From NCBI RefSeq assembly GCF_014200675.1, contig NZ_JACHCI010000003.1:372001-436000 (forward strand): a DNA stretch of 64,000 bases, in the 5' to 3' direction. This DNA comes from Janthinobacterium saanense (GTDB lineage: Bacteria; Pseudomonadota; Gammaproteobacteria; Burkholderiales; Burkholderiaceae_D). The notes under the pieces were generated by a model that saw nothing but the letters and a program-made list of their open reading frames with translations, did no database searches and was not told where the DNA came from. Numbering within the stretch: the stretch's first letter is position 1; each line of letters opens with the position of its first letter. The translations under genes and the position numbers were made by a program. Positions 1-64,000 of the stretch are shown here, piece after piece.

Positions 1-992
1 ACGGCCAGCATCTCCGGTACACCCGCCACGCTGGCGTAGACGATGGCCACGTCGCCCAGGTATTCGACGTGGCTGACCTGGGCGTCGACCAGATTGTCCT
101 GGCTATCTGCCGCGCCGCGCAGGCCCAGGTGTTCGGCGCGCACGCCCAGTGTCAGCTTGTCACCGTTTGCGATGGCGCTGCCACAGGCGGCGATATCGAT
201 GACGGCGCCGCCGGGCAGGCGCACGCTGACCTTGTGCGCATCTCCCGCCACAGCGGTGCAGGGGATAAAGTTCATCTTGGGCGCACCAAGGAAGCCGGCC
301 ACGAACAGATTGCCCGGATTGTTATACAACTCGTGCGGGCTGCCCACCTGTTCGATGCGTCCGCCGTTGAACACCACGATGCGCTCGCCCAGGGTCATCG
401 CTTCGACCTGATCGTGCGTGACGTAGATCATGGTGGTCTTCAATTCCTGGTGCAGGCGCGAGATTTCAACGCGCATCTGCACGCGCAACGAGGCGTCGAG
501 GTTGGACAGCGGTTCGTCGAACAAAAACACTTGCGGCTTGCGCACGATGGCGCGGCCGATCGCTACGCGCTGGCGCTGGCCGCCCGACAGGTCTTTCGGC
601 TTGCGTTTCAATAGCGGCGTGATCTGCAGGATATCGGCCGCCCGTTCCACGGCAGCGCGCACCTCGGCCTTTTTATGGCCGGCCAGGCTCAGGGCAAACG
701 CCATGTTCTCGAACACGGTCATGTGCGGGTACAGGGCATAGCTCTGGAATACCATTGCCAGGCCCCGTTCGGCCGGCGCGATATCGTTGGCCAGCTTGCC
801 GCCGATATGCAGCTCGCCGCCGCTGATGTCTTCCAGGCCGGCGATCATGCGCAGCAGGGTCGACTTGCCGCAACCGGACGGGCCGACAAAGACCACGAAT
901 TCGCCATCGCGGATGTCGAGGTCGATGCCGTGGATGACCGGGTGCTTGTCGTCATACAGCTTGACGATATTGTTTAAAACGATTTGTGCCAT
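1..992 (-). CDS. Sugar ABC transporter ATP-binding protein (MsmK/UgpC type), 3' end outside window
   Basis: This is the ATPase of a CUT1-type carbohydrate importer and powers uptake through the two permeases encoded just upstream. The reverse-strand translation from ATG 992 shows a Walker A (GPSGCGKST), the Q-loop region ([12 protein letters not shown]), an ABC signature ([14 protein letters not shown]), Walker B with switch Asp ([13 protein letters not shown]) and the H-loop ([13 protein letters not shown]). The C-terminal part is the TOBE/OB regulatory domain of the MalK/UgpC group. About 330 residues are visible and the last few tens are beyond base 1. It is the last visible gene of the GlcNAc operon, 24 bp after the MFS gene. 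MsmK-type ATPases can serve several importers, so it may not be dedicated to this substrate. Confidence 0.93.
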
Positions 993-1016
993 GTACGTCG
1001 TGACTCCGATTGACTC

Positions 1017-2345
1017 TTAATTTGCGCTCGCTGGTGCGGATGGGGACTCGGCCGTTGCAGGCTTTTCCGCACTCTCTTTCGGGCCGACGCGCATGAAGCG
1101 CGACAGAACCAGCACGGGGATGGCCGACACCAGCACCCACAGGAAGAAGTTCTTGTAGCCGAGCGCCATCTGGATATCGCCGCTGATCATCTTGAACAGC
1201 ACGAAACCCAGCTGCATCACGCCGGTGGCGAAGGCATAGTGGGCGGTCTGGTATTTACCTACCGAGACCACCTGCATCATGAACAGGATCAGGCCGACGA
1301 AGCCGAAACCATAGCCAAACATTTCCACGCTCAGGGCGGCCGTGATCAGGGTCAGGTCGGTCGGCAGGCTGTGGCTCAGGTAGTAAAACACCAGGTTCGG
1401 CAAGTTCATGGCCAGGATCAGGAAGAACATGGCGCGTTTCAGGCCCAGCCAGGACGTAAAGTAACCACCGCCTATGCTGCCCAGCAAAAAGGCCACCGTG
1501 CCGGCCGTGCCATACACGGCGCCCACTTCCACCGTCGACAGGCCCAGGCCGCCCAGTTCACGCGCTTCGCGCAGGAACAGCGGGCCGATGGTCTGCACTT
1601 GCGCTTCGCCCGCGCGGAACAGGATGATGAAGGCGATCATGCCCCAGATGCCGGGCTTTTTCAGGAAGTCCACCAGCACTTCCCACAGGGTGTTGCTGAT
1701 GCCGGCGATGCTTTTGTCCTTGACTGCCGTATTGCGTACTTGTGGCAGCGACCAGATATGGTAGGCGGCCAGCGACACCATGATGGCGCCGATGATCAGG
1801 AAGATCACCGACCATGCTTCTTTTTTACCGATATGGTCTTCCAGGTAGCCGGCCAGTATCACCAGGCCGCCCAGTGAAATGAATTTGCCGGCATTGAAGA
1901 AGGCGCCTTGCCAGCCCGCGTAGGCCGCTTGCTGCTTGTTCGACAGGCTGGCGATATACAGGCCGTCGCAGACGATGTCATGCGTCGACGACGCCAGTGC
2001 CGCCACGGCCAGCACCGCCACGCAGGCAGCAAACCACAGCGGCGTTTGCAGCGCCAGCGCGATCATGCCCAGGCTCAGGCCACCGAGGAACTGGAACAGC
2101 ACCACCATGGTTTTTTTACTGGGCGCCAGCTCCAGAAAGGGACTCCACAAGGGCTTGAAGACCCAGGCGAAACCGATCAGGCCCGTCCAGCGCGCGATCT
2201 GGTCATTCGGCACACCCAGGCTCTTGAACATCAGGCCGGCCACCAGCGCCACCGCGTAAAACGGCAAGCCCTGGGCGAAGTACAGCGTGGGAACCCAGGT
2301 GATCGGGCTGCGCAGGCTTTTACCGTTTTTACTTAACTCTGTCAT
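1017..2345 (-). CDS. AmpG-like MFS permease in the GlcNAc operon
   Basis: A 442-residue integral membrane protein with about 12 hydrophobic segments. The N-terminal pattern (TWVPTLYFAQGLPFYAV) is typical of the AmpG/PAT branch of the major facilitator superfamily, whose best-known member imports anhydromuropeptides (GlcNAc-anhydroMurNAc-peptides). The C-terminus is a Ser/Ala/Pro-rich cytoplasmic tail. It lies between the ABC permeases and the ABC ATPase of the same operon. I infer import of GlcNAc, a chitooligosaccharide or a GlcNAc-containing muropeptide; substrate cannot be read from sequence. The family call is firm, the substrate call is not. Confidence 0.88.
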   Translation of the reverse strand: MTELSKNGKSLRSPITWVPTLYFAQGLPFYAVALVAGLMFKSLGVPNDQIARWTGLIGFAWVFKPLWSPFLELAPSKKTMVVLFQFLGGLSLGMIALALQTPLWFAACVAVLAVAALASSTHDIVCDGLYIASLSNKQQAAYAGWQGAFFNAGKFISLGGLVILAGYLEDHIGKKEAWSVIFLIIGAIMVSLAAYHIWSLPQVRNTAVKDKSIAGISNTLWEVLVDFLKKPGIWGMIAFIILFRAGEAQVQTIGPLFLREARELGGLGLSTVEVGAVYGTAGTVAFLLGSIGGGYFTSWLGLKRAMFFLILAMNLPNLVFYYLSHSLPTDLTLITAALSVEMFGYGFGFVGLILFMMQVVSVGKYQTAHYAFATGVMQLGFVLFKMISGDIQMALGYKNFFLWVLVSAIPVLVLSRFMRVGPKESAEKPATAESPSAPASAN

Positions 2346-2390
2346 TCAAGGTCTCCGTGCATCCAGTGGGTGTATCAATGTTGTGGGGGA

Positions 2391-3227
2391 TTACTTGACC
2401 GCGCCATCCATGCCGCGCATGAAGAAGCGCTGCGTGAACAAAAACGCCAGCAGGGTTGGCACGATGGTGATCAGCGTGCCGGCCGCCACCACGCGCGTGC
2501 TGCTGCCGAAAGTGCCGCGCAAATACAGCACGCCGACCGACAGCGGGAATTCATCGGGTTTGCTCATCACGATCGATGGCCAGATGTATTCATTCCACGA
2601 TTCGACGGCTGTCAGAATACCCACCGTGGCCAGCCATGGCGTGATCAGTGGCAGCATGATGCGGCTGAAAATCACCCACTCCGAAGCGCCATCGACGCGC
2701 GCCGCATCGATCAGGTCTTGCGGCACTTCTTCGAAGGCCTGCTTGAGCAGCAAAATCGCCACCGCCGTCACCACGTTCGGCAGGATCACGCCCGTGTAGG
2801 TATCGACCAGGCTCATTTGCGTGATGGTGATGAAGTTGACCAGAAAGTTCACTTCGGACGGCAGCACCAGGGTCGCCAGGATCAGGCCAAACACCAGTTT
2901 GCGGCCGCGAAATTTCAGGCGCGCCAGCGGATAGGCTGCCAGGGAACACAGCAGCAATTTCCAGAAGACCGTGAACACCGCGATCAGCACCGAGTTCTTG
3001 AAGAAGGACCAGATGGGAATCGCGTTGAATACTTCAATAAAATTTTCCAGCGATGGCGCTTTCGGCCAGAAGGTGGGCGGAAACGCGAAGATATTGCCTT
3101 CCGTGGAAATGGCGGTCACCAGGGTCCACCAGAAGGGGAAGACGCAGATCACGGCGATGGCGCACAGCACGCCATAGTGGGCCAGCACTTGTAAGCGCGT
3201 CTTCAATGGGCGGGAACGGATTTTCAT
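2391..3227 (-). CDS. Sugar ABC transporter permease (MalG family)
   Basis: Inner-membrane permease of the CUT1 importer, 278 residues and six predicted membrane helices. The EAA loop that docks on the ATPase is visible (VPQDLIDAARVDGASEWV, then LPLITPWLATVGI). A start at 3227 is preferred over the codon six bases upstream (3233) because AAGGGA then sits 6 nt away; the upstream ATG touches the Shine-Dalgarno. It starts 14 bp after the stop of the MalF-like permease, so the two are co-translated. Partner proteins are the binding protein at 4122-5381 and the ATPase at the window start. Confidence 0.93.
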   Translation of the reverse strand: MKIRSRPLKTRLQVLAHYGVLCAIAVICVFPFWWTLVTAISTEGNIFAFPPTFWPKAPSLENFIEVFNAIPIWSFFKNSVLIAVFTVFWKLLLCSLAAYPLARLKFRGRKLVFGLILATLVLPSEVNFLVNFITITQMSLVDTYTGVILPNVVTAVAILLLKQAFEEVPQDLIDAARVDGASEWVIFSRIMLPLITPWLATVGILTAVESWNEYIWPSIVMSKPDEFPLSVGVLYLRGTFGSSTRVVAAGTLITIVPTLLAFLFTQRFFMRGMDGAVK

Positions 3228-3240
3228 GGTCATTCCCTTA

Positions 3241-4110
3241 TCAGCGGTGTTTCGGTTTCAGATAGCGCAGGCAAAGCAGGGCGATGCCGATGCAGAATAG
3301 CGAAACGACAAAGCTGGCCGCCAGCGCGCGCGGCAGTTTCAAGTGTTTCAATCCCTGGTCGTAAGCGTAGTACAGCGCCGTGAAGGTGGAATTCATGGGG
3401 CCGCCCTGTGTCAGCACATCGACTTCCTGGTACGCCTTCAAGGCTGCCAGCACGGACAGGATGGAGCACAGCATGATGGTCGGGCGCAGCATCGGTACGG
3501 TGATTTTCCAGAAGCGCTGCCAGCGGTTGGCGCCATCAAGCATGGCCGCTTCCTGCATGTCCGACGGGATCGATTGCAGGGCGGCCAGGTACATCACCAT
3601 ATACCAGCCCAGGCCGCGCCACAGGGTGACAAACATCACGGCAAACAGCGCCAGGCTGTCGTTGGACAGCCAGCCCACCGGTGCATTCACCAGCTTCAAG
3701 GTCATCATCACGTAGTTCAAGGCGCCCTGTTCGTGGAACATGAAGCCCCACATGATGCCGACCACCGACACGGTGGTCACCACCGGTACATAAAAGGCGG
3801 CGCGGAACAAACGGATGCCGGGCAGGCGGTTATTCACCAGCACCGCCAGCGAGATCGCACCGATCTGCACGAAGGGCACCATCAGCAAAAACAGCAGCGA
3901 ATTTTTCAGGCCCGAGACAAACATCTCGTTATTGAAGATGTAGCGGAAGTTATCGAGGCCGACGAAACGCGTCTCGCGTATCAAGCTGTAATCGGTGAAC
4001 GCCAGCACGGAACCGTAGCCGACGGGCCAGAAGGAAAAGGCAGCCAGCAGCAACAGGGCCGGGGTCAAAAATAGCCAGGCTTGCAGGGTGCGGCGGTGAA
4101 CGGGTTTCAT
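3241..4110 (-). CDS. Sugar ABC transporter permease (MalF family)
   Basis: Second membrane subunit of the importer, 289 residues from ATG 4110. An in-frame TTG at 4125 overlapping the binding-protein stop is an alternative start. Six hydrophobic spans are seen, the first at roughly residues 10-30 (LQAWLFLTPALLLLAAFSFW). The EAA motif is IPSDMQEAAMLDGANRWQRF followed by a TVPMLRPTIM stretch, as in the binding-protein-dependent permease family. The order binding protein, MalF-like, MalG-like is the usual CUT1 order. Substrate is inferred as GlcNAc or chitobiose from the nag neighbours. Confidence 0.93.
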   Translation of the reverse strand: MKPVHRRTLQAWLFLTPALLLLAAFSFWPVGYGSVLAFTDYSLIRETRFVGLDNFRYIFNNEMFVSGLKNSLLFLLMVPFVQIGAISLAVLVNNRLPGIRLFRAAFYVPVVTTVSVVGIMWGFMFHEQGALNYVMMTLKLVNAPVGWLSNDSLALFAVMFVTLWRGLGWYMVMYLAALQSIPSDMQEAAMLDGANRWQRFWKITVPMLRPTIMLCSILSVLAALKAYQEVDVLTQGGPMNSTFTALYYAYDQGLKHLKLPRALAASFVVSLFCIGIALLCLRYLKPKHR

Positions 4111-4121
4111 CTGCGTCTTTC

Positions 4122-5381
4122 TCAATGCTGCGCCAAGGTGGCCAGTTTCTTGTTCCAGATGGCCACTGCCTGATCCAGCGCCTGCTTCACATCCTGCTTG
4201 CCCGTCACACCCGCCTCGACGGCTTTCACCAGCGAGCGGCGCAATTCATCGTAATCGTCGATGCCGGCCACGTACAGGGTGCGCGAGTGGTTCATCGACA
4301 TCGCGCCGGCAGCGACGGCCTTTTCGGCCGCGCCTGCGTTCTTCGGCGTCGATAAAAAGAAGGGGTCGGCCGCCGCCTTGATGGTGGTCGGGAAGACGCT
4401 GGCCTGGCGCGCAAAGGCCAGCTGGTTGTCGTCATTGGTGAGGAAGCGGGCGAACTTGCCCACCGCCGGCAACAAGCGTGGCGACACGCCTTTGGGAATT
4501 GCAAAATGCACCAGCCAGCCGCCATCGGCGATGCCGGTCGGGCCCAGCGGCGCCGGCGCCACGTCGGTGATGGCGTAGATGTCTTTGGCGTCGCTGCGGA
4601 TGCGCTGCATGGCTGTTGGCGGCGCCAGCAGCATGCCCAGGCGGCCACCCTTGTAGGCGTCGATCACGGCCGGAAAATTATCTTCGGCGAACAGGCTTTC
4701 CTTGAGCAGGCCACCGACTTTATAGGTGTCGGCCAGCTTCTGCACCAGCGCCACATGTTGCGGCGAATTGAAAACAGCCTTGTTATTGACGATCACGGGC
4801 AAACCCTGCTGCATGAACAGGCCATCGATTTTCGACAGTGCCGGCGCGATGCCGGCCTTGCCCGTGCGCTGCGCAATTTGCCGCGCAAACGCCAGCTGTT
4901 CATCGAGGCTGGCCGGGCCGCGCGTGAGGCCGGCCTGCTTGAAAATGGCGGTATTGAAGGCGATCACCGCGACATTGCTGTACATCGGGAAGCCATAGGT
5001 GCGGCCCTTGAAAGCCAGGTCGGCCAGGGCGCTGGGCAGGTAGTTGGCGCGTGCCTCGCCGAGCAGCGCATCGACGGGCGTGAGCAAGCCGTCGCGCGCA
5101 TATTCATCGGCCCATGGCACGTTCAGGCTGACCAGCGCGGGCGGTGTGCGGGCCACGATGCGCGTGACCAGCTTGGTCTGGATTACATCCCAGGGGAAGT
5201 CTATCCATTCGATCTTGACGTCGGGATTCTGCGCCTCATAGCTGGCTACCACCGCATTGAAATACGGCGTGAACTTGGGCTTCATGCTGAAGGTCCAGAA
5301 TTCGATTTTTTCGACAGCGTAGGCCTGCGGCGCCAACAGGGCCACGGCGGCAACGGCTGCCAACAGTCTCTTGATCATCAT
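4122..5381 (-). CDS. Extracellular sugar-binding protein of the ABC importer
   Basis: A 419-residue periplasmic solute-binding protein of the SBP_bac_1 (MalE-like) family. The start at ATG 5381 gives a clean Sec signal peptide (MMIKRLLAAVAAVALLAPQA, cleavage after AYA) and places AGGA 5 nt upstream; the longer reading frame adds an Arg-rich stretch not expected before a signal peptide. The mature part begins VEKIEFWTFSMKPKF, the usual first strand of this family. It follows the NagB-II gene after a 127-bp gap with a GC-rich palindrome, so its message level may be set separately from the catabolic genes. Likely ligand: GlcNAc or chitooligosaccharide (inference). Confidence 0.92.
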   Translation of the reverse strand: MMIKRLLAAVAAVALLAPQAYAVEKIEFWTFSMKPKFTPYFNAVVASYEAQNPDVKIEWIDFPWDVIQTKLVTRIVARTPPALVSLNVPWADEYARDGLLTPVDALLGEARANYLPSALADLAFKGRTYGFPMYSNVAVIAFNTAIFKQAGLTRGPASLDEQLAFARQIAQRTGKAGIAPALSKIDGLFMQQGLPVIVNNKAVFNSPQHVALVQKLADTYKVGGLLKESLFAEDNFPAVIDAYKGGRLGMLLAPPTAMQRIRSDAKDIYAITDVAPAPLGPTGIADGGWLVHFAIPKGVSPRLLPAVGKFARFLTNDDNQLAFARQASVFPTTIKAAADPFFLSTPKNAGAAEKAVAAGAMSMNHSRTLYVAGIDDYDELRRSLVKAVEAGVTGKQDVKQALDQAVAIWNKKLATLAQH

Positions 5382-5463
5382 GCTTGTCCTGGAGCGGCGT
5401 GGCTCCATCGTTATGAATCCGCGGCGCGGGTACATGCCCTTGCCGTCGCTTATCGTGTGGGGT

Positions 5464-5497
5464 GGCAGCGCTGCCCCGTGCCGGGGGCGGCGCTGCC
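5464..5497. other. GC-rich palindrome inside the nag operon
   Basis: GGCAGCGCTGCC (5464-5475) is a perfect 12-bp palindrome, and its right half recurs as GCGCTGCC at 5490-5497, so the transcript can also fold the two copies together. It lies between the NagB-II and binding-protein genes with no T-run in the direction of transcription. I read it as an mRNA processing or stabilising hairpin that could uncouple binding-protein levels from the enzymes; a terminator is unlikely. Confidence 0.4.
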
Positions 5498-5508
5498 GGG
5501 TACTACGC

Positions 5509-6531
5509 TTAGTTCGTTTTAGTGACCTTGTTCAAGTGACGCGGTGCATCCGGGTTCATGCCGCGCGCCGCCGCCAGTTGTGCCGCCATCACGTAGAAGG
5601 ACTGGATCGCGACGATAGGGTCGAGGTCAGGCGTGGCCGACACGGGCAGGGTCAGGTCACGTTCTGCCACGTCGTCCGGTGCCGCCAGCAAGACCTTGGC
5701 GCCACGGCCGCGCATTTCGGCGGCCAGCTGCAGCAAGCTGGCCTGGGTAGCGCCGCGCGTTGCAAAAATCAGCAGCGGGTAGCCGTCTTCGATCAGGGCC
5801 ATCGGGCCGTGCTTGATTTCGGCGCCGCTGAAAGCCTCTGCCTGCATGGCCGAGGTTTCCTTGAATTTCAGTGCCGATTCCAGCGCCACGGGGAAGCTGA
5901 TGCCACGGCCGACCACCATGATGTTGCGGGCCGGCGCCAGCACTTCGACGGCGGGCGACCAGTCGATGCGGGTCGCTGCGAGCAGCGCTTCAGGCAGCGC
6001 TTCCAGGCCCGCTTGCAGTTCCGGGTCGTTCTGCCATTGCGACACCATGCGCGCACCGGCCACCAGGCTGGTGATGAAGCTCTTGGTGGCGGCCACGCTT
6101 TGTTCTTTGCCTGCGCGCAGCGGCATCGCCCACTCGGCGGCGTGCGCCAGTGGCGAATCGATGTCGTTGACCAGGGCCACGGTGGTGGCGCCGCCGTCGC
6201 GGAAGTAGCGGATCGGTTCGACCACGTCCGGGCTTTGGCCCGATTGCGAAATCGAGATGGCCAGCGTATCGCGCGTCAGCAGCGGCGACTTGTTCAGGGT
6301 GACCAGCGACATCGGCAGGGACGCCACCACGCGGCCCAGACGGGCCATGATCAGGTAGGCGACATAATTGCAGGCGTGGTCGGAACTGCCGCGCGCGATG
6401 GTCAGCGCGGTCGAGAACGAGGTACTCCTCAATTTGCGGCCCAGTTCCGCGTAGCGTTCCGTGTCGCTGGCCAGTTGCAGGGCGACGCATTCGGCGGCGG
6501 AAACGGCTTCTTTAAGCATCATTGAGGTCAC
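5509..6531 (-). CDS. Glucosamine-6-phosphate deaminase, SIS type (NagB-II)
   Basis: Cytoplasmic enzyme predicted to convert glucosamine-6-P to fructose-6-P and ammonia. The 340-residue protein has two SIS domains. The first shows ALTIARGSSDHACNYVAY and ISISQSGQSPDVVE (phosphosugar-binding SQSG), then an AGKEQSVAATKSFI segment; the protein ends HLNKVTKTN, as in GlmS-derived deaminases. There is no glutaminase domain, so it is not GlmS. A GTG start at 6531 is chosen because AAGGAG sits 6 nt upstream. It overlaps the nagA end by 20 bp, which implies coupled translation. NagB-II is the non-homologous replacement of classical NagB in many Proteobacteria. Confidence 0.92.
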   Translation of the reverse strand: MTSMMLKEAVSAAECVALQLASDTERYAELGRKLRSTSFSTALTIARGSSDHACNYVAYLIMARLGRVVASLPMSLVTLNKSPLLTRDTLAISISQSGQSPDVVEPIRYFRDGGATTVALVNDIDSPLAHAAEWAMPLRAGKEQSVAATKSFITSLVAGARMVSQWQNDPELQAGLEALPEALLAATRIDWSPAVEVLAPARNIMVVGRGISFPVALESALKFKETSAMQAEAFSGAEIKHGPMALIEDGYPLLIFATRGATQASLLQLAAEMRGRGAKVLLAAPDDVAERDLTLPVSATPDLDPIVAIQSFYVMAAQLAAARGMNPDAPRHLNKVTKTN

Positions 6532-7630
6532 AGATTTCTCCTTCTATATACACAGCTTTGAGTTTGAGATCGCGATCGAGTACCACCAGATCGGCGTAAG
6601 TGCCGGGGGCCAGCCGGCCACGTTCTTCCAGGCCCAGGTAATCGGCGGCATTGGTCGATACGCGCCGCGACGCGTCGGCCAGGTCCAGTCCCAGCCCTAC
6701 CAGGTTGCGCAGCGCCTGGTCCAGGGTCAGGGTGCTGCCCGCCAGCGTGCCGTCGGGCAGGCGCACGCCACCCATGCATTTCTGCACGGCGTGGCGGCCC
6801 AGCATGTATTCGCCGTCCGGCATGCCGGTGGCGGCGGTTGAATCGGTGACGCAGTACAGGCGCGGGATGGCGCGCAGGGCCACCTTGATGGCGCCCGGAT
6901 GCACGTGCAGCAGGTCCGGTATCAGCTCGGCGTATTCGGCGTGCGCCAGTGCGGCGCCGACCATGCCCGGCTCGCGGTGATGCAGGCCGCTCATGGCGTT
7001 GAACAGGTGGGTGAAACCGACCGCGCCGTGTTCCAGTGCGGCCACGCCGTCTTCGTAGGAACCCAGCGAGTGACCGATCTGCACGCGCACGCCGGCGTCG
7101 GCCAGCGCGCGCACCAGCTCGAGGTGGCCGGCGATTTCCGGCGCCACCGTGATCACGCGCAGCTTGGCCAGGGTTTGCAGCCGTTCGATTTCTGCCAGCG
7201 AGGCGGCGCGCGCATAGTTGGGCTGCGCACCGAGCTTGCCGGAATTGATGTAGGGGCCTTCCAGGTGGGCGCCCAGCACGCGCGCCGTGTTCGGGCGGCG
7301 GTTCTTGGCCGCGATACCGATGGCCGTCAGGGCCACGTCGATGTCTTCCGGCGGCGCCGTCATGGTGGTGGCCAGCAGGCTGGTGGTGCCATGGCGCGCA
7401 TGGATGGCGGCAATCGCGTAGACCGCTTCGCCGCCTTCCATGACGTCCTTGCCGGCGCCGCCATGCACGTGCAGGTCGATAAAGCCCGGGATGATGTAAT
7501 CGTCGCCGTTCTGGGAGGGGTGGACCGAGTCGCCCGTGATCGCCTTGACGCGCTCATCGAATTCGATGGCGCCATGGATCCAGCCGCCTGGTGTCAGGAT
7601 ATTACCTTGGATATTCAATACATCGCTCAT
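6512..7630 (-). CDS. nagA: N-acetylglucosamine-6-phosphate deacetylase
   Basis: Removes acetate from GlcNAc-6-P to supply the NagB-II deaminase. The 372-residue amidohydrolase shows the metal-site HVHGGAGKD near residue 55, the EGPYINSGKLGAQ motif near 125, QIGHSLGS, GFTHLFNAMSGLHHREPG and the catalytic Asp in YCVTDSTAATGMPDG near 265. Length is typical for NagA. ATG 7630 overlaps the regulator stop by four bases (ATGA), so gntR and nagA are translationally coupled. Confidence 0.96.
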   Translation of the reverse strand: MSDVLNIQGNILTPGGWIHGAIEFDERVKAITGDSVHPSQNGDDYIIPGFIDLHVHGGAGKDVMEGGEAVYAIAAIHARHGTTSLLATTMTAPPEDIDVALTAIGIAAKNRRPNTARVLGAHLEGPYINSGKLGAQPNYARAASLAEIERLQTLAKLRVITVAPEIAGHLELVRALADAGVRVQIGHSLGSYEDGVAALEHGAVGFTHLFNAMSGLHHREPGMVGAALAHAEYAELIPDLLHVHPGAIKVALRAIPRLYCVTDSTAATGMPDGEYMLGRHAVQKCMGGVRLPDGTLAGSTLTLDQALRNLVGLGLDLADASRRVSTNAADYLGLEERGRLAPGTYADLVVLDRDLKLKAVYIEGEICDLNDA

Positions 7631-8361
7631 CTGCGCGACTCCGCTACAAATTCATAATAATCACTGCGGCAATATGAGTGGGTCAGTTCCACTGCCGCGC
7701 CGTTGTCGAGATAACTGACACGGGTGATGTGCAGCATGGCTTCCCCCGTCTTGATATTGGCCAGCTTGGCCTGTTCCGCCGTGGCGTTGACGGCGCGGAT
7801 ATGCTGCAGCGCGCGCATCGGGATGGTGCCGCGCGACTCCAGGTAGCCGTACAGCGAATCGCTCACCTGCTGCGGGTCCGGCATGTACAGCGCCGGGATA
7901 GTGGTCGTTTCTATCGCCATCACCACTTCGTCGGCCGTGCGCAAACGGCGCAAGCGCGCCACCGGCATATGCGGCGACAGGCCCAGCGACAGCAGTTCCA
8001 GCGGCGCGGCCACGCCGATGTCGCGCTGCAGCCAGCGTGAACCGGCCTTGAAGCCGCGCTGGCGCAGTTCTTCCGAAAAGCTGGTCAGGCGCGACAGCGG
8101 CTGCTCCAGCTTGGGCGTGATATAGGTGCCCGAACCGCGCTTGCGGGTCAGCATGCCGCGGTCGCACAGCATGTCGATCGCCTTGCGCGCCGTGACCCGT
8201 GAGATTTCCAGCAGGTCCGACAGCACGCGCTCGGAGGGCAGGGCCTGGTTGGCGCGCCAGTCGCCGTTGGCGATGCCGTCCGACAGCATGTTCGCCAGTT
8301 GCATGTACAGCGGCGTGTCGCTGGCGGGATTGGGTTTGAAGCTGGAGAGTTTGGCTAGCAT
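7627..8361 (-). CDS. GntR/HutC-family regulator of the GlcNAc operon
   Basis: A 244-residue repressor with an N-terminal winged helix (about residues 15-85, including LPSERVLSDLLEISRVTARK and LTRKRGSGTYI) and a C-terminal UTRA effector domain (about 100-240). This is the HutC branch that contains NagR/YvoA/DasR, which bind glucosamine-6-P or GlcNAc-6-P. Its position between the kinase and nagA suggests autoregulation of the operon. Candidate operators lie upstream of the kinase gene, next to the promoter at 9311-9339. Effector and site are inference. Confidence 0.92.
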   Translation of the reverse strand: MLAKLSSFKPNPASDTPLYMQLANMLSDGIANGDWRANQALPSERVLSDLLEISRVTARKAIDMLCDRGMLTRKRGSGTYITPKLEQPLSRLTSFSEELRQRGFKAGSRWLQRDIGVAAPLELLSLGLSPHMPVARLRRLRTADEVVMAIETTTIPALYMPDPQQVSDSLYGYLESRGTIPMRALQHIRAVNATAEQAKLANIKTGEAMLHITRVSYLDNGAAVELTHSYCRSDYYEFVAESRR

Positions 8362-9236
8362 GGCGCTGTTTCCCGCAGATGGTTGCGTATCAGGCGCAGG
8401 CCGCCTGCCGCCGAGTCGCCCTGAGCCGGCACGACGCGTTGCAGCAGTTCAGCCGGCAGGTAGGCCGACAAGGGCGCCGCCAGGCCGCCGCACAGGGCGA
8501 CCGGCAGGCTGGCGTTCGGATCGAGCGCCCTGGCGATCAGTGCGACTTGCTGGCCCGCTTCGGCCAGGATGCTGCGCGCCACGGCGTTGTTCGGTGCATG
8601 CTCCAGCACCAGGCGCGCCAGTTGCGCGTAGGTAGTCTGCGAGGCGCTGGCCAGCCAGGCCTGCATGGCGTCGCGATGGCCGCCGCACGCGTCGATGATG
8701 GCCGTGGCGAAGGCGCTGCCAGGCACGCGGCCATCGACCACTTGCTGCACATGGCCCATGGCGCGCATGCCGATCCAGGCGCCGCCGGCCTCGTCGCCGG
8801 ACGGGAAGCCCCAGCCGCCGACTTCATGGCGGCTGCCGTCCGCATGCAGCACTTCACCCACGCTGCCGGTGCCGATGGCGACGATGGCGCCCGGCTTGCC
8901 GCTGTGGGCGCCCAGCAGGGTGGTCAGTGCGTCGGACTCCAGCGCCACGTGGGCGTAGCCGGGATTGTGTTCGATGAAGCTGGCGGCCCACTGCTTGTTG
9001 TGCACGCCGGCCAGGCCCAGGCCGATGGCTATCTGCTGCAAGGGCGGCTGCGCCAGGTCGGCCGCGCGGAAGGCCAGGGTGACGGCGTGCGCCACCGAAG
9101 TCCAGGCGCGGTCGATGCCGTGTGCCAGGCCGGAAGGCCCGCTTTGTCCCTGCCCCAGTTCTTGTCCATCAGGGCGCGCCAGGCGTACGCGGGTTCCGCT
9201 ACCCCCTCCGTCGACGCCGATTATGTATTCGATCAT
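8355..9236 (-). CDS. N-acetylglucosamine kinase-like protein, BadF/BadG ATPase family
   Basis: First gene of the operon, 293 residues of the ASKHA fold. The N-terminal phosphate loop is IGVDGGGSGTRVRLA (residues 5-19), followed by a GLGLAGVHN segment, AIVAIGTGSVGEV (second phosphate motif) and ALCGGLAAPL near the C-terminus (adenosine motif). Family members in nag clusters phosphorylate GlcNAc or glucosamine that enters unphosphorylated, which fits ABC or MFS uptake and the absence of a PTS gene. It overlaps the regulator by 7 bp. Exact sugar specificity is not determinable here. Confidence 0.88.
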   Translation of the reverse strand: MIEYIIGVDGGGSGTRVRLARPDGQELGQGQSGPSGLAHGIDRAWTSVAHAVTLAFRAADLAQPPLQQIAIGLGLAGVHNKQWAASFIEHNPGYAHVALESDALTTLLGAHSGKPGAIVAIGTGSVGEVLHADGSRHEVGGWGFPSGDEAGGAWIGMRAMGHVQQVVDGRVPGSAFATAIIDACGGHRDAMQAWLASASQTTYAQLARLVLEHAPNNAVARSILAEAGQQVALIARALDPNASLPVALCGGLAAPLSAYLPAELLQRVVPAQGDSAAGGLRLIRNHLRETAPC

Positions 9237-9310
9237 GTGTATGCAGTCCGGCTATGGTTGATTGCGCCTGTTCCCTGTCTTTTATTGATAGCGCGGGAAA
9301 AGCTGAAGGC

Positions 9311-9339
9311 ACTATATTGTCGGCCCGATGGCTTGTCAA
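9311..9339 (-). promoter_or_regulatory. Near-consensus sigma-70 promoter of the nag operon
   Basis: On the reverse strand a perfect -35 TTGACA (9339-9334) is separated by 17 bp from TATAGT (9316-9311). Transcription would begin near 9304 and give a leader of about 68 nt before the kinase ATG at 9236. Such a strong promoter fits a repressor-controlled catabolic operon. Confidence 0.75.
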
Positions 9340-9351
9340 CAGGTATTTAAG

Positions 9352-9371
9352 TGGTATTGATAAAAGCACCA
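9352..9371. promoter_or_regulatory. Candidate GntR/NagR operator upstream of the nag promoter
   Basis: An imperfect dyad, TGGTATTGAT followed by AAAAGCACCA, begins TGGT and ends ACCA. It lies 12 bp upstream of the -35 box. TGGTATTGA recurs at 9444-9452, and GGTATT also occurs at 9342-9347 just before the -35. HutC-type GlcNAc regulators recognise TGGT...ACCA dyads, so this is a plausible but unproven site. Confidence 0.4.
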
Positions 9372-9451
9372 AAAAGTTTGTGTGGCTAGCCGAAGGTGTT
9401 TCTATAAGTCATTGTTAGTAAAGGTGTTTATTGTCATTGTGAATGGTATTG

Positions 9452-9477
9452 AAATTGGCCTTGTTTAATGCCAATTT
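9452..9477. repeat. Inverted repeat AAATTGGC / GCCAATTT
   Basis: Two perfect 8-bp arms (9452-9459 and 9470-9477) with a 10-nt loop lie in the 350-bp region between the divergent kinase gene and the small protein at 9587. It could be an operator for either gene. There is no proper T-tract, so it is a poor terminator. Confidence 0.35.
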
Positions 9478-9586
9478 TCTACAGGCACAGCATGGCTGAG
9501 GCGCGCAGTTTGCTTGGGAGCATGCTTGGCAAGCCTGGTCATCAGGAGTACAGTCCGCCTTTTAGACCTCAGTTGGAAGACAGCAG

Positions 9587-9871
9587 ATGAACGACAAGGC
9601 AGCAAAAAGCGAATATTGGGACGAGTGGCAGAGCGAGGCGCTGGCCGCCGGCGTGCCAGCGCCGTTGGCGGCACTGGGCATGGAAGTGATGCGCGCCCAT
9701 CGCAAGAATCGCTGGCCCAAGGAATTCCTCGGCCGCCTGGACGATGGTCCGACCATGCTGGCGATGTGCCTGGAAGACGAGGCAGAAACGGAAATGTTGT
9801 TTACCGAGTGCCTGTATCCCTACGATACGGCGCTGCTCGAGAAGACGCGCCGACGCCTTTGCCTGCACTGA
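9587..9871 (+). CDS. Small conserved-type hypothetical protein
   Basis: A 94-residue, soluble, acidic-to-neutral protein with many Trp and Met residues. It has no signal peptide and no membrane segment. I do not recognise the family. The ATG is preceded only by a weak purine stretch (ACAGCAG). It is divergent from the nag operon, and nothing in the context suggests a role. Codon use (GC-rich third positions) supports a real gene. Confidence 0.6.
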   Translation: MNDKAAKSEYWDEWQSEALAAGVPAPLAALGMEVMRAHRKNRWPKEFLGRLDDGPTMLAMCLEDEAETEMLFTECLYPYDTALLEKTRRRLCLH

Positions 9872-9939
9872 TGTAGTGGGGGCGTAAAGAAGCAGTCAGC
9901 AGAACGGCCGCCTGGTGCGGTCGTTTGTCTGTCTGGAAT

Positions 9940-10149
9940 CTATTTGCCAACGAAGGTGTCGTTGTTGGAGTTGCGTATGCGCAAGAGCAGCAGGCCGGCA
10001 GCAATCAGCAGCAGCGCTGGCGTGCTCGGTTCGTAGGGGTGTGGGGTGGGCGGCTTGCTGAGGTTGTATCGCGTGGAATCTGCACCGGCGAGATTGCTGC
10101 CGGCCGATAGGGTCAGGGCTGCTGTCAGCAGTATCAAATTTTTCATCAT
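9940..10149 (-). CDS. Small exported protein with PEP-CTERM-like tail
   Basis: The start at ATG 10149 gives a 69-residue protein with an N-terminal signal peptide (MMKNLILLTAALTLSAGSNL). After a short Pro-rich body comes a C-terminal sorting-like signal: YEPSTPALLLIAAGLLLL, then Arg-containing residues. This is close to the PEP-CTERM pattern (PEP, hydrophobic helix, basic tail), recognised by exosortase. The basic cluster is weak (RIRNSNNDTFVGK), so it may be degenerate. It is very short for a PEP-CTERM protein. A longer frame to 10272 lacks a sensible N-terminus. Confidence 0.5.
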   Translation of the reverse strand: MMKNLILLTAALTLSAGSNLAGADSTRYNLSKPPTPHPYEPSTPALLLIAAGLLLLRIRNSNNDTFVGK

Positions 10150-10226
10150 GGCGTGTCCGTTCGAGGCTGCAATCTGAATACGCAGGGCCGAAATGATCTC
10201 GGCACATGTCTTGTCTCCAGCGTGTA

Positions 10227-10240
10227 GTCTTGTCCAAGAC
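10227..10240. repeat. Short palindrome GTCTTG-TC-CAAGAC
   Basis: A perfect 6-bp dyad upstream of the PEP-CTERM-like gene, in the roughly 300-bp region 10150-10450 that otherwise holds no recognisable gene. It could be a regulator site; nothing else supports this. Confidence 0.25.
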
Positions 10241-10450
10241 GAGGGGCTTGCGCCCGCACATGATGGCTTCATATCTTTTTATGCTTTCGCTGTATTTAAA
10301 CACAATACATATAAATTTGGAATGCATTTTTGTTTTTATTGCACGCCAAGAGTGAGGGATAGGCTGGCGCTGGCCGGGAAATGACGTGGCATTTTCACGG
10401 CGCAGTGTCATAATGGGCTGGGCAATCCGCCCGGGCGTATGGAGCAGATG

Positions 10451-10558
10451 ATGAGCAAGGCACAGGACAGCAAGAAGGAAAGCAAGAAGGAGCCCGCGAA
10501 ATCCATGAAGGAAAAAAAGGAAGCCAAGAAGGTCAAGAAAGAAGAGCGCAAGCGGTAG
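10451..10558 (+). CDS. Lysine-rich 35-residue micropeptide
   Basis: A short frame starting ATG 10451 with GGAG 6 nt upstream encodes a peptide beginning MSKAQDSKKESKKEP and ending KKEERKR. It is nearly all Lys, Glu and Ala, strongly basic and predicted to be disordered or a single helix. No family is recognised. An ATG directly before it (10448) is too close to the Shine-Dalgarno. Such peptides often bind nucleic acids, but that is only a guess here. Confidence 0.5.
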   Translation: MSKAQDSKKESKKEPAKSMKEKKEAKKVKKEERKR

Positions 10559-10571
10559 GCGCATAGCTCGT

Positions 10572-11066
10572 ATGCGCATGCGCCACCTGACAAGACTTGC
10601 CGTGATGGCCGCCATGGCACTATTGCCTGCCGTCAGTGCGGTGGCGCAGAAAAAGGCGCCGCCGAGCACCTTCGGCCAGGTGGTGGGCAATGCGGTGCTG
10701 TGCGTCGACCATCTCGATAACAAGGCTTTTTATGCCTATCTGCTGACGGCTTTCGGCCCGGCCTACAAGCATGAGGGCGGCGCCTACTGGTTCCGCACCG
10801 ACGCCACGCTGTGGGGCGCGCCCGTCACCGACGTGATCGTCAGCGACGATACCAGTGCGCTCGTGTTCATGGGCGTGGTGGCTGACACCACGCCGGAAAA
10901 ACTGGAGCCGGCCATTCGCGCTGCGTCGGGCATGGCTTTCAGCAAGGCCGATAATTCCGCATTTCCTGTCCGAACATCCGTGCCTGGCAGTAAAATCGTC
11001 TACTTTCGTAGCAAGGCAAAAGTCTATTGCGCCAGATACAAGCCATTGCCCAAGCATACCCGTTGA
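10572..11066 (+). CDS. Exported hypothetical protein, 164 aa
   Basis: The N-terminus MRMRHLTRLAVMAAMALLPA followed by VSAVAQ is a Sec signal peptide with cleavage near residue 25. The mature 139 residues carry two Cys (in AVLCVDHL and VYCARYK), possibly a disulfide, and no known motif. It begins 13 bp after the Lys-rich micropeptide and precedes the GspA-like gene by 63 bp; function is unknown. ATG 10578 is an alternative start with the same signal peptide. Confidence 0.65.
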   Translation: MRMRHLTRLAVMAAMALLPAVSAVAQKKAPPSTFGQVVGNAVLCVDHLDNKAFYAYLLTAFGPAYKHEGGAYWFRTDATLWGAPVTDVIVSDDTSALVFMGVVADTTPEKLEPAIRAASGMAFSKADNSAFPVRTSVPGSKIVYFRSKAKVYCARYKPLPKHTR

Positions 11067-11129
11067 GCGTGCAGCTTGTTTGCTGCTGCGCCTGACTGTG
11101 CCACCTGATTCTCCATCCGCAGGGTCTTC

Positions 11130-12740
11130 ATGTACACGCATTATTTTCAGCTCAAGCAATCGCCGTTTTCGATCGCCCCCGATCCCCGCTATCTGTTCAT
11201 GAGCGAACGCCACCGCGAAGCGCTGGCCCATTTGCTGTATGGCGTGGGCAGCGGCGGCGGCTTTGTCTTGCTGACAGGGGAAATCGGCGCCGGCAAGACC
11301 ACCGTGTGCCGCTGTTTCATGGAGCAGATCCCCGAGAATTGCCAGCTCGCCTATATCTTCAATCCCAAGCTGTCGGTGGAAGAATTGCTGCACTCGATCT
11401 GCGAGGAATTCCGCATCGGCCTGGCGCCCGGCGTGTCCAGCGTGAAAGGCTATGTCGATGCGATCAACACGCATTTGCTGGCCAGCCATGCGCAGGGCAA
11501 GAACAATGTGCTGATTATTGACGAAGCGCAAAACCTGTCGGCTGCGGTGCTGGAGCAATTGCGCTTGCTGACGAATCTGGAAACGAGCGAGCGCAAGCTG
11601 CTGCAAATCATTTTGATCGGCCAGCCCGAATTGCGCACCATGCTGGCCCGGCCGGAACTGGAGCAACTGGCGCAGCGCGTGATCGCCCGCTATCACCTGG
11701 GTTCCCTGTCGGCCGATGAGACGGCCAGCTATATCCACCACCGGCTGGCGGTGGCGGGCAGCACGGCGCAGCAGCCATTCGCTGCCAGCCTGATGGCGAA
11801 AATTCATCAGTTGAGCCATGGTGTGCCGCGCCGCATCAATCTGCTGTGCGACCGCGCGCTGCTGGGCGCCTATGTGGAAAACCAGCGGCAAGTGACGCGC
11901 AAGATCTTGCGCCGGGCGGCGCAGGAAGTGTTTGCGGAAGAGGGCGCTAAACCATCGTCGCACTGGCGCTGGCCGCAAGTGGCGGCCGGCGTGCTGGCCG
12001 GCGCCGTGGTGACGGCTGCGCTGGCCTGGCATTTTGCGCCAGTGCCCCGGCACGCACCGGCGCCGCTGGCCGCAGTGGCATCCGCGCCCAAGCCTGCTGC
12101 CATACCCGCTGCCAAGGTGGCGGTGCTGGACCGCAACGCCGTCCTGCGCCAGCTGGCCAGCTTGTGGGGTGAGCAATTGCCGGCGGGCGACGCCTGCCAG
12201 GCGGGCGCCCGCGCAGGTTTGCGCTGCCTGCAAAGCCGGGGCGGCATCGCCGAGCTGCGCGTGCTGGACCGGCCAGCCATGCTGAGCTTGTCCGGCGATG
12301 GCGGCGTGGAGCAACTGGCCGTGCTGACCGGTCTGCACGGTGAGCAGGCCAGCGTGCTGGTCGATGGAAAACAGCAAAGCTTGCCGCTGGCGCAACTGGC
12401 ACAGCGCAGCGATGGCAGTTTCGTCACCTTCTGGCGCGCGCCGCGCGGCTGGCGCGATGAAGTGCCGGTCGGCGCCCGTGGTGCCGACGTCGATTGGCTG
12501 GCGCGGAGATTGGCGCAATTGCATGGCTTGCCGCCGCCGGCCGACAACCTGCCGCTGGATGATGCGATGCAAAAGCTGCTGCGCGACTTCCAGCAAGAAC
12601 AGCAGCTGAAGGCCGATGGCCTGGCCGGACCGAAGACTTTCATGCGCCTGATGCAACTGGGTGATAACAATACAGAGCCGCGCCTGTCGGGTGCTACAGC
12701 AGCTACAGCAGCCACAGCGGCCTTGGTCGCGGGGAAATAA
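11130..12740 (+). CDS. GspA/ExeA-type AAA ATPase with peptidoglycan-binding domain
   Basis: A 536-residue inner-membrane ATPase. Residues 1-270 form the ExeA-like AAA domain with Walker A LLTGEIGAGKTTVCR (about 48-62) and Walker B NVLIIDEAQNLS (about 126-137). One membrane helix follows near 283-303, and a periplasmic region ends in a PG_binding_1 domain (DAMQKLLRDFQQEQQLKADG through KTFMRLMQL). In Aeromonas, ExeA with ExeB remodels peptidoglycan so that the type II secretin can assemble. The downstream gene is the matching GspB-like partner. No gsp structural genes are in view, so the pair stands alone here. Confidence 0.9.
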   Translation: MYTHYFQLKQSPFSIAPDPRYLFMSERHREALAHLLYGVGSGGGFVLLTGEIGAGKTTVCRCFMEQIPENCQLAYIFNPKLSVEELLHSICEEFRIGLAPGVSSVKGYVDAINTHLLASHAQGKNNVLIIDEAQNLSAAVLEQLRLLTNLETSERKLLQIILIGQPELRTMLARPELEQLAQRVIARYHLGSLSADETASYIHHRLAVAGSTAQQPFAASLMAKIHQLSHGVPRRINLLCDRALLGAYVENQRQVTRKILRRAAQEVFAEEGAKPSSHWRWPQVAAGVLAGAVVTAALAWHFAPVPRHAPAPLAAVASAPKPAAIPAAKVAVLDRNAVLRQLASLWGEQLPAGDACQAGARAGLRCLQSRGGIAELRVLDRPAMLSLSGDGGVEQLAVLTGLHGEQASVLVDGKQQSLPLAQLAQRSDGSFVTFWRAPRGWRDEVPVGARGADVDWLARRLAQLHGLPPPADNLPLDDAMQKLLRDFQQEQQLKADGLAGPKTFMRLMQLGDNNTEPRLSGATAATAATAALVAGK

Positions 12741-12741
12741 G

Positions 12742-13380
12742 ATGTCGTATATTCTGGAAGCACTGAAAAAATCGCAGGCCGAGCGTCAACTGGGTGAGTT
12801 GCCATCCATCCACGCGCCCCAGTTGCCGTTACATCATGCGCACGGCGTGGCTGACAATCGGCACTTGCCGGTGTGGCTGGCGCTGGGGGCGGCCGTGCTG
12901 GCCGTGCTGGCGGCGCTGCTGTGGTGGCGGCCCTGGCAGCAGCCAGCGCCGGCTGCTGTATTGGCCCCGGTCACGGCCCCGGCTCCTGCTCCTGCTCCTG
13001 TCGTCGTTGCGCCTGCGCCAGTGCTTGCGCCGCTAGCGCCTGCACAAGCGCCCGCGCCCGTCAAGGCGGCGCCCGTGCCCGTTCCTGAACCCAAGCCACA
13101 AGCTGTCGCCAGGGCGGAAGCGGCCGCGCCAGCCAGCGCGCCATCGGAAGAAGTGATACCCGGCCTGCGCGACTTGCCCGAACCGATACGGCAGCAAATT
13201 CCACCCATCGTCCTGGGTGGCTACATCTATTCCAAAAATCCGGAAGACCGCTTGTTGCTGATCGACAAAGTGCTGCGCCATGAAGGCGAGGAACTGGCGC
13301 CGGGCCTGGTGCTGGAAAAGCTGCAGCCCAAGGCAGCCATCTTCAACTTCAAGGGTTATCGCTACAAGATGCCGTATTGA
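12742..13380 (+). CDS. GspB-type secretion partner protein
   Basis: Starts one base after the GspA-like stop. ATG 12742 gives MSYILEALKKSQAERQLGEL, the characteristic N-terminus of the T2SS GspB family. One membrane helix (about residues 45-65, LPVWLALGAAVLAVLAALLW) is followed by an Ala/Pro-rich periplasmic spacer (about 70-140). A C-terminal domain ends with IVLGGYIYSKNPEDRLLLID and FKGYRYKMPY, which matches the family. 212 residues in total. It should pair with the ATPase through the membrane and periplasmic regions. Confidence 0.9.
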   Translation: MSYILEALKKSQAERQLGELPSIHAPQLPLHHAHGVADNRHLPVWLALGAAVLAVLAALLWWRPWQQPAPAAVLAPVTAPAPAPAPVVVAPAPVLAPLAPAQAPAPVKAAPVPVPEPKPQAVARAEAAAPASAPSEEVIPGLRDLPEPIRQQIPPIVLGGYIYSKNPEDRLLLIDKVLRHEGEELAPGLVLEKLQPKAAIFNFKGYRYKMPY

Positions 13381-13520
13381 TTGCAGCCCGGTCGTTGTTG
13401 CATATCAAGCCAGGCCAAGGCCAAGGGAACCCGCTAGCTTGGCCTGGGTCGAACTGCTGTTGGCACCGCTGTGTGCCTCAGGCGCAGGCAGGCCGCAAGT
13501 TCTGGCTTGGGAGTTCTATC

Positions 13521-14939
13521 ATGATGAGCAATCTGGCGCAGATCGACCATATCGTCGTGCTGATGATGGAAAACCGTTCCTTTGACCATATGCTGGGCTA
13601 TCTGAGCCTGGAGGGCGGGCGCAGCGATATCGACGGCTTGCGCGCCGAATATGCCAACACGCATGGTGGCGTGAGTTATCCCATCCATCATTTGCAGCGC
13701 ACGGCATTGGGCGCAGAGCAAGATCCATCGCATACAGGCGCGTCCGTCGCGGCGCAGCTGCAAAACAGGAATGGCGGTTTTGTCGACGATTATGCGCAAA
13801 CGCATCCTGGCGACCCTGACGTCGATCTGGTGATGGGTTACTACAACGCGAACGACTTGCCCATGTATGACTTCCTGGCGCAGCAATTTTGCGTCTGCGA
13901 CCGCTGGCATAGTTCGGTGCCGGGCGCGACCTGGCCCAACCGCCTGTACGCCATCAGCGGCAGGGCGGCCGGCAGCAAGGACAGCAAGCGCGTGCCCCTG
14001 TATGCGAATAAATCCTTTGTGCGCCAGCTGGAGCGTTCCCTGGTCAGCTGGAAATTTTATTCCGCCTGGAAACCCTGGAGCCTGGCCCTGACGGACGACC
14101 ATTACCGCTCATCCGAATGCTATGAACCTTTCGGTTCGCGCCAGCGCCGCTATGGCTTCATCGGCGATACGCTGGCGGGTACCTTGCCCTCGGTCAGCTG
14201 GATCGATCCCCATTTCTTTGCCGATGACGACCATCCGCCAGCCGACATCCGCGCCGGCCAGGCGCTGGTGGCGCAGGTCTACCAGGCCTTGTCGCAGGGT
14301 CCTGCCTGGCCGCGCACCTTGTTCATCCTCTGCTATGACGAGCACGGCGGCTTTTTCGATCACGTGCTGCCCGGCCCGGCCGCAGACGATGATCCTGCTT
14401 TTCGCCAGTATGGAGCGCGCGTGCCGGCCTTGCTGGTGTCGCCATTGCTGCCGCCAGGGAGCGTCTGCCACGATTTGCTGGACCACACGTCCATCATCAA
14501 AACCATCTTGCAGCGCTTTTGCCAGGGCGTGGACGGCGCCTTGCCCGACATGGGCGCGCGCGTGGCAGCTGCAGGCAGTCTGGGCGCGGCATTGTCGCTG
14601 ACGCAGCCGCGGCCAGCGCCTGCCATGCCCGACAGTGTGCAAGCCCAGCGCGCGTGCTGGGAAGCGGAGCTGCGCGCCGCCGATTTCGCGCCCGTGGACA
14701 AGGCCGTGGCCTTGGGCGCATCGTCTGCGGCGACTATGTCCGATGCCGAGGCGGGCGCGATCGCCGCCCATCGGCAATTGGCCCGTGGCGCGAAAAATGC
14801 ACTGGCAGCCAATGGTAAAAGTGGCAAGAGTGGGCCGCAGTCGCTCGGCCGGCGGCGGAAAAATAAAAGTCCTTCCGATGGGCATGTGCTGGCGCCAGCG
14901 AGGATGGCGCTGCTGAACGATGGCGAGGGCAGTGGCTGA
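13521..14939 (+). CDS. Phosphoesterase family protein (phospholipase C / acid phosphatase type)
   Basis: A 472-residue member of the PF04185 phosphoesterase family. The N-terminal metal and nucleophile region is DHIVVLMMENRSFDHMLGYL (residues 9-28), the middle contains VCDRWHSSVPGATWPNRLYA, and YDEHGGFFDHV supplies further metal ligands. No signal peptide is seen from ATG 13521 (GGGAG 7 nt upstream), unlike secreted PLCs, so it is either cytosolic or exported atypically. The C-terminal 80 residues are Ala/Lys/Arg-rich and low complexity. Members hydrolyse phospholipid or phosphate monoesters; the actual substrate is unknown. Confidence 0.85.
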   Translation: MMSNLAQIDHIVVLMMENRSFDHMLGYLSLEGGRSDIDGLRAEYANTHGGVSYPIHHLQRTALGAEQDPSHTGASVAAQLQNRNGGFVDDYAQTHPGDPDVDLVMGYYNANDLPMYDFLAQQFCVCDRWHSSVPGATWPNRLYAISGRAAGSKDSKRVPLYANKSFVRQLERSLVSWKFYSAWKPWSLALTDDHYRSSECYEPFGSRQRRYGFIGDTLAGTLPSVSWIDPHFFADDDHPPADIRAGQALVAQVYQALSQGPAWPRTLFILCYDEHGGFFDHVLPGPAADDDPAFRQYGARVPALLVSPLLPPGSVCHDLLDHTSIIKTILQRFCQGVDGALPDMGARVAAAGSLGAALSLTQPRPAPAMPDSVQAQRACWEAELRAADFAPVDKAVALGASSAATMSDAEAGAIAAHRQLARGAKNALAANGKSGKSGPQSLGRRRKNKSPSDGHVLAPARMALLNDGEGSG

Positions 14940-15023
14940 GTCTGGAAAGAAACTGTCAGGTGGCTGCGTATAATAAGCTGCACTCACTGTAAGCAGCCCC
15001 ACCGACAAAAGAGGACGACCATC

Positions 15024-15560
15024 ATGCAAGCATCCATGCCCGCGCACCCGGTACTGGGCGTCATAGGCCGTTCCGGCAGTGGCAAGACTACCTTGCTGGA
15101 GTACGTGGTGCAGCAACTGGCGGCGCGTGGTCTGCGTGTCAACCTGGTCAAGCATAGCCACCATGACCTGGCGCTGGAGCCGCCACAGAAAGATAGCGCC
15201 CGTTTGCGCCTGGCTGGCGCGGCCGAAGTGATGGTGGCTTCGCCCTATCGTTATGCCATCGTGCATGAGTTGCGCGGCGCGCCCGAACCGACCCTGGCCC
15301 AGCAATTGGCCCGCATGGGGCCGGCAGACCTGACCCTGGTCGAGGGCTTCAAGCAAGATGCCATCCCCAAGCTGGAAGTATTTCGTGTTGAAGTGGGGCA
15401 AGTGCCGCTGTATCCACATGATGTGCATGTGATCGCCGTGGCGTCGGATAGCCCGGCGCCGGACGACCTGCGCGAGGGACTGGTCTGGCTGGACTTGAAT
15501 GCCCCCAATGACGTGCTGGGCTGGCTGCTGCAGTGGCATACAGACTGGCTGCGAAAATAA
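15024..15560 (+). CDS. mobB: Molybdopterin-guanine dinucleotide biosynthesis protein MobB
   Basis: A 178-residue GTP-binding P-loop protein ([18 protein letters not shown], residues 12-29) with downstream motifs [22 protein letters not shown] and [10 protein letters not shown] typical of MobB. It assists MobA in attaching GMP to molybdopterin for the molybdenum cofactor. AGAGGA lies close upstream, and TATAAT at 14969-14974 is a possible -10. It stands alone here with no mobA or moe genes, which is common in betaproteobacteria. Confidence 0.93.
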
Positions 15561-15563
15561 GCC

Positions 15564-15590
15564 TAAAGTATTGCTCGTGCCGCCCGTTAA
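15564..15590 (+). promoter_or_regulatory. Sigma-28 (FliA)-type promoter
   Basis: TAAAGTAT (15564-15571), an 11-bp spacer, then CCCGTTAA (15583-15590). The flagellar sigma-28 consensus is TAAAGTTT-N11-GCCGATAA, so the match is 7 of 8 and 6 of 8. It lies 28 bp before the start of a predicted motility protein. Confidence 0.65.
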
Positions 15591-15618
15591 TACAGGTAGA
15601 CCATTACTGGAGAACGCC

Positions 15619-15819
15619 ATGGACGTCGGAAGCATTGCTCAACTGTCAACCACGATGGCGGAGACAGGAACGCGGCAAGCCGTCGGCTTGTCTGTGCTGA
15701 AAAAAGCACAGGAAGTGCAGAGTTCCACCGCCACCGCCTTGCTGGCCGCCTTGCCACCTGTGCCTGCAGCGCCGAATCTGCCTGCTCACCTGGGTAACCG
15801 CATCAATACCACTGCCTGA
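15619..15819 (+). CDS. Small putative motility protein (YjfB-like)
   Basis: A 66-residue protein starting MDVGSIAQLSTTMAETGTRQ, with a VLKKAQEVQSSTATALLAAL helix and a Pro-rich end. The N-terminal pattern and size match the YjfB-type putative motility protein family. GGAGA sits upstream of ATG 15619. The sigma-28-type promoter in front supports late flagellar-class expression. Molecular function is unknown for the family. Confidence 0.75.
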   Translation: MDVGSIAQLSTTMAETGTRQAVGLSVLKKAQEVQSSTATALLAALPPVPAAPNLPAHLGNRINTTA

Positions 15820-15867
15820 GTGCGCGTCACCAGGCGCCATCCTCTGCGTCTGAGCTGGTTTTTGCCC

Positions 15868-15912
15868 GCCCACACCACCGTTGCTGACGGTGGCGGTGGG
15901 CTTTTTGTTTTT
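15868..15912 (+). terminator. Rho-independent terminator after the motility gene
   Basis: A GC-rich stem (15868-15881 with 15887-15901, one C bulge or mismatch, loop TGCTG) is followed by CTTTTTGTTTTTT. It ends the small motility transcript and isolates the bufferin locus that follows. Confidence 0.85.
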
Positions 15913-16057
15913 TGCCTGTTCCTCTTGTGGCCATAAAAAAACGGAATGTTCGCCACGCCGCCGCCAATTCAGTAGAATCACTGTGCCGATGGCGGCATGG
16001 CTGCCCGGTGCGGCATGCGTCTGCTCCCATTTATCTATCACTTGCAAGAGGAATACC

Positions 16058-16348
16058 ATGAACAAACGTCAAGCCTTCGTCGCCGCTGCCCTCGCAGGCC
16101 TGTGCGCCACCAGTGCCGTCAGCGCAGCGGCGCACGATGCGCCTGCCACTACCGGCGACAAGGAAAAATGCTACGGCGTCGCCAAAGCAGGCCAGAATGA
16201 CTGCGCCTCGGCCGATGGCGCCCATTCCTGCGCCGGACAGGCGACACAAGATAACTTGCCTGGCGAGTGGGCCTATGTTGCCAAGGGCACGTGCACCCAG
16301 GCTGGCGGTTCCTTGAAACCGGTCAAGGCCGCCAAGCAGGCCAAGTAA
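16058..16348 (+). CDS. bufA1: Bufferin-type RiPP precursor (DUF2282, BufA1)
   Basis: A 96-residue precursor with a Sec signal peptide ([20 protein letters not shown], cleavage near AAA-H26) and a small periplasmic core. Four core Cys (38, 49, 58, 79) sit in [19 protein letters not shown] and VAKGTC, the conserved DUF2282 pattern. In described bufferins some of these Cys are oxidised by the DUF692 enzyme to thiooxazole-type groups and the product binds copper in the periplasm (established for the family; I apply it here by homology). AGAGGA precedes ATG 16058. The modification gene begins 17 bp downstream. The Lys-rich C-terminus ([10 protein letters not shown]) is unmodified tail. Confidence 0.9.
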
Positions 16349-16365
16349 TCATCACTGCTGCCCGC

Positions 16366-18006
16366 ATGCCTCTGCCTACCCATGCGCTCGCTGGTGTGGG
16401 CGTTGGCTTGCGCGCCAGCCATTACCGCGACTTCCTTGCGGCCCGGCCCGCTGTGGACTGGCTGGAAGTGCATACGGAAAATTATCTGGCCCGTTCGGGC
16501 TGGGACTGGCAAGTGTTGTCGACCTTGCGTGCCGACTATGCGCTGAGCCTGCATGGCGTGGGCCTGGGGCTGGGATCGGCCCAGGGTTTTTCCGAGCAGC
16601 ATCTGCAGCGCGTGCGCCAACTGGTGCAAGAGATAGAGCCGGCGCTGGTGTCGGAACACCTGTGCTGGGGCGCCGTCGCCCGGCATCAGCTCAATGATTT
16701 ACTGCCTCTGCGCCTCGATAGTGCCGCACTGGACTTGCTATGCGAGCGTGTCGGCAGGGTGCAAGATGCCTTGCAAAGGCCGATCTTGCTGGAAAATGTC
16801 TCCACTTATCTGCGCTTTCAGGGCGATAGCATGAGCGAAGCGCAATTCCTGGCCGAACTGGCCCGCCGCAGCGGCTGTGGCTTGCTGCTCGACATCAATA
16901 ACCTGTATGTGAACCAGTGTAACCACGGCGAAGATGCGCTGGCTGCCCTGCAAGCCATCGCACCAGGCAGCGTGGGCGAATTTCACCTTGCTGGCCACCT
17001 CGTCACGCCGCATGCCGTGATCGACCATCACGGCGCGCGCGTTGCCGAGCCTGTGTGGGCCTTGTATCAAGCCGCCTTGCAGCGCTTTGGGCAGGTGCCG
17101 ACTCTGATCGAATGGGATACGGATGTGCCCGCGCTGGAGGTCTTGCTGGAGGAAGCGGACCAGGCACGCAGCCTCATGAAGCCCCATCAGCCGCCTGCGC
17201 CTTGGCAAGTTACAAGTGTGCCAATGACGCCAGCGCTGCCGAACTCTACGCTGGAGGCCGGCCAGCAAGCGTTTGCCGCCGCGCTATTGGATATGGCGCA
17301 CAGCGAGGCGGTCTTGCCGCAAATGCAAGGAGTAGCGCGCGCCGAGCGCCTGGCCTTGTACCGGGGCAACCTGGGCGCCACCTGGCGGCGTACCCTGGGC
17401 CATGCCTATCCTGTCGTGCTGGCGCTGGTGGGTGACGCATTCTTTGGTGGCCTGGCAGGTGCTTATGGCCGAGCCTATCCTTCGCAAGATCCTGACCTGA
17501 ACCAGTTCGGCGCCCGGTTTGCGACTTTCCTCGACGACTTTGCGCCTGCCGCCGAGTTGCCGTATCTGCCAGACATGGCGCGTCTGGAGTGGGCCTTGCA
17601 TCTGGCCCATTACGCGCCCGATGCAGCGGGCTTGCCGGCCAGCACCCTGGCAACACTGACGCCTGAGCAGCTCGAAGCGAGCAGCTTCAGCTTGCATCCG
17701 GCGTGCGCCCTGATCGCTTCGCCATGGCAAGTGCTGGCCTTGTGGCAAGCGCATCAGGAAGGTGATGGCAAGGGCGTGTTTCCCGAGCAAGTCGCTGGCG
17801 ATAGCTATGTGCTGGTGTGCCGGCCGCAATGGAAGGCGCAGGCGGTGACGCTCGATGCGGCTGGCCATGCGGCGCTGTCGCTACTGCAGCAAGGGCAGGT
17901 GTTTGGCGCCGCGCTCGATGCGGCGTTTGAGCTCGATGACGTCTTCGACCTGGGCGCCCAGCTACGCCACTGGCTGGCCCATGCGGTATTGACGGAAATG
18001 CGCTAA
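16366..18006 (+). CDS. Fused BufB-BufC: DUF692 multinuclear iron oxidase joined to DUF2063 protein
   Basis: A 546-residue two-domain protein. Residues about 8-285 are a DUF692/MbnB-type TIM barrel whose metal ligand motifs are all present: [60 protein letters not shown] and IEWDTD. Residues about 295-400 form a DUF2063 domain ([12 protein letters not shown] through [22 protein letters not shown]). The extra C-terminal part also follows BufC proteins. BufB oxidises precursor Cys with BufC delivering or recognising the substrate. These are normally two genes; here they are one frame with a linker near 285-295. No DoxX-type bufD is adjacent. ATG 16366 has no strong Shine-Dalgarno, so coupling to bufA is likely. 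Confidence 0.9.
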
Positions 18007-18013
18007 AACGTCG

Positions 18014-18304
18014 TCAAGGCTGGCTAAAGGCGCGCAACAGGCGTGCTTCGCCCGTCTGATCGTGGCATACGGCGTTGGCAGCTTCGGTTGCCGCCATCAT
18101 GCGCGTCAGCTGTTCTTCCTCGAAACGGCTCAGTTCCGCCATGGCGGCCACCAGTGCGATTTCCAGCCTGGCGCGCGCGCTCTGATACAAGGTGCTCGTG
18201 TATTTATCTGTGTTGCGGAGCAATTCTTCCGCATTTTCTATGACTTGCCGCAAGTCAGCAATCAGGCGTTCCTGATCGTGCGTGCCGTGCTCGGGATGGT
18301 CCAT
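18014..18304 (-). CDS. DUF883/ElaB-like protein lacking the membrane tail
   Basis: A 96-residue mostly helical protein. The segment LIADLRQVIENAEELLRNTD resembles the N-terminal half of the DUF883 (ElaB/YgaM) family, but the Gly-rich C-terminal membrane anchor of that family is absent and replaced by a helical end. ATG 18304 is chosen for the strong GGGGGAAG upstream. It is convergent with the bufBC gene, 7 bp apart. Family ElaB proteins associate with ribosomes at the inner membrane; without the anchor that role is doubtful. Confidence 0.6.
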   Translation of the reverse strand: MDHPEHGTHDQERLIADLRQVIENAEELLRNTDKYTSTLYQSARARLEIALVAAMAELSRFEEEQLTRMMAATEAANAVCHDQTGEARLLRAFSQP

Positions 18305-18427
18305 GGCTTCCCCCTTCCGCAATATCGATGAATATATGAAACACTGAAAGTCTCTATCATCATGCACCGATCAGGCGCTGAGCGCGGCGCTTGCCCGGGA
18401 GCGCGGCTGCGCCCCAGGCTTTGCTCA

Positions 18428-18643
18428 TCAGCCGACGACGGTGATGCGGATGTCGGCCACGCTGACCACCTGTCCTGCGCGGATCTTGGCTGTCTTGCGC
18501 AATTCCTTCTTGCCATCGACCTTCACCACGCCGCTGTCGACCATGATCTTGCCGGCGCCGCCGCTGTCACACAGGCCGACCAGCTTGAGCAGCTGGTTCA
18601 GTTCGATGAACTCGGAGCTTAAATCAAAGCTTACTTTTTGCAT
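18428..18643 (-). CDS. S4-domain RNA-binding protein, YbcJ family
   Basis: A 71-residue protein almost wholly made of an S4 fold: FIELNQLLKLVGLCDSGGAG, then DSGVVKVDGKKELRK and IRAGQVVSV. Size and motif fit the YbcJ/RqcP-like small RNA-binding proteins. ATG 18643 is chosen because it begins the conserved part (MQKVSFDLSSEF). It may bind structured or ribosomal RNA; a specific target is not known. Confidence 0.88.
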   Translation of the reverse strand: MQKVSFDLSSEFIELNQLLKLVGLCDSGGAGKIMVDSGVVKVDGKKELRKTAKIRAGQVVSVADIRITVVG

Positions 18644-18745
18644 TGTATCCCTTATTGCAATAATATGTTTTTGGCACTGGATGACGACGTCTACCAATTT
18701 CTTACGCCTAGTTTACATCAAGCCGTCAGGGATGCAGGCGGGGTG

Positions 18746-20140
18746 TCAGCTTTTGTTGGGGCGCGTCATCTCCAGTGGCACGATCCATGTTGCAAATTGT
18801 TCCTCCGTCACGAAGCCCAGGCCCAATGCAGCTGCTTTCAGGGTCGTGCCTTCATGCTGCGCCTGCTTGGCGATTTGTGCTGCCTTGTCATAGCCGATAT
18901 GCGGCGCCAGGGCCGTGACCAGCATCAAGGAACGCTCCATCAGTTCGGCGATACGCTCGCGGTTTGCTTCGATGCCATGTGCGCAATGTTCGTCAAAGCT
19001 GCGCATGCCATCGCCCAGCAAGCGGGCGCTCTGCAGGAAATTGTGCGCAATCAAGGGCTTGAAGACATTCAGCTCGAAATTGCCCGAAGCGCCGCCCACC
19101 GTGATGGCCACATCGTTGCCGAAGACCTGGCAGCACAGCATGGTCAGCGCTTCACATTGGGTGGGGTTGACCTTGCCCGGCATGATGGAGCTGCCCGGTT
19201 CGTTTTCCGGTATGGTGATTTCACCGAGGCCGGAGCGGGGGCCGGACGCCATCCAGCGCACGTCGTTGGCGATTTTCATCAGGGCCGTGGCCAGGGTTTT
19301 CAGTGCGCCATGCGAGGCAACCAGCGCATCGTGGGCCGCCAGGGCGGCAAACTTGTTGCTGGCGCTGGCAAAGGGCTGGCTGGTAAGGCGCGCCAGTTCG
19401 GCAGCGATGCGGTCGGCAAACTCGGCATGGGCATTCAAGCCCGTGCCCACGGCCGTGCCGCCGGCAGCCAGTTGCAACAGCGGTGGCAATGATGCCGTGA
19501 TGATATGTTCGGCAAAGTCCAGCTGCGCCACATAGCCGGAAAATTCCTGGCCCAGGGTCAGCGGCGTAGCGTCCTGCAAATGGGTGCGGCCGATCTTGAC
19601 GATATCGGCAAACTGCGCCGCCTTGGCGTCCAGCGTGGCTCGCAGCTGGCGCAGGGCGGGCAAGACGGTGTTGGCGACGGCCAGCGCGGCAGCCACGTGG
19701 ATGGCGGTAGGGAAGATATCGTTCGAGGATTGCCCAAGGTTCACATCGTCGTTCGGATGCAGCAGGCGCTCGGCGCCGCGCAGGCCGCCCATCAGTTCGG
19801 AACCCCGGTTGGCCAGCACTTCGTTCATATTCATATTGCTTTGCGTGCCGGAACCCGTTTGCCAGACAGCCAGCGGAAATTCGCTCGGGTGTTTGCCGGC
19901 CAGCACTTCATCGGCGGCCTGCGTGATGGCAACGGCTTTCTTGCCGCTTAACAAGCCCAGGTCCAGGTTGACGTGGGCGGCCGCGCGCTTGACGGTGGCC
20001 AGGGCGGCGATCAATTCGGGCGGCATCTTTTCCGTGGAGATATGGAAGTGCTCCAGCGAGCGCTGGGTCTGCGCTCCCCACAACTGACCGGCAGCTACGT
20101 CGATCGGGCCGAAACTATCGCGTTCGATTCTGCTACTCAT
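18746..20140 (-). CDS. fumC: Fumarate hydratase, class II
   Basis: TCA-cycle enzyme, reversible hydration of fumarate to L-malate; homotetrameric, iron-independent. 464 residues, standard length. Motifs: [17 protein letters not shown] (about residues 95-111), [14 protein letters not shown] (about 130-143), [18 protein letters not shown], and the fumarase signature [11 protein letters not shown] near 315. Start ATG 20140 with AAGGGA upstream gives the typical N-terminus [12 protein letters not shown]. Monocistronic in this context. Confidence 0.97.
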
Positions 20141-20297
20141 GGCATCCCTTTCATCGATTTTGGTCCTTCGAGTGTACTCCAGACGCCAAAAACGCACAGG
20201 GCGTGGCCATACTGTACTGCTCAGCCTTTATTTTGCGTATTTCCTGCCGTTAATATGGGACGTACTCCCTTTTCCCTGTTGTCAAAGCGATTCACCC

Positions 20298-21377
20298 ATG
20301 CACAGTAGTGTCTTTTTCCGTCGGATCCTGATCGCCTGTATCGCCGGCAGCGTGGCTGCGCCTGCTGCTTTTGCGGCCGAACTTGGCGATATCAGCGCGC
20401 TCTCGCACGTGGGCCAGCCCCTGTCTGCCGATATCGAACTGACGGCGCTGGCGCCCGAGGACAGCGGCGGCGTGGCCGTGCGCCTGGCGTCAATCGATGT
20501 GTACCAGGGTGGCGGCATCACGATGGACCCGGCCCTGCAAGGACTGGCCCTCAGCCAGACCGTGCGCGACGGCCGGCGCTATGTGCACGTGAGTACGCAG
20601 CAAGTCATCACGGCCGGCCATGTGCACCTGTATTTTGTGCTGGGCAGCGATAGCGGCGCCAATGTGCGCCTGGCAACGGTCTGGCTGACACCGGCGCCTT
20701 TTGTCGCACCAGCCATACCATCAGCTGCCCCCATATTGCCGGCCAAGCCGGTTGCGCCGCCACCCGATGCCGCCGCGCTGGCGGCCCGCGCGCGTGCCGA
20801 AGGCATGGTGCGTCCGCCGGCCGTGTTCCTGCCTCCCGCCGTAGCAATGACGCGGCCGCCGTTGCGCCGTGCCCTTGCGCCAGCGGCATCTTGCGCGCCG
20901 CAAGTGGCTGCCGCGCCCGATGCAACGTGTGCGGCGCTCAATCAACAGAATGTAGCCTTGAGCGATAAATTGGGTGAATTGGAAGGCAAGGTTGGCGCTT
21001 TGCAAAAGGCGCTGGCCGTGCCGGCTGCTCCTGTTCCTGCTGCTGCCCCGCCAGTCGCCGTGACGGAAGCGCCACATGCCAAGCCCAAGCCCTTGCATGC
21101 AGCCCCGGCCGCCAAGGAAAAGAAACCACCTGGCGGCGGCCTGTGGTGGCTGGGACTCGGCACCTTGATCTTTTTACTGCTGACGGCAGTGATCGTGTAT
21201 ATCTGGCGCAAGCGCAAGCAGCAGGGTACAGACCGGCCGCCATCGAAGTACTGGGTCTTGCTGCGCAAGCCATTTCGCCGTGCGCCGGTGCCTGTCTTGA
21301 CGGAAACAGTGGACGGCGCAAGGGAAGCGGCGGATGACGCGCCGGCGGAAGCGGAGCCATCGCCGTTCTCGCGTTGA
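20298..21377 (+). CDS. FimV N-terminal-domain membrane protein
   Basis: A 359-residue protein: signal peptide (residues 1-25), a mature N-terminus ELGDISALSHVGQPLSADIE that matches the FimV N-terminal domain, an Ala/Pro-rich stretch, a short coiled coil (LNQQNVALSDKLGELEGKVG), one membrane helix (WWLGLGTLIFLLLTAVIVYI, about 298-317) and a basic cytoplasmic tail. It lacks the LysM motif and the long acidic TPR-containing C-terminus of full FimV. In Pseudomonas FimV links peptidoglycan, type IV pili and polar localisation. This shorter relative may serve a similar envelope role. Confidence 0.8.
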   Translation: MHSSVFFRRILIACIAGSVAAPAAFAAELGDISALSHVGQPLSADIELTALAPEDSGGVAVRLASIDVYQGGGITMDPALQGLALSQTVRDGRRYVHVSTQQVITAGHVHLYFVLGSDSGANVRLATVWLTPAPFVAPAIPSAAPILPAKPVAPPPDAAALAARARAEGMVRPPAVFLPPAVAMTRPPLRRALAPAASCAPQVAAAPDATCAALNQQNVALSDKLGELEGKVGALQKALAVPAAPVPAAAPPVAVTEAPHAKPKPLHAAPAAKEKKPPGGGLWWLGLGTLIFLLLTAVIVYIWRKRKQQGTDRPPSKYWVLLRKPFRRAPVPVLTETVDGAREAADDAPAEAEPSPFSR

Positions 21378-21407
21378 GTGAGGTGGTGAGTGTTGTCTTG
21401 AACAGAC

Positions 21408-21438
21408 GTAAAAAAAGCGCCCGAGGCGCTTTTTTTAC
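21408..21438. terminator. Bidirectional rho-independent terminator
   Basis: GCGCC/GGCGC stem flanked by seven A on the left and seven T on the right (21408-21438), loop CGA. It lies between the convergent FimV-like gene and fliT and can end transcription in both directions. Confidence 0.92.
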
Positions 21439-21443
21439 GATGC

Positions 21444-21734
21444 TCAGTTTGGCAACCCCTGTACGGCGCTGGGCACCAGCATGACCGGGCCCACCGTCAT
21501 GTCGCGGATGGTACGGTCATTCGCCAGTATTTGTTTCAGCAAGTCAATCTTGCGCTTGCGCGCTGCGGCAGACAGCGGCGGCAAGGCGCCAGCCTGGACT
21601 GATTGCGATTCTTGAGAGCATAGTTTTTCCAGACTGCTCAAGCCATCCCAGTCATGCGTACGCGCGGCGACGACCATTTTATTGGTCAATCCGGCGATAT
21701 TTTCATACATCGCGAGAACCTCGTTGGGAGTCAT
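21444..21734 (-). CDS. fliT: Flagellar protein FliT-like export chaperone
   Basis: A 96-residue helical protein starting MTPNEVLAMYENIAGLTNKM, with DWDGLSSLEKLCSQ and ILANDRTIRDM. These and the size fit FliT, the cytoplasmic chaperone that binds the filament cap FliD and, in enterics, FlhDC. GGAGAGG precedes ATG 21734, and a sigma-28-like promoter lies upstream. It is separate from the main flagellar cluster, at least within this window. Confidence 0.8.
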   Translation of the reverse strand: MTPNEVLAMYENIAGLTNKMVVAARTHDWDGLSSLEKLCSQESQSVQAGALPPLSAAARKRKIDLLKQILANDRTIRDMTVGPVMLVPSAVQGLPN

Positions 21735-21777
21735 GAGCCTCTCCAGTTAAGTGAAGGAAAAGTGCTACATGGCTAGC

Positions 21778-21804
21778 ATAACGGCGAAGCTGCTGAAATC
21801 TTGA
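21778..21804 (-). promoter_or_regulatory. Candidate sigma-28 promoter for fliT
   Basis: Reverse strand: TCAAGATT (21804-21797), 11 bp, GCCGTTAT (21785-21778), compared with TAAAGTTT-N11-GCCGATAA (6 of 8 in each half). It sits 44 bp before the fliT start. Correct spacing and a flagellar downstream gene make it credible. Confidence 0.5.
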
Positions 21805-21914
21805 GTGATTTTTTGAAAGAAAGTGTAAGTAGTGTTCAAACAGACATCAAATCGGCAAACTCCCCGGCAAGCCGCATGGATGCTGGTGATGGCATCTTGT
21901 GCTGAGGGTAATAT

Positions 21915-22742
21915 TTAGCGTACTAGCTCTTCCAGACCGGCGCTGAGCGTGGCAGGTGGCGGCATCTTGTCGACCATGATGGACGGTGCTAAACCGAGCG
22001 CTTCGGCCACCTCGTTGGGGTAGCAGGCGATGATTTCTTCGTTATTCAGCGCATTTTCCTCGATGCGGGCGCGCCAGGCGGCCAGGTGGAGCACGGCGGC
22101 CAGACGATTGAGGGGTTTGCCGGCCAGCGGAGCGGGAAAGGCGGCGATGGTGTCGGCTAACACGGGTGGAAACTTCCAGCGACGCGCCAGTTCTGCGCCC
22201 ACGTCCGCGTAGCAATAGCCCAGCGACACCCTTTCGGCATCGATGCGGCGGGCGTCGAAGGGTGGGGTGATCTTGTCCAGTTGCATGGCTTGCTCGGGCG
22301 CGGCTGCATGCAGCACCAGTTGGCCGATGGCGTGCATCATGCCGATGGTGAAGGCCAGTTCCGTGTTCTCGCCCGTCTGCCTGGCGATCCAGCGGGCCGA
22401 GACGGCGCTATGCAGGCTGTAGCGCCAGAATTGCTGCAGGTTCAAGCCCGGCACGACCTTGAAGCCGCTGACCAGCCCCGAGCTGATGACCAGGGTGCGC
22501 ACGGTCACAAAACCCAGCATCAGCACCGCGTCTTCCACCGTGCCTATGCTGCGCGAGACGTGGTAATAGGCCGAGTTGGCCAGGCGCAGCAGTTTGGCGC
22601 TCAGGGCCGGGTCGGCGCCCAGCTTGCGGGCCAGTTCTTCGGTGGAAATGGAAGGGTTGTCGAAGCTGCGCACCAGTTCATCGACGATTTTTGGGGCAGT
22701 GGGCAAGGCGTGAGGGTGTTGAAACAGCGCTTCAAGTTGCAT
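21915..22742 (-). CDS. HDOD-domain protein
   Basis: A 275-residue cytoplasmic protein consisting of one HDOD domain (about residues 10-205). Typical stretches: LPTAPKIVDELVRSFDNPSI, LARKLGADPALSAKLLRLAN, SAYYHVSRSIGTVEDAVLML. HDOD proteins lack HD phosphohydrolase catalysis and act in signalling, often in chemotaxis, virulence or c-di-GMP pathways. No attached output domain is present. ATG 22742 has AAGGAGAG upstream. Neighbouring fliT suggests, but does not show, a motility link. Confidence 0.9.
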   Translation of the reverse strand: MQLEALFQHPHALPTAPKIVDELVRSFDNPSISTEELARKLGADPALSAKLLRLANSAYYHVSRSIGTVEDAVLMLGFVTVRTLVISSGLVSGFKVVPGLNLQQFWRYSLHSAVSARWIARQTGENTELAFTIGMMHAIGQLVLHAAAPEQAMQLDKITPPFDARRIDAERVSLGYCYADVGAELARRWKFPPVLADTIAAFPAPLAGKPLNRLAAVLHLAAWRARIEENALNNEEIIACYPNEVAEALGLAPSIMVDKMPPPATLSAGLEELVR

Positions 22743-22897
22743 GGCACTCTCCTTTGTTCGCGCGGCAATCGGTGTGGCTGTCATGAAACTATATGCCGTT
22801 TTTTTGTTCGGATGCAAAATATATCGACAACGCTTTTTGTCGCCAAACAAGCTATGATTTCAGCCACGATTTTGCCGATATCCCCGAAAGGAATTCC

Positions 22898-24949
22898 ATG
22901 CCCGCTACCCGCCCATCCTGGCGTATTGCACCACTGTCCGCCGCCCTGGCGCTTGCCCTGGCCGTGCCGGCCCATGCTGCTCCTGTTGCGCCTGCCACAG
23001 CCCTTGCCGCCACAGCGCCAGCAGCTGTTTTGCCCGGTGACGACTTCTTTAATTACGTCAATGGCGACTGGGTGCGCAACACGCAGATTCCCGCGGACCG
23101 CAGCAGCTGGGGCTCGTTTGCCACGCTGTCCGACGAGACCAATAAACGCATCATCGGCCTGGTCGAAGGACTGGAGAGCCAACAAAATCCAAACGCCGAA
23201 GCGCGCCAGATCAGCGATTTTTACCGCTCCTATATGGACGAAGCAGCTATCGAAGCGAAAGGCTGGGCGCCTTTGAAACCGCTGCTGAAGAAAATCGACG
23301 CCCTGCACGACCAGGCTGGCCTGGCGCGTGCGCTGGGCGCGAGCTTGCGCGCCGATGTCGATCCGCTCAACTCGACGAACTTCTTCACTGAAAACCTGTT
23401 TGGCCTGTGGGTGGCGCAAGACTTGAACGACACCACGCGCAACGTGGCCTACCTGCTGCAAGGCGGCCTGGGCATGCCTGACCGCGCCTACTATCTGGAC
23501 AACAGCCCGCGCATGCAGCAATTGCGCGGCGAGTACCAGAAACATATCGCTACCCTGTTCAAGCTGGCCGGTTACAGCGATGCGCAAGGCCGCGCCGCGC
23601 GCGTGTTTGCGCTGGAACAAAAGATCGCCGCCGGCCACGCCAGCCGCGAAGATTCGGCCGATGTCGCCAAGGGCAACAACGTCTGGCGCACGCAGGACTT
23701 CGCCAGCAAGGCGCCGGGCCTGGACTGGGCCGCCTTCTTTGACGGTGCAGGATTGTCGGGACAAAAAGACTTCATCGTCTGGCATCCGAGCGCCATGAAG
23801 GGCAGCGCTGCACTGGCGTCCACCGTGCCGCTGGCGACCTGGAAGGATTTCCTGGCCTTCCACGCCATCAACCATTTCTCCACCACCTTGCCGCGCGCCG
23901 CCGCCGATCAGCACTTCGCCTTTTATGGCCGCGCCCTGAGCGGCACGCCGCAGCAATCGGCGCGCAGCAAACGCGCGCTGGCCGCTACCAATGACGCGCT
24001 CAGCGACGCCGTCGGCAAGCTGTATGTGGCACGCTATTTCTCGCCTGAATCGAAGGCAAGAGTGCAGGAGATGGTCAGCAAGCTGGTGGCCGCCTTCTCG
24101 CGCCGCATCGACAAGCTGGACTGGATGGCGCCCGCCACCAAGGCGCAGGCGCAGGAAAAACTCAAGACCCTGTACGTGGGCGTGGCTTACCCCGATCACT
24201 GGGCCGGCTATGCGGGCTTGCAAGTGGTGCGCGGCGATGCGCTGGGCAATGCGCAGCGCGCCGAGCAGTTCCACTATCAGCAGCAACTGGCCAAGCTGGG
24301 CCAGCCGGTCGACCGCACCGAATGGGCGATGCCGGCGCAACTGGTCAACGCCGTCAACCTGCCGCTGCAAAATGCGCTGAACTTCCCGGCCGCCATTTTG
24401 CAGCCGCCATTCTTTGATCCGAACGCCTCCGATGCAGCCAACTATGGCGGTATCGGCGCCACCATCGGCCACGAGATCAGCCATAGTTTTGACGATCAGG
24501 GTGCGCAGTTCGACGCCCAGGGCAAGTGGCGCGACTGGTGGACGCCATCCGACCTGGCCCATTTCCAGGCTGCTTCGAAACAGCTGGTGGCGCAGTTCTC
24601 TGCCTACCAGCCCTTCCCCGACCTGGCCGTCAATGGCCAGCTGACCCTCAGTGAAAACCTGGCCGACCTGGCCGGTCTGTCGGCTGCCTACGATGCGTTT
24701 ACCCTGTCGCAGCAAGGCAAGCCGGTCCAGCCTGGCGCGGACCGCGAGTTCTTCACCGGTTATGGCATCAGCTGGCGCAACAAGGCGCGTGAAGCGGCCG
24801 AACGCCAGCAGATACTGACGAATGGCCACGCACCGGCGCAATACCGCGCCGCCACCGTGCGCAATCTCGATGCCTGGTACCCGGCCTTCGACGTCAGGCA
24901 GGGCCAGCGCCTGTACCTGGCGCCGGAGCAGCGCGTAAGAGTCTGGTAG
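22898..24949 (+). CDS. M13 family zinc metallopeptidase (PepO/neprilysin-like), exported
   Basis: A 683-residue peptidase. Signal peptide MPATRPSWRIAPLSAALALA with cleavage near AHA-APV. The M13 N-terminal domain starts GDDFFNYVNGDWVRNTQIP. The catalytic zinc helix is IGHEISHSFDDQGAQFD (HEISH, about residues 525-529) with the third ligand Glu in LSENLADLAGL about 60 residues later. The C-terminus ends with the family's VRNLDAWYPAFDV and a W instead of the usual CxxW end. Expected role: periplasmic or extracellular cleavage of oligopeptides. Monocistronic, AAAGGA upstream. Confidence 0.94.
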   Translation: MPATRPSWRIAPLSAALALALAVPAHAAPVAPATALAATAPAAVLPGDDFFNYVNGDWVRNTQIPADRSSWGSFATLSDETNKRIIGLVEGLESQQNPNAEARQISDFYRSYMDEAAIEAKGWAPLKPLLKKIDALHDQAGLARALGASLRADVDPLNSTNFFTENLFGLWVAQDLNDTTRNVAYLLQGGLGMPDRAYYLDNSPRMQQLRGEYQKHIATLFKLAGYSDAQGRAARVFALEQKIAAGHASREDSADVAKGNNVWRTQDFASKAPGLDWAAFFDGAGLSGQKDFIVWHPSAMKGSAALASTVPLATWKDFLAFHAINHFSTTLPRAAADQHFAFYGRALSGTPQQSARSKRALAATNDALSDAVGKLYVARYFSPESKARVQEMVSKLVAAFSRRIDKLDWMAPATKAQAQEKLKTLYVGVAYPDHWAGYAGLQVVRGDALGNAQRAEQFHYQQQLAKLGQPVDRTEWAMPAQLVNAVNLPLQNALNFPAAILQPPFFDPNASDAANYGGIGATIGHEISHSFDDQGAQFDAQGKWRDWWTPSDLAHFQAASKQLVAQFSAYQPFPDLAVNGQLTLSENLADLAGLSAAYDAFTLSQQGKPVQPGADREFFTGYGISWRNKAREAAERQQILTNGHAPAQYRAATVRNLDAWYPAFDVRQGQRLYLAPEQRVRVW

Positions 24950-25000
24950 CACGCTAAAATGGAGGGCTGATGCAACAGGAAAACCTCAGACAGGAATACC

Positions 25001-25669
25001 ATGAACGACCAGCCCTCCCTATCCCCCTCGCAGCAGGAAACGCAAGATGCGCTGCACGCTATCACGGAGCGCACGCTGGCCCATTACGACGCCAGCGCCG
25101 AGCAGTTCTTTGAAGGCACGCGCGACCACGACGTGCGCCAGAATATCAATGCGCTGCTGAACGCGATTCAAGCTGATGGGCGCAGCGCGCCGTTTTCCAT
25201 CCTCGACCTGGGCTGTGGCCCGGGGCGCGACCTGAAAGCGTTCACCGCGCTGGGCCACCACGCCACCGGCGTCGATGGCTCGCAGCGCTTTGTCGAGATG
25301 GCGCGCGCGTATAGCGGTTGCACCGTCTGGCAGCAAGACTTTGTTGACCTCGACCTGCCCGCCAGCCACTTCGACGGCGTGTTTGCCAACGCCGTACTGT
25401 TCCACGTGCCCAGCGCCGCCTTGCCTGGCGTGCTGCGGGCGCTGCACGGCTGTTTGAAGCCCGGTGGCGTGCTCTTCAGTTCCAACCCGCGCGGCCAGAA
25501 CCAGGAAGGCTGGAATGGCCCGCGCTACGGCAGTTATTACGATGAAGCCACCTGGTTCGCCCATCTGCAGGCGGCCGGTTTTACCTTGCTCGAACATTAT
25601 TACCGTCCCGCCGGCTTGCCGCGCGAACAGCAGCCGTGGCTGGCCAGCGTATGGCGCAAGGGTGAGTAA
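25001..25669 (+). CDS. Class I SAM-dependent methyltransferase
   Basis: A 222-residue soluble protein with the Rossmann SAM motif ILDLGCGPGRDLKAFTALGH (about residues 67-86), acidic motif II region VDGSQRFVEMAR and the post-motif FDGVFANAVLFHVP. The family (Methyltransf_11/25-like) methylates small molecules or unknown targets. It starts 51 bp after the M13 peptidase stop and may share its transcript. Substrate is unknown. Confidence 0.88.
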   Translation: MNDQPSLSPSQQETQDALHAITERTLAHYDASAEQFFEGTRDHDVRQNINALLNAIQADGRSAPFSILDLGCGPGRDLKAFTALGHHATGVDGSQRFVEMARAYSGCTVWQQDFVDLDLPASHFDGVFANAVLFHVPSAALPGVLRALHGCLKPGGVLFSSNPRGQNQEGWNGPRYGSYYDEATWFAHLQAAGFTLLEHYYRPAGLPREQQPWLASVWRKGE

Positions 25670-25841
25670 ACCGAAAATAAATACATTTGGGCATGTGTTA
25701 GGAACCGAACAGAACTTTCAGGTCCTCAAGCGTAGTATGGACACATCGACACGCAGCAAGCAGCGTGTGAGCCGCGGTACCGGCCCTTGGGCTGGACAGA
25801 GATATACCCACAGATGTACCAACTACAACGAGGAGTTCACC

Positions 25842-26027
25842 ATGAACAAAGATCAAGTCGAAGGTAAACTGAAAGAAGTCGGCGGCAAAATTCAGGAACA
25901 AGCTGGCAAACTGGTCGGCAGCCAGGAGCAACAAGCCAAGGGCTTGGCTAACCAGGCTGAAGGCAAAGTGCAAAAGAAAGTTGGCGACGTGAAAGATGCG
26001 GTCGACACCGTCACGCGCAAGCCATAA
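25842..26027 (+). CDS. CsbD family stress-response protein
   Basis: A 61-residue hydrophilic protein (MNKDQVEGKLKEVGGKIQEQ, then QQAKGLANQAEGKVQKKVGD) matching the CsbD family, whose members are induced by general stress in many bacteria. Function is unknown; it is predicted as a disordered or helical hydrophilin. AGGAG lies 8 nt before ATG. It ends at a strong terminator. Confidence 0.92.
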   Translation: MNKDQVEGKLKEVGGKIQEQAGKLVGSQEQQAKGLANQAEGKVQKKVGDVKDAVDTVTRKP

Positions 26028-26044
26028 GTCCGGCACGCATGAAA

Positions 26045-26080
26045 AAAACCGCCGCCTGTCGCGAGACAGGCGGCGGTTTT
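26045..26080. terminator. Bidirectional terminator
   Basis: Perfect 16-bp stem (26045-26060 with 26065-26080) with a GCGA tetraloop, A-rich on the left and T-rich on the right. It separates the convergent csbD-like and S9 peptidase genes. Confidence 0.93.
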
Positions 26081-26099
26081 TATTTGGGGCGACAGCAGC

Positions 26100-28313
26100 T
26101 TACTTCGCTGCCTCCGTACCCAGGTTTTTCTTGAAGAAGCCGGCGATCTTCGCGTACACATGGCGTTGGCCTGCGCGCGACGAAATGCCGTGCTTGGCGC
26201 CCGGGTAGGTCATCAGGTCGAACTGTACACCACGGTTCACCAGCGCATCGATCAGACGCGTGGTGTTCGTAAACAGCACGTTATCGTCCGCCATGCCATG
26301 TATCAGCAGCAGTGGCGACTTCAAGCCGTCCAGGTGGGCAAACACGGTGCTCTTCTGGTAGCCGTCTGCGTCTTCCTTCGGCAGGCCGAGGAATTGTTCC
26401 GTGTAGTGGGTGTCGTACAGCGACCAGTCGGTCACGGGCGCTACCGACACGCCCATGGCGATCTTGTCCGAGGCAGCCGACAGCAAACGCAAGGTCATGA
26501 AGCCGCCATAGCTCCAGCCAAATACGCCGATGCGCTTCGGATCGACAAAGCTTTGCTTGGCCAGCCAGTCGATGCCGACCACCTGGTCGGCCACTTCCGC
26601 TGCACCCAGGTTATGGTAGATGGCGTCGGTGAAAGCGCGTTCGCGGCGCGAAGAACCACGGTTATCGAGACGGAACACCACAAAACCCTGCTGCGCCATG
26701 TACTGGTCAAAGGTGTTGCCCCAGCGGCGAGCCACGTGCTGCGAATGCGGGCCGCCATAGGTCGACAGGAAGACCGGGTAGTGTTTCGAAGCGTCGAAGT
26801 TCGACGGTTTCACCAGCGAGTAATACAGGGTCTGGCCATCGTTCGATTTCAGCGTGCCGTATTCGGTCGGCAGGTGGTCGGCCTTGTATTTGGCGTAAGG
26901 ATGATCGGCGTTCAGGGCGTTTTCTTCCAGCCAGCCCACCATGGAACCGTCAGGACGGCGGATGCTCACTTGCGGCGGCGTCGATGGATCGGAATAGGTA
27001 TCGACAAAGACCGCGCCATTGCGGGCAAAGGTCGTGTCATGCCAGCCGTCGGCGCGGGTCACGCGCTGCGGCTTGTCGGCCGTGCTGCCGTCCAGCGCCA
27101 GGGCGTAGGTTTGCTTGTCGATCACGGCGTCGCGGTTGGACGACACGTAGACCTTGCCGGTCTTTTCATTGACGGCCAGCAGATTGTCGATGCCCCACTC
27201 GCCGCTGGTGACAGCGTGCAGCAGCTTGCCGCTCATGTCGTACAAATACAGATGGTTGCGGCCAGTGCGCTCGGACGACCACAAAAAGGTGCCGTTGGAC
27301 AGGAAGCGCAGGTCGTCATTGATGCTGACCCAGGTTGTCGAGGTTTCCGTCAGCAAGGTGCGTTGCGCCAGGGTGGCCGCATCGACTGCCACCAGGTCCA
27401 GCGTTTTCTGGTCGCGCGACTGGCGCTGATACACCAGCGACTTGCTGTCGGCGCTGAAGTCGGCGCGCACCAGGTAAATATCGGGATTCGTGCCCAGGTC
27501 GATCTGGCGCTGTACGCCCGTTTCCGGTGAGACGATGCGCAGTTGTACCAGCACGTTAGGGTCGCCAGCGGCAGGGTAGCGCTGTTCGACGACATCGGTG
27601 CGGTCGGCGAAGATTTCAAAGCGGCGCACTACCGGCACTGGCGCTTCGTCGTAGCGTTTGTAGGCAATCGCGCTATCGTCCGGCGCCCAGTAGTAACCGG
27701 TGCGCTGGCCCATTTCTTCCTGCGCCACGAATTCGGCTTCGGCGTTATGGACAGTGCCCTTGCCATCGGTGGTCAGCTGGCGTTCGGCATTGGTTTTCAG
27801 GTCGATCACGAACAGATTCTGGTCGCGCACGAAGGACACGTAGCGGCCTTTCGGCGAGATTTTCGGATCGAGCACATTGCCCTTGGCGACCAGGCGCGCC
27901 TGGTCCGGCTTGGCCGCATCGACCAGATACAGATTGCCGGCCAGCGGCACCAGCAGCTGCTTGCCATCGGGCGACCAGCTGTAGCTGAGAATGCCGTTCA
28001 GGCTGGCCGTGCGCTCGCGTTCGCGGCGCGCCTGTTCTTCGGGCGAGATGGTTTCATTCGGCACCAGCGCCTTGGAATCGACCAGGCGGTGCGTGCTCTT
28101 GTCTTTCAGCTTGAATTCCCACAGGTCGAGCTGGAACTGGTTGTCGGCACGGCCGCGCAGGAACGTGACGCGTTCGCCGTCGGGCGAGACCTTCAGATTG
28201 CGCACGCCGGGGCCGGACAGCGCCGGATCGGCATGGATGCGTTCCAGGGTCAGCTTTTCAGCTGCCGCAGGAACGCTGGCCATCGCGGCCAGAAAACAAA
28301 GAAGAAAACGCAT
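26100..28313 (-). CDS. S9 family prolyl oligopeptidase / dipeptidyl peptidase IV, exported
   Basis: A 737-residue serine peptidase. Signal peptide MRFLLCFLAAMASVPAAAEK, a DPP IV-type N-terminal beta-propeller (about residues 60-440), then an alpha/beta hydrolase with nucleophile GWSYGGF (Ser about 610), catalytic Asp in HGMADDNVLF and His in GAKHGIS near the C-terminus. A conserved AEFVAQEEMGQRTGYYW segment is the DPP IV substrate Glu-Glu region. It should cleave X-Pro dipeptides from peptides in the periplasm or outside. ATG 28313 begins the signal peptide; the Shine-Dalgarno is weak. Confidence 0.95.
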   Translation of the reverse strand: MRFLLCFLAAMASVPAAAEKLTLERIHADPALSGPGVRNLKVSPDGERVTFLRGRADNQFQLDLWEFKLKDKSTHRLVDSKALVPNETISPEEQARRERERTASLNGILSYSWSPDGKQLLVPLAGNLYLVDAAKPDQARLVAKGNVLDPKISPKGRYVSFVRDQNLFVIDLKTNAERQLTTDGKGTVHNAEAEFVAQEEMGQRTGYYWAPDDSAIAYKRYDEAPVPVVRRFEIFADRTDVVEQRYPAAGDPNVLVQLRIVSPETGVQRQIDLGTNPDIYLVRADFSADSKSLVYQRQSRDQKTLDLVAVDAATLAQRTLLTETSTTWVSINDDLRFLSNGTFLWSSERTGRNHLYLYDMSGKLLHAVTSGEWGIDNLLAVNEKTGKVYVSSNRDAVIDKQTYALALDGSTADKPQRVTRADGWHDTTFARNGAVFVDTYSDPSTPPQVSIRRPDGSMVGWLEENALNADHPYAKYKADHLPTEYGTLKSNDGQTLYYSLVKPSNFDASKHYPVFLSTYGGPHSQHVARRWGNTFDQYMAQQGFVVFRLDNRGSSRRERAFTDAIYHNLGAAEVADQVVGIDWLAKQSFVDPKRIGVFGWSYGGFMTLRLLSAASDKIAMGVSVAPVTDWSLYDTHYTEQFLGLPKEDADGYQKSTVFAHLDGLKSPLLLIHGMADDNVLFTNTTRLIDALVNRGVQFDLMTYPGAKHGISSRAGQRHVYAKIAGFFKKNLGTEAAK

Positions 28314-28483
28314 GGATGTCTCGGTGATGGTAAAAGGAGGTGTCAAGCCTCGGGCCTGACCACAAACGATACCAGAGCGCGGCATTTAATGCGATAGGGC
28401 AGGGCACGGAATAAGGCCGTGATTGCCTTCTTTACTTCGGCGAAACCTCAGGAGTGGCGATATTTTGTATTCTTAGCTGTCAA

Positions 28484-28532
28484 GGCGGCGCGCATTAATT
28501 CACACCTTAATTCACACCTTAATTGCGCCGCC
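28484..28532. repeat. Short tandem repeat within an inverted repeat
   Basis: TTAATTCACACC is present twice in tandem (28495-28506 and 28507-28518) followed by a third TTAATT. It is flanked by GGCGGCGC (28484-28491) and GCGCCGCC (28525-28532), which can pair. It lies just after the MATE stop codon, so it may act as a 3' hairpin of that message. No other function is visible. Confidence 0.45.
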
Positions 28533-28542
28533 CATTTCGCGT

Positions 28543-29937
28543 TCAGGCCCCTGCGTGCAGGCGTCGCAGCGATAGCCGGTTCAGATACCAGGTCAGCAGC
28601 ACGGCGGCCACCGTCAGGCCCAGCACCAGGCCTATCCAGAAACCGGTGGCGGCCATCGGTGCGGCTGGCGACAGGAAGAAGCCTTGCGGCGCCAGGCCCA
28701 GCACATAACCGATAGGCAGCGAGACGCCCCAGAAGGCCAGCAGTTGTATCAGCATAGGCGGGCGCGTTACCTTGTAGCCGCGGATGGCGCACGAGGCGGC
28801 CACCTGGGTCGCGTCGGACAGCTGGAACAGGGCGGCAAACAGCAGCAGGTTGGCGCACAGCGCCTGCACTTGCGGATCGGAGGTATAGGCTTGCGCGATC
28901 TGGTGGCGGAACACGGTGATCAGGATGGCCGAGACCACGGCCGCCGTCAGCGACATGGCCACGCCGACCCAGGAAATGAAGCGCGCCCGGCGCAGATTGT
29001 TTTCGCCCACGGCGTGGCCCACGCGCGTCACCAGCGCGATGCCGAAGGTGAGCGGCACCATGAACACGACGGACGAAAAATTGAGGGCGATCTGGTGCGC
29101 CGAAACCTGGATCACGCCAAAGCGCGCCACCAGCAGGCTGATGATGCCGAAGGCGCTCACTTCCGCAAAATACGTCACGCCTATCGGCAGGCCCAGGCGC
29201 AGCATGGGGCCGATGCTGGCCGCCTGCGGTGCTTCCCAGTGGCTGAACGGATATGTAGGGCGGTAGACGGGGGCGTGGCGTATCCACAGCACCATCGCGG
29301 CCAGCATCATCCACACGCAGGTGGTGGTGGCCACGGCGCAGCCCACGCCGCCCATCTTCGGCATGCCCCAGTGGCCGTAGATCAGCAGGTAGTTGACCAG
29401 GATATTCAAGCCCAGCGCGGCCAGCGCGATCACCATCACCGGCTTGGTCTGGTTGATGCTGGTGCTGTAGCCATACAGCGCGCGGTAGGCGGCAAACGGC
29501 GGCAGCGCGCAGCTGATGATGTGCACAAACAGCTTGGCCTTGGCCGCCACGGCCGGTTCCAGCATCAGATGGTCGAACACCAGCGCCGCCATATTCGTCA
29601 GCAAACAGGCCACCAGGCCCACGGCCAGCGCCTTCCACAGTGCCTGGCGCACGATGTGCGGCACCTTGTCGTGGCGCGCGGCGCCGATTTCATGCGCCAC
29701 CAAGGTATTGATCGCCATCATGATGCCGCTCACCGTCACCAGCACGATGGACCAGATGGCCGCGCCCAGCGACACGGCCGCCAGTTCTTCGGGATTGGTG
29801 TGGCCCGTCATGGCCACGTCGGCCGCGCCCATGCCGACGGTGGCCAGCTGGCCGATCAGGATGGGCCAGGCCAGCTTCCACAAGGACGATACTTCATTGC
29901 GGATGGCGGGGGCGGTAAACGAGGTGGTATGGGGCAT
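28543..29937 (-). CDS. MATE family multidrug efflux transporter (NorM-like)
   Basis: A 464-residue inner-membrane protein with about 12 hydrophobic helices in two related halves. N-terminal helix 1 region reads LAWPILIGQLATVGMGAADV, followed by MTGHTNPEELAAVSLGAAIW; both are typical of the NorM branch of MATE (cation-coupled drug export). Standard length. It is divergent from the crystallin cluster with 249 bp between; no regulator is adjacent. Confidence 0.94.
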   Translation of the reverse strand: MPHTTSFTAPAIRNEVSSLWKLAWPILIGQLATVGMGAADVAMTGHTNPEELAAVSLGAAIWSIVLVTVSGIMMAINTLVAHEIGAARHDKVPHIVRQALWKALAVGLVACLLTNMAALVFDHLMLEPAVAAKAKLFVHIISCALPPFAAYRALYGYSTSINQTKPVMVIALAALGLNILVNYLLIYGHWGMPKMGGVGCAVATTTCVWMMLAAMVLWIRHAPVYRPTYPFSHWEAPQAASIGPMLRLGLPIGVTYFAEVSAFGIISLLVARFGVIQVSAHQIALNFSSVVFMVPLTFGIALVTRVGHAVGENNLRRARFISWVGVAMSLTAAVVSAILITVFRHQIAQAYTSDPQVQALCANLLLFAALFQLSDATQVAASCAIRGYKVTRPPMLIQLLAFWGVSLPIGYVLGLAPQGFFLSPAAPMAATGFWIGLVLGLTVAAVLLTWYLNRLSLRRLHAGA

Positions 29938-30186
29938 TGAAACGATACCTGACTAAGCTGGAAAGACGTGAAGGAACAGGGCATTTTACTGACATTGCAG
30001 CAACTTGTCCCCGCGCAGGCGGAAAGGGCGGGGCCTGGTCTTGAGAGGTATGGCGCTGTCAGAGCGTCAATTATTGCTTTTAGTAACAATTTCTTGTGTA
30101 TTTCGCATATTTTGTTACACCGTTTTTTTGGCGCGACAGCTACACTGGCGTCTAGTTGCCATGTTCTTATCACAGGAGACCCGCCG

Positions 30187-31056
30187 ATGAACCGTACACT
30201 GAAACACGCTCTGGTATGTGCCGCCATCCTGCTATCCCACGCCGCCGCGCAGGCAGGTGAAATCAGTCTCTACACCGATGTCAATTTCCGTGGCCGCGTG
30301 GTGGTGCTGCGCGACGCCAGCGATGATCTGTCGCGCATCAATTTCAATGACACGGCGTCCAGCATCCGCGTCAGTTCGGGTACCTGGGAAGTGTGCACGG
30401 ATTCGCAATTTAACGGCCAGTGCCGCACCCTGGGGCCAGGCGACTACAGTTCGCTCGATGGCATGAACGACAAGATTTCATCCGTGCGTGAAGCGGGACG
30501 CGATGGCGGCGGCAGTGGCGGCGGTTCACGCCCGGCACTGGAGCTGTTTTCCGACCGCGACCAGCGGGGTGCATCTGCGCCCGTGAATGCAGACCGCGAC
30601 GACCTGGTCGCCATCGGTTTCAATGACCGCGCCAACAGCATCCGCGTCGAACGCGGCTACTGGCAGCTCTGCAGCGATGCCAATTACAACGGCAGTTGCC
30701 GCGTCTTCGGTCCCGGCAGCTACGATGACCTGGGCCGCGACCTCAATGGCCGTGTGTCGTCGGCGCGGCTGGTCGATCCGCGCGAAGCCAACCGGCCGCG
30801 CGGCGGCGATAACCTGGTGGTGTTGTATGCACGCAGCGACATGCGGGGCCCAGGCCTGTCCGTCAACCGCGACGTCCGTGATTTGGTAAGCATGAATTAC
30901 AATGACCAGGCCAGCTCGATAGTCATCCATGAAGGCACGTGGGAGATGTGCGAGGGTTCCCAATACAACGGCAAGTGTGAGGTGATGGGGCCCGGCAGCT
31001 ACCCTGACCTGAATAGCCTCGACAAGAGTATCTCCTCGCTGCGCCGCATCGATTAA
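30187..31056 (+). CDS. Secreted beta/gamma-crystallin protein, three domains
   Basis: A 289-residue exported protein: signal peptide (MNRTLKHALVCAAILLSHAA, cleavage AQA-G) and three beta/gamma-crystallin-type domains (about residues 24-103, 114-197, 208-288). Each has a Greek-key start like LYTDVNFRGR, a Ca-binding type N-D-x-x-S-S motif (NDTASS, NDRANS, NDQASS) and a WxxC...C pair (WEVCTDSQFNGQC in domain 1). Domain 1 also keeps a second copy, NDKISS. Microbial members bind Ca2+ and are thought to be stress-related. AGGAG upstream. First of three tandem paralogues. Confidence 0.88.
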   Translation: MNRTLKHALVCAAILLSHAAAQAGEISLYTDVNFRGRVVVLRDASDDLSRINFNDTASSIRVSSGTWEVCTDSQFNGQCRTLGPGDYSSLDGMNDKISSVREAGRDGGGSGGGSRPALELFSDRDQRGASAPVNADRDDLVAIGFNDRANSIRVERGYWQLCSDANYNGSCRVFGPGSYDDLGRDLNGRVSSARLVDPREANRPRGGDNLVVLYARSDMRGPGLSVNRDVRDLVSMNYNDQASSIVIHEGTWEMCEGSQYNGKCEVMGPGSYPDLNSLDKSISSLRRID

Positions 31057-31142
31057 GGCACTGCCCGGCCACACTCAAAGAACACAGGCGCACGCGGGCG
31101 ATCGCGCTGCATGCGCAATGAATATACATAAACGGAGTTAAG

Positions 31143-32114
31143 ATGCTGTACCCTTTAAAACGTAGCCTGCTATGCGCAGCGTCCTTGCTGATCCATCTCG
31201 GCGCTTCTGCCGGTGAAATCACTTTATTTGAAGACTCGAATTTCCGTGGCCGCGCCGTGACCTTGCGTGAAACCACGGACGATCTGTCGCGCTACAATTT
31301 CAACGACAAGGCATCGAGCATCGTGGTGCGTTCAGGCAGCTGGCAAGTGTGTACCGACGGTGGCTTTCGCGGCAATTGCAAGGTGCTCGAACCGGGTGAA
31401 TATCCTTCGCTGCCAGGCATGAACGACGCCCTCTCTTCGGTGCGTGAAATGGGAGGCAATCCGGGCCGCCCGGGCCGCGATCCTGACCGTGGCAATGGCG
31501 GCGGCTATGGCCGTGGCTCGATGCTGGAAGTGTATTCGGGCGCCGGCCAGAATGGCGGCTCGGCGCGCCTGAACCGCGATACCGACGACTTCGTCAATAT
31601 CGGCTTCAACGACCGCACCACCAGCATCGTCATCTACAACGGCTACTGGCAGTTGTGCAGCGATGCCAATTACAACGGCGTGTGCCGCATCTTCGGGCCA
31701 GGCCGCTACGACGACCTGGGACGCGGCCTGTCCGGCAAGGTGTCGTCGGCGCGCATGGTTGATGAACGCGAAGGGCGCCGCCAGCAGTATGATCAGCCAC
31801 AGTATCCGCAACAGCCGCAATACCCACAATATCCGCAGCAGCCCCAGTATCCGCAGTATCAGCAGCGCGGCGCTATTTTGCTGTTTCCAGACCGCGACAT
31901 GCGCGGCGAACCTTTGGCGCTGGACCGCAATGCCGATGACCTGGTGCAGTTTGGTTTCAATGACCGGATCTCGTCGATCGTCGTCAATGACGGCCAATGG
32001 CAAGTCTGCGTCGACTCGAACTACAACGGCCGCTGTGAAATCATTGGACCTGGCCAATATGGCCGCCTGAACGGCATGGAGAACCAGATTTCTTCCGTGC
32101 GCCGGGTGCGCTGA
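31143..32114 (+). CDS. Secreted beta/gamma-crystallin protein with Gln/Tyr/Pro linker
   Basis: A 323-residue paralogue of the preceding gene. Signal peptide MLYPLKRSLLCAASLLIHLG, three crystallin domains (about 24-105, 122-205, 240-323) with Ca motifs NDKASS, NDRTTS and NDRISS. Between domains 2 and 3 is a tandem repeat linker of QPQYPQ-type units. The same WxxC...C pairs recur (WQVCVDSNYNGRC in domain 3). The linker suggests a flexible surface or matrix protein. It ends one base before the third paralogue starts, so the two are co-translated. Confidence 0.88.
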   Translation: MLYPLKRSLLCAASLLIHLGASAGEITLFEDSNFRGRAVTLRETTDDLSRYNFNDKASSIVVRSGSWQVCTDGGFRGNCKVLEPGEYPSLPGMNDALSSVREMGGNPGRPGRDPDRGNGGGYGRGSMLEVYSGAGQNGGSARLNRDTDDFVNIGFNDRTTSIVIYNGYWQLCSDANYNGVCRIFGPGRYDDLGRGLSGKVSSARMVDEREGRRQQYDQPQYPQQPQYPQYPQQPQYPQYQQRGAILLFPDRDMRGEPLALDRNADDLVQFGFNDRISSIVVNDGQWQVCVDSNYNGRCEIIGPGQYGRLNGMENQISSVRRVR

Positions 32115-32115
32115 C

Positions 32116-32745
32116 ATGCGGGCATCTTTTCGACCGGCGCTGCTGTGCGCCGCCACTTTACTGGCCCCGTTGGCTGCCGATGCAGGCGAAATGACCCTGT
32201 TCCAGGACAGCGATTTTCGTGGCCGCGCCGTCACCTTGCGCTCCGACGTGGGCGACTTGTCGCGCATGAGTTTCAACGACAGGGCGTCGAGCATCATCGT
32301 GCGCTCAGGCTCCTGGGAAGTGTGCCGGGACGCCAATTACCGGGGCAGTTGCCGCGTGCTGCGCCAGGGCTACTACAGCAGCCTGCCGGGCATGAACGAT
32401 GTCATTTCTTCTGTCCGTGAAGTGGGCAAGCCTGGCCACGGCGGCCATAGGCCACCTCCGCCGCCACCTCCCAAGCCACGGCCGCCCGATGACATGCGTG
32501 GCGCCGTGCTTTTGTTTCCCGATGCCGGCATGCGCGGCCGGCCCGTGCGCCTGGAGCGTGAAGCGCGCGACTTGAGCCGCTACGGCTTCAATGACCGTAC
32601 CGTTTCCGTCGTCATCAACTACGGCCGCTGGGAATTCTGCGTCGACGCCAACTACCATGGCCGCTGCATGATCATGGGGCCGGGCAACTACGGCCGCTTG
32701 CACGGCATGGAGCGCCGCATTTCCTCGGTGCGCAGGGTACCTTAA
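32116..32745 (+). CDS. Secreted beta/gamma-crystallin protein, two domains
   Basis: A 209-residue paralogue with signal peptide MRASFRPALLCAATLLAPLA and two crystallin domains (about 24-104 and 130-209) joined by a His/Pro linker (PPPPPPPKPRP). Domain 1 resembles domain 1 of the neighbours. Domain 2 resembles domain 3 of the preceding protein (GRLHGMERRISSVRRV against GRLNGMENQISSVRRV). The gene therefore looks like a duplication that lost the middle domain. The Ca motif in domain 2, NDRTVS, keeps the ND and final Ser. Confidence 0.87.
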   Translation: MRASFRPALLCAATLLAPLAADAGEMTLFQDSDFRGRAVTLRSDVGDLSRMSFNDRASSIIVRSGSWEVCRDANYRGSCRVLRQGYYSSLPGMNDVISSVREVGKPGHGGHRPPPPPPPKPRPPDDMRGAVLLFPDAGMRGRPVRLEREARDLSRYGFNDRTVSVVINYGRWEFCVDANYHGRCMIMGPGNYGRLHGMERRISSVRRVP

Positions 32746-33650
32746 GTACGCCGCCCCACCTCGCGTAGCAGGTCGCCCATCCAGCCCACGAACGCCCGCA
32801 CCGTCGACGACAGGTGCCGGCTCTGCGGGTAAATCACCGACAGCGGGACGGCTGGTCCCGCGTACTGTTCCAGCACCTGCACCAGGCGGCCGGCGCGCAA
32901 GTGCGGCGCTGCCAGGTAATCGGCGATGCGTATCAGGCCCAGCCCCTCCAGGCCACATGCCAGATAAGCGTCGGTATCGTTCACCGCCAGCTTGCCCCTC
33001 ACGGCGATCGTGCGCTCTTCACCGTCGACGATGAATCGCCAGTCGACCGAACGGCCACTGCGTCCCGAGTGAAATTCAATCAGCTGGTGCTGCTGCAGGT
33101 CTTCCAGAGACTGCGGCCTGCCATTTTTCGCCAGATAGCCGGGCGAGGCACAGACCAGCCACTCAAAACTGCCCACCTTGCGCGCCACCAGCAGGGCCGA
33201 ATTCTCGGGCACGCCGCTACGCACCACGCAATCCACACCCTCCTGTATCAGGTCGACAGTCCGGTCGCCCAGCGTCAGCACGACGTCAATCTCGGGATAC
33301 CTGGCCTGGAATTGCGCAATCGCCGGCAAGACTATCTGGCGCGCGAACGACGCTGTCATGTCGATGCGCAGCTTGCCCCTGGGCTGGTTCGCATGGGTGG
33401 AAAACCGGGCTTCAACGGCCTCCACCTCATTCAAGACACGCAGGCAGTGGTCATAGTAAAGGCTGCCGCCAGGCGTCAGGCTGAGCGTGCGCGTCGTGCG
33501 CTGCAACAGGCTGGCGCCGAGCAACGCCTCCAGGTCCTGGATCGTCCGGCTGACGGTAGAACGGGGAATCGACAAGCTCTTGGCGGCCCCGGCGAAGCTG
33601 TGCGATTCCACTACGCGGGAAAATATTTGCATGGCACGAATTCTGTCCAA
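32742..33650 (-). CDS. LysR family transcriptional regulator
   Basis: A 302-residue regulator: winged helix-turn-helix at residues 1-65 (AAKSLSIPRSTVSRTIQDLE, then GASLLQRTTRTLSLT) and a LysR substrate-binding domain after about 90. A TTG start at 33650 is proposed because AAGGGAGA lies 6 nt upstream and it gives the usual LDRIRAMQIF N-terminus; the first ATG (33632) would cut into that. It is divergent from the NmrA-type reductase gene (161 bp apart), which it probably controls. Its 3' end overlaps the last crystallin gene by four bases, convergently. Confidence 0.92.
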   Translation of the reverse strand: MDRIRAMQIFSRVVESHSFAGAAKSLSIPRSTVSRTIQDLEALLGASLLQRTTRTLSLTPGGSLYYDHCLRVLNEVEAVEARFSTHANQPRGKLRIDMTASFARQIVLPAIAQFQARYPEIDVVLTLGDRTVDLIQEGVDCVVRSGVPENSALLVARKVGSFEWLVCASPGYLAKNGRPQSLEDLQQHQLIEFHSGRSGRSVDWRFIVDGEERTIAVRGKLAVNDTDAYLACGLEGLGLIRIADYLAAPHLRAGRLVQVLEQYAGPAVPLSVIYPQSRHLSSTVRAFVGWMGDLLREVGRRT

Positions 33651-33811
33651 GGCGCTCTCCCTTAGGCTGATAAATGCGTAGATTATCCCGTATTTTGCAA
33701 TTCTGAAAGCAGCGTTTGGGGACTTATGCAGAGTGCAGGCCAATTTTATACTGTGCAGACTGAATCAAAAACCAGACTAATCGCTTGCACACCATGAAAA
33801 GGAAATCGCAG

Positions 33812-34747
33812 ATGGAAAATAACACCGAGATGGAAAACACCCTGGTACTGGGCGCCGGCGAGCTGGGTATGGCGGTCTTGCGCAGCCTGGCGCCGCGCCT
33901 GCAAACGACCCAAACGCCGCTGTCCGTGCTGGTGACGCCACAATCGCTGGTCTCGCCCACGCCTATGCAGCTTGTGCGCCAGCGCGAACTCGATGCGACG
34001 GGGGTGCAATTGTTGCCCTTCGATCTGGCCGGGCGCAGCAATGCCGATTTGATCGCGCTGCTGGGGCAATTTCATACGGTGATCAATTGCACGGGATTCG
34101 TGGCAGGCGCGGGCACGCAGACCAGGCTGACGCAAGCTGCAATTGCCGCCAGGGTGCGCCGCTATTTTCCATGGCAGTTCGGGGTGGACTACGACGTCAT
34201 CGGCAAGGGCAGCGGCCAGCCCGTGTTCGATGAACAGTACGATGTGCGCGGCCTGCTGCGGTCGCAAACGGGCACCGAGTGGGTGATCATTTCGACCGGC
34301 ATGTTCACCAGCTTCCTGTTCGAACCAGGCACGGGCCTGGTCGATTTTGATGCCGGCCTCGTACGGGGATTGGGAACATGGGAAACCAGGGTGACGGTGA
34401 CGACGCCGGAAGACATCGGCCGTCTGACGACCGACATCCTGCTGCAGCAGCCGCGCATACGCAATCAGGTGATTTACGTTGCCAGCGACACGGTTTCATA
34501 TGGCCAGCTGGCGGACATCGTCGAAGACGTGACGGGGCGCCCTTTCGAGCGCGAACTGCTAAGCCGTGAAAAGCTGGCCTTGCAACTGGCGCAGCGGCCG
34601 GACGATGTCATGCTGCGTTACCGGACCGCCTTCGCACGGGGAGACGGCATGTGGTGGGACAAGGCGGCGACCTACAATGCGCAAAACGGCATCCCTACCA
34701 CGGACGTCCGGGCGTGGCTGGCTGCGCGCCAGCAAGCCATGCCTTAA
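33812..34747 (+). CDS. NmrA-like NAD(P)-binding reductase (aromatic alcohol reductase type)
   Basis: A 311-residue Rossmann protein. The dinucleotide motif NTLVLGAGELGMAVLRSL is near residues 8-25. The middle holds PWQFGVDYDVIGKGSGQPVF and TEWVIISTGMF, typical of the NmrA/isoflavone reductase-like group. ATG 33812 has AAGGAAA 7 nt upstream; in-frame ATG 33794 would add six residues. It is paired divergently with a LysR regulator, a common arrangement for stress-induced oxidoreductases. Substrate is unknown. Confidence 0.86.
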   Translation: MENNTEMENTLVLGAGELGMAVLRSLAPRLQTTQTPLSVLVTPQSLVSPTPMQLVRQRELDATGVQLLPFDLAGRSNADLIALLGQFHTVINCTGFVAGAGTQTRLTQAAIAARVRRYFPWQFGVDYDVIGKGSGQPVFDEQYDVRGLLRSQTGTEWVIISTGMFTSFLFEPGTGLVDFDAGLVRGLGTWETRVTVTTPEDIGRLTTDILLQQPRIRNQVIYVASDTVSYGQLADIVEDVTGRPFERELLSREKLALQLAQRPDDVMLRYRTAFARGDGMWWDKAATYNAQNGIPTTDVRAWLAARQQAMP

Positions 34748-34834
34748 TCCCTGGCCTTGTATTGTGCGCAAGCAGTGTTCCAGCCAATTCGTGTACTCTT
34801 TCCACAGGCGGGTCAACCATGGGGAGCATGCACG

Positions 34835-35764
34835 GTGGATTACAAGGACTATTACAAGGAACTAGGCGTCGAAAAAACGGCGAGCGAGGCCGATATCAAG
34901 AAGGCCTACCGCAAGCTGGTGCGCAAATACCATCCCGACGTCAGCAAGGAGCCCGACGCGGACAAGCGCACCAAGGAATTGAACGAGGCGTATGGCGTGC
35001 TGGGCGACGCGGAAAAGCGCGCCGCCTACGATGAACTGGGACGCCAGCCACATGCCCAGGGCGGGCAGGGCGGATCGTTCCGGCCGCCGCCGAACTGGGG
35101 CTCGGGCTACGAATCGTCCAGTGCCGACGACAGCGATTTCTTTGCCGACCTGTTTGCCCATGTGGGTGGGCGTGGGCGCACCAACAGCCAGTTCCAGATG
35201 CAGGGCGAAGACAGCCACGCTGCCATCGAAGTGAGCCTGCACGACAGCTACCATGGCGCCAAACGCACCATCGTCCTGCGCGTGCCGGAAGCCGATGGGC
35301 AAGGCCGCGTGGTGACGCGCGAACGCACGCTGGAAGTGACGATACCGAAAGGCGTGACGGAAGGCCAGCAGCTGCGCATGAAGGGGCAGGGAAATCCGGG
35401 CAGTGGTGGCGCGCCGGCCGGCGACCTGTATCTGGAAATCCGCTTCCAGAACGATGCGCGCTACAAGGCCGAAGGGCGCGATGTCTTTGAAACGGTGCCC
35501 GTCACGCCGTGGGAAGCGGCGCTGGGTGGATCCATCGAGGTGGCCACGCCATCGGGCACGGTGTCCGTCACGGTGCCGCCCAATTCGCAAACGGGGCGCA
35601 AGCTGCGCCTGAAAGGGCGCGGCATACCCGCAGCCCAGCCCGGCGATTTATATCTGCTGCTGGAAGTGGTGTTGCCGCCGGCCAACGATGCGAAGGCACG
35701 CGAACTGTATGAAACCATGGCGCGCGAGATGGCTTTCAATCCGCGCCAGAAGCTGGGAGCATAA
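34835..35764 (+). CDS. cbpA: DnaJ-like co-chaperone / curved DNA-binding protein CbpA
   Basis: A 309-residue J-domain protein. J domain at residues 1-68 (YYKELGVEKTASEADIKKAY, then the HPD motif in RKYHPDVSK), a Gly/Pro-rich linker, then two CTD substrate-binding domains (about 110-290), with no zinc finger. That is the CbpA (type II) layout. There is no ATG near the domain, and the GTG at 34835 with GGGGAG 8 nt upstream fits. It assists DnaK and binds curved DNA in the nucleoid. The cbpM modulator follows after 3 bp. Confidence 0.94.
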   Translation: MDYKDYYKELGVEKTASEADIKKAYRKLVRKYHPDVSKEPDADKRTKELNEAYGVLGDAEKRAAYDELGRQPHAQGGQGGSFRPPPNWGSGYESSSADDSDFFADLFAHVGGRGRTNSQFQMQGEDSHAAIEVSLHDSYHGAKRTIVLRVPEADGQGRVVTRERTLEVTIPKGVTEGQQLRMKGQGNPGSGGAPAGDLYLEIRFQNDARYKAEGRDVFETVPVTPWEAALGGSIEVATPSGTVSVTVPPNSQTGRKLRLKGRGIPAAQPGDLYLLLEVVLPPANDAKARELYETMAREMAFNPRQKLGA

Positions 35765-35767
35765 ATC

Positions 35768-36076
35768 ATGACGAGCAATGTAATCGGCGTGCTACTGGAA
35801 GACTCGGCCCTGAGCCTGGACGAACTGGCGCGCGCCTGCGCCGTCGAGCCAGACTGGGTGGTGCAGCGTGTGCAGACGGGCGTGCTGCTGCACCATGGGC
35901 CGCCTGGGCAGCTCACTGCCTGGCGTTTCACCAGCCTGGACCTGGTGCGCGCGCGCCGCCTGCGCGAAATCGAATCGGTGTTCGATGCGAATGCCGACCT
36001 GGCGGCGCTGGTGGTCGATCTGTCCGACGAAGTGGCGCGCCTGAAACGGCGCCTGCACGTGCTCGGCGTGGAGTAA
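35768..36076 (+). CDS. cbpM: Chaperone modulator CbpM
   Basis: A 102-residue protein with a MerR-like helical fold (SLDELARACAVEPDWVVQRV), a core with RLREIESVFDAN and a C-terminal heptad helix (VDLSDEVARLKRRLHVL). CbpM binds the J domain of CbpA and inhibits both co-chaperone and DNA-binding activity. The 3-bp spacing to cbpA gives coupled expression, the usual arrangement. Confidence 0.9.
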   Translation: MTSNVIGVLLEDSALSLDELARACAVEPDWVVQRVQTGVLLHHGPPGQLTAWRFTSLDLVRARRLREIESVFDANADLAALVVDLSDEVARLKRRLHVLGVE

Positions 36077-36080
36077 AGCC

Positions 36081-36308
36081 CTAGTCGGGATCGCCGTGCC
36101 GCTGCACGGTGATCCTGCCGATGTAAAACTGGCCATCGACGACCACCCGGTGCGGTATGCCTGCCACGTCAAAGCCGGGGCCGCCGTCTTCCATCCATTC
36201 CTGCGCCACAGTGTCGAATTGCTGCGGCGTCATGCGCAGCATTTGCGCCGTGATGACGAAACGCGCGCCAGGTTTTTGCTTGTTGACGAAATCGTCGATG
36301 CCGGCCAT
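36081..36308 (-). CDS. Small hypothetical protein, 75 aa
   Basis: Soluble 75-residue protein starting MAGIDDFVNKQKPGARFVIT. GGAGA lies upstream of ATG 36308. No recognisable motif, signal or membrane segment; the centre contains QFDTVAQEWMEDGGPGFDVA. It is convergent with cbpM, 4 bp apart. Codon use and the Shine-Dalgarno support it as real. Confidence 0.6.
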   Translation of the reverse strand: MAGIDDFVNKQKPGARFVITAQMLRMTPQQFDTVAQEWMEDGGPGFDVAGIPHRVVVDGQFYIGRITVQRHGDPD

Positions 36309-36360
36309 GTGATTGTCTCCATTGTGTCTGATCCCGGATTCTACCCTTCGCACGACGCTT

Positions 36361-37278
36361 CTAATACCCCTGTGCCAGCAGCAGCGGCAACTGCTCCGCA
36401 AACCGCTCCGTCAACCATTTTCCAGCCTGGCCGGGCGGGGTGCCGGTGCGCTGTATCAAATAGATCGGGTAGTTGGCGCTCTTGTCGACGATCAGCGGCA
36501 AATGCACGAGACGGCCCGAGGCCAGGTCTTCGCGCACCATCGCTTCGGGCATATTGCCCCAGCCCAGGCCTGCCCGTAGCAGGGCGTGCTTGGAACCGAG
36601 GTCGCCCAGGCGCCAGTTGCGCAAGCCCAGCACGCCAAAGTCTTGCCCTTCCGTCAGCGCACTGCGGTCGCTGAGCACCAGTTGCACGTGCTCGCGCGCC
36701 AGGCTGATCGGGATCGGTCCTTCCATTTGCGCCAGCGCGTGGGCGGGCGCGGCCACCGGCATCAGCCGCACATAGCCGATGGCCAGGCGTTCGATGGCGT
36801 CCGAATTGGCCGACATCCAGCCGCCCACGCCGATATGGCAATGGCCATCGAGCACTTGCTGCGACACGGCGCCCATGGCTTCGATGCGCAGGCGCAGCGC
36901 GACGGTAGGGAACTCTGCCTGGAAGGTTTCCAGTATGCGCACCAGCACGCAGGTGGGAAACATCACGTCCACCACTACCGACACTTCCGCTTCCAGCCCG
37001 CCCGCCAGGGCTTTGGCCCGCGCGCGCATGGCGTCGATTTTCAATGCCACGGCGCGTGCATCGGCCAGCAGCGCCTGGCCCGCATCGGTCAGGGTGGGCT
37101 TGCGCTTGGTGCGGTCGAGCAGCACCACGTTCAGCTGCTCTTCCAGGTTGGCGATGGTGTAGCTGATCACCGATTGCGTGCGGTGCAGCTGGCGTGCCGC
37201 ATGCGCAAAGCCGCCCGCGTCGATGACGGCGACGAACACGCGCAACTGGTCCAGCGAAGGTTGTCCTGGTTCTCTCAT
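36361..37278 (-). CDS. LysR family transcriptional regulator
   Basis: A 305-residue regulator: HTH in residues 5-65 (GGFAHAARQLHRTQSVISYT, IANLEEQLNVVLLDRTKRKP) and a substrate-binding domain beyond 90. ATG 37278 has GGAG 5 nt upstream; the GTG two codons before is possible. It is divergent from the azoreductase gene (146 bp between), the typical LysR/target layout. The dyad ATAGT-N8-ACTAT at 37347-37364 is a candidate binding site. Confidence 0.92.
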   Translation of the reverse strand: MREPGQPSLDQLRVFVAVIDAGGFAHAARQLHRTQSVISYTIANLEEQLNVVLLDRTKRKPTLTDAGQALLADARAVALKIDAMRARAKALAGGLEAEVSVVVDVMFPTCVLVRILETFQAEFPTVALRLRIEAMGAVSQQVLDGHCHIGVGGWMSANSDAIERLAIGYVRLMPVAAPAHALAQMEGPIPISLAREHVQLVLSDRSALTEGQDFGVLGLRNWRLGDLGSKHALLRAGLGWGNMPEAMVREDLASGRLVHLPLIVDKSANYPIYLIQRTGTPPGQAGKWLTERFAEQLPLLLAQGY

Positions 37279-37346
37279 GGCCACTCCATTCCCATACGAT
37301 ATCTACAAATTCGATGCTAAGCATTTAAATTTAACTGGTTTCATCG

Positions 37347-37364
37347 ATAGTAGACCCGAACTAT
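37347..37364. promoter_or_regulatory. Candidate LysR-binding dyad between lysR and azoR
   Basis: ATAGT and ACTAT form a perfect 5-bp inverted repeat with 8 bp between them, in the divergent promoter region. LysR regulators favour interrupted dyads of this kind. Support is positional only. Confidence 0.35.
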
Positions 37365-37424
37365 GATATGTGCAAGTGCAGCAATTGCGGCATTCCACAT
37401 CCACTTTCTCTGAAGGAGCGATTC

Positions 37425-38030
37425 ATGTCCAAGGTTCTCTACATCAATAGCAGCGCACGTAACAACAGTTCCCTGTCGCGTCAATTGTCGGGCGAATTCG
37501 TCGCCAAACTGGCAGCACAAGGCAGTACCGTCGTCGAACGCGATCTGGCTGTACAGCAAGTGCCGCATCTGACGGAAGAAGTGATAGGCGCTTTCTTTAC
37601 CCCGGCCGAGCAGCGCGGCGCTGAAGCGGCGTTCGCCGTAAAATTGTCCGATACCCTGGTCGACGAACTGCTGGCCGCCGACGTGCTGGTACTGGCTGCG
37701 CCGATGTACAACTTCTCCGTGCCGTCGACCCTGAAAGCATGGATCGACCATGTCGTGCGCGTGGGCCGCACCTTCCAGTACACGGCGACGGGCCCGGTTG
37801 GCCTGGTCGCTGGCAAGAAAGCCTACGTCTTTACCTCCAGCGGTGGCATCTATAGCGAAGGCCCGGCGGCATCGTACGATTACCTGAGCACCTATCTGCG
37901 CACGGCGCTGGGCTTCATCGGCATTACCGACGTCAGCTTCATCCAGACTGAAGGCGTATCGCGCGGTGACGAAGCGCTGGCCAATGCACTGGCCAAGACC
38001 CGTGCCTCGATCGCTGCACTGGCCGCCTGA
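37425..38030 (+). CDS. azoR: FMN-dependent NADH-azoreductase
   Basis: A 201-residue flavodoxin-fold enzyme. The FMN phosphate-binding loop is LYINSSARNNSSLSRQLS (about residues 5-22), followed by VLVLAAPMYNFSVPSTLKAW and FTSSGGIYS, all typical of AzoR. It reduces quinones and azo compounds with NAD(P)H in a two-electron reaction and protects against thiol-specific stress. AAGGAG is upstream. Divergent LysR is the probable activator. Confidence 0.94.
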   Translation: MSKVLYINSSARNNSSLSRQLSGEFVAKLAAQGSTVVERDLAVQQVPHLTEEVIGAFFTPAEQRGAEAAFAVKLSDTLVDELLAADVLVLAAPMYNFSVPSTLKAWIDHVVRVGRTFQYTATGPVGLVAGKKAYVFTSSGGIYSEGPAASYDYLSTYLRTALGFIGITDVSFIQTEGVSRGDEALANALAKTRASIAALAA

Positions 38031-38289
38031 AGCCATCCACTAGTTCTTTAGGAGGATTGCCAGCCTTGCATGGTTGACATAAGCTTGCCGGCGATGCGCA
38101 CCGCATCAGTCCGGCGAGCAGTTCGCCATGAAAGATCCTCATGCTTAAGCTGGCCAGGGCAGTATTGCCCCGAAATTTCCCACAGGCGCGTGCCGCGCCG
38201 CCATCTCCCGTCGCTACCACATTGCTGCAATCATTGATCCAGCGCAAGCTTACAGACCGGTGTAAGGGCTGATTCAATAGCCGCTTGCG

Positions 38290-38319
38290 TTGCAATATTT
38301 TTTTTACATCGTTTATACT
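38290..38319 (+). promoter_or_regulatory. Possible promoter upstream of the small GTG-start genes
   Basis: TTGCAA (38290-38295), 18 bp, TATACT (38314-38319). It lies in a 498-bp stretch (38031-38528) where I see no gene. The sequence after it contains two CGCTTGTGTG copies (38342-38361). The long leader (about 200 nt) to the first small gene may hold a regulatory RNA element, but I see no known one. Confidence 0.35.
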
Positions 38320-38528
38320 TTCTACATGCATTTAAGCAACACGCTTGTGTGCGCTTGTGTGTTCATGTAGCAAGGCGGACTGATCGTCGATTTTCCCAGT
38401 TGTGCCGCGTCATAAAAAATAAATAGCTGAGCTAAGTATCCTGAGCAAGCGCGATCGCATGGTTTCCAACCCACCAGCGGGCCAGTTTTTAGAGACGAAC
38501 TAGCCGGTCATTTTTTGGAGCAAACATC

Positions 38529-38783
38529 GTGCCAATAAAGCATGTTGATTTTTATGAAGTGGATTACATGGCCGAGCCCTTGCGCGGCTGCAAGCTATGG
38601 GGCGCTTACGTGGCTGTCTACGCGCCTTCGGTCAATCCCATGCACAGGACCAATATCCTGAAAAAACGCAGGGTCTCGGCCGACCATCAATTCACCACGG
38701 AAGCTGACGCCATAGCCGTGGCCAGCGAGGTGGCCGTGACGCTGGTCGAGCGCCGCCGGCGCCGTTATTACCTCCATCCCTGA
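38529..38783 (+). CDS. Small paralogous hypothetical protein A (GTG start)
   Basis: An 84-residue protein starting (V)PIKHVDFYEVDYMAEPLRG, GTG with GGAG 9 nt upstream and no nearby ATG. It is soluble, and the C-terminus is very basic (RRRRRYY). It shares a repeated framework with the next gene: YEVDY, AEPLRG, WGAYVA, NPMHR / SPMHR, ADH-FTTEA. No known family is recognised. The two tandem copies with the same start codon and spacing argue for a real gene pair. Confidence 0.65.
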   Translation: MPIKHVDFYEVDYMAEPLRGCKLWGAYVAVYAPSVNPMHRTNILKKRRVSADHQFTTEADAIAVASEVAVTLVERRRRRYYLHP

Positions 38784-38872
38784 CACCGCCTGGCTCGTCA
38801 CCATAGCGCCTTGCACTGAAACTGTTTCCCAGACGTGGTAGTCTGCAGTGGAAGGCAGCTGGGAGGCGTGCT

Positions 38873-39121
38873 GTGCCGATAGCATTTGTTGATCACTATG
38901 AAGTCGATTACACGGCGGAACCCTTGCGTGGTACCCGCCAGTGGGGCGCTTACGTCGCCATCTTTACACCCTCAGGCAGTCCCATGCATCGCGACAATGT
39001 GTTTCCCAAGCACCGGGTAATGGCCGATCACGTTTTCACCACCGAAGCGGAGGCGGAGCAGGCCGCGCATGCCGAGGGCCTGGCGGTATTGGAGCGGCTG
39101 CGCCAGCCACACCAGTATTGA
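38873..39121 (+). CDS. Small paralogous hypothetical protein B (GTG start)
   Basis: An 82-residue paralogue of the preceding gene, GTG with GGGAGG upstream. Conserved positions include YEVDYTAEPLRG, WGAYVAIFTPSG, PMHRDN, and ADHVFTTEAEAEQAA. The C-terminus is less basic than in copy A. Function is unknown. The pair is 89 bp apart and may be one transcript from the promoter near 38290. Confidence 0.65.
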   Translation: MPIAFVDHYEVDYTAEPLRGTRQWGAYVAIFTPSGSPMHRDNVFPKHRVMADHVFTTEAEAEQAAHAEGLAVLERLRQPHQY

Positions 39122-39194
39122 TCTTTGTCCGGACACTAGGCGCGGCGCCAAGCTTGCCCTTATCATCTTATTTCCGCCATGCCCGAGGATCACC

Positions 39195-40058
39195 ATGAAA
39201 CGCTCGCTGCACCTGCTCGTCATCGACCCGCAAAACGATTTTTGCGACTTGCCCGCCGCCTGGCTGCCTGAAGGCGCCGCGCCTGCGCTGCCGGTGCCCG
39301 GCGCACATGCCGACATGCTGCGCGTGGCGCGCCTGATCGAAGAAGGCGGCGCTGGCCTGACGCAGATCAGCGTGACCCTGGACGCCCATCACCGCTACGA
39401 TATCGCCCATCCCACCTTCTGGTCTACGGGCGATGGCGGTGTGGTGGCGCCATTTACGCAAATCGTCGCCGCCGATGTGCGCAGCGGCCGCTACCAGCCG
39501 CGCCGGCCGGAAGCCTTGCCGCGCGCGCTGGCCTATCTCGATGCGCTGGAAACCGCTGGGCGCTACCAGCTGATGGTGTGGCCCGTGCATTGCGAGATCG
39601 GCTCCTGGGGCCAGAATATCCACGCGGCCGTGCGCGCCGCCTACAACGGCTGGGAAGTGGCGCAGCTGCAAATAGTCGCCAAGCTCAGCAAGGGAGCTAA
39701 TCCGTGGACCGAACATTACTCGGCCGTCATGGCGGAAGTACCGGATAGCGAAGATCCGGCCACGCAGCTGAATCTGGCTTTCCTCGACACCTTGATCCCG
39801 GCCGAGCGCATCTATGTGTGCGGCGAGGCGGCCAGCCATTGCGTCAAGGCCAGCACCGAGCATATCGCCGACTACCTGGAACAGCAGCAGGGCAAGCAGG
39901 CGCTATCGCGGCTGGTGCTCCTGAGCGATTGCATGAGCCCGGTGACCGGCTTCGAAGTCCAGCAGCGCGACTTCCTGGCGGCCATGCAGGCGCGTGGTGC
40001 GCGCCTGGCGACGGCAGCGGAGGTCTTGCCTGAACTGCAGAAAAATGCAGCGGGATGA
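39195..40058 (+). CDS. Nicotinamidase-type cysteine hydrolase (PncA-like)
   Basis: A 287-residue isochorismatase-superfamily enzyme. Asp of the triad is in LLVIDPQNDFCDL (about residue 11), Lys is probably in AKLSKGANPWTEHYSAV, and the nucleophile Cys is in VCGEAASHCVKAS. It is longer than classic PncA (about 210 residues) because of insertions. Nicotinamide to nicotinate is inferred from the pncB gene 79 bp downstream, which uses nicotinate. The pair forms an NAD salvage unit. A different amide substrate remains possible. Confidence 0.82.
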   Translation: MKRSLHLLVIDPQNDFCDLPAAWLPEGAAPALPVPGAHADMLRVARLIEEGGAGLTQISVTLDAHHRYDIAHPTFWSTGDGGVVAPFTQIVAADVRSGRYQPRRPEALPRALAYLDALETAGRYQLMVWPVHCEIGSWGQNIHAAVRAAYNGWEVAQLQIVAKLSKGANPWTEHYSAVMAEVPDSEDPATQLNLAFLDTLIPAERIYVCGEAASHCVKASTEHIADYLEQQQGKQALSRLVLLSDCMSPVTGFEVQQRDFLAAMQARGARLATAAEVLPELQKNAAG

Positions 40059-40137
40059 CGCATTTGCATGGCAGCCTCTGCTGAAATTCTTGCAGTGGCG
40101 TACTATCTTGGCTTGAGGAAGTTGGAGAAAATTACAC

Positions 40138-41328
40138 ATGACCCCGATAGTGCGCAGTTTGCTGGAAACCGATCTGTATAAATTTACAATGTGGCAAGCT
40201 TTGCTGCACGGTCATCCGAACACCCATACCGAATACGAATTTGTCTGTCGCAATACGCCCGTGTTCCCGCTGGCTGAATTGAAGCATGAGCTGGAAGAGC
40301 AGCTCGACCATCTGTGCTCGATGTCGTTTGCCGAAGACGAACTGGCTTATCTGCGCACCTTGCGTTTCATGAAGAGCGATTTCGTCGACTTCCTGACCGT
40401 CTTCCGCTTCCAGCGCAAATTCATCGAAGTGAGCACCGATGGCGATGACCTGGTCGTGCATGCGGCCGGCCCGCAAGTGCATGTGATGGGTTTCGAGATT
40501 TTCGTGCTGTACATCATCAACGAACTGTATTTCCGCCGCTTCGACCTGGACGCAGCCATGCGCGAAGGGCGTCAGCGCCTGGCGGCCAAGGTCGTCGCCG
40601 TCAAGGAATTCGGCAAATTGCCGCGCCGCAAGCATCCGTTTGAATTTTCCGATTTCGGCGTGCGCCGCCGTTTTTCGGGCGCCTGGCACGACGAAGTGGT
40701 GTTGACACTGGCGCAGGCCGTGCCCGAGTATTTCAAGGGCACCTCGAATGTCTACCTGGCGAAAAAGCTGGGCATCGTGCCGATCGGCACCATGGCGCAT
40801 GAATACATGCAATCGTTCCAGTCATTCGGCGTGCGCCTGCGCGATTTCCAGAAAGCGGCGCTGGAAGACTGGGTGCAGGAATACCGCGGCGACCTGGGTA
40901 TCGCCCTGACGGACGTGGTCGGTATGGACGCCTTTTTAGCTGACTTCGATCTGTATTTCGCCAAGCTGTTCGACGGCTTGCGCCACGATTCGGGCGATCC
41001 GGTCGAGTGGGGTGAAAAGGCGCTGACCCATTACGCGGCCTTGCGCATCGACGCCAATACCAAGCGTTTGGTGTTTTCCGATGGCCTGGACCTGGACAAG
41101 GCCTTTGCCCTGTACCAGCATTTCGCCGACCGCATCATGACGGGTTTTGGTATCGGCACCAATCTCACGAATGACGTTGGCTTGACGCCGCTCAACATCG
41201 TCATGAAACTGATGCGCTGCAACGGCCAGTCAGTGGCGAAATTGTCTGATTCGCCGGGCAAGACCCTGTGCAAGGATGAAACTTTCTTAGCTTACCTGCG
41301 CCAGGTATTCCATCACCCAGCTGCATGA
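40138..41328 (+). CDS. pncB: Nicotinate phosphoribosyltransferase
   Basis: A 396-residue enzyme of the Preiss-Handler NAD salvage pathway: nicotinate + PRPP + ATP to nicotinate mononucleotide. Start [48 protein letters not shown] (the conserved His phosphorylation region), [12 protein letters not shown] and [12 protein letters not shown] are all family motifs. Length is standard. Probably co-transcribed with the PncA-like gene. Confidence 0.96.
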
Positions 41329-41331
41329 GTA

Positions 41332-41447
41332 CACCTGACAGTACCTGCTGCGCGTCGGTATAGGCGGCCTGCGATGCTCACCGTACCTTCGTACGGTTGC
41401 GCTTCTTAGCCACCTCTCCCTTCCGCTCGCGACGGTACTGTAAGGTG
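41332..41447. repeat. 116-bp palindromic intergenic element (REP/miniature type)
   Basis: The ends are inverted repeats: CACCTGACAGTACC (41332-41345) and GGTACTGTAAGGTG (41434-41447), 13 of 14 complementary. Inside is CCGTAC-CTTC-GTACGG (41381-41396), another perfect dyad. The element starts 3 bp after the pncB stop and contains no ORF. It looks like a dispersed structured repeat and can also act as a transcription end. Family assignment needs genome comparison. Confidence 0.6.
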
Positions 41448-41469
41448 TTGTAACGCCTGTTTTCTTTAT

Positions 41470-41769
41470 TTAAAAACCGGTCAGCACGGTGTGCATATGT
41501 TCCACCTGCGGCGGGGCGGCGAAGAATTCACTGACCAGGCCGCGCCATGCGGGGAAGGCGTCGCTGTTGCGGAAGTGCACGGTATGGTCTTCCAGGGTGG
41601 CCCAGCTCACTACCAGGCGGTAGCCTTCGCTGTTTTCGATCGAACGCTCCAGGTGCACGGCCTGGCAGCCGCGCGCGTTCTGGAACAGCGGCACGGCCTT
41701 GGCGACAGCCGCTTCGAAGGCGGCGTGGGTATCGGGTTTGATCTGGAGATGGGCAATTTCAAAAATCAT
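41470..41769 (-). CDS. Antibiotic biosynthesis monooxygenase (ABM) domain protein
   Basis: A 99-residue ferredoxin-like dimeric alpha/beta-barrel protein. Start MIFEIAHLQIKPDTHAAFEA, middle GCQAVHLERSIENSEGYRLV and WATLEDHTVHFRNSDAF are typical of the ABM family (quinol or heme monooxygenases, YgiN type). One-gene unit, with the upstream region shared with the divergent PfpI gene. The actual substrate is not predictable. Confidence 0.88.
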   Translation of the reverse strand: MIFEIAHLQIKPDTHAAFEAAVAKAVPLFQNARGCQAVHLERSIENSEGYRLVVSWATLEDHTVHFRNSDAFPAWRGLVSEFFAAPPQVEHMHTVLTGF

Positions 41770-41869
41770 GGAAAGTTCCGCTGTTGAGGATGAGAGCGCT
41801 TATCTTGCCATGCTTTGAGCTTCAGCGTGAGAGTTGGCTGTGAGGCCATCGTGCGGGGATTGTTAGATA

Positions 41870-41933
41870 AATATCTTGATATTCTCGTAACTGGCACGCA
41901 AGTGGCGGTAAGATACGTCTTGCGATGTATCTT
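41870..41933. promoter_or_regulatory. Two palindromes in the divergent ABM/PfpI promoter region
   Basis: AATATC-TT-GATATT (41870-41883) and AAGATAC-N10-GTATCTT (41910-41933) are perfect dyads 27 bp apart. They lie 42 bp before the PfpI start and about 100 bp from the ABM start. They are candidate operators for a regulator encoded elsewhere. Confidence 0.45.
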
Positions 41934-41974
41934 GCACGGGCTAACCCAAGGATGATCTTTCATAGGAGAACCAA

Positions 41975-42556
41975 ATGGCAGCGAAGAAAATTCTGTTTTT
42001 GACGGGCGATTTTGCAGAGGATTATGAAACGATGGTGCCGTTCCAGGCACTGCTGATGCTGGGCCACACCGTGCATGCCGTCTGCCCTGGCAAGAAGAGT
42101 GGCGACACCATCAAGACGGCCATCCATGATTTCGAAGGCGACCAGACCTACACGGAAAAACCTGGCCATCTGTTCACGCTCAATGCCGCCTTTGATGAAA
42201 TCGATCCGGCCCGCTACGACGCGCTGATGATCGCCGGCGGGCGCGCGCCCGAATACCTGCGCCTGAACGACCGGGTGATCGCCGCCGTGCGCCACTTTGC
42301 CGAAGCGGGTAAACCGATTGCTGCCGTCTGCCATGGCGCGCAATTGCTGGCTGCCGCCGATGTGATACGCGGTAAGCGCATTTCCGCCTACCCGGCTTGC
42401 GCGCCGGAAGTCAAGCTGGCTGGCGGCGAGTATGCCGATATCGCCGTCACCGAGGCTGTCACCGATGGCCAGTTCGTGACGGCGCCCGCCTGGCCGGCGC
42501 ACCCGGCGTGGCTGGCGCAGTTCGTCAAGCTGCTGGGTACCGAAATTCGTTTGTAA
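41975..42556 (+). CDS. DJ-1/PfpI family protein
   Basis: A 193-residue protein of the class I glutamine amidotransferase-like fold. The nucleophile elbow is [10 protein letters not shown] (Cys about 118), preceded by [14 protein letters not shown]; the nearby [20 protein letters not shown] holds the Glu. The family includes Hsp31/YhbO glyoxalases, deglycases and intracellular proteases; the exact chemistry here is uncertain. GGAG is upstream. Divergent from the ABM protein, suggesting joint stress control. Confidence 0.9.
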
Positions 42557-42618
42557 TTATTTCCTGGCCCGCCACGCTGTCTATGCCTGGCGGGTATGTT
42601 TCTTTTTGATGAGTTTTC

Positions 42619-43851
42619 ATGCAAGCGCCGCGTAGCAATCCTTCCCGCAAACAACTTCCCGCTTCGCGCTGGCGCTTGCGCCGCCAGGCACAAAGTCCCT
42701 CTGGCCTGAGCGCCGCGCAGCAGCGGCACTTTGCCACCCTGCACGATATTTCCACCTTGCTGGCCGGCCAGCACGCCATCGACGCCTTGTGCCGTGGCTT
42801 TTTGCGCCACGTGATGCAATTCGCCCAGGCTGAAGGCGGCACCGTGCGCATCCTCGATACGCAGCAAGACACTGTGCACATGATCGTGCACGAGGGTATC
42901 TCTGACGCCATGGTGGAAGAAGAGCATTGCATGCCGAATAACGATTGCCTGTGCGGCGCGGCCGTGGCGCAAGGCGTGATCCAGATCCGCGAATTTCGCC
43001 CTGGCGATACGGAGCAGCGCTTCCGTTGCCAGGATGAAGGTTTTAGTGCGATTACCGTGATTCCCATCATCGTGCGCGAGCAGGTGGTCGGTAGTTTTTC
43101 CCTGCATTTTGCGCGGCCGCAAAAGCTGGGTGCGCAGCAACATGGCTGGCTGGAAACTCTGGCCCAAAGCCTGGGCATCGCGATTGAAAACCAGCGTTTG
43201 ATCGCGCGTGAAAAAGAATGTGCCGTGGCCCGCGAACGCAGCCTGCTGGCTGAAGGCTTGCACGACAGCATAGCGCAAAGCTTGAATTTCATCAGCCTGC
43301 AAGTGCAGATGCTGGACGATTCCGTGCGCCGGGGAGAACTGGGCGAAGCGGCCGAAGTGTTGCCGCTGATGCGCATGGGTGTCGAGCAAAGTTATCAGGA
43401 TGTACGCGAATTGCTGGTCAATTTCCGTACCCGCTGGCAAGGCAGCGACTTGCAGGAAAAACTGGCCGAAGTGCTGGCGCGCTTCGAACAGCAGACCGGC
43501 ATTACCGGTGCGCTGGACGTGCGTGGTCATGGCGCGCCGCTGGCGCCGGAACAGCAATTGCAGGTGCTGTTCATCGTGCAGGAAGCGCTGTCGAATATCC
43601 GCAAGCATGCGCAAGCGACCCACGTGCTGCTGCGGGTGGACAATGGCCGCGATTTCGCGCTGCGCGTGTGCGACGATGGCGACGGTTTCGAGGCCGGCCT
43701 GCGCGGCAATCATGCCGAAGTGCAGATCGGCTTGCGCATCATGCAGGAAAGGGCGGAACGCCTGGGCGCGCAATTGACCGTAGCCAGCACGCCCGGCGAA
43801 GGCACGACGGTGTCGCTGGCCTTGCCTGAAGCGCGGCGCCTGGCCGCCTGA
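42619..43851 (+). CDS. Soluble GAF-domain histidine kinase (NarX/NreB type)
   Basis: A 410-residue kinase without membrane helices. A GAF domain (about residues 40-185) is followed by a HisKA_3 dimerisation region with the phospho-His in LAEGLHDSIAQSLNFISL (about 217) and an HATPase domain (EALSNIRKHAQATHV, CDDGDGFEAG). The GAF domain carries several Cys in HCMPNNDCLCGAAV, a possible redox or metal sensor (inference). It overlaps the response regulator by one base (TGATG). The absence of membrane segments means a cytoplasmic signal such as redox, NO or O2. Confidence 0.92.
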   Translation: MQAPRSNPSRKQLPASRWRLRRQAQSPSGLSAAQQRHFATLHDISTLLAGQHAIDALCRGFLRHVMQFAQAEGGTVRILDTQQDTVHMIVHEGISDAMVEEEHCMPNNDCLCGAAVAQGVIQIREFRPGDTEQRFRCQDEGFSAITVIPIIVREQVVGSFSLHFARPQKLGAQQHGWLETLAQSLGIAIENQRLIAREKECAVARERSLLAEGLHDSIAQSLNFISLQVQMLDDSVRRGELGEAAEVLPLMRMGVEQSYQDVRELLVNFRTRWQGSDLQEKLAEVLARFEQQTGITGALDVRGHGAPLAPEQQLQVLFIVQEALSNIRKHAQATHVLLRVDNGRDFALRVCDDGDGFEAGLRGNHAEVQIGLRIMQERAERLGAQLTVASTPGEGTTVSLALPEARRLAA

Positions 43852-44537
43852 TGAACCCCCAACATAGCATCAACATAGATACGGATATAGTGAACGCAAC
43901 AATTAACATTTTGCTGGTCGATGACCATACCTTGCTGCGCAGCGGCGTCAAGCTGCTGCTGCAGCGCAACCCGCAATTCAAGGTGGTGGGCGAGGCATCG
44001 AACGGACTCGACGGCGTCAGGCTGGCGGGGGAATTACAGCCCGACGTGGTGCTGATGGACTTGAACATGCCCGGTGTTTCGGGTCTGGCAGCCTTGCAGC
44101 ACATCTTGCAGCAATGGCCGCACACGGTGGTGCTGATGCTGACCGTGTCGGAAGACGCCAGCGACCTGGGCGCGGCCTTGCGCGCAGGTGCGCGTGGCTA
44201 TCTGCTGAAAAATATCGAGGCTGAACAGCTGGGCCAGGCGATACGCCGCGCCGCCGCCGGCGAATCGGTGATCGCCGACGCCATGACGGCCAAGCTGGTG
44301 TCGCAATTTCGCGCCGGCCAGGCCGCGCCCGAAGAAGACTACGACAAACTGACGCCACGCGAACGCGAAGCCATGGCTTGCCTGGCGCGCGGCCTCAGCA
44401 ACAAGGAAATCGCCCGCGAGCTCGACGTGGCGGAAAGCACGGTCAAGATCCACGTGCAAAACATCCTCAAAAAGCTGAAGCTCAGCAGCCGCGTGCAGAT
44501 CGCGGTCTATGCCGTGGAGCGGGGATTGGGCAAATAA
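43851..44537 (+). CDS. NarL/FixJ-type response regulator
   Basis: A 228-residue regulator. Receiver domain (residues 15-135) with acidic pocket ILLVDDHTLL, phospho-acceptor VLMDLNMPG (Asp about 68) and TVSEDASDLGAALRAGARGY with the conserved Lys in YLLKNIE. The C-terminal LuxR-type HTH shows TPREREAMACLARGLSNKEI and VAESTVKIHVQNILKKL. It is co-translated with the upstream kinase. Likely target processes are anaerobic or nitrogen oxide responses by analogy with NarL. Confidence 0.95.
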   Translation: MNPQHSINIDTDIVNATINILLVDDHTLLRSGVKLLLQRNPQFKVVGEASNGLDGVRLAGELQPDVVLMDLNMPGVSGLAALQHILQQWPHTVVLMLTVSEDASDLGAALRAGARGYLLKNIEAEQLGQAIRRAAAGESVIADAMTAKLVSQFRAGQAAPEEDYDKLTPREREAMACLARGLSNKEIARELDVAESTVKIHVQNILKKLKLSSRVQIAVYAVERGLGK

Positions 44538-44647
44538 TTGATCTCGATGGCGTTTTTGCCTGGATCATCCTAGTTCCTTTGACGTATGGCCTTGACGCTG
44601 CTGACACACTACACTTGGCTATTCGCCAATCTACAGAAGAGAGTGTC

Positions 44648-45343
44648 ATGCATAAGGTCAACGTCGACGGCTTGCTGTCGAGCCAGGCTCTGTTCCGCCA
44701 TATTTCGCCATCCCAACTTGAACAATTGCGCCACGACGTGGTGCGCGTCGAAGTGGAAAAAGGCAAAGTCCTGTTCCGCAAGGGCGAGGTGGCGGAAGGC
44801 GCTTATGTGGTGGTGTTTGGCCTCATCAAGCTGAGCGTGTTTTCGCTGGAAGGCACGGACAAAGTGCTGGAACTGATACGTCCGGGACAAAGTTTTGGCG
44901 AAGCCATGATTTTCCTCGATGAGCCGTATCCCTTCTGCGCCGAAGCGCTCGAGCATTGCTTGCTGTTGCGCATCCCGCCGCACGCCTTGCTGCGCCTGCT
45001 GGACCAGTCGCCGCGCATTGCCCGCCAGATGATGAACAGCCTGTCGCATCACTTGATGGGCTTTATCCGCAATGTGGAGCGCTGCTCGGTGCAAAACGCC
45101 ACCCAGCGAGTGGTCGAGTATTTGCTGCAGGCATCGGACCAGCAGCGCACGAACGAGGTCAAGCTGGATTTGAAGAAAAGCTTGCTGGCATCGTTTCTGA
45201 ACCTGGCGCCCGCTACCCTCTCGCGCGTGCTGCACCAGTTGACGGACTTGCATCTGATTAAGGTCAGCGGTTCATTGATACAGATCCAGTCCGACGCCTT
45301 GAAAAGCTATCGCCACGGCGCGGCCACGCCGCTGCTCAACTAA
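44648..45343 (+). CDS. Crp/Fnr family transcriptional regulator
   Basis: A 231-residue regulator: cyclic nucleotide-like sensor domain (about 15-130), long dimer helix, and HTH_Crp C-terminus (KKSLLASFLNLAPATLSRVL). No N-terminal Cys cluster, so it is not a classical iron-sulfur FNR; closest in style to Dnr/NnrR-like members that sense NO via heme (inference). Length is normal. It lies 110 bp after the two-component pair in the same direction and may belong to the same regulon. Its end overlaps the convergent MFS gene by 4 bp. Confidence 0.92.
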   Translation: MHKVNVDGLLSSQALFRHISPSQLEQLRHDVVRVEVEKGKVLFRKGEVAEGAYVVVFGLIKLSVFSLEGTDKVLELIRPGQSFGEAMIFLDEPYPFCAEALEHCLLLRIPPHALLRLLDQSPRIARQMMNSLSHHLMGFIRNVERCSVQNATQRVVEYLLQASDQQRTNEVKLDLKKSLLASFLNLAPATLSRVLHQLTDLHLIKVSGSLIQIQSDALKSYRHGAATPLLN

Positions 45344-46527
45344 GCTTTCTCAAGCGGCAAGGTCAGCCGCCAAAATACCAGGGCGACCAGGCTGACGGCC
45401 GCGCCCAAGCCGCATACGCCCCACCAGCCGGCCAGCGCCTGCACGCTGGTGGCGGCGATCGCGCCCACGCCACTCCCCACCGCATAAAACAGCATATAGC
45501 ACGCCACCAGGCGGCTATGGCCATCGCTGTCTTGCCTGAAGATCAGGCTCTGGTTGGTGACGTGGATGGCCTGGCCCGCCAGGTCCAGCGCGACGATGCC
45601 GACAATCAAAGCCCACAGCGATTGCGTGGTAAAGCCCAGCGGCAGCCATGCAGTCAGCAGCAAGATCAAGGCTGCGCCCGTAGTCCATTGCGCGCGGCCT
45701 TTGTCCGCCATCGCCCCCGCGCGCGCCGCTCCCAGCGCACCCGCCACGCCCACCAGGCCAAAGGCGCCGATGGCGCTGTGGCTGAAACCTTGCGCGCTCA
45801 GCGGAAACACCAGCGTGCTCCAGAAGATGCTCAGCGCGGCAAACATCAGCAGCGCCAGCACACCGCGCACCTGCAGCACCTTGTTATGGGCCAGCATGTT
45901 TGCCATCGAGGCCAGCAGCGCACCATACGACAGGCGTTTTTCAGCTTGCGGGGACGCCGGCAGCATGCGCCACAGCAAGATCAGCAAGGCTAGCGAGATG
46001 CCGGCCGAGACCAGATACACGGCGCGCCAGCCAGCGATATCGGCCACCATGCCGGACAAGGTACGCGCCAGCAACAAGCCTATCATCACGCCGCCTTGCG
46101 CCATGCCGACGACACTGCCCCGCTCATGGCTTGCCGCCGCGCTGGCTGCATACGCGATCAAGCCCTGCGTCATGGCCGTGCCCAGCAAACCTGTCATCAG
46201 CATGCCGGCCAGCAAGCCGGCAGTGGAGGTGGCGTTGCCCAGCGCCAGCAAGACCAGGCACAGCAGCACGAGCTGGACCAGGGTCAATCGGCGCCGGTTC
46301 AACATATCGCCCAGCGGCACCAGCAGCAGCAAGGCCAGCGCGCAACCCAGTTGGGTGGCCGTGATGACCATGCCGCTGGCCGCCTGCGTCAAACCGAATT
46401 CCTGGGCCAGGGTGGCCAGCAGCGGCTGGGCGTAATACACATTGGCCACGCTCAAGCCGCTCGCGGCGGCGAATAGCCAGATCAGGGTAGCGGGCAGGGT
46501 TTTAGTGGTGGGGTCGGTATCGCGCAT
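45340..46527 (-). CDS. MFS transporter (DHA1-like)
   Basis: A 395-residue protein with 12 predicted helices. VANVYYAQPLLATLAQEFGL near the N-terminus and PLGDMLNRRRLTLVQL (motif A-type loop) are typical of the drug:H+ antiporter DHA1/YnfM-like group. It is divergent from the HxlR regulator with a shared operator; efflux of a toxic or signalling compound under HxlR control is the likely role. Substrate is unknown. Confidence 0.93.
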   Translation of the reverse strand: MRDTDPTTKTLPATLIWLFAAASGLSVANVYYAQPLLATLAQEFGLTQAASGMVITATQLGCALALLLLVPLGDMLNRRRLTLVQLVLLCLVLLALGNATSTAGLLAGMLMTGLLGTAMTQGLIAYAASAAASHERGSVVGMAQGGVMIGLLLARTLSGMVADIAGWRAVYLVSAGISLALLILLWRMLPASPQAEKRLSYGALLASMANMLAHNKVLQVRGVLALLMFAALSIFWSTLVFPLSAQGFSHSAIGAFGLVGVAGALGAARAGAMADKGRAQWTTGAALILLLTAWLPLGFTTQSLWALIVGIVALDLAGQAIHVTNQSLIFRQDSDGHSRLVACYMLFYAVGSGVGAIAATSVQALAGWWGVCGLGAAVSLVALVFWRLTLPLEKA

Positions 46528-46540
46528 AGTTTGGAATAAT

Positions 46541-46591
46541 CTAGTTTTAAAATGAAACTAGTTGGAGTCTATGTCGAATAGTTTTAAAATG
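46541..46591. promoter_or_regulatory. HxlR-type operator: CTAGTTT-N7-AAACTAG plus a repeat
   Basis: A perfect 7-bp dyad (46541-46547 and 46555-46561) lies just upstream of both divergent genes. TAGTTTTAAAATG (46542-46554) is repeated exactly at 46579-46591. The AT-rich core also resembles a -10 region for either direction. Position between an HxlR regulator and its probable target makes it a strong operator candidate. Confidence 0.7.
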
Positions 46592-46615
46592 CAACCACAA
46601 CTGAAGGAGAACCCA

Positions 46616-47065
46616 GTGGCCAAGCGCAAGAGTCTGAAAACCGATCCCTGTCCCGTGGCGCGCGCGCTCGACGTGATCGGCGACCGCTGGTCGCTGCTGA
46701 TCGTGCGCGACGCCTACGATGGCATGCGCCGCTTCGGTGAATTCCAGAAGAGCCTGGGCGTGGCCCGCAACATCCTGGCCGACCGCCTGCATACCCTGGT
46801 GGAAGAGGGTATCTTTAGCAGTGCACCGGCGTCCGATGGCACGGCCTATCAGGAATATGTGCTCACTGAAAAAGGCCTGGGCCTGTTTCCCATCGTGGTG
46901 GGGCTGCGCCAGTGGAGCGAGGACCAGCTGTTCGAGGTGGGCGAAGCGCATTCGACTTTGCTGGAACGCAATTCCGGCACGCCCGTGAGCACACTGCAGG
47001 TGCTCTCGCCAGACGGCCGCGTGCTGCAGGCTGGCGATACCTTCGTGCACAAGTTGAAACCATGA
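46616..47065 (+). CDS. HxlR family transcriptional regulator
   Basis: A 149-residue winged-helix regulator: DPCPVARALDVIGDRWSLLI, then MRRFGEFQKSLGVARNILAD are the HxlR HTH signature. GTG 46616 is chosen because AAGGAG lies 6 nt upstream; the in-frame ATG at 46571 is inside the putative operator. It is divergent from the MFS gene and 10 bp before the DadA-like oxidoreductase. HxlR proteins often sense electrophiles or quinones, sometimes by a conserved Cys; one Cys is near the start here (DPCPV). Confidence 0.9.
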   Translation: MAKRKSLKTDPCPVARALDVIGDRWSLLIVRDAYDGMRRFGEFQKSLGVARNILADRLHTLVEEGIFSSAPASDGTAYQEYVLTEKGLGLFPIVVGLRQWSEDQLFEVGEAHSTLLERNSGTPVSTLQVLSPDGRVLQAGDTFVHKLKP

Positions 47066-47075
47066 GGACCAGGCC

Positions 47076-48284
47076 ATGAGCAGGGTGGCGGTGATCGGCG
47101 GTGGCATCACGGGCGTGACCACTGCTTATGCCTTGGCCAAACGGGGCGTGCATGTAACCCTGATCGAGCGGCACCGTTATGCCGCGATGGAAACCTCGTT
47201 CGCAAATGGCGGGCAATTGTCGGCCTCGCACGCGGAGGTGTGGAACCACAAGGCCACCATCGTCAACGCCCTGAAATGGATGCTGACCCGCGACGCGCCC
47301 CTGCTGCTCAACCCTCGCCCTGGCTGGCACAAGCTGAGCTGGTTCGCGGAATTCTTGGCTGCCATGCCGTCCTATGAAGACAACACGGTGGCCACCGTGC
47401 GCATGGCGATTGCGGCGCGCAAACATCTGTTTGCCTGGGCGGCGGAAGAGGGTATTGATTTTGATCATCGCCAGGCCGGCATCCTGCATATCTACCGCGA
47501 CCGTGCCGGCTTCGAGCGGGCGGCGCGCGTGTCGCGTTTGCTGGCCCAGGGCGGCTTGCTGCGCCATCCCGTCACGCCAGCAGAAATGCACGCCATCGAA
47601 CCAGCCTTGAGGGGCGACTTTTATGGCGGCTATTTCACGGAAAGCGATTCCACCGGCGACATCCACAAATTTACCAGCGGCCTCGCCGCCGCCTGCCTGC
47701 GGCTTGGTGTGCGCTGCCGTTACGGCAGCACGGTGACGGCGGTGGCCAGTGAAAACAAGCGTGTTTGCATCACTACCAACGAAGACGCCAGCGTGTTCGA
47801 CGCCGTCGTCATCTGCGCCGGCACGGCCAGCCGCAAGCTGGCGGCGTCCTTGGGCGACCATGTGAATGTGTATCCCGTGAAAGGTTATTCCATCACCGTG
47901 CAGCTGGACGATGCAGCCAGCCAGGCCGCCGCGCCCGTCGTCAGCCTGCTCGATGATGCGACCAAGCTGGTCAGCAGCCGCCTTGGCGTAGACCGCTTGC
48001 GCGTGGCCGGCACGGCAGAATTTAATGGCAGCAACCGCGACATCCGCGCCGACCGCATCCGCCCCTTGCTGCAATGGGTAGAGCAATGTTTTCCCAACGT
48101 CAGCACGCGCAAGGTCGTGCCCTGGGCCGGCCTGCGCCCCATGTTGCCCGACATGCTGCCGAAGGTAGGGGCAGGCAAGGCGCCGGGCGTGTTCTACAAC
48201 ACGGGCCACGGCCATCTGGGCTGGACCCTGGCAGCCGCCACCGCCGAAACCGTGGCGGCGCAGGTGGCGGCGTCGCTGGACTAA
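47076..48284 (+). CDS. FAD-dependent oxidoreductase, D-amino acid dehydrogenase (DadA) type
   Basis: A 402-residue flavoprotein with the N-terminal FAD motif RVAVIGGGITGVTTAYALAK and TSFANGGQLSAS (typical DadA region). The C-terminal FAD loop is YNTGHGHLGWTLAAATAETV. DadA oxidises D-amino acids, chiefly D-alanine, to the keto acid and feeds electrons to the respiratory chain. No DadX racemase is adjacent. Location behind hxlR suggests co-regulation with the MFS exporter. Specificity within the family is uncertain. Confidence 0.88.
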   Translation: MSRVAVIGGGITGVTTAYALAKRGVHVTLIERHRYAAMETSFANGGQLSASHAEVWNHKATIVNALKWMLTRDAPLLLNPRPGWHKLSWFAEFLAAMPSYEDNTVATVRMAIAARKHLFAWAAEEGIDFDHRQAGILHIYRDRAGFERAARVSRLLAQGGLLRHPVTPAEMHAIEPALRGDFYGGYFTESDSTGDIHKFTSGLAAACLRLGVRCRYGSTVTAVASENKRVCITTNEDASVFDAVVICAGTASRKLAASLGDHVNVYPVKGYSITVQLDDAASQAAAPVVSLLDDATKLVSSRLGVDRLRVAGTAEFNGSNRDIRADRIRPLLQWVEQCFPNVSTRKVVPWAGLRPMLPDMLPKVGAGKAPGVFYNTGHGHLGWTLAAATAETVAAQVAASLD

Positions 48285-48289
48285 GCTGA

Positions 48290-49366
48290 TTATGGCAGCA
48301 ATGCCGCCTTGCCTTTTTGCGTCAGGAAAGGCGCGATCCTGGCATAAGGCAGGCTGAATTCCTGCTCGCAACCGCTGCCATAGGATTCTTCCCAGAACTT
48401 CACCCCCGTGTCCGTCAGGCTCAGGTGGTACAGACCGCGTCCCATGTAATCGGTCTTGCAATCGTCGCTGACGGTCACACCCTTGAACAGGGTCTGGCGC
48501 AGCCTGAGGGGCAGGGCGCTCACGTCGTAGCTGCCTTCTTCCGATTTGCTGCCGAACCAGCGCCACACATCGACTTCCTTGCCACTCTGCAAATCCCAGG
48601 TGCGAAAACGCATGCTGATGCCGTTGCGGCCCATGCCTGCCGCCCAGCGGTAAAAATTGATCGTTACATAGCGCGCCGACCAGAAGGTGGGCTCGGCGTG
48701 CACTTCATCGTCCATCGCGATGCCATAAGTGCCCAGGAAATTGCGGCGCCGCTCGAAATAGTCGGCCAGGTCATGCTTGTTTTGCGGCAGCTCGGTGCGC
48801 AGCTGCTGGTTGATGGCGGCAACGCCTTTGCCCGGCCCCGTCAGCTCGACGGTGATCGAGTCGGCGATGCGCAGGCTGCGGAAGGACACGTCTTTGCGCT
48901 TGTCCAGATACATGGGCCGGCTGGTGGTCAAAGCAGGAAAATCTTCCAGCGCCAGGTTGTAGGCGGTGCTGGAGCAGGGCTCTTCCTTGCCGGCTGGCGG
49001 GCGCACCAGTATCAGGGAAATCGGCAAGCTCTTGCCATTCGATGGGGGATGCCAGGTGCCGCTCAGCTTGCCATCCTGCGGCTTATCCAATTCCCAGCTG
49101 CCGCTGCGGTTTTCCGCATCCACGCTTTCCACCCATGGCTTCTTGCCTTCTGGTTGGCTCAGATTGATCGAAGTCTTGTGGCGCGTGTAGTAATAGTTGC
49201 CCTTGTTGTCGTAGGTGTTGGGAAAATTGAAACAGGCGGTGATCTCAGAGTTTCCCAGCTTGCCTTGCCAGACGCCAGTCAGCTCGCCATTGTCAGGCGT
49301 GGCGGCTGCCTGGCCGATCATGGGAAGAGCGGGCAGGCAGAGTAGGGCAAACAAGAGGCGGCGCAT
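48290..49366 (-). CDS. Exported hypothetical protein, 358 aa
   Basis: A 358-residue protein with Sec signal peptide (MRRLLFALLCLPALPMIGQA, cleavage near AAA). The N-terminal part has a beta-rich pattern (NGELTGVWQGKLGNSEITAC) and the C-terminal part VDVWRWFGSKSEEGSYDVS, resembling DUF3298-type or secreted lipocalin-like proteins, but I do not recognise a family firmly. Several Cys are spread along it. AAGGAA is upstream of ATG 49366. Convergent with the DadA-like gene. Confidence 0.72.
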   Translation of the reverse strand: MRRLLFALLCLPALPMIGQAAATPDNGELTGVWQGKLGNSEITACFNFPNTYDNKGNYYYTRHKTSINLSQPEGKKPWVESVDAENRSGSWELDKPQDGKLSGTWHPPSNGKSLPISLILVRPPAGKEEPCSSTAYNLALEDFPALTTSRPMYLDKRKDVSFRSLRIADSITVELTGPGKGVAAINQQLRTELPQNKHDLADYFERRRNFLGTYGIAMDDEVHAEPTFWSARYVTINFYRWAAGMGRNGISMRFRTWDLQSGKEVDVWRWFGSKSEEGSYDVSALPLRLRQTLFKGVTVSDDCKTDYMGRGLYHLSLTDTGVKFWEESYGSGCEQEFSLPYARIAPFLTQKGKAALLP

Positions 49367-49427
49367 CGGTATTTCCTTGCTATCGTGAATGATGGCCGAT
49401 TTTACATGCTGCATTCACCATGAGCAC

Positions 49428-50468
49428 TCACGACTGGCATGCTCCCGCTTGCTGCGCCAGCAAAGCCATCGCAGGCGTCAGGAATTGCAGCATGGCTGGT
49501 GTGACGAAACTGCCATCCATCAAACGTGCTTCCTGCTGGTGCGCCATACGGAACTTCAACTGCGTGGCAGGGTCGCGGCCCGCATACGACTGGAACAAGT
49601 CCAGCCATTGCCTGGCCAATTCCAGCACCATCGCGTCGGTGGGCGCCGCATTCGCATCCATGGCCGTGCGGATGGCGGCAAACAGGGGCAGCCATTCCGA
49701 CGCGCGCTTGCCATAGTTTGCCTTCAGGAACATAAATTCGGCATCGTCGAGGAAGGGGCGATACAGCGCCACGCGCGAGGCATTGAAGGACGCGATAATG
49801 AATTGCATCAACGCATGATCGATGCCGCTTGACGTCTGCAGCACCGTTTCCGTTTCATGCATGGTGTTCAGGCGTGCAAACAGGCCGGCGTGGGCCTTGG
49901 TGTCCTGCACTACCTTGACCATCCATTCGGTGGCCAGCGCTTGCGCGGTGGCATCGTCTGGCGTGGCGCCCTGTGCCAAGGCGGCCTGCACACGTGCTAC
50001 CAGCGCCTTCCATTCCTGTTCCACCTTGGCATCGCTCAGCATCGGTATCTGTTGCAGTTCTTCGCGTGAAAAATAATTGTCGTACATGGTCATCAGCTCC
50101 ATCGTGGTCAGCCAGTCGGCCAGTTCCGGTTCCTGCCCCTGCGCCAGTTGCTGCTGCAACAGTTGCAAACGGCCGCGCAAGGTATCGGCTTGCGCAATCT
50201 GGTGATCGAGCGCGGCGATCTGTTTCGCCACGATAGACGCCAGCGGCAGGCCCGGACCGGCCAGTGAAGTTGCTATCTCGGCCAGCGACAGGCCAAACCT
50301 GCGCAGCGCCATGATCCGATGCAGCCGGGCCATGTCACTGTGCTGGTACAGCCGGTAGCCAGCCTGCGTGCGCCCCGAAGGCGAGAGCAGGCCGATGCTG
50401 TCGTAGTGGTGCAGGGTGCGCACGGTCAAGCCCGTGCGCCTGGCCAGTTCACCGATTTTCAACAGCAT
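49428..50468 (-). CDS. MerR family regulator with TipAS-like effector domain
   Basis: A 346-residue regulator. The MerR HTH occupies residues 1-70 (LLKIGELARRTGLTVRTLHH, YDSIGLLSPSGRTQAGYRLY), followed by a coiled-coil dimer helix and a C-terminal region with repeated helical bundles (YDNYFSREELQQIPMLSDAK) like TipAS, the antibiotic-binding domain of TipA. Two TipAS-like segments appear in tandem. Expected to activate promoters upon binding a drug or peptide. GGAG upstream of ATG 50468. No dedicated efflux gene adjacent. Confidence 0.9.
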   Translation of the reverse strand: MLLKIGELARRTGLTVRTLHHYDSIGLLSPSGRTQAGYRLYQHSDMARLHRIMALRRFGLSLAEIATSLAGPGLPLASIVAKQIAALDHQIAQADTLRGRLQLLQQQLAQGQEPELADWLTTMELMTMYDNYFSREELQQIPMLSDAKVEQEWKALVARVQAALAQGATPDDATAQALATEWMVKVVQDTKAHAGLFARLNTMHETETVLQTSSGIDHALMQFIIASFNASRVALYRPFLDDAEFMFLKANYGKRASEWLPLFAAIRTAMDANAAPTDAMVLELARQWLDLFQSYAGRDPATQLKFRMAHQQEARLMDGSFVTPAMLQFLTPAMALLAQQAGACQS

Positions 50469-50603
50469 GGAATACTCCTTTTCTGTGGGCGTACAGACAG
50501 CATGGAGTCTGACGTTGCGTGAGGGTCAAGCGGACTCAACAATAAATTAGATGCAAGGTGTACAATTGTTAAAAATTGGCAACTTCATGATGATAGGGGA
50601 AAT

Positions 50604-51554
50604 TTGAATCCGAGCGCTAGCAAGACAAGCCCTGCATTAGAGTTAATAGACACAGTCGAAGTAGACCTCGTTGGCCCTCTCATTGAGGCAGTTCAAGTAC
50701 CAAGCTTGCGTCAAGTTTCTCCTTTATTGATCCCTGGCCGCTTGTACACACGCGAGCACCTCAAAAAAACCCTCGACACTAACGATGCGACGATTAACAC
50801 GGGCGTGTTTAAGCCAGCGGGTTTTGCATCCGTTTTACTGTTCATCACAAAAAATAAGACCAGCGACCGTACCCAGTATGTGGATCAACTCAATCAAGAC
50901 ACATTGTATTGGCAAGGGCAGACTAGGGGCACGAAAGATCCGCTGATAGTGGAACATGTACAGCGTGGTTTGGAGCTGCTGGTGTTTTATCGCGATCGGA
51001 AATATGAGCACGATGGTGCGGCGTTTCGCTATGAAGGATGCTTCATTCATATTGCACGCTCAGGGCGAGAACCCGCAGATTTTATTTTGCATCGCGAGGC
51101 GCCTTATTTGCAAGCGGTCGCAGACCAGTTACCGTTAGCTGGCACCTTTGATCCATCGAATGAAGAAGATGGTCGGCGGCGTATCTTTGCTGCGCTGGTG
51201 CGGCGGCAGGGCCAGCCACGATTCCGACGAGATTTGCTATCAGCCTACGAAGGGCGTTGTGCGGTCACGGGTAGTCACGTGACGGCCGTGCTGGAAGCTG
51301 CCCATATCATGCCATATCTTGGCGATCACACGAATCATGTCACCAATGGCTTGCTCTTGCGCGCCGATTTACATACCTTGTTTGACTTAGGTTTGATTGC
51401 GATTGACGACGACATGAGACTTATTGTCGCGGTGGGATTGCATGCCACCGAATATGCACAAATGTATGGTCAGCATCTCTTACTGCCTGCTCAAAAAGGT
51501 CTGCATCCGAATAGCGAGGCGCTACGTAAGCATCGTATTCGAGCGGGCTTTTAA
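50604..51554 (+). CDS. HNH endonuclease with N-terminal SRA-like (DUF3427-like) domain
   Basis: A 316-residue protein in a locally AT-richer stretch. N-terminal part (about 35-160): LIPGRLYTREHLKKTLDTND, INTGVFKPAGFASVLLFITK, TLYWQGQTRGTKDPL, YRDRKYEHDGAAFRYEGCF, patterns I associate with DUF3427/SRA-like modules. C-terminal HNH_2 region (about 215-275): LLSAYEGRCAVTGSHVTAVL, EAAHIMPYLGDHTNH, NGLLLRADLHTLFDLGL. TTG start with AGGGGA upstream, no good ATG. Likely a solitary modification-dependent type nuclease; defence role is inference. Base composition differs from neighbours. Confidence 0.85.
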   Translation: MNPSASKTSPALELIDTVEVDLVGPLIEAVQVPSLRQVSPLLIPGRLYTREHLKKTLDTNDATINTGVFKPAGFASVLLFITKNKTSDRTQYVDQLNQDTLYWQGQTRGTKDPLIVEHVQRGLELLVFYRDRKYEHDGAAFRYEGCFIHIARSGREPADFILHREAPYLQAVADQLPLAGTFDPSNEEDGRRRIFAALVRRQGQPRFRRDLLSAYEGRCAVTGSHVTAVLEAAHIMPYLGDHTNHVTNGLLLRADLHTLFDLGLIAIDDDMRLIVAVGLHATEYAQMYGQHLLLPAQKGLHPNSEALRKHRIRAGF

Positions 51555-51605
51555 TAAGGATGCGTGCCAGGGGCTAGGCCGTTTTCCCCCAACAGCGAAA
51601 GTACC

Positions 51606-51632
51606 AGGGTCGTACCCTGAGGGTACGACCCT
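51606..51632. repeat. REP-like perfect hairpin AGGGTCGTACCC-TGA-GGGTACGACCCT
   Basis: 12-bp perfect arms (51606-51617, 51621-51632) with TGA loop, between the HNH gene and the convergent SMP-30 gene. GGGTC...GACCC hairpins of this form are widely dispersed repeats in Burkholderiales genomes (from general knowledge). It may also act as a terminator or insulator. Confidence 0.7.
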
Positions 51633-51698
51633 AGAGTTTGCTTGGGTGCTGGGAAGTCACGCTCTTTGCCCTGTTCGAGCGCTTGAAGAACGAGCGCG

Positions 51699-52682
51699 TT
51701 ATTCCCCGCTGATACTGGCTGGTACAGCGATGGCGGCAGCGGCATGCACCTTGCGCTGCTGCCCCCGTTCCCACTCCAGGCCGGGCCGGTCGACGCGAAA
51801 TTGCAGCAGCCGGCCTTGCACCACTTCCGTCACATAGGCGGTGCGGCCATCGGGGCCGCCAAAGGCGATGTTGCTGGGTTTCGCGCCCGGTACGATGATC
51901 TCTTGCAGTACCTTGCCTGCGGGAGACAGCTTGACCACCGTGCCCTTGCCGTAGCGCGTCACGTACAGGTTGCCGTCCACGTCCACGCGCATGCCATCCA
52001 TGCCGAAATCGTCGAACTTGATCAGCAAGCGCTTGTTGCCCAAGCTGCCATCGGCGGCGATAGTGTAGGCCCACAGATTGCGCTGCACGCTTTCATTCAC
52101 GTACAGGGTCTTGCCGTCGGGGCTGACTTCGATGCCGTTGGCCGTGCCCATGGTGCCCAGCGCCAGGGTCACCGTGCCGTCAGTGTCGATGCGCCACACG
52201 CGGCCTGTGTTGTCCTTCCAGTTCGGATCGCTGGCATACAGCACGTCGCTAGCGGTGATGGCGATATCGTTGGGCTGCGACATGCGCGGTTCGCGCGCGT
52301 GGATGGACAGCGCGCGCGTGAGCGGGTCGACTTTATAAATCGTGTGCTCGACATAATCGGCCAAATACATCTGGCCGTCGCTGCCGAAGCGGATGCCATT
52401 GGCGATGCTGGTGCCGGGCAGTGTCAGCCAGACTTCCCCTTTGCCATCCGGGCTGACTTTGCCGATGGTTTGCTGGCGCGCGAAATTGACGGCGTAGACA
52501 TTGCCGTCCGCATCGACGGCCGGGCCTTCGATACCCTTGGTGAAGGAGTGCGGCGCCGTCAAGGTAGTGGCCAGGAACAGGGTCTCGCGGGCGGGCTGGC
52601 TGGCGCAGGCGGTGAGGCCGACCAGCGGCAGGGCCAGCGCGGCGGCGCGCAGCCAGCGCAGGGCATAGCGGGAACGGGGCAT
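51699..52682 (-). CDS. SMP-30/gluconolactonase-like lipoprotein
   Basis: A 327-residue six-bladed beta-propeller. The N-terminus is a lipoprotein signal (LRAAALALPLVGLTACAS, lipobox LTAC). Propeller repeats such as VDADGNVYAVNFARQQTIGK, GIRFGSDGQMYLADYVEHTI and GIEVSPDGKTLYVNESVQRN mark the SMP-30/gluconolactonase/LRE family. Members hydrolyse lactones or bind Ca2+; membrane anchoring suggests an envelope role. ATG 52682 with GGAG upstream. Divergent from the GNAT gene. Confidence 0.9.
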   Translation of the reverse strand: MPRSRYALRWLRAAALALPLVGLTACASQPARETLFLATTLTAPHSFTKGIEGPAVDADGNVYAVNFARQQTIGKVSPDGKGEVWLTLPGTSIANGIRFGSDGQMYLADYVEHTIYKVDPLTRALSIHAREPRMSQPNDIAITASDVLYASDPNWKDNTGRVWRIDTDGTVTLALGTMGTANGIEVSPDGKTLYVNESVQRNLWAYTIAADGSLGNKRLLIKFDDFGMDGMRVDVDGNLYVTRYGKGTVVKLSPAGKVLQEIIVPGAKPSNIAFGGPDGRTAYVTEVVQGRLLQFRVDRPGLEWERGQQRKVHAAAAIAVPASISGE

Positions 52683-52793
52683 GGGCAACTCCATCTTCTT
52701 GATACAAAGGTGGCATGTTACCGGACTTCCCCGCCGACACGGCAGGCGCTTGATCCATGCCCGCCGTACAATCGTGTTTTTGCCGGAGCGATC

Positions 52794-53261
52794 ATGGACC
52801 ACATCATTTTCCGCACTGCCCAAGCCAGCGATCTGGCCGCCATCATCGGCTTGCTGGCCGACGACCCGCTGGGCGCCCAGCGCGAGACCGTCACCGCAGC
52901 CGGCTCGCCGCCAGCCGCCTGCTATATCGACGCCTTCCAGGCCATAGTCGCGGACGCGAACCAGCAGCTGGCGGTCGCCGTCGAGGATGGCGCCGTCGTC
53001 GGTACTTTGCAATTGAGCTTCATTCCCGGCATCGCCCGCCGTGGCGCCTGGCGCGGCCAGATCGAAGCCGTGCGCATCGCCGCCACGCACCGCAGCGCAG
53101 GCCTGGGCCAGCACATGTTCGAGTGGGCGATAGCCCAGTGCCGCGCGCGCGGCTGCCATCTGGTGCAGCTGACCACCGACAAGGGCCGCCCCGACGCGCA
53201 CCGCTTTTACGAGCGGCTGGGTTTTGTGGCCAGTCATGAAGGCTACAAGCTGGCGCTGTAA
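52794..53261 (+). CDS. GNAT family N-acetyltransferase
   Basis: A 155-residue acetyltransferase with IIFRTAQASDLAAIIGLLAD at the N-terminus, motif A VRIAATHRSAGLGQHMFEWA (acetyl-CoA binding) and DAHRFYERLGFVASHEGYKL at the C-terminus. Target is unknown; such proteins acetylate small amines or proteins. It is divergent from the SMP-30 lipoprotein (111 bp between). Codon use fits the chromosome. Confidence 0.92.
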   Translation: MDHIIFRTAQASDLAAIIGLLADDPLGAQRETVTAAGSPPAACYIDAFQAIVADANQQLAVAVEDGAVVGTLQLSFIPGIARRGAWRGQIEAVRIAATHRSAGLGQHMFEWAIAQCRARGCHLVQLTTDKGRPDAHRFYERLGFVASHEGYKLAL

Positions 53262-53314
53262 AGCATGCAATGCGGCGTATGATGGCCTTTCCCACGCAAT
53301 GAGGAGGAAACATC

Positions 53315-53563
53315 ATGGACAATCCCGAATTCATATTGGCCGTCAAGGCGATGGAAGCGCTGGAAATGTACCAGGCCTCGTATGGCAGTTCCGCCGAATA
53401 CCAGGCGCATCTGCAGGAAGTGCAGCAGATACTGCGGCACAAGGGCGCCTCCTTGTTGCTTTCTGAACACGGCGCCGCCAAGTTTTTGCTGGCCTTTGCG
53501 GACGCCCTGGAAGTGGCTCATCTACCGGGTGAATACGTTCCCCTGAGCCGCAGACAGGCGTAA
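53315..53563 (+). CDS. Small hypothetical protein, 82 aa
   Basis: A soluble, helical 82-residue protein (MDNPEFILAVKAMEALEMYQ, QILRHKGASLLLSEHGAAKF) with GGAGGAAA 8 nt upstream. No family recognised. It sits 53 bp after the GNAT gene in the same direction and may be co-transcribed. Confidence 0.62.
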   Translation: MDNPEFILAVKAMEALEMYQASYGSSAEYQAHLQEVQQILRHKGASLLLSEHGAAKFLLAFADALEVAHLPGEYVPLSRRQA

Positions 53564-53611
53564 AACCAGTCACGCCAGTGCTGCCTGAATGCCAGCAATA
53601 TTTTTATTGTT

Positions 53612-53630
53612 GGTAATGATTCTCATTTAT
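53612..53630. promoter_or_regulatory. Fur box overlapping a -10 element
   Basis: GGTAATGATTCTCATTTAT matches the 19-bp Fur consensus at 13 positions and overlaps TATAAT (53628-53633), with TTATTG or TTGTTG as a possible -35. Fur with Fe2+ would block RNA polymerase here, repressing the downstream fecI-type operon when iron is plentiful. Confidence 0.8.
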
Positions 53631-53717
53631 AATTCCCTTCCACATCGCTCCGGCTGGCGGAGCGGTGGTCGTGCGCCGCAACGAGGCCACCTTGGCCGAT
53701 GGATGGGAAGGAAAAAC

Positions 53718-53909
53718 ATGAACGGTACCTGGGGTTGGCCGCTGCTGCTGGCGGCATTGAGCCTGGGCGGCCTGGCCGCCGGCATTCTGGGCGATGGTGT
53801 GTGGGACTGGCTGTGCTGGGTGGGCCTGGCCGCGCCGCTTGTCGTGGTGGTTCGCCGCATGCGGGCGCAGTGGCAGGGACCCGATGAACGCAGCAATCAA
53901 AATCCCTGA
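53718..53909 (+). CDS. Small iron-regulated membrane protein
   Basis: A 63-residue protein with two membrane helices (about residues 6-25, WPLLLAALSLGGLAAGILGD, and 30-47, DWLCWVGLAAPLVVVV) and a charged tail. It is the first gene after the Fur box, directly upstream of the sigma factor. Small proteins of this type occur next to fecI/TonB receptor genes in Proteobacteria, but no function is established as far as I know. AAGGA precedes ATG 53718. Confidence 0.65.
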   Translation: MNGTWGWPLLLAALSLGGLAAGILGDGVWDWLCWVGLAAPLVVVVRRMRAQWQGPDERSNQNP

Positions 53910-53920
53910 GTGAGGTGGGC

Positions 53921-54448
53921 GTGTCCGCCGACAGCATCCAGCGCAACGAGTTTCTCAGCCTGCTGTTCCACAACCATCATGGTTGGCTTTCAGCGTGGCT
54001 GCGCAAGAAGACCGGATGCCAGCACCGCGCAGCCGATCTGGTGCAGGAGGCGTTCGCCCGTATTTTACTGCTGCCCGATCCCCGCCAGCTGGAACAGCCG
54101 CGCGCCTTCATGGTCACCACGGCCACGCGCATCCTGATCGACGAACAGCGCCGCCGCCTGCTGGAACAGACTTATCTCGACGCCTTGTACCGTTTGCAGG
54201 GCGACGACCCCGTTTGCGCCGACTCCCCTGAACAGATCATGCAGGCCGTGCAGGCGCTGGACGCCATCAGCACCATGCTCGATGGTCTGGCGGTCAAGCC
54301 GCGCCGCGCATTTTTGCTGAGCCGCCTCGATGGCCTGGGCCACGCAGAGATCGCCACCGAACTGGGCGTTTCTGCCAGCATGGTCAAGCAATACCTGGCC
54401 AGCGCGCTCGGCCACTGCTACCGCTTGCTGTATCCGGCAGCCGCATGA
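53921..54448 (+). CDS. ECF sigma factor, FecI-like
   Basis: A 175-residue sigma-70 family member. Region 2 (about 10-75) includes LSLLFHNHHGWLSAWLRKKT and HRAADLVQEAFARILL; region 4 (about 115-170) includes LAVKPRRAFLLSRLDGLGHA and VSASMVKQYLASALGHCY. It fits the iron-starvation FecI group controlled by a FecR-type partner, encoded next. GTG 53921 with TGAGG upstream is chosen; GTG 53915 is an alternative. Overlaps fecR by 4 bp (ATGA). Confidence 0.92.
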   Translation: MSADSIQRNEFLSLLFHNHHGWLSAWLRKKTGCQHRAADLVQEAFARILLLPDPRQLEQPRAFMVTTATRILIDEQRRRLLEQTYLDALYRLQGDDPVCADSPEQIMQAVQALDAISTMLDGLAVKPRRAFLLSRLDGLGHAEIATELGVSASMVKQYLASALGHCYRLLYPAAA

Positions 54449-55425
54449 TGGCCAACAGCGCACAGCCGGAACCCGACGACGCGGCGGTGGACCAGGCCAT
54501 ACTGTGGCTGACGCAATTGAGCTCGGGCCTGGCCAGCGAGGAAGAGCGCCGCGCCTACCGCGACTGGTGCGCGCAGCACCCGCAAAACGCGCTGGCGGCG
54601 CACCGTATGGAAGGCATCTTTTCGCGTTTCGACGGCTTGCCGGCTGAACCGGCACGCGCTGCGCTGGAGAGCCAGCGCCCGCCACGGCGCAAGGCTATCA
54701 AGCTGGCCTTGACCGTAGCGCTGCTGCTCACCGGTGGCGGTCTGTTATCGCAACTGCCGCAAGCGCAGTATTGGAACGCCGACTACCGCACGGCGGCAGG
54801 CGAACGGCGGGTGGTGGAACTGGCCGACCATAGCACGCTGACCTTGAACAGCGGCAGCGCCGTCAACATCCGCTACGACGGCCATGAACGCCGCGTCGAC
54901 TTGCTGGCCGGTGAAGTGCTGGTGCAGGTGGCGCATATTGCCGACCCAGCGTCGCAGCGGTTCGCCGTGCATACCGGGGATGGCGAGGCGCGCGCGCTCG
55001 GCACGCGCTACCTGGTGCGGCGGGAATCTGGCGCCACCGTGGTGACGGTGCTGGAATCGGCAGTGCTGGCCGGCAGCGCCGATGGCAGTTCGTCGCGCAC
55101 CGTTTTGCCGGACCAGCGCGTGCGCATCAGCGCCCACGCCGTCAGTACGCCGCAAGCGGTGGATGGCGAACAGGCTGCCAGCTGGGTGCGCGGCCGCCTG
55201 GTGGCCGACAATGCACCGTTGTCCCAGGTGCTGGCCGAGCTGTCGCGCTACCGCCGTGGCCTGCTGCGTTACGACGCGGCGCAAATGGATGCCCTGCGCA
55301 TATCCGGCGTATTTGCGCTCGACGATGGCGACCGCACGCTGGCCACCTTGCAGGCGCTGCTGCCGATCACGGTCGAACATTACACGCCGCTGCTGACGGT
55401 GGTATCGGTCAAGCCGAAAAAATAA
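54445..55425 (+). CDS. FecR-like transmembrane sigma regulator
   Basis: A 326-residue protein. Cytoplasmic N-terminus with AILWLTQLSSGLASEEERRA and YRDWCAQHPQNALAAHRME (FecR N domain), one membrane helix (about residues 85-102, KLALTVALLLTGGGLLSQL), a FecR domain (RTAAGERRVVELADHSTLTL, LNSGSAVNIRYDGHERRVDL) and a C-terminal STN-like end. It passes the receptor's signal to the FecI-like sigma factor. Translationally coupled to the sigma gene. Confidence 0.93.
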   Translation: MMANSAQPEPDDAAVDQAILWLTQLSSGLASEEERRAYRDWCAQHPQNALAAHRMEGIFSRFDGLPAEPARAALESQRPPRRKAIKLALTVALLLTGGGLLSQLPQAQYWNADYRTAAGERRVVELADHSTLTLNSGSAVNIRYDGHERRVDLLAGEVLVQVAHIADPASQRFAVHTGDGEARALGTRYLVRRESGATVVTVLESAVLAGSADGSSSRTVLPDQRVRISAHAVSTPQAVDGEQAASWVRGRLVADNAPLSQVLAELSRYRRGLLRYDAAQMDALRISGVFALDDGDRTLATLQALLPITVEHYTPLLTVVSVKPKK

Positions 55426-55521
55426 TCAATTATTTTTGCCTGACTGCTGTCCCTGCGCCGTTCTGCTTCGTCATGGTTACTGTAGCGAGCCAATTGCATG
55501 CACTCATCCACAGGAACCGAC

Positions 55522-58089
55522 ATGACCTCGAAAAACACACTCCACCCGCTGCGCCTGGCGGCCAGACTCACACTGCTGTGCGCCGCTGGCGCGCCGCTCT
55601 TCATGGCGGCGGCAGCCCACGCGCAAGCGCCCGTCGCCGCCGCGGCACACAGACAATACAGTATCGCCAGTGGCCCTTTGAGCGGCGTACTGAACAAATT
55701 CGCGCAGCAGGCCGACGTGATCGTGGCCTTCGATCCGGCCCTGGTCCAGGGCCAGGTATCGGCAGGCTTGAATGGCAGCCACAGCGTGCAATCGGGTTTT
55801 GAGGCGATATTGCAGGGCAGCGGCTTGAGCGCCACGGCACAGATCAATGGCAGTTTCCTGGTCCAGCGCGCCGCCAGCAAGCCTGTGGCGCATGCTGCTG
55901 CGCCGCTGTCGACGGTAGCCGCCCCCGTGCTGAGCGAAGTGCTGGTAGTGGGAGCGCGCACGCCGACCCAGATCACCGAAATTCCCAGCACGGCCTGGAT
56001 CATCGGCAGCGACAGCATCGCCGCCCAGGCGCGTGCCGGTGTACCGCTGAAGGAAATGCTGGGCAACCTGGTGCCGGGTCTCGATATCGGCCCGCAAGGC
56101 CGCACGGCGTTTGGCCAGAACCTGCGTGGACGCAGCGCGCTGGTGATGATCGATGGCGTGTCGCTCAATGGCTCGCGCGCACTGAGCCGCCAGTTCGATT
56201 CCATCGACCCATTCAATATCGAGCGCATCGAAGTGCTGTCCGGCGCCAGCGCCCTGTATGGCGGCAATGCCACCGGCGGCGTGATCAACATCGTCACCAA
56301 GCGCGCGGCGTCAAGCGCGCTGGCCTTCACCAGCGAAGCGGGCGCGCGCAGTGGCTTGCGCAATGGCGAAGACCTGGACTGGCATGTGGCGCAATCGGTC
56401 GCTGGCGGCAATGAAAACGTGTTTGGCCGCCTGGGCTTCGTGTATGGCAAGACAGGCGCCAGTTACGATGGCAATGGCAAGGCCGTGATCCCCGACATCA
56501 CCCAGACCGACCTGCAATACAACCAGTCGATTGATATCCTTGGCAACCTCGATATCAAGCTGGCCCCCGGCCAGGACTTGAAACTGCTGGCGCAGGTCTA
56601 CGACTCGGGTTTCCAGCCGGGCAAGGCGCTGTATCTGGGGCCGAGCCTGGGCGGTGCGATCCAGCTGACGGCGGCGCCTGTCAATCCGGCCCTGCTTGAT
56701 GTGCGCGATGGTTTTTCGTCTAGCGTCAAGCCGCGCACCAAGCGCCATATGCTGTCGGCAGACTACCATGCGGCCAATATTGTGGGTGGCCAGGACTTTT
56801 ATCTGCAAGCCTATACGCGCAGTGAACAGCTGGACTTTTATCCGTTTCCCGGCATCGACAATTTTGTGGCGGGCGGCGTACCCGGGCGCTCGCTGAACTA
56901 TGCCGCCTCGCACCAGAATACGGATACCTCGGGTTTGAAAGCCGTCTTCGCCAGGCAGTTCGATGCGCTGAAACTGACCTATGGTCTCGATTACGACCAC
57001 GAGAAATTCGAAGGCAATCAAGTCTTGTTCAACACGGCGCAAGCGCTGCAAAGCGGTGGCCTGGTGTTCAACCCAGTTGCAGAACTGGGCCGCTACCCTG
57101 GCTTCAAGACCGACATCTATGCGCTGTACGGCCAGCTTGACTGGCGCATCAGCAACGTCCTGTCGCTGTCGGCTGGTCTGCGCCACCAGCGCGCCAATAT
57201 CGACGTCGACGACTTCGTGCAGGCGGCGCAGCAGCGTTTGATCGCTGTCGGCATCGGCCGCTCGGCGCAAGCCATCCCCGGTGGCAAGAACCACTACGAC
57301 GTCAGCTTGCTGAACGCGGGCCTGCTGTACAAGCTGTCGCCGCAACAGCAATTGTGGACCAATTATTCGGAAGGCTTTGAACTGGCCGACCCGGCCAAAT
57401 ACTACGGCCAGGGCAATTACGCGCTGGTGGGCGGCGCGGCGGGCAGCTGGAATCTGCTCAATTCCATCAACGTCAGCGGCTCGCCGATGAGCGGCATCAA
57501 GACGCGCCAGCTCGAAGCAGGCTGGCGCCATCGCGGTGGGCCATTGTCGGCCCAGGTGGCGCTGTTCTATTCGCAGTCGGACAAGGCGATTGAAGTCAAC
57601 CGCAGCACGTTTGACATCAGCGTGGTGAATCAGAAAGTACGCAATATCGGCCTGGAAGGACAGCTCAATTTCAGCGTCAATGAACACTGGGATGCGGGCG
57701 CCAACTGGCTGGCCATTATCACGCAGCAGCAAAGCAATGGCGACTGGAACAAGCGCGACGTGACGGTGTCGAGCCCATCGAAACTGACTTCGCATGTGGG
57801 CTGGAAGCAGTCCGGGCTGGCGCTGCGCCTGCAGGGCACGCAGGTATTCGCGGTGGCCGACGCCAGCGGCAAGCGCCTGACCGGTTACGCCCTGTTCGAC
57901 TTGCTGGGAGCTTACCAACTGCCGAAAGGGACGTTGAGCTTTGGCGTGCAAAACCTGCTGGACCGCGACTACACCACCACCTGGGGCCAGCGCTCAAAAA
58001 TCCTGTACGGCAGCCTGATCGCCGCCCAGGCACTGGACTACCGTGGCCGTGGCCGCAGCATCGGCCTGACGTATTCGCTTGATTATTGA
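55522..58089 (+). CDS. TonB-dependent siderophore receptor with N-terminal signalling domain
   Basis: An 855-residue outer-membrane receptor. Signal peptide (cleavage near AHA-QAP), STN signalling domain (about 45-120, YSIASGPLSGVLNKFAQQAD), TonB plug (about 145-260, with GLDIGPQGRTAFGQNLRGRS and ASALYGGNATGGVINIVTKR) and the beta-barrel ending LTYSLDY. STN plus adjacent FecI/FecR marks a transducer that reports siderophore binding to the sigma factor. ATG 55522 with AGGAA upstream. The ligand is unknown (ferric siderophore is likely). Confidence 0.95.
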   Translation: MTSKNTLHPLRLAARLTLLCAAGAPLFMAAAAHAQAPVAAAAHRQYSIASGPLSGVLNKFAQQADVIVAFDPALVQGQVSAGLNGSHSVQSGFEAILQGSGLSATAQINGSFLVQRAASKPVAHAAAPLSTVAAPVLSEVLVVGARTPTQITEIPSTAWIIGSDSIAAQARAGVPLKEMLGNLVPGLDIGPQGRTAFGQNLRGRSALVMIDGVSLNGSRALSRQFDSIDPFNIERIEVLSGASALYGGNATGGVINIVTKRAASSALAFTSEAGARSGLRNGEDLDWHVAQSVAGGNENVFGRLGFVYGKTGASYDGNGKAVIPDITQTDLQYNQSIDILGNLDIKLAPGQDLKLLAQVYDSGFQPGKALYLGPSLGGAIQLTAAPVNPALLDVRDGFSSSVKPRTKRHMLSADYHAANIVGGQDFYLQAYTRSEQLDFYPFPGIDNFVAGGVPGRSLNYAASHQNTDTSGLKAVFARQFDALKLTYGLDYDHEKFEGNQVLFNTAQALQSGGLVFNPVAELGRYPGFKTDIYALYGQLDWRISNVLSLSAGLRHQRANIDVDDFVQAAQQRLIAVGIGRSAQAIPGGKNHYDVSLLNAGLLYKLSPQQQLWTNYSEGFELADPAKYYGQGNYALVGGAAGSWNLLNSINVSGSPMSGIKTRQLEAGWRHRGGPLSAQVALFYSQSDKAIEVNRSTFDISVVNQKVRNIGLEGQLNFSVNEHWDAGANWLAIITQQQSNGDWNKRDVTVSSPSKLTSHVGWKQSGLALRLQGTQVFAVADASGKRLTGYALFDLLGAYQLPKGTLSFGVQNLLDRDYTTTWGQRSKILYGSLIAAQALDYRGRGRSIGLTYSLDY

Positions 58090-58095
58090 AGCGGA

Positions 58096-58123
58096 CTTAT
58101 TGAGGTTGCCTTATTGAGGCTGC
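58096..58123. repeat. Tandem 14-bp direct repeat after the receptor
   Basis: CTTATTGAGGTTGC (58096-58109) and CTTATTGAGGCTGC (58110-58123) are adjacent, 13 of 14 identical. The repeat lies directly after the receptor stop, before the SGNH hydrolase. No function is apparent. Confidence 0.5.
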
Positions 58124-58194
58124 CAGCTGGCCTGCCGATGGAAAGTTATAATGCGCGCGCAACCATACCCATCGACTTTCCATAGGCAGGCAGC

Positions 58195-59343
58195 ATGCAA
58201 AACCATCCCATCACCACCGATATTTTACGCGGCGCCATCGAGCTCGAAGCGACCGCCCAGGGCGTGCTGCCGCATCGCTTGCCCGCATGGGCGCGCCAGC
58301 AGTGCAGCGACCCGCAACTGGCGATGGTGGAAGCCCAGCCAGCCGGCGTGCGCTTGGTGTTTCGCAGCGAAGCGACCGTGATCGAACTCGATGCCGTCTG
58401 TACGCGCCGCGTGTATGTGGGCGCGCCGGCGCGCCCTGACGGGCTGTATGACTTGATCGTCGACGGCCAGCTGGTGGCGCAACAGAGCGTCAGCGGTGGC
58501 AAGGTCATGACCATCGACATGGCGGCCGGATCGATGAAAACGGAAACCGGGCCGGCCGGCACGGTGCGCTTTGACAGTTTGCCGAGTTACGAAAAGCGTA
58601 TCGAGATCTGGCTGCCCTATAACGAGGCGACGGAGCTGCTGGCGCTGCGCACCGATGCGCCGATAGAGCCGATCGCGGACGATGGCCGCAAGGTGTGGCT
58701 GCACCACGGCAGCTCGATCAGCCACGGCACGGACGCGGCCAGCCCCAGCACCACCTGGCCAGCGATTGCGGCCGCGCAGGGCAAGGTAGAGCTGATCAAC
58801 CTGGGCTTCGGCGGCAGCGCGCTGCTCGACCCTTTTGTGGCCCGCGTGATCCGCGATACCAGGGCTGACATCATCAGCATCAAGCTCGGCATCAACCTGG
58901 TCAATCTGGACGTGATGCGCTTGCGTGCTTTCGGCCCGGCCGTGCACGGCTTCATCGACACCATCCGCGAAGGCCACCCGAACACGCCGCTGCACATCAT
59001 CTCGCCGATCCTGTGCCCGATCCACGAAGACACGCCCGGCCCAAGCCTGCCCGATATGACTGCGCTCAGTAACGGCAAGCTGAGTTTTTACGCCGCCGGC
59101 AACCCGGCCGAACGGGCCTCCGGCAAACTGACCCTCAATGTGATCCGCGCCGAACTGGAAAAAATCGTCAAGCTACGCGCGGTGAACGATGCACATTTGT
59201 TTTACCTTGATGGGCGTGAATTGTATGGCGAGGCGGATGCGCAAGAATTGCCGCTGCCGGATAATTTGCATCCGGATGCGGCTACGCACCGGCGTATGGG
59301 TGAGCGGTATGCGGGGCTGGTGTTGAAGGCATGTGAGCTTTGA
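58195..59343 (+). CDS. SGNH/GDSL-type hydrolase
   Basis: A 382-residue cytoplasmic-looking protein (no signal peptide). A beta-sandwich N-terminal part is followed by an SGNH hydrolase domain with nucleophile Ser in WLHHGSSISHGTD (about 180), Gly in GFGGSALLD, Asn in SIKLGINLVN and His in DNLHPDAATHRRM. Likely esterase or lipase acting on a carbohydrate or siderophore ester; proximity to the TonB receptor allows a siderophore-ester role (inference). Last high-GC gene before the composition shift. Confidence 0.88.
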   Translation: MQNHPITTDILRGAIELEATAQGVLPHRLPAWARQQCSDPQLAMVEAQPAGVRLVFRSEATVIELDAVCTRRVYVGAPARPDGLYDLIVDGQLVAQQSVSGGKVMTIDMAAGSMKTETGPAGTVRFDSLPSYEKRIEIWLPYNEATELLALRTDAPIEPIADDGRKVWLHHGSSISHGTDAASPSTTWPAIAAAQGKVELINLGFGGSALLDPFVARVIRDTRADIISIKLGINLVNLDVMRLRAFGPAVHGFIDTIREGHPNTPLHIISPILCPIHEDTPGPSLPDMTALSNGKLSFYAAGNPAERASGKLTLNVIRAELEKIVKLRAVNDAHLFYLDGRELYGEADAQELPLPDNLHPDAATHRRMGERYAGLVLKACEL

Positions 59344-59467
59344 TTTAATAGTGAGGGCTTGCGGGAAATCGGTCAGTAACGCTGTCTTAAGCGCCTCTCT
59401 TGGGGAAAACCAGCAGTTCTTCTGACTTTCTGCATCACTGTTCTATACTGGACGAAGATGCGTGCAT

Positions 59468-59728
59468 ATGGCTTCTATCTTAGTTGTATTGGCATGCATC
59501 TCCATGAATGTACCCGCTGTGCACTCTGGTAGCTTGACCGGCAATTTCCGTAGCTTTCTAATCGAGCAGGCCACTCGACTTCCACATCGCGATGCCGCGG
59601 CTGGTGTTTTCCCTATAGCTTTATGGTGTGGTCGAATAAATCCGCAGGCGATATCGGACTTTGATATTGATACCGGCGACTTGAAATCCGCACTAAATTT
59701 TCTTATCAGTGCAAGGTATGTTTTCTAG
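59468..59728 (+). pseudogene. Possible truncated STN-domain protein
   Basis: An 86-residue frame with a signal-like N-terminus (ASILVVLACISMNVPAVHSG) and, near the end, DFDIDTGDLKSALNFLISAR, similar to the beginning of STN domains of TonB receptors. It stops just before the IS transposase remnant, so it may be the N-terminus of a receptor gene destroyed by insertion. The match is short and may be coincidental. Confidence 0.3.
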
Positions 59729-59855
59729 GGGCTGGTGAGCGAAAGTGCAGTAGCCTTAGTGTTCCTTTTAAAACGCCTAACAAAACGTATTTCAGAGAAA
59801 CAAACGGCCCCGAAGCTGGTCAAACCCACCTGACATTGTTTTCGGGAGCCGCACC

Positions 59856-60033
59856 ATGGCCAAAGCACTTCTTCCTGACGACTTGTGGGCGTTGATTCAA
59901 CCTTTGCTACCAGCACAAGTCCCTTCCCCAAAGGCGGACGTGCTCGCATTGACGAGCGTGCCGCCTTTATCTGCATCCCGTTCGTCCTCAAGACCCAATT
60001 CCACCGATCGCGGCAAGGTCGGCTGTTAGACGT
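59856..60033 (+). mobile_element. IS5-like transposase remnant with frameshift
   Basis: ATG 59856 reads MAKALLPDDLWALIQPLLPA then QVPSPK, the N-terminus of an IS5-type transposase. In the canonical protein GGRARIDERAA follows; here that piece appears in a different frame (near 59932-59990), showing a frameshift, and the remainder is lost. The rest of the element is not recognisable. It marks the border to the AT-rich locus. Confidence 0.65.
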
Positions 60034-60282
60034 TCTAAGTCGAATGCATCGCTCCCATTCCCAAAAAACAACGTTTAACGCCTTAGACAATGGCCTGATA
60101 GTTTGTTCTTTAATTGGTTCCAGAGGAAACGTGGGCTTGAGAATAAAAAATTAGGTAAATTAAAAAAAACTATTGGAATCTTCGATGGTTTATTTGTTTT
60201 TGCCAAATAAAATTTTAAATTTTAAATTTTTCACATTTGTATATCTAAAAAAATAATGATCATAATATCAATTAAATTTCTT

Positions 60283-60371
60283 AATTGGCAATTCCGGTGC
60301 GTATAAAAATATGACATTGCCAATTTGTAATATTTTGTTCATTGTCAAATTGGGTTTCTATTTGCAATACT
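60283..60371 (+). promoter_or_regulatory. AT-rich regulatory region of the peptide-export locus
   Basis: AATTGGCAAT (60283-60292) and ATTGCCAATT (60316-60325) are a perfect 10-bp inverted repeat. TTGTCA (60342-60347), 18 bp and AATACT (60366-60371) form a possible promoter downstream. The whole stretch 60034-60456 has no convincing gene. The dyad would be an operator candidate for the adaptor gene at 60457. Confidence 0.45.
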
Positions 60372-60456
60372 TCAATCAGAATGGATTTGAAAAATATCAC
60401 CATGTTCATATCTTATTAAGTTGATATATTAAATTTTTTTCTTGGGCATAAGTTAC

Positions 60457-61767
60457 ATGCATCAAAAAAAGCAGGAAATATTCTTTTTTAGGCCAGAGGT
60501 AACGTCTTCTCAGAATCAGCTCAGCCGTGGTGCAATCAGGCTTTCACAACCTATTTCGGGTTGGCTAGCCACAGCTATATCCTTATTAATTATTTTTTTA
60601 TTTATTATTTATGTAACGTGTGGCAGTGTTACAAGAAAAGATCGAGTAACAGGAATTACTGTACCTGTCGGTGGAAATATTGGTGTTTTTGCATTAAGTA
60701 GCGGTGTTGTAATGAAATTTCTAGTTAATGAAGGCGAACAGGTCAAGGCTGGTCAACCATTGTTTGAGATTTCGACGGAGCGACAAAGTGATCATGGTGA
60801 GGTCTCTGCTTTGGTAGCTCAGCAATTATCCAGCCGAAAAATAAGTCTGCAGGCAGAACTTCGACTCACACTGCTTAATTTAAGTGAAAAACGAGATTCA
60901 ATCAAAAAAAAACTAAAAACACTGGAATCTGAGATGTTGCAGATTCAACAGGAAATAACATTGGCTGAACGCCGCGTTTATCTCGCACAGTCCAGCATGT
61001 CAAAATATGAAACATTGCAGACCGATGGATTTATTTCAGGACTTCAATTGCAACAAAAAGAAGGAGATATGATTGATGCAGTTTCACATCTTTCTAGTTT
61101 AAAGCGCGATCGTTTACAGATTCAAGAGAATATGCAGGATTTGGCTAATGAAGATCGGACACTGGCACGCACGATTGGAAGCGAACAGGCTCAGTTTGAG
61201 GGGAGCTTGGCGAATCTTGAGCAGCAGATCGTAGAAAACAATGATCGTAAGTCTAATTTTATTACAGCCCCAGAAACAGGTATTGTAGCCACAATTATTT
61301 GTCAGCACGGTCAAGTAGTTAATACTGGACAAACACTAGCAATGCTTATTCCATCTTCATCGGGAAAGTCGCTATTAGAAGCTCAACTTTACGTTCCAAG
61401 TCGTACTGCAGGATTCATATCGCCAGGGAAAACTGTGTTAATACGTTTTCATGCATTTCCTTATGAAAAATTCGGCCTCTATAAGGGAATAGTAGGTGAT
61501 ATTAGTAAGACGCCATTTGCTCCAAATGAATTACCCCCTAGTTTGGCTAGTACCATATTAAGTAACGCATCAAGAAACACATCTGGATACGGCGGCGCTG
61601 AGGGTTTGTACCGAGTTAAAGTGAAGTTGGAACAGCAGGGCGTCTTGGCATATGGAAAAATCCAAGATTTAAAGCCTGCGATGACATTAGAAGCAGATAT
61701 TGTTCAAGAGCGGCGAAAAATTTGGGAATGGATTGCGGAGCCAATTCTTGCGATTGCAAAAAGATAG
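60457..61767 (+). CDS. HlyD/CvaA-family membrane fusion protein
   Basis: A 436-residue periplasmic adaptor. One membrane helix near residues 35-54 (GWLATAISLLIIFLFIIYVT), a split biotinyl-lipoyl-like domain (VNEGEQVKAGQPLFEIST, about 85-105, and later ITAPETGIVATIICQHGQVV), and a long coiled coil (about 125-255). The C-terminal VPSRTAGFISPGKTVLIRFH, then AFPYEKFGLYKGIVGDISKT is the CvaA-type beta-barrel. Together with the C39 ABC exporter downstream it should form a type I secretion channel with TolC. AT-rich codon use contrasts with genes before 59 kb, showing acquisition. Confidence 0.92.
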   Translation: MHQKKQEIFFFRPEVTSSQNQLSRGAIRLSQPISGWLATAISLLIIFLFIIYVTCGSVTRKDRVTGITVPVGGNIGVFALSSGVVMKFLVNEGEQVKAGQPLFEISTERQSDHGEVSALVAQQLSSRKISLQAELRLTLLNLSEKRDSIKKKLKTLESEMLQIQQEITLAERRVYLAQSSMSKYETLQTDGFISGLQLQQKEGDMIDAVSHLSSLKRDRLQIQENMQDLANEDRTLARTIGSEQAQFEGSLANLEQQIVENNDRKSNFITAPETGIVATIICQHGQVVNTGQTLAMLIPSSSGKSLLEAQLYVPSRTAGFISPGKTVLIRFHAFPYEKFGLYKGIVGDISKTPFAPNELPPSLASTILSNASRNTSGYGGAEGLYRVKVKLEQQGVLAYGKIQDLKPAMTLEADIVQERRKIWEWIAEPILAIAKR

Positions 61768-61895
61768 CCATATTTTTGCGATCGTATATTGTGGTATTTT
61801 TTGTTCTATTGAAAACAATCAATTCGCAATTATAATATAAAATTATTTTTCTAAAATAAAAATCAGGGAAAATATATAAAGATTCGTAATGAGAA

Positions 61896-61915
61896 GGTTC
61901 AGGAATTATTGAACC
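61896..61915. repeat. Inverted repeat GGTTCA-N8-TGAACC
   Basis: A perfect 6-bp dyad between the adaptor and the double-glycine peptide gene, in a 245-bp gap (61768-62012). It may be an operator or leader hairpin for the precursor gene. AAAGGGG at 61997-62003 is the ribosome binding site of that gene. Confidence 0.35.
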
Positions 61916-62012
61916 AGGAATGCGAAGGCCGTGCCGTTAATTGAGTCAAGGACGGAAAATCATCCATGCCGAATGGTATGTCAATATTTAAAATGTAAAG
62001 GGGTTGGATATT

Positions 62013-62375
62013 ATGTATGTAATCGAAAATGAAATTTTTGATCTGATTGGTGGTGGTGGACCGGCAGCTCCTACGCCAGTAAAGGGCGGTGGAAGCGCAA
62101 CTTCGGGCCCGACTGGTTCGTCGGCTAATTGCCCTCCAGGTACAATTCCGATTGCGGTCAGTGGTAATGTTACTGCAACAATTGCCGGTGTTCAGGTCAC
62201 TACTAACGGGGGATTGGCCTCTTGTATAACTGTTAATAATGGTGGCAATAATGGCGGAAATAACAATGGCGGAAATAACAATGGCGGAAATAATAGCAGT
62301 GACAGCGGCAGCGGCAGCGGTGGCAGCGGTGGCAATCAGAAAAAGATGTTCATAACAACGGATGACGATGAATAA
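62013..62375 (+). CDS. Double-glycine leader peptide, microcin/bacteriocin-like precursor
   Basis: A 120-residue precursor. The leader MYVIENEIFDLIGG has E at -8, I at -7, L at -4 and GG at -2/-1, the classical double-glycine pattern cut by C39 peptidases. The core starts GGPAAPTPVKGG and holds two Cys (NCPPGT and ASCITV) that could form a disulfide. An Asn/Gly repeat region (about residues 77-92) and a Ser/Gly-rich stretch (SSDSGSGSGGSGGN) follow, and it ends MFITTDDDE. The Ser/Gly-rich C-terminus recalls siderophore-microcins, but here it is followed by an acidic tail. No database family is recognised. ATG 62013 has AAAGGGG upstream. Confidence 0.8.
   Translation: MYVIENEIFDLIGGGGPAAPTPVKGGGSATSGPTGSSANCPPGTIPIAVSGNVTATIAGVQVTTNGGLASCITVNNGGNNGGNNNGGNNNGGNNSSDSGSGSGGSGGNQKKMFITTDDDE
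62250..62294 (+). repeat. Three tandem 15-bp repeats in the peptide gene
   Basis: AATGGCGGAAATAAC is repeated at 62250-62264, 62265-62279 and 62280-62294 (last base T), after a partial 12-bp copy at 62238-62249. Each unit encodes NGGNN. Such repeats vary in number by slippage, so the Asn/Gly linker length probably differs between strains. Confidence 0.85.
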
Positions 62376-62397
62376 CGTGATTAAAAAGTGATTGAGA

Positions 62398-62429
62398 TGG
62401 TGCTCGAGTGTGATTTTTCTTGAGCACCA
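62398..62429 (+). terminator. Hairpin after the peptide gene (attenuator or mRNA 3' end)
   Basis: TGGTGCTCGAG (62398-62408) pairs with CTTGAGCACCA (62419-62429), 10 of 11. No long U-run follows, so it may be a partial terminator or a stabilising 3' hairpin that gives the precursor more message than the downstream genes. Confidence 0.55.
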
Positions 62430-62497
62430 AATATGTCTTATATTTCAATATGATTTTCATTTTTTACTTTAAAGTAATTTTTTAAACAAATTAATAA

Positions 62498-63646
62498 ATG
62501 ATAAAAAATAAAAAGTCGGCGTTGTTGTTTTTAGTTTTATTTGTTTTTTCAAATTTTTCATTTGCCGCTAAAGAAGAAGACCAATTATTGTCGCGATTGA
62601 AAAAATTCCAATGGTCCAATGTATTGGAGGAAGTCTCACCATGTCCCTCTTTAGAATGCCACCTTATTTGGGCAGCGCCGGCGATGGGCCTGGGGGATGC
62701 GGGAGTTTATGCTCATAGGGTGAAAGAAAATGGGATGCAAGAATATGCGAATAAAAATGGTGTAAGCCAAAACTTTGATGCGGTAAAAAATCTAGAATCA
62801 CTCAAACCGACAAATCCATGGCATTTTAATAAAAAATATCAAATTCAGATAAAAAATAAATCTTCCAGAACAAAAAATGAACCAAAAGACATGGCTGTCG
62901 AGTCACGTGTCTTTATTGGGATTCTTGTTAATGACGCGCCTGTCGATGTTATTTTTGACACTGGCGCCACGCTGAGCCTACCGGCGGGAAGTGTTGCCGC
63001 AGATACATTGGATGTATTGGATATTCCAGCTAATAGTCCTTCGGCATTGGGGAAGAACGATGTTGTTGCATTTTCGACGGCAAAAGAAGTTTCTATTGGA
63101 GATATTAAAATAAATAATTTGATGGCAAAGAAAAAAGAAGGATTGCCCAAATTAGATATCAATGCGGTCGGATTATTTGGCTATGATTTTTTACTCAGAT
63201 TTGACACCGTCAACGTCGATTTACATTCAGGGGTAATAAAGTTTAACTCATTAAATTATAAAAAAGATAATTGCTCTCCCATGGAAATGGCGCTTGATAA
63301 AAATCGGATACCCGCCGGATTGGTAGTGGATATCATGATTGATAATGAATGGTTTAAAGCCCGTATAGATACCGGCGCCAATGTCGATGTCTTGTTGCAT
63401 GGGAAAGATATCATGCCATGGAAAAATGGAAAAATGTTAAATATTCTTGGGATCGATACGGCTGGTAACACTACACCGCTAGAGGAATTTGAAGATAATA
63501 TTTCCTTGAGTAAAGTAACATCCCCTCATACGATTGTTCGAACTCCTTTTTCTAATGATACTTTTAAAGTTACACTAGGAATAAAATTCTTTGCTGGCCA
63601 TAACTTCACTTTTGATTTTAAAAATAGTCAATTTTGTTTAAATTAA
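62498..63646 (+). CDS. Exported protein with two retropepsin-like aspartyl protease domains
   Basis: A 382-residue protein with signal peptide (KSALLFLVLFVFSNFSFAAK). First unit about residues 133-250: VIFDTGATLSLP with catalytic-type DTG at 154-156, and GLFGYDFLLRFDTVNVDLHS as the later retropepsin motif. Second unit about 272-382: ARIDTGANVDVLL with DTG at 291-293 and VTLGIKFFAGHNFTFDF. Both units look complete, so one chain can form a pepsin-like two-lobe enzyme. It lies between the peptide and the C39 exporter, suggesting periplasmic processing, degradation or immunity. Such a protease is not part of known microcin loci to my knowledge. Confidence 0.82.
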   Translation: MIKNKKSALLFLVLFVFSNFSFAAKEEDQLLSRLKKFQWSNVLEEVSPCPSLECHLIWAAPAMGLGDAGVYAHRVKENGMQEYANKNGVSQNFDAVKNLESLKPTNPWHFNKKYQIQIKNKSSRTKNEPKDMAVESRVFIGILVNDAPVDVIFDTGATLSLPAGSVAADTLDVLDIPANSPSALGKNDVVAFSTAKEVSIGDIKINNLMAKKKEGLPKLDINAVGLFGYDFLLRFDTVNVDLHSGVIKFNSLNYKKDNCSPMEMALDKNRIPAGLVVDIMIDNEWFKARIDTGANVDVLLHGKDIMPWKNGKMLNILGIDTAGNTTPLEEFEDNISLSKVTSPHTIVRTPFSNDTFKVTLGIKFFAGHNFTFDFKNSQFCLN

Positions 63647-63662
63647 TTAAGAAAAATAAAAA

Positions 63663-64000
63663 ATGAGGATACAGTTGCAGTCTGAGGCAAGCGAATGTGG
63701 ACTAGCTTGCTTGGCCATGATTGCCAGTTATTATGGTCATCACACCAGTCTTACGGATCTTCGTCAGAAATTTTCAGTCAGTTTAAAAGGTATAACTCTT
63801 GCTCAATTGATGAGGCATGCAAGCGCTTTGAGTTTATCTATCAGACCGCTGCGTGCCGAGCTGGCGGAAATTCCGAAAATAAAACTACCTTGTATACTTC
63901 ACTGGGATCTCAATCACTTTGTAGTATTAAAAAAAATAACAAAAGACTTTCGAGGTAATATTAATCTTGTTTTGCTCGACCCAGCTTTAGGTGAACGCTG
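63663..64000 (+). CDS. C39-peptidase ABC exporter (CvaB-like), 3' end outside window
   Basis: The first 112 residues are a C39 bacteriocin-processing peptidase domain: oxyanion Gln6, nucleophile Cys12 in SECGLACLAMI, His85 in NHFVVL and Asp106 in LLDPALGE; all three catalytic residues are present. The family continues with a membrane domain and an ATPase that lie beyond base 64000. The ATG is 16 bp after the protease gene. It should cleave the GG leader of the peptide at 62013 and pump the core through the CvaA-like adaptor. Confidence 0.93.
   Translation, partial: MRIQLQSEASECGLACLAMIASYYGHHTSLTDLRQKFSVSLKGITLAQLMRHASALSLSIRPLRAELAEIPKIKLPCILHWDLNHFVVLKKITKDFRGNINLVLLDPALGER

Follow-up and report, generated by a model that had tools for sequence, protein, structure and literature searches.

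A Microcin-Type Export Locus of Janthinobacterium saanense with an Exported Aspartic Peptidase as a Candidate Immunity Factor

Introduction

The window analysed here, a 64,000-nucleotide stretch of Janthinobacterium saanense DNA, ends in a peptide export island in which a double-glycine cargo peptide is paired with an exported tandem aspartic peptidase. In relatives this protease is swapped at the same place for unrelated peptidases, which suggests that the maker is protected by cutting its own peptide—we give about an even chance to the reading that the peptidase is the immunity factor of a cargo-peptidase pair and destroys re-entering peptide. The original prediction had offered three roles for the protease, namely maturation of the core, immunity, and action on the target. 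We tentatively favour immunity over maturation because a lone copy of the protease exists, the protease is paired with the cargo, and its slot is exchanged for immunity-type genes.

The mechanism we propose would begin with the C39 domain of the exporter, which may cut the peptide after its two glycines; the core would then be exported through an ABC-HlyD channel together with a TolC encoded elsewhere, and would harm related cells that lack the partner peptidase. The protease, exported by its own putative signal peptide, would meet re-entering or leaked core in the periplasm and destroy it there, which would let the maker and its kin survive.

The Export Island

The island extends from 60.4-65.8 kb, with the 3' end of the exporter past the window edge, and contains four genes on the forward (+) strand, in this order: an HlyD adaptor, a 120-aa double-glycine peptide, an exported tandem retropepsin-like protease, and a C39 ABC exporter. 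All of these parts, as well as an operator-like dyad in front of them, had been predicted, and all are present in the order claimed. After the cargo and export genes are assigned, the protease is the sole island gene remaining, which on gene content favours an immunity role; neither a receptor gene nor a regulator gene was found among the genes of the island.

The GC content of 2-kb windows is 0.37-0.44 from 59001 on, against about 0.55-0.67 elsewhere in the window, which agrees with the predicted AT-rich composition; the best explanation is a horizontally acquired peptide-toxin locus, foreign in base composition. The broken IS5-like transposase that had also been cited for transfer is a weak sign: a possible IS4/5-type remnant of 57 codons (59856-60029, +) matches PF13340 at E 0.028, below the cut-off, and the supposed second piece had no match in the Pfam scan. 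The remnant is dispensable for the reading of the locus.

The dyad (60283-60325, no strand assigned) is a 10-bp perfect inverted repeat with arms at 60283-60292 and 60316-60325 and a 23-nt spacer. The operon upstream region (60320-60439, +) is related by local alignment to the DNA before a lone protease gene in Janthinobacterium sp. K2E3, and the left dyad arm lies outside the stretch that aligns. Scans for promoters (22 promoter-like sites vs 17.8 expected) and terminators (8 terminator-like sites vs 5.8 expected) were uninformative.

Adaptor, Exporter, and Cargo Peptide

The HlyD/CvaA-type periplasmic adaptor (60442-61767, +) is 441 aa long from a TTG start, with an ATG at 60457; it matches PF13437 above the cut-off (E 1.6e-15) and TIGR01843 at E 1.6e-40, yet under the cut-off of the latter. 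The ABC exporter starts with a C39 peptidase domain (63663-64000, +), of which the window part matches PF03412 at E 9.3e-29; the whole gene encodes 718 aa and runs to window-equivalent position 65819 (contig L002:5663-7819). Read by eye, the Cys/His/Asp triad of the C39 domain and the ABC motifs are presumably present.

The cargo peptide (62013-62375, +; 120 aa) was read from the sequence and has a relative, P0016. Its likely start is the ATG at 62013, its 14-aa leader (62013-62054) reads MYVIENEIFDLIGG, and its Gly-rich core holds two Cys. The leader appears to be of the double-glycine type with a predicted C39 cleavage site, and similar leaders are found in sibling loci. The peptide has no Pfam match, and P0016, 88% identical, was its one relative besides itself in a search of 5.8 billion proteins. 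The longest contig is 13167 bases both for P0016 and for a protease relative, P0001; we infer that the two lie on one shared contig. Across 40 genomes of the genus, a convincing match to the peptide occurs in its own genome only. A widespread peptide family was rejected as an explanation—three other genus genomes match at E 0.005-0.009, within very long ORFs.

As in class II microcin and C39 systems, the island has a C39 ABC exporter, an adjoining HlyD/CvaA-type fusion protein, and a GG-leader cargo. It has no small membrane immunity protein adjoining the cargo, the only extra gene being that of the 382-aa protease, and we therefore class the locus as a variant and not as a plain class II microcin member. 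The predicted microcin-type peptide export locus with an exported two-DTG protease is supported.

The Exported Protease

The protease gene (62498-63646, +) encodes an exported tandem retropepsin-like aspartic peptidase of 382 aa, assigned from PF13975 (E 7.6e-7), an alignment, a structure model, and fold matches. The N-terminus is signal-like, and beyond this start the protein is not membrane-embedded. Both active-site Asp, in D154-T-G and D291-T-G, are invariant in an alignment of 15 sequences. The model (pLDDT 84.9) is that of a single-chain, two-lobed aspartic peptidase; it matches pepsins over 108-382 and the exported Bacteroides fragilis protein 9iy9 over 21-382. Two D-T/S-G sites in two lobes agree with membership of clan AA, and by sequence and model the protein is a predicted two-lobed aspartic peptidase with intact active-site Asp.

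The protease family is rare, with 14 relatives among 5.8 billion proteins; P0001 is 96% identical, and the metagenome homologues P0003, P0004, P0007, and P0011 have longest contigs of 4.5-10 kb. On mobile carriers, tblastn was empty in 72,556 plasmid and 50,697 phage records; the viral_contigs scan gave no protease relative, and the genome_contigs scan gave a single protease locus, that of K2E3. For the family, 294 genomes were sampled from a larger set and searched with a profile; apart from the window's protease this gave five matches, all weak and to a single domain, with K2E3, probably outside the draw, absent from them; a profile search of 300 genomes of the order at E 1e-6 returned the own gene only.

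A Lone Protease at the Same Site

Two genome loci were found for the protease. In one of them, at the corresponding site of K2E3, the protease stands alone, with both catalytic Asp kept; neither a match to the peptide nor a close exporter was found in that genome. The DNA upstream of the K2E3 gene is related to that upstream of the island, with a local alignment score of 61 that none of 500 dinucleotide shuffles reached (maximum 45). A protease kept alone at the same site, behind related upstream DNA, would favour immunity. The prediction had named a common lone protease as a sign against itself; the protease proves rare, but one of the two genome loci found is lone. A same-site survey over the genus matched the upstream neighbour gene in only 2 of 40 genomes.

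The K2E3 protease could also be a relic, which counts against immunity: its gene has diverged far more than the flanking DNA and has a different GC content, and the lone state is one case. Between the window and K2E3 proteases the codon-position identities are 0.71/0.79/0.43, with synonymous sites saturated in a dN/dS attempt; as far as codon positions go, these values show a protein under constraint across the window-K2E3 divergence, not necessarily while lone.

Sibling Loci of the Exporter Group

A peptidase-like gene lies downstream of a GG-type cargo in 15 of the 26 loci with the closest exporters within the bacterial family, or in 13 of 26 if only strict GG leaders are counted (leaving out L056, whose two cargos have leaders ending in GA, and L063, whose leader has SG-TG for GG). 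The corresponding figure is at least 1 in 23 less related C39 loci, a control group that comprises 23 of the lower-identity exporter matches and not every one. This difference, at the level of gene neighbourhoods, appears to favour immunity. Cargos were chosen by pattern and by eye; the Pfam tallies cover 25/60 and 25/65 families and may miss single-occurrence control peptidases. Retropepsin counts are low, as the scan threshold missed the K2E3 protease and caught the window protease only at E 1e-4. In control locus L047, a 749-aa gene resembles an S41 peptidase by eye.

The partners in the exporter group comprise TraB/PrgY, CPBP, M16, and transglutaminase-like proteins (the last, in L063 and L073, not established peptidases) and a second tandem retropepsin. 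The slot is taken by a TraB-family gene in L032, L033, L057, L060, L061, and L070, with TraB/PrgY among the commonest partners (5 exporter-group loci); CPBP genes fill it in five sibling loci, and M16 and S9 genes are present in L055 and L065. TraB and CPBP occur in the slot far above chance, with p-values that are a guide only, same-genus siblings (L067, L068, L071) and same-genome siblings (L060, L061) not being independent. The cargo-peptidase pair sits between HlyD and the exporter in most loci, before HlyD in L032, and after the exporter in L067, L068, and L071; a pair that stays joined while its place shifts seems to favour immunity. Cargo and peptidase probably behave as one cassette, with unrelated peptidase families put to the same use.

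In L031 the gene in the slot encodes a lipoprotein, and in L062 and L069 it encodes a small protein that is hydrophobic as judged by eye. These are the usual kinds of immunity gene, and their presence in place of a peptidase would again favour immunity. Against it stand L055, L057, L063, and L065, where partners have no peptidase match or several enzymes are found. The prediction had named the lack of a conserved GG-leader peptide at this site in relatives as a further sign against itself; the peptide is not conserved within the genus, but a GG-type cargo with an adjoining peptidase-like gene recurs in related loci. The neighbourhood check that had been proposed found GG-type cargos paired there with other peptidase families.

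Extended to the whole exporter group, the immunity reading becomes more tentative and falls short of an even chance: the group may represent polymorphic secreted peptides with proteolytic immunity, each cargo having its own destroyer peptidase from unrelated families (aspartic, TraB/Tiki-type, M16, CPBP, perhaps ClpP-like, transglutaminase-like). To our knowledge, the pepsin-like enzyme of the window would be the first aspartic peptidase in such a role. If this is true, Gram-negative peptide toxins have an enzymatic immunity class missed by searches for small membrane immunity proteins, and the paired peptidases are ready-made cargo-specific proteases. New exported peptides might be sought wherever a peptidase gene, a GG-leader gene, and a C39 exporter gene are neighbours, and the sibling loci form one set for testing protease roles in bacteriocin clusters.

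The protease might instead act on the target cell, in export quality control, or on other periplasmic proteins, its location being unrelated to the cargo. The lone copy fits this, as does the nearest solved fold, 9iy9, an exported protein whose role is unassigned here; we nevertheless regard it as improbable, given that several unrelated peptidase families fill the slot and that a general enzyme would not need the pairing. 9iy9, a putative endopeptidase, differs from the island protease in being only 15% identical, and its entry name was not found in a literature search.

Relation to Known Systems

Like class II microcins of the MccV/colicin V type, the island combines a GG-leader cargo, a C39 ABC exporter, and an HlyD-type adaptor with an extra gene adjoining the cargo, the place of immunity genes in those systems according to passages of PMC10233263. 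The same passages give known microcin immunity proteins as membrane proteins of 51-216 aa, whereas the island has a 382-aa exported aspartic peptidase, an analogy that weighs against immunity; they also describe microcin C immunity as a peptidase. The 120-aa island cargo further differs in its long Gly-rich tail and has no match to a described family. Elsewhere, SaNSR is described in excerpts of PMC4828448 as protecting by nisin cleavage. Among the open-licence papers listed, none describes a GG cargo with its C39 exporter in the company of a TraB or aspartic peptidase.

The main rival to immunity is maturation, in which the C39 domain would remove the leader and the protease would then trim the exported core to its active form, either within the periplasm or on the surface of the cell. 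One partner per cargo equally fits a cargo-specific processing enzyme, and M16 and other proteases cut leaders in several modified-peptide pathways (excerpts of PMC10885120); the M16 and S9 genes of L055 and L065 would fit this role. The CAAX/CPBP (Abi) proteases are comparable in being peptidases encoded in bacteriocin clusters; the island enzyme is unlike them in clan and in not being membrane-embedded. Excerpts of PMC9298176 report such proteases as bacteriocin immunity in some cases, but SilX, a CAAX protease of a bacteriocin cluster, as required for production, probably in signal-peptide processing, and not for immunity—by analogy, a point against our preferred reading. We consider maturation rather unlikely: the leader cut would already be made by the C39 domain, the K2E3 genome gave neither a peptide match nor a close exporter, and immunity-type genes replace the protease in sibling slots.

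PrgY/TraB of enterococcal plasmids is thought to degrade the pheromone peptide of its own cell (excerpts of PMC7117660), and TraB-family genes occur in sibling slots; the island enzyme differs in family and host, and the peptide in the enterococcal case belongs to a pheromone system and is no C39 cargo. By extension, the island peptide could be an intercellular signal that the protease clears from the maker's periplasm, and the frequency of TraB/PrgY partners would fit. We think this improbable in view of the island's gene content, without receptor or regulator, and of the better fit of a microcin-like plan; some sibling cargos, among them the phospholipase A2 in L031, look toxin-like, not signal-like.

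Peptidase-like partners of related exporters

At about 60 kb the GC content of the window drops from roughly 0.6 to roughly 0.4, and the four genes of the island lie on the plus strand in the order given by the original prediction: an HlyD adaptor (60442-61767), a double-glycine (GG) peptide (62013-62375), an exported protease (62498-63646), and a C39 ABC exporter, which starts at 63663 and ends, in the 444-kb contig of this genome (G000), at window-equivalent 65819. The flanking genes are GC-rich—a GDSL lipase before the island and a small secreted-looking protein after it (7885-8424 of L002, the fetched stretch of the same contig)—and no further plausible gene was seen in the island as read in window and contig. 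At 61896-61915, in the gap that separates the adaptor gene from the peptide gene, GGTTCA and TGAACC can pair into a short stem-loop, which is terminator-like on the minus strand.

Exporter searches in the genus and family returned 25 further loci (L-handles) at 59-70% identity, giving 26 with the window's own; the DNA of each was retrieved and inspected. The most frequent arrangement is HlyD, cargo (the exported GG-leader product), partner (the gene beside it), exporter. Partners were identified by Pfam, and in 15 of the 26 loci they are peptidase-like: TraB/PrgY/gumN in L032, L057, L060, L061, and L070 (in L070 the match is short, E 1.2e-7); CPBP in L056, L065, L067, L068, and L071; tandem retropepsin in the window and L058 (two matched stretches, the first site D-T-G and the second D-T-A); M16 in L055; and transglutaminase-like with DUF3857 in L063, where a JmjC gene intervenes, and L073. 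Cargo leaders end in GA in L056 (its cargos) and in SG-TG in L063. Weaker cases are a CPBP below cut-off without EExxxR (L054, E 6e-4), a ClpP-like partner (L059, E 0.0026), and an HExxH protein without a Pfam match (L053). The non-fitting loci hold a lipoprotein beside a phospholipase A2 cargo (L031), small partners without a Pfam match (L062, L069), a graspetide-like ATP-grasp (L072), a short GG ORF with no peptidase found (L074), or no visible cargo (L064, L066, L075).

Same-strand neighbouring ORFs of 90 aa or more were collected with a single script from these loci (group A, 132 ORFs) and from 23 less related C39 loci (group B, 112 ORFs), and all were scanned. CPBP (six members) and TraB (five) are the two commonest families in group A, which also holds retropepsin (2), transglutaminase (2), S9 (1), and M16 (1); the sixth CPBP, in L057, follows the exporter and does not adjoin a cargo. 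Group B has one TraB among the 25 of 65 families listed. It belongs to L033, whose genes are arranged exactly as in the window, with a TraB protein standing where the window has its protease, and which fell into the control because its exporter is only 54% identical. Peptidase-like partners occur in 15/26 loci versus at least 1/23 (Fisher p 5.9e-5). Against a background of 21 genomes (123.7 Mb, sizes summed by hand), 6 of 31 TraB matches lie in exporter loci (L033 included, one weak; expected 0.05-0.07), as do 6 of 68 CPBP matches (expected 0.11-0.16); a seventh CPBP (G263:C7:251390) sits just 5' of L055's genes. Retropepsins number 17 in 22 genomes, two of them in exporter loci (expected 0.03-0.04).

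GG peptides, adaptors, and C39 exporters are known kinds, as are CPBP genes in bacteriocin clusters; among the open-licence papers listed by the literature searches, none was seen that describes an aspartic peptidase as partner in a bacteriocin-type cluster, or several peptidase families, unrelated to one another, in a single exporter group.

A lone protease in K2E3

In Janthinobacterium sp. K2E3 (G027), of the same genus as G000, the site is flanked by stretches of 1334 and 6364 bp that share 89% and 92% identity with the window's genome. The protease gene between them has an uninterrupted reading frame and retains both catalytic Asp residues; it is 60% identical to the window's at the protein level and 64-66% at the DNA level. 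Nothing else of the island aligned there. The 321 bp 5' of this gene can be aligned with 60320-60439, the upstream region of the operon, at a score of 61, the maximum in 500 dinucleotide shuffles being 45. No peptide match was found in the K2E3 genome, where the exporters closest to the window's reach 49% and 37% identity. Divergence is far higher in the protease gene than in its flanks, and its GC content differs too (0.51 vs 0.37), so alleles were probably exchanged at the site; the K2E3 version need not descend from the window's. Whichever the history, the K2E3 protease lies behind related upstream DNA, with neither peptide nor exporter. Elsewhere in K2E3, a distant C39 locus (L050:7375-9263, minus strand) encodes a GG-leader cargo of 226 aa that matches DUF4329/JAB weakly and adjoins a Fic-domain protein.

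Role of the partner

Cargo and partner stay together while their position relative to HlyD and exporter varies, and where a locus has two cargos (L055, L057, L059) a partner gene follows each of them, not every one with a clear peptidase match; it is therefore probably the cargo that the partner serves, rather than the exporter. In microcin systems, immunity genes occupy this same place beside the cargo (PMC10233263). The lone K2E3 copy is a better fit to kept immunity than to maturation of the cargo by its partner, and we consider maturation rather unlikely. The strongest published warning against an immunity reading is SilX, a CAAX protease that bacteriocin production requires and immunity does not (PMC9298176). 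By motif reading, most clear partners keep catalytic motifs: both GxxH motifs in 4/6 TraB genes, EExxxR and FxxxH in 6/6 clear CPBP genes, and HxxEH in the M16 gene. Together, the cargo pairing, the microcin immunity slot, the lone K2E3 copy, and the kept motifs favour proteolytic immunity, in which the partner peptidase would act on its cargo; we give this reading about an even chance, and regard signal control as improbable and a role unlinked to the cargo as equally so.

Other observations

In L031 (exporter 63% identical), the GG-leader cargo (7831-8337, minus strand) carries a prokaryotic phospholipase A2 domain (PF09056, E 3.5e-14) and is followed by a lipoprotein-like gene (8434-8865, minus strand): an exported enzyme and its probable immunity gene. 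The G185 genome's L053 and L065 have broken exporter and adaptor genes; IS21-type transposase genes lie within these loci or close by, and the loci are either decaying or mobile. JmjC_2-type genes occur in L063 (3435-4325, plus strand) and in another C39 locus, L047 (1070-11129, plus strand), the latter adjoining a putative lantibiotic dehydratase, as suggested by the group tally; modified peptides are possible in both. In the graspetide-like cluster L072 (4221-9122, plus strand), two short GG-leader ORFs are separated from the exporter by an MvdD-type ATP-grasp gene.
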